Shown here piece after piece: positions 1 to 37,172 of a DNA stretch of 37,172 nucleotides. Numbering within the stretch: the first letter of the stretch is position 1; each line of letters starts with the position of its first letter. The stretch lies in contig JAFTRX010000064.1 in NCBI GenBank assembly GCA_017462015.1, positions 1 to 37,172 of the forward strand, read 5' to 3'. The notes beneath the pieces are model-generated. The model saw only the letters and a list, made by a program, of their open reading frames with translations. It was not told where the DNA came from and searched no databases. A program made the translations under genes and the position numbers. The DNA is from Lentisphaeria bacterium (GTDB lineage: Bacteria > Verrucomicrobiota > Lentisphaeria > Victivallales > Victivallaceae).

Positions 1-52
1 AGCAAGCAAGCAAGCAAGCAAGCAAGCCTTTATTTTAAATAAAGGCTTGCTT
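1..52. repeat. AAGC tetranucleotide tract running into a perfect inverted repeat
   Basis: Bases 1-27 are a run of the tetranucleotide AGCA (about six and a half units, possibly continuing outside the window). The last units merge into a perfect inverted repeat with 16-base arms at 20-35 and 37-52 around a single central T. As RNA this would fold into a long hairpin, but neither side has a T-tract, so a classical intrinsic terminator is not clear. It may end an upstream transcript or mark a mobile-element boundary. Bases 53-209 contain no convincing gene. Confidence 0.7.
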
Positions 53-94
53 CTATCCGACCGAAGTTTCCCTGGTCGCAAACTCCACTCTTTT

Positions 95-100
95 TATAAT
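95..100 (+). promoter_or_regulatory. Possible -10 box for the island operon
   Basis: A perfect TATAAT lies 110 bases upstream of the first island gene. The bases 17 upstream of it (72-77) do not resemble TTGACA, so this is only a candidate. No better promoter is visible between the hairpin at 20-52 and the start codon at 210. Confidence 0.3.
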
Positions 101-209
101 TCTCAGCATGTAGAATCATTGTGCCTCGAAAAACTGTATCAACTCTATTTTACAGCCGCGAAGTCCCGTAATGGATTATCGCGGCTATTTCTATGTTGGA
201 GAAAGAATA

Positions 210-1787
210 ATGGATTTTTGTGAAGAATGTGGTTCAAGAATATCTGTTGATTGCCGATTTTGTGAAAATTGCGGTACAGCAATTGACATGGTTAATGACA
301 AAATGAATACAGACGTTGTAACAGCAATTGATTTGTTTAAAAGTTTCAATTGGCAAACAACTTGGCTGGAAGCTGCCGAGTTGTGTAATTGCTCTGATCA
401 CGATTTGGGAATTATCATAACTGATGAGCGCAAGCTTTTAGATATGATCCCTGTAGACAAAAATTCTTTCAATGAGTTAATCTTGTCTTATATAAATAAT
501 GCAAAAACACGCCGTGTTGATTATTATTATTTAGATTTATCGAATAACTGCATCAATAATTTGGATAGCGAAACAGCACTTGCAGATATCATAAGAACAT
601 TGAAGCAATTGGTCAATGTCGCACGTCCGAAATATTGTTTCATATTGGGAAATGAGAATATTGTTGATTTCATGGTGTGGGAAAACAAATCTCCTGATGA
701 TGACGTAAATGTTTTTTCAGATTTACCATATGCCAGCTTGAATTGCAATTCTCCATGGGAGGGACAACGGTATGATTTTACTGAAATCATGCGGGTTGGA
801 AGATTAACAACATACGAAGGTGAAACTTTTGCACAATTTGAACGATATTTTTATAATGTGATGAATACTGCAGAAAAAGTTTCATCAATTATCCCGTACT
901 GCTTGAGTGCTTATGAGTGGAAAGAAGAATCTCAACATGAATTTTCTACAATTTCAGAATCGCTCATAGACACATCGCCGGAAACAACCGACAATATCGT
1001 ACAACAAAAATTTGAAAATAATACAAATCTGTTCTTCTTTAACTTACATGGAAGCGATAAAACCAAATTCTGGTACGGGCAAAAAAACAACAAATATCCG
1101 GAAGCGTTGTCTCCAAGTGCTTTGAAGAATCATTCTGCTGCATATTTTTTGGGAGTAGAGGCTTGTTATGGCGCAAATTATGCAAACAATATTTCTGCGG
1201 AAAATTCCATTTTGCAAATGGCATTACAAACAAAATGTCTCGCATTTTTAGGTTCCAGCAAAATCGCGTATGGAACATCGGAACCTGAAGGGAGTTGTGC
1301 TGATATCGTCGTCGGAGAATTCATTCGACATATTTCAAAAGGAGAATCTGCAGGGGATGCATATGTTTACGGATTGGAAAAATTATTTTCAGACGATGAC
1401 ATAAGTGATGCCGAAATAAAAACATTTGCAGAATTTGCTTTATATGGAGATCCGTCGGTAAGAGCTTTCCCCGATATCAAGAACAAGTGCAAATTTAATA
1501 AGAAAACCGTCAAAAAAAGCTTGTTTGTTCCGATGCCGGATGTTCTCAACGCAACGCGATTATCTTTAACCCAAATAAATGAAAAATTGGAAAAGCAAAT
1601 TGATGCGTTTGTCAGTAAAATAATACCGGAAAGTATTTTAATGAATTCCACCCAAAAAGTTTATCATATGGAAAATAAAAGATACTACCAAAAAGTTTAT
1701 ATATCAAAAAAAGATGATATTACAAACATTGCAAAGGTTTACTTCAATGGAAACGGGAACGTGTTAAAACTGTTGTTTTCAAAGTAA
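210..1787 (+). CDS. Zinc-ribbon protein with gingipain/caspase-like (C25) protease domain
   Basis: A 525-residue protein. I start it at 210 because GGAG at 198-201 sits eight bases ahead and the protein then opens directly with a zinc ribbon (CEEC at 4-7, CENC at 18-21). An upstream in-frame ATG at 171 would add 13 unconvincing residues. The body resembles peptidase family C25 (gingipain fold, clan CD). It has SDLPYASL near 170-177, VGRL near 196-199, the probable catalytic His in FFFNLHG (H280), the probable catalytic Cys in GVEACYGANY (C319) and a C25-like LYGDPSVRA at 411-419. Unlike classical gingipains it has no signal peptide, so it should act in the cytoplasm. It is the first gene of a tight operon, 15 bases ahead of the next gene. 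The protease fold is fairly certain from motifs; its substrate and role in the system are unknown. Confidence 0.8.
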   Translation: MDFCEECGSRISVDCRFCENCGTAIDMVNDKMNTDVVTAIDLFKSFNWQTTWLEAAELCNCSDHDLGIIITDERKLLDMIPVDKNSFNELILSYINNAKTRRVDYYYLDLSNNCINNLDSETALADIIRTLKQLVNVARPKYCFILGNENIVDFMVWENKSPDDDVNVFSDLPYASLNCNSPWEGQRYDFTEIMRVGRLTTYEGETFAQFERYFYNVMNTAEKVSSIIPYCLSAYEWKEESQHEFSTISESLIDTSPETTDNIVQQKFENNTNLFFFNLHGSDKTKFWYGQKNNKYPEALSPSALKNHSAAYFLGVEACYGANYANNISAENSILQMALQTKCLAFLGSSKIAYGTSEPEGSCADIVVGEFIRHISKGESAGDAYVYGLEKLFSDDDISDAEIKTFAEFALYGDPSVRAFPDIKNKCKFNKKTVKKSLFVPMPDVLNATRLSLTQINEKLEKQIDAFVSKIIPESILMNSTQKVYHMENKRYYQKVYISKKDDITNIAKVYFNGNGNVLKLLFSK

Positions 1788-1802
1788 AAACGGAGGAAGT
1801 TT

Positions 1803-2039
1803 ATGGAACAAAAAACATATACAGGGACGATTGTCTTCTTGAGTAAAAACGAAGGTTCAAAAAGTGAATCTTTCTATCCGTTTCTTTATCAGAATAAAAA
1901 CAATTATATCAAATTGTTTTTTAGAGATGACAATCCTTTTGAAAACAATATATTTGATCAACTCGACGGCTGTGTGGCAACAGTATCTGGCGAAATAAAC
2001 GCCAATGGCGAATTGATTGTTTCAAAAATAGAAAAATAA
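1803..2039 (+). CDS. Small protein of unknown function, possibly OB-fold
   Basis: A 78-residue protein with a strong ribosome binding site (GGAGG at 1792-1796) before the ATG. It has no signal peptide, membrane segment or cysteine motif. The pattern is mostly beta: an N-terminal strand (TYTGTIVFLSKNEG), a central IKLFFRDDNPFE stretch and a C-terminal VATVSGEINANGELIVSKIE strand pair. This is reminiscent of small OB-fold domains that bind nucleic acid or assist other proteins, but I do not recognise a family. It lies 15 bases after the protease gene and 32 before the SPFH gene, so it is very likely translated from the same message and may be an accessory or regulator of its neighbours. Confidence 0.7.
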   Translation: MEQKTYTGTIVFLSKNEGSKSESFYPFLYQNKNNYIKLFFRDDNPFENNIFDQLDGCVATVSGEINANGELIVSKIEK

Positions 2040-2071
2040 ATCGTTGATAACATTATTCAGGGGTATTTATT

Positions 2072-4417
2072 ATGAAAAAATGTCATTTTTGTGGAAAAGA
2101 ACTCAAAGATACTGCTAAATTTTGTGGTGGATGCGGAAAACAACAGGTGAGCGAAAACGCATCCCAAAACATTTGCCCGGCGTGTAAAAATCCTCTTCGG
2201 CTTGGAGCTAAATTTTGTGGAAAATGTGGAACCTCTCTTCAAACTGCATACGCAAATGAGGTAACTGCACAAAACAATCAAGAGGTCTCATCAAATTCAA
2301 AAGATGTTGCGTTAAGCGAGTACACTGGCAATGTCGGAGGATATCTCTATTGGAATATTCAGCAAGGTCAGCTCGCCGTAAAAATAGATGCAGATCTTCT
2401 CGCATCTTATGGCGGAAAAGTACGTGGAATTGACATTCAGGAGGGAGTTAAAGCCCTGCTCTTTATTCATGGGAAACTCATTGGGCAACTTGATAGTGGA
2501 CATTATCCATTTAAGGATTTGCAAGATGAACTTCCTGCAGATGAAACCCCGGGAGTTGTAAGACGTTTCATCGATCGAATCGGAGCATTTTGTGTCAGTC
2601 TTGTCGATAAAGAAAAAGCTGAGGAAATGCGGAGGAATGCTTCAAGAATTCCGTTTTGCTTTGTTTTAATCCGTACACATGAATTTCCGCTTGTTTTTAA
2701 TTTTAACAATGCGACGACTGCAAATATAAGGTCGGATGTTGGTCTGCATCTGCTGTGTAAAATATCTGATATCAATGCATTTTACAACAATTTGCTTGTC
2801 GACAGTAAATTTGTGGCATTTGAAACTTTTGCTAAACGCTTGTCGCCATTGTTTTTTACGAAAGTGAATCAAGCATTGTCAGCAGTGTCTCCCAATGCTG
2901 TAAGTAATAACATTGAATTGCAAAAGTCCCTGCTTCCAGTTCTTCGTGAAACCGTTGCCCAGATTTATCCTTTCTGTACGGTAAGCAATATAATTCAACT
3001 GACAGCCGATCATGCAGAGTTGGAAAATATCCGCGTCATGCAGGAAGAATTGTATATTGCCGAACAACAGCTTATTGAATTGTCCAAACGCAATGATTTT
3101 TTTAATCGCCGGCAAATTGTTGTGAATGAACAAGAGTTGATGGAACTTAGGACTTCCGGTGATCAGGATTTGGCCAAATCCCGTTTGACCGCGTACTATG
3201 CGGCAAAAAATGAAAAAATCTATGAGGAAATGGCTCTTACGGAAGATGAAAAAGAAAAATTTGACTTGATGCTTTCTGCGCAGAAGAAATTGCGTGAAGC
3301 CAAATCCGCAGAAGAAATTGCCGTTGCAATGCATGAGTTTCGCAAGAGCGGCTTGTTGCGTGATCAGGAAATTGAGACATTACAGCACAAAATTGCTCAA
3401 GATGCCAAGCTCCGTGACCTTGACGATGCACAAGTTTTGGCAATGGCAACTGTGCAGAATCAGATGGCATTGGATCAACAAAAATTGGAATGGGAAATTC
3501 AAATCGGCAACAAGAGAATCCAGAACCAATTTGATCGTCAGCGTATTGAAGATGCATATCACGATGAAAAACGCGATAAGGAATATGCGTTTACCGATCA
3601 GCGCAGAGAAAAAGATGCTGATTTTTCTGATAGCCGCCGCAATGCGGATGCGGCATTTGAAGATGACCGCCGCCGCAGTACGATTGATCTTGATGATCTG
3701 GAAATGCAAAAGCAACTTGATCGATTGGCTCGGGCACAGTCTATTCGCCAACAACGGGAAGATGCAGAACATCAACGGGAAATGGAAGTTGCCGATGCTG
3801 CACGCAGACATGAACTTGATACGCAACGTCTGGCTCAAGAAGCTGAAAAGGCAAAGTTGGATGCCGCTAATGAGGAAAAGCGCATCTATGCAGGAATGAC
3901 TTTTGAGCAAATTATGGCTGCCAATCCGAATATTTCTCCTGAGGCAGCACAAGCTTTGGCTAAAAAATTCGAAGCTGAGGCTGCTGCGTCAATGGCGCAA
4001 GCGAATATTGCTCAAAACGATAAAACCGCCCAAATGGCAATAGATCAGCGTGATCAAATGATGGCTTTTATGCAACAACAAATGGCAATGATGAAGGATA
4101 TCTCCATGGCTGGAATCAATGCTGGTGGTGGTCATCAGCAAGCAATGCTTGATGCAAAACAAGCGGAATTGGATAGAACGCGGGCTGATGCGTCTGCTAA
4201 CAGCGATCGTTTTGTTGACGGCATGAAAACAACGATCGACGCCGTCAGTAACATGAATCGTCCTGTTATATCTCAACCGCAATCAGTTTTGCAATCCTCC
4301 CCCCAAGTGCAATATGCCGCAGTCCTGACCTCTGGGCAAGCGAAGAAGTGTCATAAATGTGGTGCTCCGGTTGAATTAGGAGACAAATGTTGTTGCGAAT
4401 GTGGAACTGAACTTTGA
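2072..4417 (+). CDS. Zinc-ribbon SPFH (YdjI-like) protein with long coiled coil
   Basis: A 781-residue protein. Two zinc ribbons open it (CHFC...CGGC at 4-21 and CPAC...CGKC at 35-52). Residues about 90-345 look like an SPFH/band 7 domain of the YdjI type, and residues about 320-645 are highly charged, heptad-like coiled coil rich in DRR/DAAFEDDRR patterns. An Ala/Met/Gln-rich stretch follows, and a third zinc ribbon closes the protein (CHKC...CECG at about 764-779). In Bacillus subtilis YdjI, an SPFH protein with a C-terminal zinc ribbon, is encoded with the PspA homologue YdjF and is linked to membrane stress. No transmembrane segment is evident, so membrane attachment would depend on the SPFH domain or a partner. 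It is likely to oligomerise and may be the scaffold of the system. The family call is firm; the role is inferred. Confidence 0.82.
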   Translation: MKKCHFCGKELKDTAKFCGGCGKQQVSENASQNICPACKNPLRLGAKFCGKCGTSLQTAYANEVTAQNNQEVSSNSKDVALSEYTGNVGGYLYWNIQQGQLAVKIDADLLASYGGKVRGIDIQEGVKALLFIHGKLIGQLDSGHYPFKDLQDELPADETPGVVRRFIDRIGAFCVSLVDKEKAEEMRRNASRIPFCFVLIRTHEFPLVFNFNNATTANIRSDVGLHLLCKISDINAFYNNLLVDSKFVAFETFAKRLSPLFFTKVNQALSAVSPNAVSNNIELQKSLLPVLRETVAQIYPFCTVSNIIQLTADHAELENIRVMQEELYIAEQQLIELSKRNDFFNRRQIVVNEQELMELRTSGDQDLAKSRLTAYYAAKNEKIYEEMALTEDEKEKFDLMLSAQKKLREAKSAEEIAVAMHEFRKSGLLRDQEIETLQHKIAQDAKLRDLDDAQVLAMATVQNQMALDQQKLEWEIQIGNKRIQNQFDRQRIEDAYHDEKRDKEYAFTDQRREKDADFSDSRRNADAAFEDDRRRSTIDLDDLEMQKQLDRLARAQSIRQQREDAEHQREMEVADAARRHELDTQRLAQEAEKAKLDAANEEKRIYAGMTFEQIMAANPNISPEAAQALAKKFEAEAAASMAQANIAQNDKTAQMAIDQRDQMMAFMQQQMAMMKDISMAGINAGGGHQQAMLDAKQAELDRTRADASANSDRFVDGMKTTIDAVSNMNRPVISQPQSVLQSSPQVQYAAVLTSGQAKKCHKCGAPVELGDKCCCECGTEL

Positions 4418-4432
4418 AAAAGGATCCTTAAA

Positions 4433-6706
4433 ATGGTTAAATGTATCTCTTGCGGAGCGGAAAACGAGGATTCTGCTAAATTTTGTGAATCTTGCGGCAG
4501 TGAAATGCCGCAAGATAAAGAATGTCCTTCTTGCCATAGCCGAGTTAAGTTGACTGCTAAATTTTGTGCAGAATGTGGATTCAATTTCAATAAACAGCAA
4601 TTTGCAGACAAATCGGGATCCATGCTTTCTATGGGCGATAAAAATGTTATCGCCGGAGATGTTTTTGGGGGAGATAATATCAAAATATCCGGCAATGCAA
4701 CCATTGTAAAAAATGAGGACGAAACCAAAAAAGTCGTACAATGCCATGTTTGTGGACGCAGAGTAACAATAGTTGAATCCTTTGTTTGTACTTGTTGCAA
4801 CAAAATTACCTGTTTAAGTTGTTTTAATGGAGCTGACAAGGTTTGTGATGATTGTTCCAAACAAAATATTACAAATGACGAAACCATCTATATTAACGCG
4901 TTGCATGAATTCTATTCAGCAGATAATGCATCTCCTGAAGCAAGTTACAAACTCTATAAATTAAAAGAAAAAATTGATTTACCCTCTGACAAAATAACTG
5001 AATTGGAAGCATCTGTAAAAAATGATACGTTAATGAAAAAATATTCATTGACATTACCTCTGTTTAATATTCCACATGACATCGATGATGAATTTGCCAA
5101 GGACTGCTATCAACAAATGCAAAAACTTCTTGAAGTTCCTGATCTTTATTTGGAAGCTCTTGAAAATTTAGCTGAAGCAGGTCATATGCAATCCCAATAT
5201 GATCTTGGAAAACATTATCTTTCTGCAAATGATATAAAAGACAATGAAGAATTGGCAAAGACATGGTTGGAGAAAGCTGCCAAGCAGGGGAATGTCGAGG
5301 CGATGTATTCATTATTCCAAATAAATCATGCCAAAAGACATTATGGTGAGGCTGAAATTTGGTTAGAAAAAGCCGCAACAAATGGACATATAGATGCCCA
5401 GTACGCCTGGGGAATTGAGATCAAAGGTTATCGTAAAGATAAAGGTATTGAATTTCTCAAAATGGCGGCAGAGCAAGGACATGTTGATGCGTCATACCAA
5501 TTAGCGGAAATATGTTATGGGGAAGATGCTGTAAAATGGTATCGCAAAGCGGCGGAGCAGGAGCATGTTGAAGCGGCACTCAGCTTGGCAAGTGCGTATT
5601 TTTATGGGAGCTTCGGAGTCGATCAGGATTGGAAAGAAGCTGTAAAGTGGTATCGAAAATCCGCTGAGCAGGGAAATCCCGATGCGCAATATCATCTCGG
5701 AGAATGTTTTTGTTATGGTCATGGCGTTGATGAGGATAAGGAAGAAGCCGTAAAATGGTATCGCAAAGCAGCGGAACAAGGATATGACCACGCACAATAT
5801 GAACTCGGAAAGTGTTATTTTTACGGGAGAGGAATCGCTAACGATAATACACAGGCTGAATACTGGTTTAATAAAGTTTTAAAACAGAACCCTGAAATCA
5901 GTGTGAAAGAATATCTTGATCAAATAAACGAATTAAGAGAGATTACTGTACGTGCCGAACAAGGAAATATTCAAGCACAATTGCAACTCGCGAAGCATTA
6001 TTGTACTGTGGATTTTAGGAATGAATCAGAAGCACTTGTTTGGCTGAAAAAAGCAATTGATCAGGGATATTTGCTACAAGATGATGACTTGAACCATTTG
6101 GGGATTGAGCAAGTAATTGTTTTAGCTGAACAGGGGTGCGCAGAAGCATCATATTTTTTAGGCAAATGTTATCAAAATGGCAGAAGAGTAAACGAAAATG
6201 TTGTTGAAGCAATTAAATGGTTCTGTAAAACACCCCAAGGAATAGAACAATTAAATGATTTTTCTGTTGATGAGCTTATTTTAGCAGAACAAAAGTTCGG
6301 ATATCCGGAAATCTCTGCAACGATCGGTTTTAAATACAGAATTAATGCAGAGAACAATGAAGCGCTTCAGTGGTATAGTAAAGCTGCCGAGCAATATAAT
6401 GCTTATGCGTTATTGAGCATTTGTGATCGTTTTGATTGCCGTTACAATGAAGCAACAATAAGTATTCTTCATGAATATGAAAAGAAATCCGACATAATAG
6501 CATTATATTGTTTGGCGCATTATTATTTATTTCAAGACAATGCTGACGAAGCCGAGCGATTGTGGAATATGATTGACAAGGATGAATTAGAAGAAATCAG
6601 CAATCATATATATGAAATGTATGGCGATTGGGCACCCGTATTTCTTCTTTTTTTTGAGCGCAAAATAAAAGAATGCAAAAATAGAATCAATAATTGCACA
6701 ATTTGA
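4433..6706 (+). CDS. Zinc-ribbon protein with Sel1-like (TPR) repeats
   Basis: A 757-residue protein starting 15 bases after the SPFH gene. Two zinc ribbons lead (CISC...CESC at 4-21 and CPSC...CAEC at 31-48). Next is a glycine/aspartate/asparagine-rich beta-like segment (GDKNVIAGDVFGGDNIKI, 68-85), then a third, different Cys cluster at 104-141 (CHVC, CTCC, CLSC, CDDC) that looks like a treble-clef or B-box type zinc domain. Residues about 250-480 and 540-690 are Sel1-like repeats with the usual A-x-W-Y-x-K-A-A-E-Q-G and A-x-Y-x-L-G-x-C-Y-x-x-G patterns. Sel1 proteins are protein-interaction scaffolds, often in stress and signalling complexes. No signal peptide or enzyme motif is visible. 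It probably links the zinc-ribbon partners of this operon to another protein. Confidence 0.85.
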   Translation: MVKCISCGAENEDSAKFCESCGSEMPQDKECPSCHSRVKLTAKFCAECGFNFNKQQFADKSGSMLSMGDKNVIAGDVFGGDNIKISGNATIVKNEDETKKVVQCHVCGRRVTIVESFVCTCCNKITCLSCFNGADKVCDDCSKQNITNDETIYINALHEFYSADNASPEASYKLYKLKEKIDLPSDKITELEASVKNDTLMKKYSLTLPLFNIPHDIDDEFAKDCYQQMQKLLEVPDLYLEALENLAEAGHMQSQYDLGKHYLSANDIKDNEELAKTWLEKAAKQGNVEAMYSLFQINHAKRHYGEAEIWLEKAATNGHIDAQYAWGIEIKGYRKDKGIEFLKMAAEQGHVDASYQLAEICYGEDAVKWYRKAAEQEHVEAALSLASAYFYGSFGVDQDWKEAVKWYRKSAEQGNPDAQYHLGECFCYGHGVDEDKEEAVKWYRKAAEQGYDHAQYELGKCYFYGRGIANDNTQAEYWFNKVLKQNPEISVKEYLDQINELREITVRAEQGNIQAQLQLAKHYCTVDFRNESEALVWLKKAIDQGYLLQDDDLNHLGIEQVIVLAEQGCAEASYFLGKCYQNGRRVNENVVEAIKWFCKTPQGIEQLNDFSVDELILAEQKFGYPEISATIGFKYRINAENNEALQWYSKAAEQYNAYALLSICDRFDCRYNEATISILHEYEKKSDIIALYCLAHYYLFQDNADEAERLWNMIDKDELEEISNHIYEMYGDWAPVFLLFFERKIKECKNRINNCTI

Positions 6707-6727
6707 ATAATTTGATTTGTTACGACA

Positions 6728-7393
6728 ATGATTATAATATTTTATATGCAATCTATTATGAAACAATTAACGGACATTTCTGATATAAAACAATTACTTG
6801 AAGATTGTTTGAAAGAATTTGCAAACAAAGATTTTGATCTTATTGGACTTGGACGGGAACGGGCAATTTCTTGCAAACTTGCTATGATTATGCATGATAT
6901 AGTTGTGCATAGCTATGATATTGGCAAAATGTCTGTTGATGCAGAGTATGACAGATATTTGAATCAGGATAAAGAGATAAAAGTTAGGGCGGAACAATGT
7001 TTAAAGTGTACGAATGAAAAATTATGTTGTAAACGCTATATTGATACTCTGGGACAAAATATAACTCGTTTGAGGATTCGTCCGGATATAATATTTCATG
7101 GGCGGAAAGAAGAAAACAATAATTGTTTTGTTATTGAGGTGAAACTTTTGCGGACAGAGCAATTACGCAAGAGAGTGTATCGCGCATATAAATATGATTA
7201 TGCAAAACTTGCTTTCATGACTTGTGGCCGCCATTTGAATACAAAAAATAATATGTGGTTTCGATATAAACTTGGAATACATTTGACATTCCATCAATCA
7301 GGCGTGCTTGTCCTATATTTTAAGAATGCAAAAATTGTGGAAACAAAAAAATATACTTGGGATAAGTTGAAGGAATACGATAATGAAATGTAA
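6728..7393 (+). CDS. PD-(D/E)XK nuclease-like protein
   Basis: A 221-residue protein with no obvious ribosome binding site; starts at 6728, 6746 or 6758 are all possible in this AT-rich sequence. It resembles a widespread uncharacterised family with an N-terminal (V)DAEYDRY motif (70-76) followed by RPDIIFHG (118-125) and FVIEVKL (134-140). D120, E137 and K139 fit the PD-(D/E)XK nuclease active site. A Cys cluster (C91, C94, C100, C101) precedes it and could bind metal. Its last 11 bases overlap the next gene, which implies translational coupling. In context it could be the nucleic-acid-cutting effector, although members of this superfamily are not always active nucleases. Confidence 0.7.
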   Translation: MIIIFYMQSIMKQLTDISDIKQLLEDCLKEFANKDFDLIGLGRERAISCKLAMIMHDIVVHSYDIGKMSVDAEYDRYLNQDKEIKVRAEQCLKCTNEKLCCKRYIDTLGQNITRLRIRPDIIFHGRKEENNNCFVIEVKLLRTEQLRKRVYRAYKYDYAKLAFMTCGRHLNTKNNMWFRYKLGIHLTFHQSGVLVLYFKNAKIVETKKYTWDKLKEYDNEM

Positions 7394-8522
7394 AAATTGC
7401 GGAACAGAAAACGATGCCGATGCCGTTTTTTGCGAATTATGCGGTACGAAACTTGGTTCACAGGGATATAATATTTCTGAATTAGATAAATATAACAGAG
7501 TATCAAGTGTCTTTTCTCCTCCGCTGGACAATCTTGCAGAAAAAGATATTGATTCCAAGTTGTTCTATGAAATCTATGGAGGTGATCTGCAATTCATTAC
7601 ATTCAAATTGAATAAGAAACAATGTCTCATTGCTCAACCGGGGGCAATGACATATATGGATGAAAACGTTGAGATGACGACATCCTGTGATGATGGTTCA
7701 AATCCTGATGCCGGATTTTGGGAGCTGCTTGGAAGCGCCGCAGCACGTTTTTTAGCTGGTGAATCATTTTTTCTCACTCACTTTTCTGGAAAAAACTCTG
7801 ACTCTTACGGAGAGGTTTCTTTTTCTTCACCATATCCGGGTAAAATTGTTCCTGTGAATCTGAAAGAACACAATTCTGCGATTTTATGTCAGCGCAGTGC
7901 TTTTTTAGCAGCATCAGCAGGAACCAAAATTAAAATCGCTTTTGCAACAAATTTTGGTTCAGGACTGTTTGGCGGCACAGGATTTATTTTGCAACATCTC
8001 GTCGGTAATGGAATGGCTTTTATTCATTCTTGTGGAGAAATCAAAGAACTGAAACTTGAAAATCAAACCATCAGAGTAAATCCAGGATGTATTGTAGCAT
8101 TTGATGAATCTATCAAGTACAACATCACTCCTGCCGGTGATTTGACTACTATGTTTTACGGAACAAGAAGTGTTTTCCTGGCGACGCTTTCCGGTACCGG
8201 CAGTGTCTGGATCCAATCAATGCCTTTTAATTTATTAGCAAATAGAATTTGTTGCGAAGGTATTAGACAGGGATTGTTTGAAAATAAAAATGAAGAAAAA
8301 ACACCAAGAGCATCTGATTTTATGATTAATTTAGGCTTGGATCATCCGAAATTTTGTGCCGCATGTGAATATTTTACCGGCAGACGGGAAATTTCAACGA
8401 ACAGCCATGATGAAGTCATTGTATGGGCAACTCGCGATCAATGTCTTTGCTCTAAAAACAGAAAAAACACATATGCAACATCCGGTGATGGTTGTTGGGA
8501 TTACAAGGAAGTAACTGATTAA
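7383..8522 (+). CDS. Zinc-ribbon AIM24-family protein
   Basis: A 379-residue protein overlapping the nuclease-like gene by 11 bases. A zinc ribbon opens it (CKNC at 3-6, CELC at 17-20). Residues about 58-290 match the AIM24/DUF124 (TIGR00266-like) beta-sandwich: CLIAQPGAMTYMDENVEM, FLAGESFFLTHFSG, a glycine-rich GSGLFGGTGFILQHLVGNGM and VNPGCIVAFDESIKYNI. A C-terminal extension of about 80 residues has several Cys (FCAACEY, CLCSKN, GDGCW) and may form another metal site; it is not part of the usual AIM24 fold. The yeast mitochondrial AIM24 affects inner-membrane organisation, and bacterial members have no settled role. Pairing with an SPFH protein two genes upstream suggests a membrane-associated assembly, which is an inference. 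Confidence 0.8.
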   Translation: MKCKNCGTENDADAVFCELCGTKLGSQGYNISELDKYNRVSSVFSPPLDNLAEKDIDSKLFYEIYGGDLQFITFKLNKKQCLIAQPGAMTYMDENVEMTTSCDDGSNPDAGFWELLGSAAARFLAGESFFLTHFSGKNSDSYGEVSFSSPYPGKIVPVNLKEHNSAILCQRSAFLAASAGTKIKIAFATNFGSGLFGGTGFILQHLVGNGMAFIHSCGEIKELKLENQTIRVNPGCIVAFDESIKYNITPAGDLTTMFYGTRSVFLATLSGTGSVWIQSMPFNLLANRICCEGIRQGLFENKNEEKTPRASDFMINLGLDHPKFCAACEYFTGRREISTNSHDEVIVWATRDQCLCSKNRKNTYATSGDGCWDYKEVTD

Positions 8523-8530
8523 GTATAAAT

Positions 8531-9907
8531 ATGGATGAATTACACACACTGATCAAAAATTCCTCTGTCGCTGTTTTTAAGCAACATATAACTAATATCA
8601 AACAAGACGATCTTGATAAATTTTTAGATAGTTGCTTGTTAATATCTGCTGCTCTCGGACGACTTGATATAATAAAAGTGATTTATGAGGAGTTCAATCA
8701 TTATTACAGCGGTGATGAGGAGTGTTATCCTAATTGTACTGGAAAAACTCCATTATTACGGGCTGCTGAAAATGGATTTACTGACATTGTAAAGTATCTG
8801 TTGGAACATGATGCAAATCCTTTTGCGGTTGATTCTCACGGCTGCAATGCAGCAATGAATGCCATTATGAGCGGCAATGTAGAGTTAGCACAATTTTTGA
8901 TAAAGGATTGTAAAGTTGCCTGGCAGGGGTACACTTGGGAAGGTACTTCTGCATTGCAATTTGCGTTGCTCAGCGGTTCGCCACGGATGTTCGGCTTCGT
9001 TTTATCTCTTGGAGGACTTGAATATAACAACTCTCAATATTCGTTTGATGATGAGCATCTGTTGCAATCGGTGAACGGCGAATATCAAATATCTCCTAAA
9101 CAGCGAAAAATGCTTCATGGCAAATTTACGCAAATTTTAGATAACCATCAAAAGAATGATTGCTCTGCAATTTGTGTTGCTGCAGAGTACGGAGATTTGC
9201 ATAAAGTAAAACAGTTGATATCGTCGTTTGAATACCCCATTATTCCGGAATCGTTGGTGTGTGCGGCCTGTAAAGGCGGCAGTTATGAAATATTCCATTA
9301 TTTTGTTGATGAAATGCAATTGGCTGTTCCGGAACAGGCTCTCGCATATGCGGTAACTGGAGCCAATGAAAAATTGGTCGCTGAATTGATATATGAACAT
9401 AAGCAGAATATATATCAAACTTCTGCCAACGCTAAAACATTACTGCATATCGCTGTAAAAAATGGACATTCCCAGACAAAAGCTGGACGCTATGAAACCA
9501 GAAGAATAATCCGCGAGCATTTGTTGGAATGGGGGCAATTGGATGTCAATGCTGTAAGTTGTAATGGGTCTGTTTTAGATTTGGCTTGTCAAAATGGAGA
9601 CATCGATATTATAAAACTTCTGGTTGATTTAGGGGCATTTGTAGATATTGATGCTTTTTGCAGTGCGGCGTCATGTAATAATGTTGAAGTAATGAAATTT
9701 TTATTGCAGAGCAATTCATCTCTTTCTGTTGATATGCAAAAAAATGATGGAACAACTGCATTACATGAAGCTGTAAAAGCTGGAGCAACAGATTCTGTAA
9801 GTTTTTTATTGGAACAAAATGCCAGTACCGATCTCATGGATAATGATGGAGTTACTGCAACTGATTTAGGAAAAATGTTCAGTATAACATTGTCTGCTGT
9901 AAAATAA
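8531..9907 (+). CDS. Ankyrin-repeat protein
   Basis: A 458-residue protein beginning eight bases after the AIM24 gene. Clear ankyrin repeats are seen at about 71-128 (GKTPLLRAAENGFTDIVKYL, then NAAMNAIMSGNVELAQFLI), 300-345 (TLLHIAVKNGH), 345-400 (SVLDLACQNGDIDIIKLLV) and 405-445 (GTTALHEAVKAGATDSVSFL). The segment between about 130 and 290 contains more degenerate repeats (AICVAAEYGDLHKVKQLI). There is no signal peptide, membrane segment or catalytic motif, so it should act inside the cell as a protein-binding adaptor. Ankyrin and Sel1 scaffolds in the same operon are compatible with a multi-protein sensing complex. The partner is unknown. Confidence 0.85.
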   Translation: MDELHTLIKNSSVAVFKQHITNIKQDDLDKFLDSCLLISAALGRLDIIKVIYEEFNHYYSGDEECYPNCTGKTPLLRAAENGFTDIVKYLLEHDANPFAVDSHGCNAAMNAIMSGNVELAQFLIKDCKVAWQGYTWEGTSALQFALLSGSPRMFGFVLSLGGLEYNNSQYSFDDEHLLQSVNGEYQISPKQRKMLHGKFTQILDNHQKNDCSAICVAAEYGDLHKVKQLISSFEYPIIPESLVCAACKGGSYEIFHYFVDEMQLAVPEQALAYAVTGANEKLVAELIYEHKQNIYQTSANAKTLLHIAVKNGHSQTKAGRYETRRIIREHLLEWGQLDVNAVSCNGSVLDLACQNGDIDIIKLLVDLGAFVDIDAFCSAASCNNVEVMKFLLQSNSSLSVDMQKNDGTTALHEAVKAGATDSVSFLLEQNASTDLMDNDGVTATDLGKMFSITLSAVK

Positions 9908-9921
9908 GGGATCAGAGAAAA

Positions 9922-10680
9922 ATGAAATCAATATCAATTATTTGTTTATGTCTTTTCAGTTCTTTCGCATTTACTGCTGAACGTGAAAATTTACTGACAG
10001 ATTTTCACAAAGAAAATATTGCCGTCCAAAAAGAATGGGACAACGCAATGACCCAAAATGCACTTACAGGAGCTGCCGGGAACAATTGGCGTGTCGCTCA
10101 ACATCAACTTTTCAGGGCATTGGATTATAAACTCAGAAATACTTCAGAACTTCAAAAACGTTTAGATATTTTGAATAAATTTCATGTTTTAAGCAGAAAA
10201 GTCCAGAAAATTTATGATACGCCAAGAAAAGATCGCGGTAGCATTATTGGAATGCAGATATATAGTCACATTGCCTATTTGATGCAACAACAAATTGACA
10301 TATTGTTATTGGATAACAAAACTGAACTTCAATGGAATCGTTTGGCAAATGCAGAATTGGTTATTGATGGCAAAGAAGTTGAACTTAAGGATGGAATTGC
10401 AGAATACTGTACTGTCATGTACAAAGAGAATGTCACCCTGGAAATAATTCTTTTTCCGAAAGATACTTTTTTATGCCGGAATCGAAATTTTGCTGTAATA
10501 AAAACCGATATCAGATTTGCGGGTAATGATGATTATTCATCTGTATATCTCTATGAATTAAAAAATAACAAATTGACTCTTAAGGCAAAATGCGAGTTTC
10601 CGTCTATTACCAAATGGGAATTAAGTGAAGATATATTTACTTTTTTCAGCGGTGACAAAAAGCAAAAGATAAAACTTTGA
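9922..10680 (+). CDS. Secreted protein of unknown function
   Basis: A 252-residue protein and the last gene of the island operon, 14 bases after the ankyrin gene. The N-terminus is a signal peptide (MKSISIICLCLFSSFAFTA, cleavage expected near residue 19) without a lipobox. The mature part has an alpha-helical, charged first half (about 20-135), then a predicted beta-rich second half (about 145-250) with repeated strand patterns. I do not recognise the family. It is the only island protein with an export signal, so if the operon is one system this part works in the periplasm or outside and could sense envelope state. Confidence 0.7.
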   Translation: MKSISIICLCLFSSFAFTAERENLLTDFHKENIAVQKEWDNAMTQNALTGAAGNNWRVAQHQLFRALDYKLRNTSELQKRLDILNKFHVLSRKVQKIYDTPRKDRGSIIGMQIYSHIAYLMQQQIDILLLDNKTELQWNRLANAELVIDGKEVELKDGIAEYCTVMYKENVTLEIILFPKDTFLCRNRNFAVIKTDIRFAGNDDYSSVYLYELKNNKLTLKAKCEFPSITKWELSEDIFTFFSGDKKQKIKL

Positions 10681-10761
10681 GTAAAAGCGCATGTAGAATT
10701 GTCTAATGGGAATCAAAGTACAGCCGTTTTTTAAGTTGACTTTTCGACCAGTAAAATAAAA

Positions 10762-11337
10762 TTAATTACTTGTTATTTGATGTACTCTGGTTTTACTGAT
10801 GCCGCATTGCTTGGCGATTGCCGCAAGGGATAACCCTTGATCCCGTAATTCTTTTATGCGTTTCACATCGGCAGTTTGAGGTCTGCCAAGAGTTTTGCCC
10901 GAACGGCGAACTCTTTCCAGTCCAGCGCGAGTACGTTCAGAAATACGGATGCGTTCCTGTTTGGCAAGAGCTGCCATAATTGAAATAATTGCATCGGTAA
11001 ATATTCCCAATGAAGAAATATATTCTTCTGTATATGAATGCCATTTTACTTTGTAATCATCCAAGTGGGTTAAATATTCAAGCGTCTTTCGAGAACCTTC
11101 CCGACTGAAACGGTCAAGACTCCAAAATAAAATAACATCTACTTTTTTCTGCCGTGCCATTGTGAAAACTTTTTTCAGACCGTCGCGCTCATTGGCAGAT
11201 TTTCCGCCAGAACAAATGTCGGTAATTACTTCAATAATTTCCCATCCCTGGCGTTTTGCGTACTCCTGAAGTTGGATGACCTGATTTTTTACTTCCTGTT
11301 TGTCAGAGGACACTCTGCTGTAAATCACGCATCTCAT
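10762..11337 (-). CDS. Small serine recombinase (resolvase/invertase family)
   Basis: A 191-residue protein. The ribosome binding site AAAGGAG (11346-11352) sits eight bases ahead of the ATG. The catalytic domain is complete: YSRVSSDKQ with nucleophile S10, a core with ILFWSLDRFSREG (the DRxxR-type motif) and the E-helix AALAKQERIRISERTRAGLE. A C-terminal helix-turn-helix of the Hin/resolvase type follows (LSLAAIAKQCGISKTRVHQI). The length is that of Tn3-type resolvases and invertases, not of large serine integrases. It lies convergent to the eight-gene operon and close to the truncated tRNA, so it probably belongs to the island. Whether it resolves dimers, inverts DNA or catalyses integration cannot be told from sequence. 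Confidence 0.92.
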   Translation of the reverse strand: MRCVIYSRVSSDKQEVKNQVIQLQEYAKRQGWEIIEVITDICSGGKSANERDGLKKVFTMARQKKVDVILFWSLDRFSREGSRKTLEYLTHLDDYKVKWHSYTEEYISSLGIFTDAIISIMAALAKQERIRISERTRAGLERVRRSGKTLGRPQTADVKRIKELRDQGLSLAAIAKQCGISKTRVHQITSN

Positions 11338-11741
11338 TATTTTTTCTCCTTTCGAAACCGTTCAGAAAAGGGTATCTGGTTTTAATCAATTTTTACGCTG
11401 AAAATTTTTTTCAAAAAGCTCGTTCACAAAACGGTCGTTTTTTGAACATTATTAATATGCCATCATTAATAGATTAATCAAGTCGACTGGTTCAAAATTT
11501 TTCAAAAATGTGTCGACTATAAGAAAAAACGGAGAAGTTTTTCCTCCGCAGCCAATATCAAGTGGAAAAATTTTTTAAAAATTTAGCTAAATCAGATTTT
11601 ATCTTTTCGTAAATTTTCCGTAATCGATGGGGCATTGACAATTTTTTTGAAAAAAAGTGCAAGTTACCACATTTTGTGCTAATAGGTTAAAAATAAAAAT
11701 GTTGCAGTCAAAATGCATTAGGGCGTATAAAAGAGGGAACA
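11338..11741. other. Non-coding, AT-rich stretch with inverted and direct repeats
   Basis: About 400 bases without a credible gene, between the recombinase start and the tRNA remnant. It holds an inverted repeat at 11423-11448 (11-base arms, ten pairing, loop GGTC), two copies of GTCGACT 30 bases apart (11482-11488 and 11512-11518) and near-repeats such as cattattaat/catcattaat and ttcaaaattt/ttcaaaaatg. Resolvase target (res) sites usually lie upstream of the recombinase gene and consist of such dyads, so this is a plausible recombination site and promoter region. Confidence 0.5.
11423..11448. repeat. Inverted repeat upstream of the recombinase gene
   Basis: The arms 11423-11433 and 11438-11448 are complementary at 10 of 11 positions around a four-base centre. 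It lies about 90 bases upstream of the recombinase start codon and could be a binding dyad for that protein or an operator. Confidence 0.5.
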
Positions 11742-11782
11742 GCTCCGGAGGCAGACGCTCTATCCAGCTGAGCTACGGGTGC
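11742..11782 (-). pseudogene. Truncated tRNA-Arg(CCG), 5' half only
   Basis: Read on the minus strand from 11782, the sequence is a clean 5' tRNA half: acceptor strand GCACCCG, TA, D-arm GCTC-AGCTGGATA-GAGC, G, anticodon stem TCTGC and loop CTCCGGA with anticodon CCG (Arg). Identity with a normal tRNA stops after the first two bases of the 3' anticodon stem. The expected GCAGA is GCTGT, and no variable loop, T-arm (GGTTCGAATCC) or acceptor complement (GGGTGC) follows. The gene is therefore broken at the anticodon arm, a common attachment site of integrating elements. I found no matching 3' half in the window. Confidence 0.75.
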
Positions 11783-11789
11783 AACGCAT

Positions 11790-11819
11790 ATTGTATTGCT
11801 TCTTAATATACTCCGGCAA
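11790..11819 (-). promoter_or_regulatory. Likely promoter of the truncated tRNA gene
   Basis: On the minus strand, TTGCCG (11814-11819) and TACAAT (11790-11795) are separated by 18 bases, and the -10 box ends seven bases before the tRNA 5' end. The spacing fits a tRNA promoter, which implies that the 5' side of the original tRNA locus is intact. Confidence 0.4.
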
Positions 11820-11861
11820 ATATTTTTTTCAAGTCGTTTCCTGAATTTTTTTTTATCCCGG

Positions 11862-11890
11862 TTGAAAAATTCTCTGCCATCATGTATATT
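11862..11890 (+). promoter_or_regulatory. Sigma70-type promoter of the esterase operon
   Basis: TTGAAA (11862-11867) and TATATT (11885-11890) are exactly 17 bases apart, 35 bases upstream of the start codon at 11925. This is the first good promoter on the plus strand outside the island and should drive the four-gene operon that follows. Confidence 0.65.
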
Positions 11891-11924
11891 ATGCCGTTCA
11901 AAATATAAATTTCAGGATGCTTTT

Positions 11925-12599
11925 ATGTGTAACGACAGAACCGATATTTTTCTTGCCGGCGATTCTACCATGTGTTTTTATACTGCCGATCGTGCTCCCT
12001 TGACCGGATGGGGGATGATGCTCCCCCGGTTTTGCCGGGAGAATGTCCGCGTTCACAACCATGCGCAAGGCGGTTATTCCACTAAAAGTTTTCAGCGTTC
12101 CGGTTGGTTTGATCGGCTGCTTAACGAACTCCGCCCCGGCGATCATGTCGTCATTCAATTCGGTCACAATGACAAACATCCGGCTGATTACCGTCCGCTC
12201 GCTCATACTGAAATTGATGAATTTTCTGAAAATCTGCGCCGCTGGATCTCCTTGGTCCGCGAGCTTGGCGCCGTCCCCACTTTGAGCACCACCACCATCG
12301 AATGGGCTGAAAATGGTCTGGATAAGACTGCTCCGCTTCTGGCAAAGTACAACGCCGCTCTGCTGGATGTTGCCCGCGAGTGTGGTGCTGATGCTGTTGA
12401 TTTGAATTCATACGCTTACTCTGAATTGAGCAAGCTGCCGATGGCTGAGATCCATCAATATCACATGGCGACCAGCGGTCTGGAGGATAAAGCGGATGAC
12501 TTCTGCCATCTCAAGAATAATGGCGCGGAACTTTATGCTTCTTATTTTGTAGAATTGTGCCGCCGTCAGAATATTGCAATTTCAACGTGTTTTAAATAA
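11925..12599 (+). CDS. SGNH/GDSL esterase, rhamnogalacturonan acetylesterase-like
   Basis: A 224-residue cytoplasmic protein. I chose the ATG at 11925 because CAGGA precedes it and the SGNH block I begins ten residues in; the longer reading frame upstream runs through the promoter. Block I is AGDSTM with nucleophile S14, block II GGYSTKSF holds the oxyanion Gly, block III is QFGHND (N82), and block V is DDFCH with D192 and H195. The GDSTM and GHND forms are typical of carbohydrate esterase family 12 (rhamnogalacturonan and related acetylesterases, YesT/RhgT-like). It should remove acetyl groups from imported pectin-type or other acetylated sugars. It is 13 bases upstream of the PHP gene and heads the operon. 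Confidence 0.85.
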   Translation: MCNDRTDIFLAGDSTMCFYTADRAPLTGWGMMLPRFCRENVRVHNHAQGGYSTKSFQRSGWFDRLLNELRPGDHVVIQFGHNDKHPADYRPLAHTEIDEFSENLRRWISLVRELGAVPTLSTTTIEWAENGLDKTAPLLAKYNAALLDVARECGADAVDLNSYAYSELSKLPMAEIHQYHMATSGLEDKADDFCHLKNNGAELYASYFVELCRRQNIAISTCFK

Positions 12600-12612
12600 A
12601 AGGTCAAAGATT

Positions 12613-13614
12613 ATGTGGATAAAAGGTGATTTGCACGTCCATTCCCACTGCTGTGGCGATGGAACGATCTCCGTGGAAGAAACGGTTGAACGCGCCAGAG
12701 AGTTTTGTGATTTTATGGCGATTTCCGGGCATTGCCGGACTCCGGAATTCTGGCGTACCGAAAATCAGTATGCTGAAGTTGTTGCCGCACGCAAAAAGTT
12801 TGACATTCCCATCTTCTGTACTGCTGAAGTGGAGTTCCCTATTCCCCGGCACGTCATGTTTGTCACCACTCCTGATGACCGGGAGCTGGAATTGCAGCGT
12901 GTTCTGGTTGAAAAATTTGACCGCTATACCGGTGTCGAAGGATTGGATGCTGCTTTGGCGGAACTGCGTTATGTTGAAGAAAACTGGAAAGACAACTGTT
13001 TTATGATCTTCAACCACCCCAGTTCTCCCGATGTTGCTCTGGAAAATCTGCTCAAGCTGGCGGAATCTCCGGTTTTCCGCGTTCTCGCCTGCGTTGACCG
13101 TGGTGAGCGGCGCGCTCCGCAGACTTGGGATATCGGTGCGGAATGGGATGAACTGCTCTGCCGCGGTTTCCGCATTTCCACCCGGTGCGGATCGGATTTT
13201 CACAAACACTTTACTGACGGAGGTCATGACTATTATCCCGGAGAATTTGTACAGGATTGTCTCAATGTGGAGAGTGTTGATTACGCTTCCATTCTCAAAG
13301 CCTACCGCAATGGAAACTTTTACACCACCTGCGGCAATCTGATTTCCAACCCGGAATTTTCCGTGACTTGCGGTGATGGTGCGCGCCGGATGCACCTTGC
13401 CTTTGACCTTAACGGTGAAATGGAGAAAGTTGAAGTTGTTTCCGAAGGTAAAGTCGTCGCTGAATTTACGGAGTTTGCCGATCGTTTTGATCAGACTTTT
13501 GCGGTTCCAGAGGGTAAGTATTACCGGGTGCGCGGTACTGGAAAGATGCAGAAACGCAAATATTCCGAAGGGGAATTTGAACCGGTTTTTCTTCTCAATC
13601 CGCTCTATTTCTGA
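12613..13614 (+). CDS. PHP-domain metal-dependent hydrolase
   Basis: A 333-residue protein. The ATG at 12613 is preceded by AAAGG and puts the first PHP motif at residues 6-10 (DLHVH, with H8 and H10). Further motifs are ISGH (H40), CTAEVEF (E72), FNHPSSP and GSDFHKHF near the C-terminal half of the barrel, which together supply the His/Asp/Glu ligands of a multi-metal site. The family includes phosphoesterases related to histidinol phosphatase and nucleotide-cleaving enzymes; many members in glycan clusters remain unassigned. A C-terminal part of about 80 residues looks beta-rich. Its substrate is probably a sugar phosphate or cyclic phosphate made by its neighbours, which is an inference from operon context. 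Confidence 0.82.
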   Translation: MWIKGDLHVHSHCCGDGTISVEETVERAREFCDFMAISGHCRTPEFWRTENQYAEVVAARKKFDIPIFCTAEVEFPIPRHVMFVTTPDDRELELQRVLVEKFDRYTGVEGLDAALAELRYVEENWKDNCFMIFNHPSSPDVALENLLKLAESPVFRVLACVDRGERRAPQTWDIGAEWDELLCRGFRISTRCGSDFHKHFTDGGHDYYPGEFVQDCLNVESVDYASILKAYRNGNFYTTCGNLISNPEFSVTCGDGARRMHLAFDLNGEMEKVEVVSEGKVVAEFTEFADRFDQTFAVPEGKYYRVRGTGKMQKRKYSEGEFEPVFLLNPLYF

Positions 13615-13622
13615 GGTGAAAA

Positions 13623-14396
13623 ATGCTTTTAGTCCGTCCTATTCATGATCCGGAGTTTCTCAGTAAGTATTCACTTGGTGTCGAAACCCATATCACCCGC
13701 GATGATGTTCTTGAAGGGTATGAAAAATATATTCCTTTTGTCCATGGAGTCCATCTGCCCTACAAAGGGGTGAACTTTGCTTCGGTCGATGAAAATGAAC
13801 GCCGTCAGGGGCTGGAATTTGTCAAACGTGCCGCTGATAAAGCGGTTCTTTATCCGGTAGACCGGGTGGTTATGCATCCCTGCGGTATCATGAGCATCGA
13901 GGGAAATGGTGTTGGAGAGTATGGTTATCTGGTGGACAGTTTGCGGGAGATCGCTGATTATCTTGCGGAAAAAGGGTTGATCGTGTGTTTGGAAAACCAG
14001 CTTTACAAGCCGGCGGAATTGCGTGAAGTTTTTGCCTGCCGCAGTGAAGAGTGGTTCCAGCTCTATCACGACATTGCCCGCCCCAACGTGAAGCTCACCT
14101 TTGACAGCAGTCATGCTGCCAGCTGTGCCGCTGAAGAACCCACAGATGAAAAGCGGCTTGCCGCACTGTGGAAATATCTGGAACATCCTGATTATATCGG
14201 ACGTTTCCATTGGTCCGACTCCCGGATCACCGGAGGAGAATCGCTCTTTTGCGATATGCATCTGGTGCCGGGGCAGGGGGATTTGCCCCGGGAGTTCCAT
14301 CAGGAGATACTGCGTCATCCGGCGCGGAAACTTTTGGAACAGCGCTGCCCGTCGGAAGCGGTGGTCGAAGGTCTGGAATTTATCAAGACATTGTAA
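13623..14396 (+). CDS. Sugar-phosphate isomerase/epimerase-like TIM-barrel protein
   Basis: A 257-residue protein eight bases after the PHP gene, with GAGG in the spacer as ribosome binding site. It has the AP-endonuclease-2/xylose-isomerase-like TIM-barrel pattern: VHLPY, VMHPCG, the Glu in VCLENQ, TFDSSHA, FHWSDS and HLVPGQGDLP. These His, Glu and Asp residues normally bind one or two divalent metals. Members isomerise or epimerise keto-sugars or sugar acids, or are dehydratases. In this operon it would rearrange a monosaccharide released by the esterase or glycosidases. The exact reaction cannot be read from sequence. Confidence 0.82.
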   Translation: MLLVRPIHDPEFLSKYSLGVETHITRDDVLEGYEKYIPFVHGVHLPYKGVNFASVDENERRQGLEFVKRAADKAVLYPVDRVVMHPCGIMSIEGNGVGEYGYLVDSLREIADYLAEKGLIVCLENQLYKPAELREVFACRSEEWFQLYHDIARPNVKLTFDSSHAASCAAEEPTDEKRLAALWKYLEHPDYIGRFHWSDSRITGGESLFCDMHLVPGQGDLPREFHQEILRHPARKLLEQRCPSEAVVEGLEFIKTL

Positions 14397-14428
14397 ATGT
14401 TGTCAGCACCCCTGTGGAGGGTATTTCG

Positions 14429-15550
14429 ATGGAAAGTAAGAAATTTTCGTTGACTGCAGCAACCATTTCAACGGCTGATTTTCTACGGAAACCGTTTCGG
14501 AAGTTTCAAGGTATTCCCGGCGTGGAAACGCTGGACGGGAAAAATTTATTTGTCGTCTGGTATGCCAATGATGAACCGGGGGAAGGGCCGGGAAATTATG
14601 TGATTCTTGCCCGCAGCAGTGATAATGCGTTATCATGGCGTGAAGTTTTGCATATTGTTCCTCCGGACGGCGAAAGCCGGGTTTATGACCCTGTCATTTG
14701 GTTTGATCCGTTGGGACGGTTGTGGTTGTTCTGGGCGCAGTGTCACAGTACATATTTGTGGGATAGTTTTGACGGAAAAGCCGGGGTGTGGGCGGCAGTT
14801 TGCAATGATCCCTCCGGGGAGGAGTTGAAATGGAGCGTGCCGCGCCGCATCGCTGACGGAATTATGATGAACAAGCCGACGGTGTTGAAAGATCAGTCGT
14901 GGGCATTGCCGGTATCGGTGTGGGCGTTGCGCCCGGATTTGCTGGTTCCGGAAACGGTGCCGCAGGCATTTCCTAACGTGTTGTTTTCCCGGGATAATGG
15001 AGAGACCTTCGCCTGGCGCCGGGGACCGGATGTTCCGGAGCGCACCTTTGATGAACATATGATTATTGAGCAGTCAGACGGACGTTTGCGTTTGTTTGTC
15101 CGTACCGGGTATGGCATTGGCAGTGCGGTGTCGACTCCGGATGGCGGAGAATGGCAGGATATCGGAGATTCCGGTTTAGGCGGTCCCAATTCCCGTTTCG
15201 CTGTGCGCAGATTGAGATCCGGGCGGTTGTGTCTGATAAATCATCAAATGCCGCACCGTTTACCGCAGGAAAAATTGACCTCATGCCGCGAAAATCTGAC
15301 GGCATGGCTGTCGGATGATGACGGAGCATCCTGGTACGGAAGAATGTTGATCGATGGCAGAAAAGATGTTTCGTACCCGGATTTTGCCGAAGCCGGAGAC
15401 GGATTCATCTATCTGGTGCATGATCATGATCGTACCGGATGTGGAGAAATACTTCTGTCGCGCTTCAAAGAGGACGATATCGCCGCCGGAAGAATTGTAT
15501 CTCCGGGAGCGTACTGCCGGATGGTCGTGAGTGCGCTTGCGGATAGATAG
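14429..15550 (+). CDS. Sialidase-like protein with Asp-box repeats
   Basis: A 373-residue protein. I start it at 14429 because GGAGG at 14416-14420 is nine bases ahead; the open frame further upstream overlaps the previous gene in another frame. Three Asp-box type motifs are visible (SSDNALSW, SRDNGETFAW, SDDDGASW), and the overall layout is a six-bladed beta-propeller of the sialidase/neuraminidase superfamily. No signal peptide is present, so it acts in the cytoplasm. Putative catalytic residues include the repeated Arg positions, DEHMIIEQSDGRLRLF and an internal Glu, but I cannot assign the full sialidase set. Substrates of such proteins range from sialic acid to other acidic sugars. It is the last gene of the operon and converges with yigZ. 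Confidence 0.78.
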   Translation: MESKKFSLTAATISTADFLRKPFRKFQGIPGVETLDGKNLFVVWYANDEPGEGPGNYVILARSSDNALSWREVLHIVPPDGESRVYDPVIWFDPLGRLWLFWAQCHSTYLWDSFDGKAGVWAAVCNDPSGEELKWSVPRRIADGIMMNKPTVLKDQSWALPVSVWALRPDLLVPETVPQAFPNVLFSRDNGETFAWRRGPDVPERTFDEHMIIEQSDGRLRLFVRTGYGIGSAVSTPDGGEWQDIGDSGLGGPNSRFAVRRLRSGRLCLINHQMPHRLPQEKLTSCRENLTAWLSDDDGASWYGRMLIDGRKDVSYPDFAEAGDGFIYLVHDHDRTGCGEILLSRFKEDDIAAGRIVSPGAYCRMVVSALADR

Positions 15551-15560
15551 TGTTATATGC

Positions 15561-16154
15561 TCAAGTTACCGTCAACGTGATTTTTCCGTTGCCGAGTTCC
15601 TGAATGATTTTTTCCAGCTCCGGGAGAAGTTCACTTTTCAAGGAGGCGCGCAGGGTAATGTCTGTGGCGAACTCTTCGCTGTTTATCTGCAAACCGAGGA
15701 TGGCAGTTTTGCTGATGAAGGTGTTGTAGGTGTTGTAGGGAAGGGTCACACATATTTCCGTCATCGGGACAAGCTCAATAAAAGAGGCGTTGGCAAGAGC
15801 TGCTTTGGCAGCATCGCCGTAGGCGTGGACCAGACCGCCGGTGCCGAGTTTGGTTCCGCCAAACCAGCGGGCAACTGTTATCATGGCGTTGGTAAGTCCG
15901 CTTCCAGTCAGCACCGCCAGTACTGGTCTGCCGGCAGTGCCGGAGGGTTCTCCGTCATCGGAGCATCCGGAAATATTCTGCTGATCGCCAACGGTGAACG
16001 CGTAGACTATATGTCCGCCGTTGTCATAAGTATCCTTGCGGAAGCGCCAGGCATCTTTGGCTTCTTCCGGAGTTTTTACCGGGAACACTTCTGCCAGAAA
16101 GCGGGAATTTTTTACTTTAGTTTCCGCCGAAGCGGGTTTCTCGATAATATACAT
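15561..16154 (-). CDS. YigZ/IMPACT family protein
   Basis: A 197-residue protein. I start at 16154, where AAGGATG precedes MYIIEKPAS; the open frame upstream reaches 16286 but would add 44 residues with no match to the family. The N-terminal IMPACT/UPF0029 domain is clear: KNSRFLAEVFPVKTPEEA, AYTVG-like HIVYAFTVG, SDDGEPSGTAGRPVL, ARWFGGTKLGTGGLVHAYG. A ferredoxin-like C-terminal domain follows (about 130-197). The family is found in most bacteria and in eukaryotic IMPACT, a regulator of the Gcn2 kinase, and may bind nucleic acid or assist translation. It is unrelated to the glycan operons on either side. Confidence 0.92.
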   Translation of the reverse strand: MYIIEKPASAETKVKNSRFLAEVFPVKTPEEAKDAWRFRKDTYDNGGHIVYAFTVGDQQNISGCSDDGEPSGTAGRPVLAVLTGSGLTNAMITVARWFGGTKLGTGGLVHAYGDAAKAALANASFIELVPMTEICVTLPYNTYNTFISKTAILGLQINSEEFATDITLRASLKSELLPELEKIIQELGNGKITLTVT

Positions 16155-16279
16155 TTTACATCCTTGTGTTTCGGAGTGTAAAATAGCATTGATTTGCGGC
16201 GGTTTCAAGCGTGACAGTAAAAAAATCAGCAGTTGTATTGAGGGGAACGCGGAAACAAAATGAAACAACACCATGAAAT

Positions 16280-16308
16280 TTGACAAAATCAGTAAAAAGA
16301 TGTATACT
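16280..16308 (+). promoter_or_regulatory. Strong sigma70 promoter of the first DUF4838 operon
   Basis: A perfect TTGACA (16280-16285) is separated by 17 bases from TATACT (16303-16308), 49 bases before the ATG at 16357. This is one of the two best promoter matches in the window and should drive the DUF4838/pseudopilin/TPR/DUF4838/GH1 operon. Confidence 0.8.
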
Positions 16309-16356
16309 ATGTCGTAGACCGTTTTTTTTGCAGATGATCGGAATATGGAGTGTTTT

Positions 16357-19293
16357 ATGAAACGATTTGCATGTATGTATCTGGTGATTGGAGCGATATT
16401 GTTTGCGTCTCCGCTTTACGGTGCTGTAAAGTTCAGCCGTGGAGAGAAAAATATCATCGTTGTGACCGGAAAGAACCCCGCAGGTTCGGTTAAGTTTGCT
16501 GCTTCGGAGCTTGCCCGTTTTCTCGGTGCGGCATTGAAAAGCAAGGTCGTTGTGCAGGAACAGATGGCAGAAGGTAAGTGCATCGTTCTCGGTTCGTCCG
16601 GAAAGGCGGATGCCGCAGAAAATGTTATTGAGGAAAAGGATGGCAAACTCTGGATTTACGGAAAAGATACCCCGGGGGGGACCGGTGATGTCAGCAATTT
16701 GTATTTCAATGTTGAAAACAAGGGTACGCTTGAGGCAGTTTATCAATTCCTGGAAGATTATGTCGGGGTCCGCTTTTTGGAGCCGGGCAGGAACGGTACC
16801 TTTGTTACCGGTTTGAAAGCGGTGACTTTTTCCGGTATACGCAAATTCAAACCGTCATTTGATGAACGGCGATGCTTTTATTTCCGCAGCGTGTGGTATC
16901 GGGCGGAAACGGATGAGTTGAAAAAAGAGTTCGGCGGAAAGAAGGAGTTGATGTTGTGGGCGCTGCGGCTGCGGTTCACCAGTGAACGGGCGAAGGTCTA
17001 CGGTTGCCACACGCCCGGGTATCTCTATCTGGAAAAGATTCTCTTCCCGAAGAAACCTGAGCTTTTTGCGGTACAGAGCAATGGGATGCGCTCCGGAAAA
17101 GATTTGTGCTGGAGCAATCCTGATGTTGAAGATTTCTGGTACACCCTGGTCGACTGTTACTTCCGCGGAGATCCGGATCCAAAGGCTGCCGGATTGGATT
17201 TGAAAGAGTGGAACCGGCATCTTTTCAAGCGAAAAGATGAGTTTATGCTGGACCCGCATGATTATCAGGAGTATTTCTGTCAATGTAAGCGATGTGTGGA
17301 TTTCCGCCGTCCGCATGGCGAACGCGGTCAGGGAGAACTTGTCTGGAAAGTTATAATCAATGTGTGCCGCCGGATCGCAAAAAAGCATCCGGGCAAATAT
17401 ATTTCAACTTTGCTCTATCCGCCCAAACGGTTTTATCCTGTGAAACTGCAGATACCCGGAAATCTCCGTGTCCGCACCACTATCCCCTGGCAGGCGATCG
17501 ATGTCAAGTCGTCATATTTTGCCGAATCGACCCGATTGCTGAAAGAGACTCAGGATAAACTTGCCCGGAAGGGCGCGATCTGGTTTTATTTCCGGGCGGC
17601 GTTTGCGGCATCTCCGACGTTATACGGGGTGCCGGAGGTGGCGGCGGCAGATTTCCAGAAGTATTTGCAGTCGGTCAAACCGTATGTGAGCGATGTATTT
17701 TATGAACACATCGAACCGTCACACACGATCCGCAATATAGATGCATACCTGATCGCCCATACACTCTATGATGCCGATTTGGATATGAATGCGGTTGCGG
17801 ACGAATATTTCCGGCTCTACTTCGGGAAAGCTGCGCCAGAGATGATGGAGTTTTACCGGGGCATGGAGACGAACTGGCGCAAGGTCACAGCTCACATGGG
17901 CGGGGTGGCAAAGAAGTACCCGGGAAAACGTCCGCCCTGTCAGCTCAACTATATCTTTACCAATATATACACCTATAAAGAGATCATGCGTTTGAGCCAT
18001 TTGCTGGACAAGGCGGAAAAAGCGGTTCCGGCAAAATCGGTGTATGCCGCCCGCATCCGGCGTTACCGGACTTATGTGATGGATCTGGTAAAGCAGGAAT
18101 TTTCCGTTCACACCTCTGATCGTGCGCACAGTTTCAAACCGGAATATCCGTTGATGGTACGGCAGGTGTCCGACATGCCTGATGCTGCGATGTGGAAAAC
18201 ATTACCGCGTCTGGCATTGGTCAATGCCAACAATAAAGGGGGAAAGTATACGCAAAAAGGTTCGTTTAAGGTCGCAATTTCCGCAAAAGCGATCTATGTG
18301 AAAGCTGACTTTGATGACGTTGAGATCGCCAAATCCGGAAGCAAAGCCCGGAAAAACTGCGATCATACCGATATCTCGTTCGACAACTGTTCGGAAATAT
18401 TCACCGCAGATGCCAAAGGAAAAGTTACCCAGATATTTGTTACTGATCTGGGGGCATTTGTCGTCCGGCAGGATAAACAATGGTTGAAGAGTGCTGACGG
18501 AATAAAGGTTTCCGCGTATAAGAGCAAACAGGGATGGGGGTACATCGCGGAAATACGGCACACTCTTACCGGGATAGTACTTGAAAGCGGAAAGAGCCGT
18601 TTTAATCTGACTCGGACACGGAATTTGAATGATAAGAGTTTGCTGGAACACTCCACGTTCAATCCCGATGCGGTTCTTGGCAAATGGACCTCGCCCGCCC
18701 GCATGTCTGCCATTGTACCGGTCAAAGGCGGAATCGGGCAGGGGACGGTTTACCAAAATGCTGCCAAAGCTCCGACTGCCGGAAAAAGCGTTATCTTTCT
18801 TGACAGCAAAAAACGCAATCCAAATACCCTCTGGGTGAGGTGGAATCCCCCCAAAGGCCGGTCAAAGCTGGGCAGCAGCAGCAAGGATTGCCGTACAAGC
18901 GGAGCTGCCTACTTTATCGACTGCACCCATGTCCCGCTTCAGGGGAAAGAGTTGACCGCATCATGGCGCTATATGGGACCGGTTCCCCGTGCCGGAACTG
19001 TTTTGCGGGTCAGCGTATGGACAAGAGTCGAGAGCAGTAATCCGGAGGCCGTGGTCTCGGTCCGGGTGGCGTGGAATGATAAGAATAAGCGCTGGCTGCG
19101 GCTGAAAAGTGATGATATCACCGGAACCGCTTGTAAGCGTGTCGTTCCCGGAAAATGGGAGAAGATAATGCTGGAAATAGAAGTTCCGGAACATAAAGAT
19201 ATCGCTTTTGTTTCGGTCACGGTATCCGGCAGTGAGATCCGCCCGGGAAAACTTTTCATTGATGATTTGAAAATTGAAAAAGTTGAGATATAA
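16357..19293 (+). CDS. Secreted DUF4838 protein with CBM9-like C-terminus
   Basis: A 978-residue protein. GGAG at 16347-16350 precedes the ATG at 16357; an ATG 12 bases earlier is less well placed. The N-terminus is a signal peptide (about 1-22, ending SPLYGA). Residues about 35-160 form an alpha-glucuronidase-like N-domain (FAASELARFL, GTLEAVYQFLEDYVGVRFLEPG), then the DUF4838 TIM-barrel-like region with CHTPGYLYL and the family CxCxxC motif at 308-313 (CQCKRC). Residues about 640-780 resemble a DOMON/CBM9-like carbohydrate-binding domain, and the last 150 residues look like another beta-sandwich carbohydrate-binding module. The family is presumed to act on glycans, but its reaction is not known to me. 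It is first in its operon, 47 bases before a pseudopilin gene. Confidence 0.85.
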   Translation: MKRFACMYLVIGAILFASPLYGAVKFSRGEKNIIVVTGKNPAGSVKFAASELARFLGAALKSKVVVQEQMAEGKCIVLGSSGKADAAENVIEEKDGKLWIYGKDTPGGTGDVSNLYFNVENKGTLEAVYQFLEDYVGVRFLEPGRNGTFVTGLKAVTFSGIRKFKPSFDERRCFYFRSVWYRAETDELKKEFGGKKELMLWALRLRFTSERAKVYGCHTPGYLYLEKILFPKKPELFAVQSNGMRSGKDLCWSNPDVEDFWYTLVDCYFRGDPDPKAAGLDLKEWNRHLFKRKDEFMLDPHDYQEYFCQCKRCVDFRRPHGERGQGELVWKVIINVCRRIAKKHPGKYISTLLYPPKRFYPVKLQIPGNLRVRTTIPWQAIDVKSSYFAESTRLLKETQDKLARKGAIWFYFRAAFAASPTLYGVPEVAAADFQKYLQSVKPYVSDVFYEHIEPSHTIRNIDAYLIAHTLYDADLDMNAVADEYFRLYFGKAAPEMMEFYRGMETNWRKVTAHMGGVAKKYPGKRPPCQLNYIFTNIYTYKEIMRLSHLLDKAEKAVPAKSVYAARIRRYRTYVMDLVKQEFSVHTSDRAHSFKPEYPLMVRQVSDMPDAAMWKTLPRLALVNANNKGGKYTQKGSFKVAISAKAIYVKADFDDVEIAKSGSKARKNCDHTDISFDNCSEIFTADAKGKVTQIFVTDLGAFVVRQDKQWLKSADGIKVSAYKSKQGWGYIAEIRHTLTGIVLESGKSRFNLTRTRNLNDKSLLEHSTFNPDAVLGKWTSPARMSAIVPVKGGIGQGTVYQNAAKAPTAGKSVIFLDSKKRNPNTLWVRWNPPKGRSKLGSSSKDCRTSGAAYFIDCTHVPLQGKELTASWRYMGPVPRAGTVLRVSVWTRVESSNPEAVVSVRVAWNDKNKRWLRLKSDDITGTACKRVVPGKWEKIMLEIEVPEHKDIAFVSVTVSGSEIRPGKLFIDDLKIEKVEI

Positions 19294-19340
19294 TATGTAA
19301 GTGTAGTTTATGATCCAAAAAAAGATAAGGAATAAGCAAA

Positions 19341-20228
19341 ATGAAAAAAATGTCAGAAAAGCAGTTTTTCCCCTCTCCCATAAAGCCCTTCACTTTGATA
19401 GAATTGCTGGTGAAAAGATCCCATCTCTGCTGTGATCGTGTTTATGGCAAAGAAAAAGGTTTTTCACCTGCCCATGGGCAGGTGAAGCTGTACAGCTTCA
19501 CCTTAATAGAGCTTCTTGTTGTTATTGCAATAATTGCCATCCTTGCGGCGATACTGCTCCCGGCATTGCAATCTGCCCGTGAACGCGGAAGATCAGCCAG
19601 CTGTGTTTCCAATTTAAAGCAGATCGCCACTGCTGTCACCCAGTATGCCAGTGACAATGAGAACTGGGGACCGGTCAACAATCCCAATGGCGGTGTGTAT
19701 GCGCCTTCCAGTTTCCCGGGAACTCTCGGATCTTATCTTGGTGTGCGTAATGAAAGTTATGCCAATGTATTTTGCTGTCCGTCGTTGAACTTGAGTGACT
19801 ATGACCGCTTCTGGAAGACCACCGGCAGCCGTCCCGATGGCGTAGGTGATTGGGTTTACAATGCTGCCAAATTTTTCTATCGTCCGAATCGCCATCTCGG
19901 TTACATTCACGGTGGAGATCCTGCCGGCAGCTGGAGTTTTCTGCAGAAGCTGGACAAGGTGCGTAAACCGTCGATGTTTGTTACCGCATCCGAAGTTCAG
20001 ATCGGTAAACCCAGCGCCTGGTCTTTTCTCTGGCGTGATGAAGCAACTGCCAGCAATCAGCGCATGGGATTGCGCAATCACGGTCAGAGAGCGAATTTCC
20101 CGTTTCTGGATGGTCACGTCGATGCATTGCAGATCCCCGAAGGTGCGCGCGGAAGTGCAGAGTATAACAAATACTTTTATGCTGACGGGAAAAACTTTTT
20201 CCTGGCAGATCAGGGAAAAAATCTTTAA
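19341..20228 (+). CDS. Type II pseudopilin-like protein with doubled leader motif
   Basis: A 295-residue protein with AAGGA at 19327-19331. It carries the prepilin cleavage/methylation motif twice: FTLIELLV at 17-24 and again at 53-60, the second continuing into the full hydrophobic helix [16 protein letters not shown]. The C-terminus has the H-x9-DG motif ([12 protein letters not shown]) usual in this large planctomycete/Lentisphaerota family. It should be processed by a prepilin peptidase and assembled in the envelope. An in-frame GTG at 19482 is an alternative start that would leave only the second motif. The region between the two motifs is encoded by overlapping DNA palindromes (19463-19503), so the N-terminal extension may be a regulatory leader instead of protein. 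Confidence 0.85.
19463..19503. repeat. Two overlapping 24-base perfect palindromes inside the pseudopilin gene
   Basis: Bases 19463-19486 are a perfect palindrome (core CACCTGCCCATGGGCAGGTG), and bases 19480-19503 are another (core AAGCTGTACAGCTT). They share the sequence AGGTGAA, so in RNA only one hairpin can form at a time. They sit just before the functional FTLIELLV codons. Confidence 0.85.
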
Positions 20229-20252
20229 CATGAAGAAAAAGGATTGTTGATC

Positions 20253-20933
20253 ATGAAAAAAATTTTTACATTTGTTGCGGTGTTGACCGCGTGTGTGTTG
20301 TGCGGCAGTGATTTTGCCGCATTGAGCAAGGATGGTGCCGCCGCCAATAGAAAGAAAGATTTTGCGTCTGCGCTGAACAAGTATGAAGCTGCGCTTAAAG
20401 TTTCCGCAGATTCCCGGCAGCGCGCGGAGGCTCTGGTCGGGAAGTATCTGGCTCTGCGCGGATTGAAGCGGACGCAGGAAGGTGAAACTATGCTCCTGAA
20501 TGCCGTGGAAAACGATCAAATGCTCAAGCCGCTGCAGCTGCGGCAGATATTGAATACGCTTGCCGGATACAATTTGTGGAACGGACGGCATGATTTTGCG
20601 ATCTCGCTGCTCAAGCAGGCGCATAATCTGGAAGCTCCGCGTGCCGGAAACGACTATTTCCGTACCTGTTATTATCTTGCCACGCTGTATGTCAACCGGA
20701 AGAAGCAGCCGCAGATGGCGCTGGAGGTGATCACTCCGATCGCGGGGATCAAAGGGATGCATCCGGCAAATTCATTCAATGCGTTTATGCTCATTGGCGA
20801 AGTCCATGAAAAGGCCGGACGCAAAGCTGAAGCGCTCAAAGCGTACAAGCTCGCTCTCGGTCACGGCAGCCGGATCCAGTATAAATATGATTTGACACCG
20901 GCGAAAAAGGCGATAGAGAGGCTTTCCCGATGA
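20253..20933 (+). CDS. Secreted TPR protein
   Basis: A 226-residue protein starting at the ATG at 20253, with AAGGA at 20239-20243. The N-terminus is a signal peptide (MKKIFTFVAVLTACVLCG; LTACVLCGS is reminiscent of a lipobox, but the match is not clear). The rest is helical with tetratricopeptide patterns: DGAAANRKKDFASALNKYEAAL, RAEALVGKYLALRGLKRTQEGE, LATLYVNRKKQPQMALEVI and LIGEVHEKAGRKAEALKAYKLAL. It lies 24 bases after the pseudopilin gene and overlaps the next DUF4838 gene by four bases (ATGA), so the three are translated as one unit. It probably scaffolds envelope partners of the glycosidases; no enzyme motif is visible. Confidence 0.83.
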   Translation: MKKIFTFVAVLTACVLCGSDFAALSKDGAAANRKKDFASALNKYEAALKVSADSRQRAEALVGKYLALRGLKRTQEGETMLLNAVENDQMLKPLQLRQILNTLAGYNLWNGRHDFAISLLKQAHNLEAPRAGNDYFRTCYYLATLYVNRKKQPQMALEVITPIAGIKGMHPANSFNAFMLIGEVHEKAGRKAEALKAYKLALGHGSRIQYKYDLTPAKKAIERLSR

Positions 20934-23326
20934 GATGGTGTTTCCTGTGCTTCCTCCTTGTTTTTTCCATTGTTCTCGGTGCCAAGGAGATAGTTTTATT
21001 TCAAAACGGCAAAGCTGAAGCCGCGATAGTCATTTCTGCCGATGCTGTTCCCACGGTGAAATTTGCCGCAACGGAATTGGCACACTATCTTAAAAAGATG
21101 ACCGGAGCTGATTTTCCGGTAGTCAATGCGGTTCCTGAACATAAAAATGTTATTTGCCTCGGAATGAAAGATGGTTCCGGTTTTGCCGAAGATGAGTTTG
21201 TCATTTCCGGCAGTGGAAACCGTATCGATATTTACGGACGGGACGGCAGACAGCGGGTCGATTTTTTCAATCTCTTTTATGATAATCCGGATAAAGGTAC
21301 GCTTCGGGGAGTTTACAATTTTCTGGACATGCTTGGTGTGCGCTGGGTGGCACCGGGGGATCGCTTTGATCATGTCCCGAAGAAGACGCGGTTGGCTTTT
21401 CCCCGGAAAAATATCCGGATCAAACCGCATTTCGCTGATCGGCAGATCGCGGATGTGTGGAGCTTTATAAGGATTTATCCGGATGCGAAAGAGTATGTTT
21501 CCTCTAGCCGGGAAGTTTTTCTCTGGGGTATCCGCAACAACGCCTCCACCCGGCGGATCGTTGCCGGATGTCATACTGAACGGGTGTTGAAGTTGTGGGA
21601 AAATCCGCAGTGGCTGGCGCAGACGGATGCGCATCAGTTGATGAAAAACGGCAAGCGCAACCCGAAATACAGCTGTTGGACCAGTCCTGTTACCCGGGAA
21701 ATCTGGTTCAAGGCGGCGGACGGATATTTTTCCGGCAAGAGCCCGGAAGAGTGCGGTTTTGCGCTCAAGGGTTTCGGTGCGTCGAAGTGGCCGGTACCGT
21801 ATTTGAATCCGGACGAGTTCATGATCGATCCCATGGATCACGGACAGAGCAATGACGGCAGATGCTATTGCCGCCGTTGTCAGGATTTCCGGAAGAAACA
21901 CCACTGTTCTGATGACAGCGAGATACTCTGGGCGGCATTGGCGGATATCGCCGGAAGGATAGGGAAAAAATATCCCGGGAAATATATTTCAACTCTGGTC
22001 TATCCGCCCAAGTCGAATTTTCCCCGCAGTGTGAAACTTCCCCGCAATATCCGGGTGCGTATTTGTATGGACGGAGCAAAAGAGTTGAATTTTCCCAACC
22101 GTTACAAATTGAATGCAGACAAGCTCAAACAGTGGAGCCGTACGCTTGATGCCCGGATACCGTTGTGGACTTATCAATGTGTGACCCATGGACGTTTTCT
22201 CCCCGGTGTACCGGAGTTTTATCCCGGATTGACGGCACGTTTTATCCGGGAGATCAAGCCGTGGAGCATGGGAGTCAGCTGCGAGAATCACAGTTTGACC
22301 CATACGTTCCGTAACATGGATGTTTACATTTTTATGCGGATGATGTGGGATCCGGAGCGGGATGTTGCCAAAGAACTGGATGAATACTGCCGGATATTCT
22401 TTGGTCCGGCGGCTGTTCCGGCACGGAAATTGTTTGCCGCGTTTGAGCAGAATTGGAACAAGCTGGATAAACTTATCCGGAATGATGATCTTTCCATGGA
22501 GCGTATCGGATTGGCTCCGGACAACAAGGAGGAGCTGCAGAAAATCGTCTGGAGCCGGGTGTATACCCGGGCTGAAGTCGAGCGGCTGAAAAAGCTGCTT
22601 GCCGAAATGCGGCAGCTTGCGGCACCGCATGCAGAATATGCGCGCCGGGTCGGAATGGTGCAGAAATATCTCTTCGATATATTGGAGGCCGAGCGTCGGG
22701 AGCTTATGGAAAAAGAGGAGATGCGGCAGGGGATCAATGTTTCTGCTGCGTATACAGACTCCGGAAAATTTCCGGCGGCAGCCCAGTGGAAGAAGGTTCC
22801 GGTGAATCGCCTCATCAGCGCTGACCGTATCAATAAAAACATGAATGCATCTGCGGAGTTCCAGCTTCTGCATAACCGGAAGATGCTTTTTATCCGGGTC
22901 CGGGTAAAGGATGCTGCTATCGCGCAGAGCCGCACGCTCCGGAGCCGCAAGTCCGGTAATGAAGAGATGTGGAAAGATAATTGTCTGGAACTGTTTTTAT
23001 ACAGTGTCAAGAGCAAAAAGTTCTGGCAGCTGGCAGTCAATGACAATAATGCCTGGAGCGGTTTTGTCAAGGGCAGGGTGCTGATCCGGCAGCAGCAGAT
23101 GCCCGGGGCGGTGATCACCTCCCGGCGCAGCAGGAAAGGATATGACGTAGAGTTTTCCATCCCGCTCAAAGAGCTTGCCGCAGGCGATGGAGAATTGCGT
23201 TTCAACTTGTGCATGGAACGCAATGTCGGCAGTGACAAAACTCAATATGCGACATTCTCTCCGCTTTCCATGCTGGGGAACTGGCATGATGTCGATACTT
23301 ATGCAACATTGAATTTGGAAAAGTGA
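20930..23326 (+). CDS. Secreted DUF4838 protein
   Basis: A 798-residue protein whose ATG overlaps the stop of the TPR gene. It has a signal peptide (MRWCFLCFLLVFSIVLGA, about 18 residues). An alpha-glucuronidase-like N-domain follows (FAATELAHYLKKMTGADFP, GTLRGVYNFLDMLGVRWVAPG) with the DUF4838 core, including the CxCxxC motif at 312-317 (CYCRRC). A C-terminal CBM9/DOMON-like domain lies at about 610-798 (LLHNRKMLFIRVRVKDAAI, EMWKDNCLELFLY). It is a clear paralogue of the product at 16357-19293 but lacks that protein's last carbohydrate-binding module. It ends six bases before a GH1 gene. Target glycan unknown. Confidence 0.87.
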   Translation: MRWCFLCFLLVFSIVLGAKEIVLFQNGKAEAAIVISADAVPTVKFAATELAHYLKKMTGADFPVVNAVPEHKNVICLGMKDGSGFAEDEFVISGSGNRIDIYGRDGRQRVDFFNLFYDNPDKGTLRGVYNFLDMLGVRWVAPGDRFDHVPKKTRLAFPRKNIRIKPHFADRQIADVWSFIRIYPDAKEYVSSSREVFLWGIRNNASTRRIVAGCHTERVLKLWENPQWLAQTDAHQLMKNGKRNPKYSCWTSPVTREIWFKAADGYFSGKSPEECGFALKGFGASKWPVPYLNPDEFMIDPMDHGQSNDGRCYCRRCQDFRKKHHCSDDSEILWAALADIAGRIGKKYPGKYISTLVYPPKSNFPRSVKLPRNIRVRICMDGAKELNFPNRYKLNADKLKQWSRTLDARIPLWTYQCVTHGRFLPGVPEFYPGLTARFIREIKPWSMGVSCENHSLTHTFRNMDVYIFMRMMWDPERDVAKELDEYCRIFFGPAAVPARKLFAAFEQNWNKLDKLIRNDDLSMERIGLAPDNKEELQKIVWSRVYTRAEVERLKKLLAEMRQLAAPHAEYARRVGMVQKYLFDILEAERRELMEKEEMRQGINVSAAYTDSGKFPAAAQWKKVPVNRLISADRINKNMNASAEFQLLHNRKMLFIRVRVKDAAIAQSRTLRSRKSGNEEMWKDNCLELFLYSVKSKKFWQLAVNDNNAWSGFVKGRVLIRQQQMPGAVITSRRSRKGYDVEFSIPLKELAAGDGELRFNLCMERNVGSDKTQYATFSPLSMLGNWHDVDTYATLNLEK

Positions 23327-23332
23327 GATAAT

Positions 23333-24679
23333 ATGAACCGGCAGGATTTTCCGTCTGATTTTATCTGGGGCAGTGCTACTGCCAGTTATCAGGTTGAGGG
23401 TGCCGCTTTTGAAGACGGCAAGGGAGCATCGATCTGGAATGAATTTGAAAAGCTCCCCGGTGCAATAGCCGATAACGCATCCGGTGATGTGAGTTGCGAT
23501 CAATACCATCGCTACAAGGAAGATGTTGCTCTGATGCGGGATATGGGATTGAAGGTTTACCGTTTCAGCATGGCGTGGAGCCGGATCTTTCCGGAGGGCG
23601 GCGGCAAACTCAATCCCAAAGGGATGGATTACTACAAGCGTTTGTGTGATGAACTGCACGACAACGGTCTTGAGCCGTGGATAACATTTTATCATTGGGA
23701 TCTGCCGCAGGCATTACAGGAACGTTTCGGAGGATGGAGATCTCGTGAGTGTGCAAAGTATTTCGCTGATTATGTCGCCGCAGCTGCCGGTGAATTGAAG
23801 GGGAGGTGCGACCATTATTTCACCTTTAATGAGTTTCTGGGCAGTACCGATCAGGGATATTTCAACGGTGTGTGTGCGCCCGGGCTGCGTTTGAGCAGAA
23901 AAGAGCGCAATCAGGTTCGGCACAATGCGTTGTATGCGCATGGTCTCGGATTGCAGGTGTTGCGTGATGTGCTGCCGGGAGCGAAGGTCGGAATCGCTGA
24001 AAATCCGGTCTTTTTCACTCCGGTGATCGACACCCCGGAACATGTTGCGGCAGCGAAGAAGGCTTTCCGGGAAGTGAACGGACACTTTATTACCGCGATC
24101 ATGGAAGGCGGCTATCCGGAAAGTTATCTTGCCGCAGAGGGAGCGGATGCTCCGGTCGTCGGCGATGGCGATTTCAAACTTATCGGAGCGCCGATGGATT
24201 TTCTCGGATTGAATATATATTATGGCAGATTGATCCGGAGTGCGCCGGAGCTGCCGGAGCAATATGAGATATTCTATGATGATGCATCGACCGTTTGGAG
24301 TGATTGCAATGGTATGTTCCAGCCGGCGGCGGTCTACTGGGGTAGCCGTATCGCCAGTGAGTTGTGGAAGCCGGAAGCTATAATTATTTCTGAAAACGGG
24401 ACATCATGTGAGGATCGTCCTGCCCGGGATGGAGAAGTATACGATCTTTTCCGGGTGAAATATTTGCGTGCATATATGGAGTCGATGAGCCGTGCCATCC
24501 GCGATGGAGTTCCGGTGAAAGGATATTTTCACTGGAGTTTTCTGGATAATTTGGAATGGGGCAGCGGATATCGCCGCCGTTTCGGATTGTATTTTGTCAA
24601 TTACCGTACCGGCGAGCGCATACCGAAGCTCAGCGCGAAGTGGTTTAAAGAGTTGATACAAACCTGCAAAATAGTGTAA
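23333..24679 (+). CDS. GH1 beta-glycosidase
   Basis: A 448-residue protein of normal length for glycoside hydrolase family 1. The N-terminal signature FPSDFIWGSATASYQVEG is complete. The acid/base Glu is E167 in YFTFNEF, and the nucleophile is E354 in IISENG. Substrate-pocket motifs include TFYHWDLPQALQ, FHWSFLDNLEWGSGY and the RFGLYFVNY C-terminal motif. GH1 enzymes normally read TFNEP here; this one has Phe in place of Pro. No signal peptide, so it cleaves imported beta-glycosides in the cytoplasm. It follows the DUF4838 gene by six bases and is the cytoplasmic end of that pathway. Beta-glucosidase is the most likely activity, but beta-galactosidase or 6-phospho-specificity cannot be excluded. 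Confidence 0.93.
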   Translation: MNRQDFPSDFIWGSATASYQVEGAAFEDGKGASIWNEFEKLPGAIADNASGDVSCDQYHRYKEDVALMRDMGLKVYRFSMAWSRIFPEGGGKLNPKGMDYYKRLCDELHDNGLEPWITFYHWDLPQALQERFGGWRSRECAKYFADYVAAAAGELKGRCDHYFTFNEFLGSTDQGYFNGVCAPGLRLSRKERNQVRHNALYAHGLGLQVLRDVLPGAKVGIAENPVFFTPVIDTPEHVAAAKKAFREVNGHFITAIMEGGYPESYLAAEGADAPVVGDGDFKLIGAPMDFLGLNIYYGRLIRSAPELPEQYEIFYDDASTVWSDCNGMFQPAAVYWGSRIASELWKPEAIIISENGTSCEDRPARDGEVYDLFRVKYLRAYMESMSRAIRDGVPVKGYFHWSFLDNLEWGSGYRRRFGLYFVNYRTGERIPKLSAKWFKELIQTCKIV

Positions 24680-24707
24680 GAGGCAAGTGATAACGGCAGG
24701 ATTTATG

Positions 24708-24790
24708 TATAATACTGCTGTTTTTGATGTCAAAAATTGTAAAAATTTGTATAATGATGCAGCCGGTGATTGAAGTTTCTTCACACCGGC
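24708..24790 (+). promoter_or_regulatory. Possible promoter and dyad before the large glycosidase gene
   Basis: The 173-base gap after the GH1 gene has two TATAAT boxes (24708-24713 and 24750-24755) without a well-spaced -35 box. It also has a dyad GCCGGTG/CACCGGC (24762-24768 and 24784-24790). The dyad may be a weak terminator or an operator. The gap suggests that the next gene can be expressed separately. Confidence 0.35.
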
Positions 24791-24852
24791 ATTATATTTG
24801 GGAGCAAAATAAATTTGTGTTGCAATAAGCATTGAAAGAAAGGATTGCTTTT

Positions 24853-27513
24853 ATGTTGGATTATGATTCAATGGTCGTGCCGCCGTTTCCGAGCGGAGAA
24901 CCCCGTTTCATGGATATGCTGCGCAATGCGCCGGATTTCCGTCCGCATTGGGATATGAGCGTGGTGCCGGGAGCGGACGATGCTGACTTCCGGGGCGGAT
25001 TTGATGTGAAATTCAACTTCCCCGATCCGGAGAAACTGTTGGAGACTGCGGTGGATGACCTCTGCGGCATTTTGCAGGAAGCCGGAGTGAAAAAGAGCGG
25101 AGCCAACGCCATCGAGATCCGCAAGTGCGACGATTTGAGCGGTGAAAGTTACCGTATTATCGTTGAAAAAGCAGCCATCATCATCGAAGCCGGGGGGACC
25201 GAGGGTATCCGGCGCGGAATTTATTATGTTGAAGAACTGTTGGTGAACTCCCGTGCGCCGATTTTTAAAGTTGGTGTCACTGAGCGCAAGCCGTGGCTTA
25301 AGAACCGCATCTCCCGCTGCTTTTTCGGTCCGATCAAACGTCCGCCATTCAACCGCGATGAGCTTATGGACGACATCGACTACTATCCGGAAGCATATTT
25401 GAACCGTCTGGCGCGTGAAGGAGTCAACGGTTTGTGGTTGACCATCGTCTTCCGGGAAATTTGCAACAACAGTTTTTATCCGCGCTGTCCGGATGCTGAA
25501 AAGCGTATCGCCAAACTGCGTAAGACGGTTGAGCGCTGCCGCCGTTACGGTATCAAGATCTGGACGTTTGCCATCGAACCCAGGGCGTGGATTCACGTCA
25601 ACCCTCTGCCGGAAGGTTTCCCTGAACTTGCCGGACCGGAGACTTATGCCGGAAACACCTTCTGTCCCAAGAGTGATGCGGCGAAAAAATATCTTTATGA
25701 GTGTACCAACAGCCTCTTTTCCAGTGTTCCGCACCTGGGGGGATTGATGTTGATTTCTCACGGCGAGCGTCCGACCAGCTGCTTGAGTTCGGTTTCATAT
25801 TTCAGCGATGATTCCCGTCCGTGCAAAGATAAGTGCGACTTGTCGGTCAGTGATATTCTCAGTTCGGTTCTGACTCCGATGGAGCAGGGAATGCACGATG
25901 CCAACCCGGATGCCGAACTTATCAGCTGGCTTTATATGCCTTATGTGCCGCAGGGCGGAAGCTGGATCTATGAGCTTCCGGAAAAGCTGACGGAAAAGGT
26001 CATTCTTGCGTTCAACTTTGAATCCGGATGTAACAAAATGCAGTTGGGCAAAGTCCGTTCCGGCGGCGATTACTGGTTGAGTTGTGTGGGACCATCTGAC
26101 CGGTTCGGACGCATTGCCGCCGCTGCCCGCGGCAAATGCGAAATGGCGGCAAAACTGCAGGTTTGCTGTTCGCATGAAATGGCAACCATTCCCTTTGTTC
26201 CGGTTCCGGGATTGCTCTACCGGAAGTACAGAGAGATGTACAAGCTCGGAGTCAAACATGCCGTACAATGCTGGTACTTCGGCAATTATCCCGGCTTGAT
26301 GAACCGGGCGGCGGCGCGTTTGGCGTTTGAAGATTTCAGCCGCAGTGAAGATGAATTCCTCAAAGAGCTGGCGTTCAGCGAATGGGGAGAGAAGAATGCG
26401 GAAACGATTGCCAATGTGTGGAAACACTTTGCCGAAAGTTACAGCAACTATCCGCTGGATATCCAGTTCCAGTATTACGGTCCCATGCATGACGGAGCGG
26501 TTTGGCCGCTGCACCTCCAGCTCAGCCGCAAGGCGATGACCCGGAGCTGGAAGCCGGATGCATTCCCCGCCGGTGATGCCATCGGTGAATCGATGTTCAA
26601 CCACACGCTGGCGGAAAATACCATCCTTACCCGCTTGATGGCGAAAGAGTGGGCAAAGGGAATGGAGCTTTACCGCACCGTGAAAGACGAGTATCTGGAT
26701 CAGCCGGAACGTTGCCTCGACGGAACGCTTTACGAAGCGCTCAATATCCACATGACCAGCGGTGCCAACGTGATGGAGTTTTACAGTCTGCGTAACGCGC
26801 TGCTGGATTCTCCTGCCAATCCGACGCCGACACTGGATCGTATTGAAGAGATTTTCCACGAAGAAATCGCCAATTCCCGGAAGTTGGCAGAAATTTGTGA
26901 ACAGGATGCCCGATTGGGATACCACTCTGAAGCGGAAGTGTACAAATATTTCCCGGAAAAATTGCGGTGGCGTGCCGATGTTCTGGAGAAACTTCTCAGT
27001 GGAACTTTTGCTGAGTGCCGGAAATATGCTGCTGAAGGCCGTCCGCTGGGCGAGCTTCTCGGAGAGCAGGGCGAGTGGCATAAGTGCGGAGTTACCTATG
27101 ATAACGGTGATGTGAAATGGAAAGCGGAAAAAGTTGGAGCTATGCTTGAATTTGAAGTTCAGTGCAAGCGGCAGCCCGGAGCTAAAGAGGAGCGTTTCTG
27201 CTTCTATCTTGCCGATTCCAAAGGCGAGATCGCCCCGTGGAACTTTACCGTTGGCGGCTTGCACAGCTTCGACATGAGAAAAGCGGCTATCATCGATTCG
27301 GTCAAAGAAGACGGCGTGTGGAAGATCAAGGCTTCCATGGCGCACGGACTTATCGGCGGCGGAGATACCTTCTGCTTCGGTTGTCAGTACGTCTGGGAAG
27401 ATGACGAACACACGAACCACATGACAGGTTATCCTGCCGGAAACTTTGTGCATGAACAGCGACTCAACATCGGAATTTATACTCCGGATCGTACCGTCCC
27501 GGTAAAGATTTGA
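24853..27513 (+). CDS. Large GH20-like TIM-barrel glycosidase, uncharacterised
   Basis: An 886-residue protein. I use the ATG at 24853, which has GAAAGGA nine bases ahead; the frame is open to a TTG at 24832. There is no signal peptide. Residues about 85-145 look like the small beta/alpha domain that precedes GH20/GH67 barrels (SYRIIVEKAAIIIEAGG, GIRRGIYYVEELL), and about 150-560 are a TIM barrel (LNRLAREGVNGLWLTI, YGIKIWTFAIEPRAW, LMLISHGERP). A Cys cluster (SRPCKDKC) occurs in the position where DUF4838 proteins have CxCxxC. The last 150 residues are beta-rich. I cannot name the catalytic pair with confidence; HGE in LMLISHGERP is one candidate. A glycosidase in the cytoplasm acting on oligosaccharides imported by its neighbours is the likely role. 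Confidence 0.7.
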   Translation: MLDYDSMVVPPFPSGEPRFMDMLRNAPDFRPHWDMSVVPGADDADFRGGFDVKFNFPDPEKLLETAVDDLCGILQEAGVKKSGANAIEIRKCDDLSGESYRIIVEKAAIIIEAGGTEGIRRGIYYVEELLVNSRAPIFKVGVTERKPWLKNRISRCFFGPIKRPPFNRDELMDDIDYYPEAYLNRLAREGVNGLWLTIVFREICNNSFYPRCPDAEKRIAKLRKTVERCRRYGIKIWTFAIEPRAWIHVNPLPEGFPELAGPETYAGNTFCPKSDAAKKYLYECTNSLFSSVPHLGGLMLISHGERPTSCLSSVSYFSDDSRPCKDKCDLSVSDILSSVLTPMEQGMHDANPDAELISWLYMPYVPQGGSWIYELPEKLTEKVILAFNFESGCNKMQLGKVRSGGDYWLSCVGPSDRFGRIAAAARGKCEMAAKLQVCCSHEMATIPFVPVPGLLYRKYREMYKLGVKHAVQCWYFGNYPGLMNRAAARLAFEDFSRSEDEFLKELAFSEWGEKNAETIANVWKHFAESYSNYPLDIQFQYYGPMHDGAVWPLHLQLSRKAMTRSWKPDAFPAGDAIGESMFNHTLAENTILTRLMAKEWAKGMELYRTVKDEYLDQPERCLDGTLYEALNIHMTSGANVMEFYSLRNALLDSPANPTPTLDRIEEIFHEEIANSRKLAEICEQDARLGYHSEAEVYKYFPEKLRWRADVLEKLLSGTFAECRKYAAEGRPLGELLGEQGEWHKCGVTYDNGDVKWKAEKVGAMLEFEVQCKRQPGAKEERFCFYLADSKGEIAPWNFTVGGLHSFDMRKAAIIDSVKEDGVWKIKASMAHGLIGGGDTFCFGCQYVWEDDEHTNHMTGYPAGNFVHEQRLNIGIYTPDRTVPVKI

Positions 27514-27535
27514 AGATTTTTCAGGAGTAACAAAT

Positions 27536-27569
27536 GCGGCTGTGGCAAAACTTGTTTTGCCACAGCCGC
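27536..27569. terminator. Long perfect hairpin after the glycosidase gene
   Basis: The arms 27536-27551 and 27554-27569 are perfectly complementary (16 bases) with a two-base centre, 22 bases past the stop codon at 27513. No T-tract follows on the plus strand (GTTAAAAAAAA), so it may block 3' exonucleases or work with the adjoining hairpin instead of being a textbook terminator. Confidence 0.6.
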
Positions 27570-27570
27570 G

Positions 27571-27610
27571 TTAAAAAAAAGAACCGTTGCAAAACCATTG
27601 GTTTTGCAAC
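27571..27610 (-). terminator. Intrinsic terminator of the RRM gene
   Basis: The 11-base arms 27586-27596 and 27600-27610 form a perfect hairpin. On the minus strand it is followed by GGTTCTTTTTTTTAA, a good U-tract. It lies 28 bases beyond the RRM stop codon. Confidence 0.8.
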
Positions 27611-27637
27611 AGCTCCTTGCTTTTTCGTAACAGAATG

Positions 27638-27892
27638 TTACTTACGCGGTTCGCGGGGACGCGCTTCGTTCACGACAGCTTTGCGGCCGCCGATATCATT
27701 GCCGTTGAGAGCTTCGATTGCGTTGCGAGCTTCGTCATCATTGGGCATGTCGACAAAACCAAAACCTTTGGGACGGCCGGTTTCGCGGTCGCTGACGATA
27801 CGGGCTGCGGAGACTTCGCCGAAAGCGGCAAAGACACTGCGCAGTTCTTCCTGACTGGTGCTGAACGGCAGATTGCCTACATAGATGTTCAT
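27638..27892 (-). CDS. Small RRM RNA-binding protein
   Basis: An 84-residue protein consisting of one RNA recognition motif. RNP2 is IYVGNLPF (residues 3-10) and RNP1 is KGFGFVDM (about 43-50), with the usual ENARNAIEALNG-like helix (DDEARNAIEALNG). A short basic tail (NEARPREPRK) ends it. I start at 27892; the open frame extends 96 bases upstream but adds nothing typical of the family. Such single-RRM proteins occur in cyanobacteria and many other phyla, often cold-inducible and binding U-rich RNA. The promoter at 28040-28068 implies an untranslated leader of about 140 bases, which is compatible with post-transcriptional control. Confidence 0.93.
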   Translation of the reverse strand: MNIYVGNLPFSTSQEELRSVFAAFGEVSAARIVSDRETGRPKGFGFVDMPNDDEARNAIEALNGNDIGGRKAVVNEARPREPRK

Positions 27893-28039
27893 TCCCCTGA
27901 TCAATCCTTTCTTGTGGTTGTAGTGCCGGGCTGTCCCGGCGTTTTCCTGTAAAATCACATCTCTGGGCTGTATCCGGCAGAATATCAATATGTTGAAGAT
28001 TAAGCTTAAAACGATCCCACTTTCAGTGACTTATAATAA

Positions 28040-28068
28040 AGTATACTACGTAAAAGCACAAATGTCAA
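28040..28068 (-). promoter_or_regulatory. Sigma70 promoter of the RRM gene
   Basis: On the minus strand, TTGACA (28063-28068) and TATACT (28040-28045) are 17 bases apart, a near-perfect match. Transcription should begin near 28033, giving a leader of roughly 140 bases before the start codon. Confidence 0.78.
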
Positions 28069-28293
28069 TAGCTTTTGCAAAAAAAACCGAAATTTTTTTT
28101 ACAGAGTTGTTTTTTTGTTGATCACGGTTCAAAAATTTCTGTTTTTTTTATTTTTTGCATTGGGAAAAAATCATTTTCAGTATTATATTTAGTAAAAAAC
28201 AGGTAATGTCCCGAATTTTGTTAAGCGCGTATGACAGAACTTGCAGCAATAAATATTGCGGTACAAGCTGATTTTGTGAAATGATAAAGCAGC

Positions 28294-28322
28294 TTGTTCG
28301 CGACCGGTGACGTTTGTATATT
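28294..28322 (+). promoter_or_regulatory. Probable promoter of the pyridoxamine kinase gene
   Basis: TTGTTC (28294-28299) and TATATT (28317-28322) are 17 bases apart, 33 bases before the start codon at 28356. A second, weaker pair (TTGGGA 28160-28165, TATATT 28184-28189) lies further upstream. Confidence 0.5.
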
Positions 28323-28355
28323 GTTGAAACAAAATGAAAATAAGGAATTTTGATT

Positions 28356-29177
28356 ATGAATAAGAAACTGCTTACCATCCAAGACATCTCCTGCTTCGGT
28401 CAGTGTTCTCTTACCGTTGCTCTTCCTGTTATCTCTGCTTGCGGGATCGAAACCGTGATCCTGCCCTCAGCGGTGCTTTCCACTCACACCTGCGGATTCA
28501 AAAACTACACCTTCCGCGACTTAACCTCCGATATCTCTGCCATCGAAAAAAGCTGGCTTGAAAACGATCTTAAATTCGATGCATTTTATACCGGTTATGT
28601 TTGCGAAAACCAGATACCGCCCATTCTCAGCATCATGCAGAACTGCGCCGCTCCCGATGCGGTGCGCATCGTTGACCCGGTTATGGCGGATGCCGGAAAG
28701 CTTTACCCCGGATTCAGTGACGATTTCCCGCAGAAAATGGCGAAACTTTGCAACGGTGCTGATTATCTGCTTCCCAATCTTACGGAAGCGGCGTTTCTTC
28801 TGGGCGAAGAGTGCCGCCTTGAAAATTACGATCAGAACTACATCGAAAACACCATCCGAAATCTCCACTCTCTCGGTGCAAAAAATGTTATTTTGACCGG
28901 TGTCAGCTTTGAACCTGACCAGATCGGATGTGCCGTCAGTGACGGAAATTCCATCCAGTACGACTTCAATCCCCGCCTTAAACGCTGTTCCCACGGCACC
29001 GGAGACGTGTTTGCCAGTGTCTTTGCCGGAGCGTTGATGCGCGGCAAGTCGCCGCTGCAGGCGGCTGCCATCGCCGCCGACGTGGTCTGTCTTTCCATCA
29101 ACGCCACCCCCGATGACCACTGGTACGGCGTTTGCTTTGAACAGGTCATACCGCAACTGGTCGAACTTTTGAAATGA
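28356..29177 (+). CDS. pdxY: Pyridoxamine kinase (PdxY/PdxK-type)
   Basis: A 273-residue ribokinase-fold protein close to the usual PdxY length. The ATG at 28356 has AAGGA (28342-28346) nine bases ahead. The N-terminal LLTIQDISCFGQCSLTVALPV matches the pyridoxal/pyridoxamine kinase opening. The DPVMAD strand, the LLPNLTEAAFL motif and the ATP-site GTGDVFASVFAGALMRG with its catalytic Asp are all present. It phosphorylates pyridoxamine, pyridoxal or pyridoxine in vitamin B6 salvage in the cytoplasm. The C-terminus overlaps the region that holds the ribosome binding site of the next gene, so the two are probably cotranscribed. The choice between PdxY and the clostridial-type PdxK name is not certain. 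Confidence 0.88.
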   Translation: MNKKLLTIQDISCFGQCSLTVALPVISACGIETVILPSAVLSTHTCGFKNYTFRDLTSDISAIEKSWLENDLKFDAFYTGYVCENQIPPILSIMQNCAAPDAVRIVDPVMADAGKLYPGFSDDFPQKMAKLCNGADYLLPNLTEAAFLLGEECRLENYDQNYIENTIRNLHSLGAKNVILTGVSFEPDQIGCAVSDGNSIQYDFNPRLKRCSHGTGDVFASVFAGALMRGKSPLQAAAIAADVVCLSINATPDDHWYGVCFEQVIPQLVELLK

Positions 29178-29191
29178 GGAGGGCTCTTGCG

Positions 29192-30121
29192 ATGAAATAC
29201 TCTGATCTTGACGTACTGTTTCAGCAGCTTCAAAATGTTCCGCCAACCTTTGCCGTCTCCCCGGAACGCCGGAAACTTCTGCTTCAAGTGGACTCGCTTC
29301 TTTGCGAAGCGGATTCGGAACTAAACCCCGATCTTGGCAAGTTTTACCGGGAGAAAGTGGACAATATCATCCGTGAGGTAAAAGATTACTCCGGAGACAC
29401 CCCGCGCCTCTGGAAACTTTACAGTTCCGGTTTTCTGCTCAAGGACAAATCCCGGGTTATCGCCATTGACATCAATGGCGGTTGTACCTCCGGCATCGGA
29501 CGGACACGTTTGGTTTTGCACAATGAGCAGTTTGAGGCTCTTGCGGAGATCATTGACGAATACTACAACACCCACTCCCACATCGACCACATCAACGAAA
29601 CTTTGTGCGACCTGCTCGCCGCCAAAGGCAAACTTATGGTGATGCCGCAGGAAGCTGTCCGCCGCTGGCTGTTTGACGGCGCCACCCCGGTGGAAGAGTT
29701 TTCTGCTCCCCACGTCAAAACCTTCCTCAACTATCAGGGCGTAGACGGAAAAAAGGGCTTGGATTGTGCCATGTATTTGTTCACTTTGAGCAACGGCAAA
29801 ACGATATTGTGGCGCGGTGACATCTATCATCGTGACGGCTTCAACGCCTGTATGGAACACATTGACTCCTGGCAAAAGAGAGTTGATTACGCACCGCTTA
29901 CCCCCTATTACACCAGCGGAGATGCTCCGATTGCCATTCTCGACAAAAAGTTTGCCTGCCGTTTTCTGAATTGTCACGAATGGGAGTTCACGCACCGCAA
30001 ACCCGGGGTAAAAGGTCCTGCGACCCAATGTTTTGAAGAACTCTACGGCGCCTTTGCCATTCCTTATCAGGACAACCGCACCGCCTTCTTATTCTGGGGA
30101 GAGAGCATCGAACTGGACTGA
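29192..30121 (+). CDS. Metallo-beta-lactamase-fold hydrolase
   Basis: A 309-residue protein. GAGGAGGG at 29176-29183 supports the ATG at 29192; an ATG at 29174 overlaps the kinase stop and has no ribosome binding site. The family signature HxHxDH is present as THSHIDHI (about residues 129-136). The later ligands are probably the Asp in WRGDIYH and the His in NCHEWEFTH. The N-terminal 80 residues are helical and not typical of the core fold. Substrates of this superfamily are diverse, and I cannot name this one. It follows the pyridoxamine kinase gene closely and ends before a strong terminator. A B6-related role is possible but only by association. Confidence 0.78.
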   Translation: MKYSDLDVLFQQLQNVPPTFAVSPERRKLLLQVDSLLCEADSELNPDLGKFYREKVDNIIREVKDYSGDTPRLWKLYSSGFLLKDKSRVIAIDINGGCTSGIGRTRLVLHNEQFEALAEIIDEYYNTHSHIDHINETLCDLLAAKGKLMVMPQEAVRRWLFDGATPVEEFSAPHVKTFLNYQGVDGKKGLDCAMYLFTLSNGKTILWRGDIYHRDGFNACMEHIDSWQKRVDYAPLTPYYTSGDAPIAILDKKFACRFLNCHEWEFTHRKPGVKGPATQCFEELYGAFAIPYQDNRTAFLFWGESIELD

Positions 30122-30145
30122 CACCGCAGACCCCTTGAAAACAAC

Positions 30146-30186
30146 AAACGTGCGGAACCCTTGGAAAAAGAGTTCCGCACGTTTTA
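30146..30186 (+). terminator. Strong intrinsic terminator, possibly bidirectional
   Basis: The 13-base arms 30146-30158 and 30172-30184 are perfectly complementary. The hairpin ends in a short T-tract (TTTTATT), 25 bases after the stop at 30121. It separates two convergent units and may also stop the minus-strand transcript that ends at 30207. Confidence 0.85.
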
Positions 30187-30206
30187 TTGTGTACGGCGTT
30201 TACGGG

Positions 30207-31535
30207 TTACTCAAAAATAACCAGAACCACCGCTGATGTACCGTCAAAGTTGACTGTAAGTTCATTACCTTTCAACTCTGCCGGAATGACTTCCAGATCA
30301 CGTTTGCTGTCCAGAAGCTGTACTTCAACATTTTTGACTTCCTGGTCAAAGTTGATCTTCAACTCCTTATCTTCACTCTGGAAACATGAGACGAGCAGCA
30401 TCTTTTTGCCGTTGTTCGCGATACCGCCCAGCGCATAAGCTTTTCCGTCAACGGCGACTTTGAAACGCTTCTTGCACTCATACGCCAACTCTCCGAATGC
30501 CTTCAGGCCGTAGTAGCTCTTGGTCGGAATTGCGCACGGTCCATAGATACCGTAACTGGTGGCGGTCGTGGTATAATAGTTACCCATATCCAGCGGCGTA
30601 TCCTGCCAGCCGATAAGCACACTGCTCAAAAACGCCGCCGAATCCAATCCTTTGAACCCCTCCGGAGAGTAGAAGTACTGGCTGTACTGCGGATCACGAC
30701 TGCGCGACCAGTCCATCGGGAAGTAGTGCCACTCGTTCAAGTGCAGTTCAGCGTGGGCAAAACCGCACTTGTCGACCATTTTCCGAATGGGTTCGACCTG
30801 ATTGATATAGTGTTCGATATTGTCATGGTAACAGTGCCAGGAGTAGAAGTCCACCGGAGCTCCTTCAGCGGCGCATTTCTGCAAAAACACCTCAGTCGGT
30901 CCACCGGGTTCACCGTTGCCCAGACCGTGAGAAGGTCCGCCGATCATGAGATGGGGAAAGCGCTTTTTGATGATCTTGGAAGTAACGCAGTAAAACTCGT
31001 TGAACTCATCTTCCGTTCCGCCCCACATCTTGGGCAGACCATCGGGATCGTTGTTGCCCGGTTCATTCCAGATTTCCCAGTAGCGGATCTTCCAATAGTG
31101 ACCATGCCAAAGACCTTCGTTGTAATGGGAGATGATACGGCAGCAGATCTTTGCCCACTTTTCATAATCTTCCGGCGGCGCCACATGGTAACGTTTTTTT
31201 CCGTGTTCGATGGAAACACCCAGACGGTAGATGATCTGCGTGCCGCAATCGAGGCAGTTTTTGATATAATCATCGGTCTGCTCAAAGCGGTAGTTGCGCG
31301 GATCATCGGGATCGGCGTGGAAAAGCGGGAAAATATTGTCCACATCGACCAGAGCCATATTGGCGTTCTCCAACGGAGCATCGTGCAGCCGGGTATTGGG
31401 CAGATGCAGTGCGGCGAAGGTATCGGTAATGTCCCGGAACGGGCGGCGGTTGGCGTACAATGCCGGAGCAAGGTTGCCGCCGTTGAGACGTTTGATCATG
31501 CCATTTTCGGATTGGGTAAAGAGATCGATCTTCAT
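30207..31535 (-). CDS. GH39-like glycosidase
   Basis: A 442-residue cytoplasmic protein of clan GH-A. The acid/base Glu is E158 in YWEIWNEPGN, the Asn-Glu pair typical of the clan. The nucleophile is probably E268 in LHLNEWHYF. A beta-sandwich accessory domain covers about 350-442. The arrangement resembles GH39 (beta-xylosidase, alpha-L-iduronidase), although GH51 or an unassigned family is possible. No signal peptide. Its start overlaps the stop of the DUF4838 gene by four bases, so it is translationally coupled as the third gene of the minus-strand operon. It should cleave the oligosaccharide produced or bound by that DUF4838 protein. Confidence 0.78.
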   Translation of the reverse strand: MKIDLFTQSENGMIKRLNGGNLAPALYANRRPFRDITDTFAALHLPNTRLHDAPLENANMALVDVDNIFPLFHADPDDPRNYRFEQTDDYIKNCLDCGTQIIYRLGVSIEHGKKRYHVAPPEDYEKWAKICCRIISHYNEGLWHGHYWKIRYWEIWNEPGNNDPDGLPKMWGGTEDEFNEFYCVTSKIIKKRFPHLMIGGPSHGLGNGEPGGPTEVFLQKCAAEGAPVDFYSWHCYHDNIEHYINQVEPIRKMVDKCGFAHAELHLNEWHYFPMDWSRSRDPQYSQYFYSPEGFKGLDSAAFLSSVLIGWQDTPLDMGNYYTTTATSYGIYGPCAIPTKSYYGLKAFGELAYECKKRFKVAVDGKAYALGGIANNGKKMLLVSCFQSEDKELKINFDQEVKNVEVQLLDSKRDLEVIPAELKGNELTVNFDGTSAVVLVIFE

Positions 31536-34105
31536 TTTTTCTTATTCCACTTTCTGTTATCTTTCCACGGCCATCCACAGCCGAAGTATTCTCTGAACGC
31601 GGCATTGCCGACGTTGACAGCACCATCATGTTGATGCGCCATCCGGAAATCTTTCAGTTCCTTGAACGCTTTAAGGAAGTTCGCCTTGTTTTCCGGAGTA
31701 TTGTTTTTCTGCATGGCGATCTGGGCGAGCCGGGTTTTGACCGTAAGCTCCGCATCCAGAAGACCGAGTTCGATAAAGTTGAGATATTTGAGAACTGCCG
31801 CTTCATCTTTGGCGGCGGTTCTGCCTTCGGAAATAAGAGCCTTGAGCGCCGCGATATTAGCAAGCGGAGTCACCTCATGAGAGATCAGTGCGTAGTTCAT
31901 AAAAGTACCACCGGCACGATTCTTGTAGCGGTTTTCTTTTTTCGCCTTTTCATTTTTGGCAGCGGTGTACTCTTCACCGTATTTCTCCAGCAGTGCGACA
32001 TACTTGCGCATAACGGGGGCTGCCTTACCGAAACACTTGACATATTCATCAATGATCTCATCGCAGGAGAGATCCGGATTTTCATGCATCCGGCAGATCA
32101 CATACAAATTGGCATTCTGCGCGCCCCACGAACCGAAGAGAGAATCCATTTCAGAACCCATCATACCGTGCTGATAAGCCCAGCGGAAATCTTCCGCAAA
32201 TCCTCTGCCGTAGAAAATCGGCACATTGGCACCGGCATGGAGCAGATTGGGACGATAGATCTGACGGACACCGGCTTTGCTCCAGCCTTCCCAGTTCGCC
32301 CGGAATCTCTGACTCTGAACCTTGGTGTAGGGATACCACAAGCCGAAAACGTTCTGGATAATGATCTCTTTATTGAGTTTCACCTCTTTCGGCGGACGGA
32401 CATAGTTGGTATAAGCATATCCCATCAGGATAACTTCGGGATCGTACTTGCGGGCCTTTTCCTGGATCGCGAGGCAGAAGCGGGCATAACGGTCACTGAG
32501 TGAAGGCTGACCTCTGCCGTCAGCACCATCTTCCCCCCAGGCGGCCGTGGACAACTGCCAACGCTGATTGTAAGCCAGCACCTTGCCCTTTGCCCAGTAT
32601 TCAGAAGTTTTGAAGTGCGGATCAGGATAGTCCCAGGCGCGGCAATCTTTACAGGTACACATTTCCGGGGTGTCGTTGAGCATCACCGAAAGGAAAGGAC
32701 GGGCATCGAAAGCCTTTTTCGCCCGGCTGATCCAATCTTTGACCACCTGATCGTGGAATCCGGTATTGGATATACACATGGGAGTCTGGAAACCGGTCTT
32801 GTCCCCATTGAGCAGCTTGCGGTTGCCGGGGTTGACCAAAGCGAAATATTCCGGATGGGTTTTGTTGAAACGCTTCCAATAGTTTCCGAAGTTGTGGGAG
32901 TAGTTGATATTTTCAACCGACTGGAAACCGTGGCGCATCAGGAACTGCCGCTGATTGTCAACAAATTTTTTGCGCGCAGCAGGGTCCTCCCAGCCGATCC
33001 ACTCCCATGAGCCGTTGAGCAGACGGCTGGACATGAGCTTGGGAGAACCGGTATAAACTTTACCGGAATAGGTGATATTTTTCGTCTGCGGAGCCACAAC
33101 GCCGTCTTCGCCGGGATAGAGCCAGCGAACGCCCAGTTCATTTTTCAAAAAGGCGTAGACACCGTAAAGTGTGCCCTGCCAGTCCGCATGCCAGTTGCTG
33201 GCAACAGTGCCATACAAGCTGCGGTCACGTCCGGCGATGTAGATGTCGCCGCCGATACTGCACACCGCCCAGCCGGAGGGTTTGAAACCTTCACAGTCGA
33301 TGCCTTTGTCAGCAGTCTGTTTGCAAGGTCCGAGCCAGATACGGGTCTTGAGATCTTTGGGCATTTCGCTTTCTCTGTAAACGGGAAGCGTCACGCCGGA
33401 AACTTTATTGATGTGGTAAGCAAGTTCCTTTGCCGCCAGCGGGTAAACCGGAAAAATCGAATCCGGAATGATGATAGCCGCACCGCTTTTGCCATCAATG
33501 ACCACTTTGACCGGATCACACTTTTCCGGCATTTTGAACTGTTTTGCCAGCGGAATACGCACCGGTTCAAAGGAGAAATCGTCAAAGTAAACTTTGCCGT
33601 CGGCGGCACCGCTGACGGTGAGGCAGCAAAGCAGCCATGCGGTATTTTTCCATTTACCGTCAGCAGGAACTTTCAGCGTATATTCCAGTTTGTGCCACTT
33701 GCCGTCAGCAAAATCGCTGCCGGGTTTCCCCACACCGGGAGAATTGGTACCGAGGAAGTTTTCCTTATAACCCTTACCCTGAAAACTCATACTGATTCTG
33801 GCATTGGGGGAAAGTCCGACCGTTTTGACCATGACCGATGCCCGGTACTCTTTTCCGGCATATCCGGGAAAGTGTTTGGTGAAACTCAATCCGCCCCGCG
33901 CCTTATTTTGAGGACCGGCGGTAATTTCCACACTGCCGGGAGATGCCGCACCTTCGGAATCGTTCCAAGCAAATTTTCCTGTGACTTTAGGAGTTTTCCA
34001 CGTTCCCCACCGATGATAGGGGTGACTGAAATTGCTTTTTTCAGCAAAGAGTGCCAGCGGCAGAAACAATGCTGCAACAAGAGATGGTTTTACAAAATTT
34101 TTCAT
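31532..34105 (-). CDS. Secreted DUF4838 protein with N-terminal carbohydrate-binding module
   Basis: An 857-residue protein with AAGGA close to the ATG and a signal peptide of about 21 residues (ending LALFA). Residues about 25-185 form a beta-sandwich carbohydrate-binding module (GGLSFTKHFPGYAGKEYRAS, GKVYFDDFSF). Residues about 200-350 are the alpha-glucuronidase-like N-domain (YPLAAKELAYHINKVSGV, GTLYGVYAFLKNELGVRWLYPGEDG). The DUF4838 core follows with CxCxxC at 483-488 (CTCKDC). Unlike the two paralogues its binding module is at the N-terminus, and a helical region ends the protein. The gene is 40 bases after the pseudopilin gene and overlaps the GH39-like gene by four bases. Confidence 0.86.
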   Translation of the reverse strand: MKNFVKPSLVAALFLPLALFAEKSNFSHPYHRWGTWKTPKVTGKFAWNDSEGAASPGSVEITAGPQNKARGGLSFTKHFPGYAGKEYRASVMVKTVGLSPNARISMSFQGKGYKENFLGTNSPGVGKPGSDFADGKWHKLEYTLKVPADGKWKNTAWLLCCLTVSGAADGKVYFDDFSFEPVRIPLAKQFKMPEKCDPVKVVIDGKSGAAIIIPDSIFPVYPLAAKELAYHINKVSGVTLPVYRESEMPKDLKTRIWLGPCKQTADKGIDCEGFKPSGWAVCSIGGDIYIAGRDRSLYGTVASNWHADWQGTLYGVYAFLKNELGVRWLYPGEDGVVAPQTKNITYSGKVYTGSPKLMSSRLLNGSWEWIGWEDPAARKKFVDNQRQFLMRHGFQSVENINYSHNFGNYWKRFNKTHPEYFALVNPGNRKLLNGDKTGFQTPMCISNTGFHDQVVKDWISRAKKAFDARPFLSVMLNDTPEMCTCKDCRAWDYPDPHFKTSEYWAKGKVLAYNQRWQLSTAAWGEDGADGRGQPSLSDRYARFCLAIQEKARKYDPEVILMGYAYTNYVRPPKEVKLNKEIIIQNVFGLWYPYTKVQSQRFRANWEGWSKAGVRQIYRPNLLHAGANVPIFYGRGFAEDFRWAYQHGMMGSEMDSLFGSWGAQNANLYVICRMHENPDLSCDEIIDEYVKCFGKAAPVMRKYVALLEKYGEEYTAAKNEKAKKENRYKNRAGGTFMNYALISHEVTPLANIAALKALISEGRTAAKDEAAVLKYLNFIELGLLDAELTVKTRLAQIAMQKNNTPENKANFLKAFKELKDFRMAHQHDGAVNVGNAAFREYFGCGWPWKDNRKWNKKK

Positions 34106-34145
34106 TATTCCTTATAATACTCCATATAATATTGGTGAATTTCAC

Positions 34146-34952
34146 TTATATTCCGCGCCAGAAATCCTTGCTCTTTTTGGAAATGTGATAGTCGTAAACA
34201 GAACGCTGGGTAGCTTCGGCATGACCGTCAAAAAAGAGGTTGGGGATGACCTTTTTATGAGCCGCAATATTTTTGGTCAGAATGCACTGCCGGAGTGCGC
34301 TGGTCCACACACTGTTCTTTTCAAGTGTAGACAGATTGTTTCCCCAGGGCATGATAAGGTAATGCACACCGCAGGTGTAGAACATCATCTTGGAAAAGTG
34401 TTTGATTTTCACCACATTCTTGCTTACCCAAGTTATGTCTTTTTCCGCACCGCTGCCGGGCAGAGCCACATCGTACTTGATATGCACATTGCCGCCATGG
34501 TTGGCGTTCAAACCGTAGTGATTGGAGGAAGATGCAATATTATCCATTTCCGGGCAACGCCAGAAGCGGGTTTTACTGTGATTCGGCAGCCAGCGTTTAG
34601 GGTTGGCATCTGAATCATTCATTCCGCCGAGCTGCCGATAATGATAGCCATAGCGGGTATTGGAAATTTCGTTCCAGATGGCACACACCTTGTACTGGTC
34701 GCTGTCATCCTGATACTGATGAGCGCCGGAACCGATCTGCTTCAACGTATTGAGACAGTTGGATGTACGCCCCCGAGCCCGGGCCTGGGTCAACGCCGGA
34801 AGCAATATCGCTGCCAATATCGCGATAATGGCGATAACAACGAGAAGCTCTATCAGGGTGAAACTGAACAGCTTCACCTGCCTGCGGGCAGATCGGTCAT
34901 TTTCTTTTCGGGAACAGCTCAAATCTTCGATCATTTTCTTCAAATCAAGCAT
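34146..34952 (-). CDS. Type II pseudopilin-like protein
   Basis: A 268-residue protein. GGAGG just upstream (near 34959-34963) fixes the start at 34952. The prepilin motif FTLIELLV is at 31-38, followed by [16 protein letters not shown], and is preceded by QVKLFS, very like QVKLYS in the pseudopilin gene at 19341. The 30-residue leader before the motif is longer and more charged than is usual. The C-terminus has H-x9-DG ([12 protein letters not shown]). It is the first gene of an operon with a DUF4838 protein and a GH39-like glycosidase, so a role in presenting or organising the glycan machinery in the envelope is plausible. Structured DNA lies just before the motif (34857-34891). Confidence 0.88.
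34857..34891. repeat. Degenerate copy of the pseudopilin-leader palindromes
   Basis: On the minus strand, CTGCC-CGCA-GGCAG (34878-34891) is followed by a 22-base dyad (34857-34878) pairing throughout if one G-U pair is allowed. Position and order match the two palindromes in the pseudopilin gene at 19463-19503, although the base sequence has changed. Confidence 0.65.
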
Positions 34953-35004
34953 AATCCACCTCCATGAATGTTTTTCACTTGTTTTCCGGGTTGTTATGTG
35001 ATAT

Positions 35005-35032
35005 ATTATAGTCAAAACGGGGCATTGTACAA
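35005..35032 (-). promoter_or_regulatory. Probable promoter of the pseudopilin/DUF4838/GH39 operon
   Basis: On the minus strand, TTGTAC (35027-35032) and TATAAT (35005-35010) are 16 bases apart, about 53 bases before the start codon at 34952. It lies in the divergent region shared with the AraC gene, where that regulator may bind. Confidence 0.55.
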
Positions 35033-35154
35033 TAGGCGGTTGAAAAAAGGTTTGATGAAATCGTGCCAATTTTTGTCGTTTCTCTGCCAGTGCTGTTTTT
35101 TGATTGATTTGGGGAGTATTTTCAGGCTTTGTACTGATTAATGAATGTTTGCAC

Positions 35155-35181
35155 CTGCCGTGGCGGCAGGATTTTATTTTA
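35155..35181 (+). promoter_or_regulatory. Hairpin in the leader of the AraC gene
   Basis: CCTGCC-GTGGC-GGCAGG followed by ATTTTATTTT lies just upstream of the AraC ribosome binding site. It resembles an intrinsic terminator and could act as an attenuator in the leader or stop read-through transcription from upstream. Confidence 0.45.
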
Positions 35182-35207
35182 GAATTTCAGCCGACACAAG
35201 GAAATTT

Positions 35208-36062
35208 ATGTCAGAACAGATTTTTTATCTTCAGGATCTTCCCCGGCAGCTTCAGTTGCCGTTTCGGCTCCGGAATGTATCCTTTATGAAGGATCATATT
35301 TATATCAACCGGAACCGGACTCTTCATGTCGATCTGATAACTATATCCATGAATCACGGAGAGAAGACTTCGCGAGGACTCCGGAACGGTCAGTTGTATG
35401 AAAGTAATTCTCCGCTTCCGCATCTGGGGGTCATCCCCAAGGGAACCAGACTGCACACTTTGCAGGCTCGGAAACATGATGAACTCATCTTCACTTTCAC
35501 GCCGGAAAGTTTCGATGCTGTAACGCAGATGCTCCATCCGACTCCCGGCTATTTCCACCTCAACTCAACAATACAGGAGCTCATAGATGAGGTCAGCAGA
35601 ACCATGGAGTCCATTTTTGTTCCGGGTTCGGCGGACCGGATGGATCTGCTTTTCATTCAGCTCATAAGTGAGATCATGCTGGAAAAGAGCCTGCACAACT
35701 CTGCCGGGCTCAAAGAGCCGAAGATATATGAAATCATCTCCTATATGAACGTTCATTTCACTGAATGTATAACATTGGAAGATATCTGCCGGAAATACGC
35801 CATCAGCGCACGCACCCTTTATCGCCACTGGCGGGAAAATTTCCCGGACACTCCGGCGGATTTTCTGTTGAAAAAACGGCTGGAATATGCCGAACATCTG
35901 TTGCTTACCACCGATAAGGGCGTGCAGGAGACTGCGGTCAGCTGCGGTTTCAGCAATCCGGTATACTTCACCCAATGCTTCAGGAGAAAGTACGGAATGA
36001 GTCCTTCCGCGTTCCGCAAAAAACATTTCAATACAGAACAAACAACAGCGCAAGAAAGGTAA
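35208..36062 (+). CDS. AraC-family transcription regulator
   Basis: A 284-residue protein. AAGGA at 35198-35202 supports the ATG at 35208; the open frame begins earlier at 35145 but without a ribosome binding site. The C-terminal 100 residues are the double helix-turn-helix: ITLEDICRKYAISARTLYRH, then GVQETAVSCGFSNPVYFTQC and the signature FRRKYGMSPSAFRKKHF. The N-terminal part (about 1-180) is a beta-rich sensor domain, probably cupin-like, that would bind a sugar effector. It is divergent from the pseudopilin/DUF4838/GH39 operon 255 bases away, the classical arrangement for a regulator of that operon. Direct control is an inference. Confidence 0.92.
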   Translation: MSEQIFYLQDLPRQLQLPFRLRNVSFMKDHIYINRNRTLHVDLITISMNHGEKTSRGLRNGQLYESNSPLPHLGVIPKGTRLHTLQARKHDELIFTFTPESFDAVTQMLHPTPGYFHLNSTIQELIDEVSRTMESIFVPGSADRMDLLFIQLISEIMLEKSLHNSAGLKEPKIYEIISYMNVHFTECITLEDICRKYAISARTLYRHWRENFPDTPADFLLKKRLEYAEHLLLTTDKGVQETAVSCGFSNPVYFTQCFRRKYGMSPSAFRKKHFNTEQTTAQER

Positions 36063-36066
36063 TATT

Positions 36067-36888
36067 ATGGCAGAAATCACGATCAAATGTCCACATTGTC
36101 TCAACGATTTGAGTATTCAGCAGGAGTGGCTCGGAATGGAGTTGGAGTGTCCATTGTGTCATCAGAATTTTACCGCTCAACTGCCGCCGCAAGCTCCGGC
36201 AGCTCCGGTAAGACCGTTCATTCCGCAAAACAACGATATCGACGAAGCGGAAGCAGCTTATAAAAAACAACGGATGATAAAGCTCGGAATAAAATGCGTT
36301 CTGGGGGTGATTGCTGTTATCATCGGTATCGTCATCTACGTGAAAGTGACCGCAGTGACTCCGGAATCCGTCGGCGGCAACTGGTTGTACGCCATGACTC
36401 AAAAACGTGCCAACCGCGACAGAGCATTCGGCATGCAGGAGATCGTAAAAGCCGACTTCTTTCCGGTGGCAAGCGGCAAAGAGAACTTCTTCTACCGGAA
36501 TGCCAATTTCAACAGAGTTTCACTGCGGGAAAGCGGACATGAGGAGTATACCGGCACTATCTCTTTCTACTGCAACGGCAAACAGGTTTCCCGGGAAGTG
36601 TACATCGACCGCCGGAAAACTTTTACCAATTACTACTTCAAAGTCGATTATAATAACAATACACAACATCTGGACGAAGACAGCGGTCTGCTCTTTGAAC
36701 TGGCACAGCGCATCGACAAAAGTTTGACCGGCTGGACGGTCGTTTCTGCGAAATCTTTTGCCGGCGGACTGCTGATCTGCACCATCACCAAAGATGGGAA
36801 AAACCGTACTGTCCGCTTGAATGTCAAATTGGTAAAAGGCGAAGACAACATTGACCGCATCTGGATCGATGTGACTGAGAGTAAATAA
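36067..36888 (+). CDS. Zinc-ribbon single-pass membrane protein of unknown function
   Basis: A 273-residue protein four bases after the AraC stop, with AAAGG inside the AraC coding end as its ribosome binding site, so the pair is cotranscribed. The N-terminus is a zinc ribbon (CPHC at 8-11, CPLC at 28-31), followed by a proline/alanine linker and one transmembrane helix at about 75-98 (CVLGVIAVIIGIVIYV). The remaining 170 residues are predicted to face the outside and look alpha/beta with KQVSREVYIDRRKTFTNYYFKV. I do not recognise the family. Zinc ribbon plus one membrane helix recalls MJ0042-type proteins. Function unknown; perhaps an envelope stress component. Confidence 0.82.
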   Translation: MAEITIKCPHCLNDLSIQQEWLGMELECPLCHQNFTAQLPPQAPAAPVRPFIPQNNDIDEAEAAYKKQRMIKLGIKCVLGVIAVIIGIVIYVKVTAVTPESVGGNWLYAMTQKRANRDRAFGMQEIVKADFFPVASGKENFFYRNANFNRVSLRESGHEEYTGTISFYCNGKQVSREVYIDRRKTFTNYYFKVDYNNNTQHLDEDSGLLFELAQRIDKSLTGWTVVSAKSFAGGLLICTITKDGKNRTVRLNVKLVKGEDNIDRIWIDVTESK

Positions 36889-37172
36889 TCATTTTTTGTG
36901 AAAAATACAACCTGCGGCGGCGCCTATTCTCCAAAAAATCTCCCTGCGGCGGCGGGAGAGCCGCCTCGCCGCTCGTGCTTCGCACTCGGCGGTTGCAGTC
37001 GATTTTCCGGAGACCTCGCTCTGCGGCATTCCGCGCAGGCTTACGCCTTGCTCATGCCTTGAGAATGGTAGTTGTTGAGTTTTATTATAGTACCTTGCCA
37101 CGGCGGAGCTTCAGCGGGGACGGGTCCTTCGTGTCACCTTGATTTACCCGCAACCTTGCTCCACGATGCATC
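36889..37172. other. GC-rich structured region, no gene seen
   Basis: The final 284 bases hold several short inverted repeats (for example CTCCC/GGGAG at about 36940-36958 and an imperfect stem around 36966-36993). A minus-strand open frame of 70 codons exists but is very Arg/Ala-rich and follows the repeats, so I treat it as spurious. The sequence looks like an intergenic repeat element. Confidence 0.5.

Follow-up and report, generated by a model that had tools for sequence, protein, structure and literature searches.

Gingipain-family proteases of the C25 family, which we take to belong to the caspase clan, are known mainly as secreted enzymes, and a secretion signal is one of their features. 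The SPFH fold builds rings and cages, and an N-terminal membrane anchor is common in this superfamily. In canu, CanA, a caspase, activates a nuclease and is co-purified with CanB (PMC12799240). In B. subtilis, YdjI, a Band 7 protein of the cytoplasm, appears to connect PspA with partners at the membrane (PMC9239133, PMC10936438). Here, we describe a locus at one end of a 37,172-nucleotide stretch of bacterial DNA, analysed as a whole and hereafter called the window, which encodes a C25-type peptidase and an SPFH protein.

An eight-gene cluster on a genomic island

Eight co-directional open reading frames on the + strand (g1 to g8), separated by 8-32 bases, lie where the preliminary description had placed them; g5 and g6 form the single overlap, of 11 bases. 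The window begins at a contig end, so genes upstream of g1 may be missing. A small serine recombinase gene of the resolvase type (10762..11337, - strand) is located inside the right end of the island, whose right boundary is the 5' half of a tRNA-Arg(CCG) gene (11740..11782, - strand). An intact copy of this tRNA gene is present on another contig together with an integrase gene. The GC content is 0.384 at positions 210-6706 and 0.361 at 6707-10680 versus 0.499 at 11784-37172, with 1-kb bins up to position 12000 ranging from 0.33 to 0.45. The broken tRNA, the intact copy with its integrase and the GC shift identify a tRNA-integrated genomic island, of which contigs C111 and C9 are presumably the two ends. 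Rfam analysis of the half tRNA gave no tRNA match and one chance match, and a search for the empty site through the neighbouring SGNH gene reached only paralogues. A viral origin was rejected because the viral-contig scans turned up nothing related to g3, g5 or the SPFH domain; g1 matched viral contigs only in two 23-residue zinc-ribbon segments, and g1 and g5 had no match among phage records. At the limits used, g3, g5 and g8 had no relatives on plasmids.

Based on sequence comparisons, only the first four of the eight genes recur as a unit. The g1-g2-g3 genes are adjacent in all four other genomes found to carry the g1 subtype (G012, of the same genus; G093; G156; and a Treponema metagenome-assembled genome), and a g4 relative is near in three of them (G012, G093 and Treponema). 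The trio is thus found together in five genomes at 29-51% protein identity, with its order changed once. The window g1 is 50% identical to its homologue in G156, from another order, versus 38% to that in G012, where the set sits between duplicated transporter-gene ends. Across the class, 4 of 197 genomes carry the g1 subtype. Beyond its zinc ribbon, g3 was matched in 2 of 34 genomes from the genus and in 3 of 100 relatives, own genome included; the 100-genome search listed 14, of which 11 matched residues 1-74 (the ribbon) only and were dropped. A search of 387 genomes listed seven matches (four core-type, one distant C25 protein in G167 and two limited to the zinc ribbon), and one of 296 genomes listed 20 (the Treponema genome itself, G616, and 18 genomes whose matches stayed within the first 123 positions). 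The low counts for g1 and g3 led us to reject a housekeeping operon, and the comparisons indicate that the set is sporadic, mobile and horizontally spread. The preliminary proposal was supported in part, for a co-conserved, mobile unit, not of housekeeping type, around the C25 protease and the SPFH protein.

No relative of g5 to g8 was seen beside the core in G012 or Treponema, nor along the less extensive G093 and G156 sequences; two of these four comparison contigs end early, which limits the view of g5-g8. Additionally, g5 and g6 are unmatched throughout the G012 and G093 genomes. The preliminary description had treated all eight genes as one system with DNA cleavage as a possible core activity, and neither proposal is supported; the nuclease-like g5 was seen beside none of the four other loci. 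That the eight products form one obligate complex is accordingly highly improbable, although the tight spacing on one strand and the zinc ribbon that g6 also bears are in its favour. We also consider it very unlikely that the genes are mere island cargo, accreted without a common function: the island context, the variable accessory genes and the two contigs that stop before the full set could be assessed are compatible with such accretion, but the recurrence of g1-g2-g3 at the divergence given above argues against it.

The C25 peptidase and its OB-like partner

The open reading frame of g1 opens at position 171, but its start is probably the ATG at 210 (210..1787), because homologues open near MPFCENCG/FMFCEECG, aligned to residue 14, and because GGAG precedes position 210. 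Counting from the ATG at 171, the predicted catalytic residues are His293 (codon 1047-1049) and Cys332 (codon 1164-1166). Both are invariant in the 14 rows of the alignment, and we take them to be the catalytic pair of C25 peptidases. The protease assignment of the preliminary description holds through the homologues but not through the window protein itself, which has no Pfam protease match at E<=0.1. Five of eight scanned homologues (L019, L021, L038, L039 and L041) pass the Peptidase_C25 (PF01364) cut-off, two (L020 and L067) match it below the cut-off, and one (L040, from G156) has no match to it. Judged by sequence, g1 is a C25-type peptidase that belongs to PF01364 by way of its homologues. 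Neither the g1 sequence nor the g1 alignment retrieved a solved C25 structure.

The g2 gene (1803..2039) encodes a 78-residue protein with a GSKSE-type motif. Its predicted model is OB-like; the model had no PDB match at E<=0.001, which counts against the OB assignment. We assign g2, on this model and its constant pairing with the C25 gene, as the small neighbour of g1 with a predicted OB-like fold. Overlooked in the preliminary description, the two genes also occur as a stand-alone pair: the same 10 plasmid records, representing about seven distinct loci, match both. In all nine scaffold-less loci read, the GSKSE-type motif lies 53-103 nt past the C25 stop codon. The pair persists without the scaffold, since no relative of the SPFH protein or of the g4 head was seen next to it on plasmids, in G616 or in G167. 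On several plasmids, trypsin-like or caspase proteases are encoded within about 7 kb of the pair, and in G616 it is located 2 kb from an NsnA/PD-T4-2_A-like gene, near a phage terminase gene. The pair that stands alone on rhizobial plasmids offers a simple two-gene form that is open to testing.

The SPFH protein, zinc ribbons and the g4 adaptor

The g3 product (2072..4417) bears zinc ribbons at both termini and has a predicted SPFH fold. The SPFH call of the preliminary description finds no backing in Pfam, as the Band_7 profile matches neither the window g3 nor three homologues, but is backed by the predicted model (pLDDT 77). All 30 of its PDB matches at E<=0.001 are titled as SPFH proteins or complexes that hold one, with E-values down to 5e-7 and modest TM-scores of 0.29-0.48 over the query. 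On this predicted model, we assign an SPFH domain to g3. By eye, the protein also has a long charged, coiled-coil-like region. The hydrophobic-segment scan showed no membrane anchor ahead of the SPFH domain.

The g4 gene (4433..6706) encodes a putative adaptor with a double zinc ribbon, a GDKNVIAGDV segment (4628-4720), an 8-Cys RING-like segment (4742-4855) and Sel1 repeats. The zinc-ribbon/8-Cys head is conserved, and the tail is variable: the window protein and its relatives in G012 and G093 end in Sel1 repeats, and the Treponema relative in a beta-helix, with a separate Sel1 gene beside it. The Prok-RING_2 profile matched, below its cut-off, the Treponema relative only. Of 240 genomes searched, two matched the whole head, namely its own and G093; the other 27 listed matched mostly the zinc ribbons of the head, and G012 was absent among the matches listed. 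In G156, which is 95% complete, the only g4-head match was the zinc ribbon of g3 itself. N-terminal zinc ribbons, which the preliminary description had missed as a common trait, are shared by g1 (below the Pfam cut-off), g3, g4 and g6; such ribbons are common in the genomes searched, which counts against the proposed ribbon-based assembly.

An SPFH protein next to a protease raises the alternative of envelope or protein quality control instead of defence, with an SPFH oligomer recruiting a regulatory protease, much as FtsH is recruited by HflK/C, and AIM24 adding a membrane function. Complexes of HflK/C-FtsH, prohibitin and erlin are among the g3 matches, YdjI offers a Band 7 protein that appears to connect PspA with the membrane (PMC9239133, PMC10936438), and the G093 g4 carries strongly hydrophobic segments. 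Nevertheless, g1 to g7 of the window have no strongly hydrophobic segment, no AAA protease or PspA is encoded among the eight genes, and g3 is rare in its genus and borne on mobile elements. We therefore regard this alternative as unlikely. The hydrophobic-segment result also gives no support to the sensing of membrane disturbance proposed in the preliminary description, the G093 g4 being the exception.

Accessory genes, possible function and known systems

In this island, four accessory genes follow g4. The putative nuclease-like assignment of g5 (6728..7393) relies on a PD-(D/E)XK motif, RPD...VIEVK, read by eye; searches of profiles, sequence relatives and structures gave no match to support it, with none in 99 relatives. 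A zinc ribbon and an AIM24/TIGR00266 domain are found in g6 (7383..8522) and ankyrin repeats in g7 (8531..9907), and the Sel1, AIM24 and ankyrin domains of the window proteins all exceed their Pfam cut-offs. The g8 product (9922..10680) has a hydrophobic, signal-like N-terminus and no Pfam family.

An anti-phage defence role is plausible. A known defence system was rejected for the core, as PADLOC-DB 2.0.0 gave no match to g1-g3 and, for g4, only a 45-residue match to PtuA. No clear defence system was evident among the neighbouring genes scanned at the G093 and Treponema loci. In agreement with the preliminary description, we found no named system with this gene set in PADLOC or the literature searched, nor any account there of the g1-g4 set. 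One alternative is anti-phage abortive infection in which g1 would activate effectors by cleavage, here including the g5 nuclease, by analogy with canu. This possibility, which we consider rather doubtful, draws on the mobile islands, the protease with a constant partner and a nuclease-like neighbour, the proximity of the G616 pair to an NsnA-like gene, the canu precedent (PMC12799240), and matches of g7 to the PADLOC candidate PDC-M72A (2.4e-19) and, weakly, of g8 to PDC-S04 (0.003). Against it, the g7 match consists of repeats, PADLOC misses the core, the nuclease fold is putative, and g5 is not beside the core elsewhere.

We give an even chance to g1-g4 being a mobile C25 protease switch scaffolded by the SPFH protein and assembled through zinc ribbons, with an OB-fold protein as regulator and a further arm for recognition. 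The common zinc ribbons would assemble g1, g3 and g4, and the accessory g6, on an SPFH oligomer, and the g4 tail would recognise the trigger. The protease could be turned on by clustering or by release from g2, and might then cleave host or invader proteins and halt growth or the invader. The nuclease-like, AIM24, ankyrin and secreted proteins of this island may be added as extra outputs or sensors. More tentatively, somewhat short of an even chance, the set may represent an undescribed class of mobile conflict system, in which a C25 protease and an OB-fold regulator are placed on an SPFH oligomer via zinc ribbons and a RING-like adaptor. With the same reserve, the variable tail of the adaptor may recognise the trigger in this class, whose platform would be distinct from the caspase and CHAT systems. 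If true, a cytoplasmic, mobile C25 protease that has a constant OB-like partner and is built onto an SPFH scaffold would bring a further class of protease to the regulated proteolytic switches of bacteria, and the set would offer a compact model of how SPFH rings control proteolysis.

Compared with the C25 gingipains, g1 has in common the His/Cys pair and, through five of eight homologues, the profile match, whereas it has no signal peptide or strongly hydrophobic segment, begins with a zinc ribbon, and comes with a constant OB-like partner and an SPFH operon. The HflK/C-FtsH, prohibitin and erlin assemblies have the SPFH fold in common with g3, and the SPFH protein of HflK/C is bound to a protease, as we propose for g1 and g3; in contrast, the present set showed no membrane anchor before the SPFH domain, has no AAA protease, and differs in its zinc ribbons and sporadic distribution. 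The B. subtilis PspA-YdjGHI proteins likewise combine a cytoplasmic Band 7 protein with a zinc-ribbon partner (PMC9239133), but here PspA is missing among the eight genes and a C25 protease is found instead. Canu (PMC12799240) resembles the present set in having a caspase-clan protease, a partner and a nuclease-like gene. It differs in that its enzymes are a caspase (C14) and an MBL nuclease, neither of which has a Pfam match among the eight genes, whereas the present set has a C25 peptidase, an added SPFH scaffold and zinc-ribbon adaptor, and a nuclease-like gene that is accessory.

Gene cluster and conserved core

Eight ORFs in one direction on the same strand, almost touching, had been reported at window positions 171..10680, and this arrangement was borne out: the eight-gene cluster stands as originally observed. 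It encodes a C25-type protease (g1, with a likely start at 210), a small OB-like protein (g2), an SPFH protein (g3), a zinc-ribbon/Sel1 protein (g4), a PD-(D/E)XK-like protein with no recognisable family (g5), an AIM24/TIGR00266 protein (g6), an ankyrin protein (g7) and a protein with a signal-like N-terminus (g8). The preliminary description treated all eight genes as one system; a four-gene core, g1-g4, with a two-gene heart was retained from it, while g5-g8 fell away, as no relatives of them were seen beside the core in the four other genomes described below, two of which (G093 and G156) offer little downstream sequence. Additionally, g5 and g6 had no match in the genomes G012 and G093. The contig opens with the window; thus, the region upstream of g1 is out of view. 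At the contig start (1-52), AGCA repeats precede a hairpin-like inverted repeat.

Among 84 candidate stretches scanned from named genomes, a g3 relative was present in one, a Treponema MAG, which probably belongs to another phylum than the genome of the window, as a phylum-level draw around Treponema yielded a different set of genomes. Whole-genome searches added one genome from the window's own genus (G012), one from its order (G093) and one from its class (G156). In all four genomes g1, g2 and g3 are adjacent. The order is g1-g2-g3-g4 in G012 and G093, g1-g2-g3 followed by one more ORF and the contig end in G156, and g4-x-Sel1-g3-g1-g2 in Treponema. A genome search of G156 for the g4 head matched the zinc ribbon of g3 only. 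Window g1 is 50% identical to its homologue in G156, 41% to that in Treponema and 38% to that in the same-genus G012. Near the Treponema set (L019:2246-3774) are genes for a small protein resembling the RNA-polymerase alpha-CTD and for a sigma-70-like protein, the sigma part of the latter matching the MzaA model.

The gene pair in other settings

The 10 plasmid records that tblastn retrieved with a rhizobial C25 protein were the very ones retrieved with its small neighbour; allowing for near-copies among them, they represent about 7 distinct loci. The GSKSE motif of the small protein lies 53-103 nt past the C25 stop in all nine pair loci read, i.e., seven on rhizobial and other plasmids (L038, L039, L148-L152) and two in the genomes G616 and G167 (L067:8587-10388 and L041). 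The surroundings vary, with genes for a trypsin-like protease, ferritin-like protein, radical SAM protein, halogenase or peroxidase, and elsewhere for a caspase, chitosanase and L,D-transpeptidase; two plasmid records in this survey have no gene table. Since the pair is found alone in such differing neighbourhoods, g1-g2 is an old unit and the SPFH set one of its settings. The G616 pair has an NsnA/PD-T4-2_A-like gene and a phage terminase nearby, and a GDSL-like protein is encoded upstream of it; at the plasmid locus L039, a protein combining a caspase domain with a GDSL-like region (13506-15416) lies ~4 kb from the pair.

Island boundaries

The right end of the island in the window is the 5′ half of a tRNA-Arg(CCG) (11740-11782); about 47 bases here match an intact tRNA region on contig C111 of the same genome exactly. 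There, a tyrosine integrase adjoins the intact tRNA-Arg(CCG) on the expected side, in low-GC DNA, and GC content is 26-40% toward the contig end (C111:34000-42015). This stretch is probably the left end of the island, and the two contigs appear to carry the two ends of one island. As expected for an uninserted right side, the genome G018 has an intact tRNA, then an SGNH remnant, then an 80% identical orthologue of the window gene at 12574-13614; among 22 tRNA loci compared in other genomes, one showed this arrangement, and none matched the left flank over more than 15 residues. In G012, the four-gene cassette lies between 300-bp direct copies (98%) of a cation-efflux gene start (L021:3743-4042 and 12357-12656), between which no recombinase ORF of at least 80 aa was found. 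GC content shifts clearly in the window, slightly in G012 and G093, and hardly in Treponema.

Core proteins and a putative protease switch

The g1 protein comprises a zinc ribbon and a peptidase region. A Pfam scan gave no protease match for window g1; plasmid proteins sharing 26-27% identity with it carry C25 peptidase annotations, and of eight homologues scanned five passed the PF01364 cut-off, two fell below it and one had no match. His293 and Cys332 (numbered from the ATG at 171) are invariant among the 14 aligned proteins. The g2 model, built from six sequences (pLDDT 84), shows a barrel of five strands and a single short helix; its top PDB matches, all of which miss the E<=0.001 level, are OB folds, e.g., PriB and SSB. 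The g3 protein has a zinc ribbon at both ends, and its modelled residues 88-354 (pLDDT 77) match structures of erlin, prohibitin, HflK/C, stomatin, flotillin and QmcA (30 at E<=0.001, TM-scores 0.29-0.48). The g4 head, common to four loci, contains a double zinc ribbon, a GDKNVIAGDV-like segment and eight cysteines with RING-like spacing; it matched Prok-RING_2 in Treponema only, below the cut-off. Its tail consists of Sel1 repeats in G012 and G093 as well as in the window; in Treponema the tail is a beta-helix, and a Sel1 protein is encoded separately, between g4 and g3. The G093 relative of g4 (L020:12404-17581; 1725 aa) differs from window g4 in having strongly hydrophobic segments close to the C-terminus.

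The set may encode a regulated protease carried by an SPFH oligomer, in which g1 would be the enzyme, g2 a constant small regulator, g3 the scaffold and g4 an adaptor with a variable tail, the zinc ribbons serving as common docking elements. Sequence or predicted fold supports each part of this predicted switch; its assembly, trigger, target and outcome are inferred from the parts, and of the two leading readings one is defence. Among the literature matches listed from PMC, none describes this gene set by its title or abstract start, and we therefore call the set 'not described' provisionally. The SPFH protein YdjI is reported to link PspA to the membrane (PMC9239133, PMC10936438). Among worked-out systems, canu comes nearest to the proposed protease switch: its caspase CanA is found in a complex with CanB and turns on a nuclease (PMC12799240).
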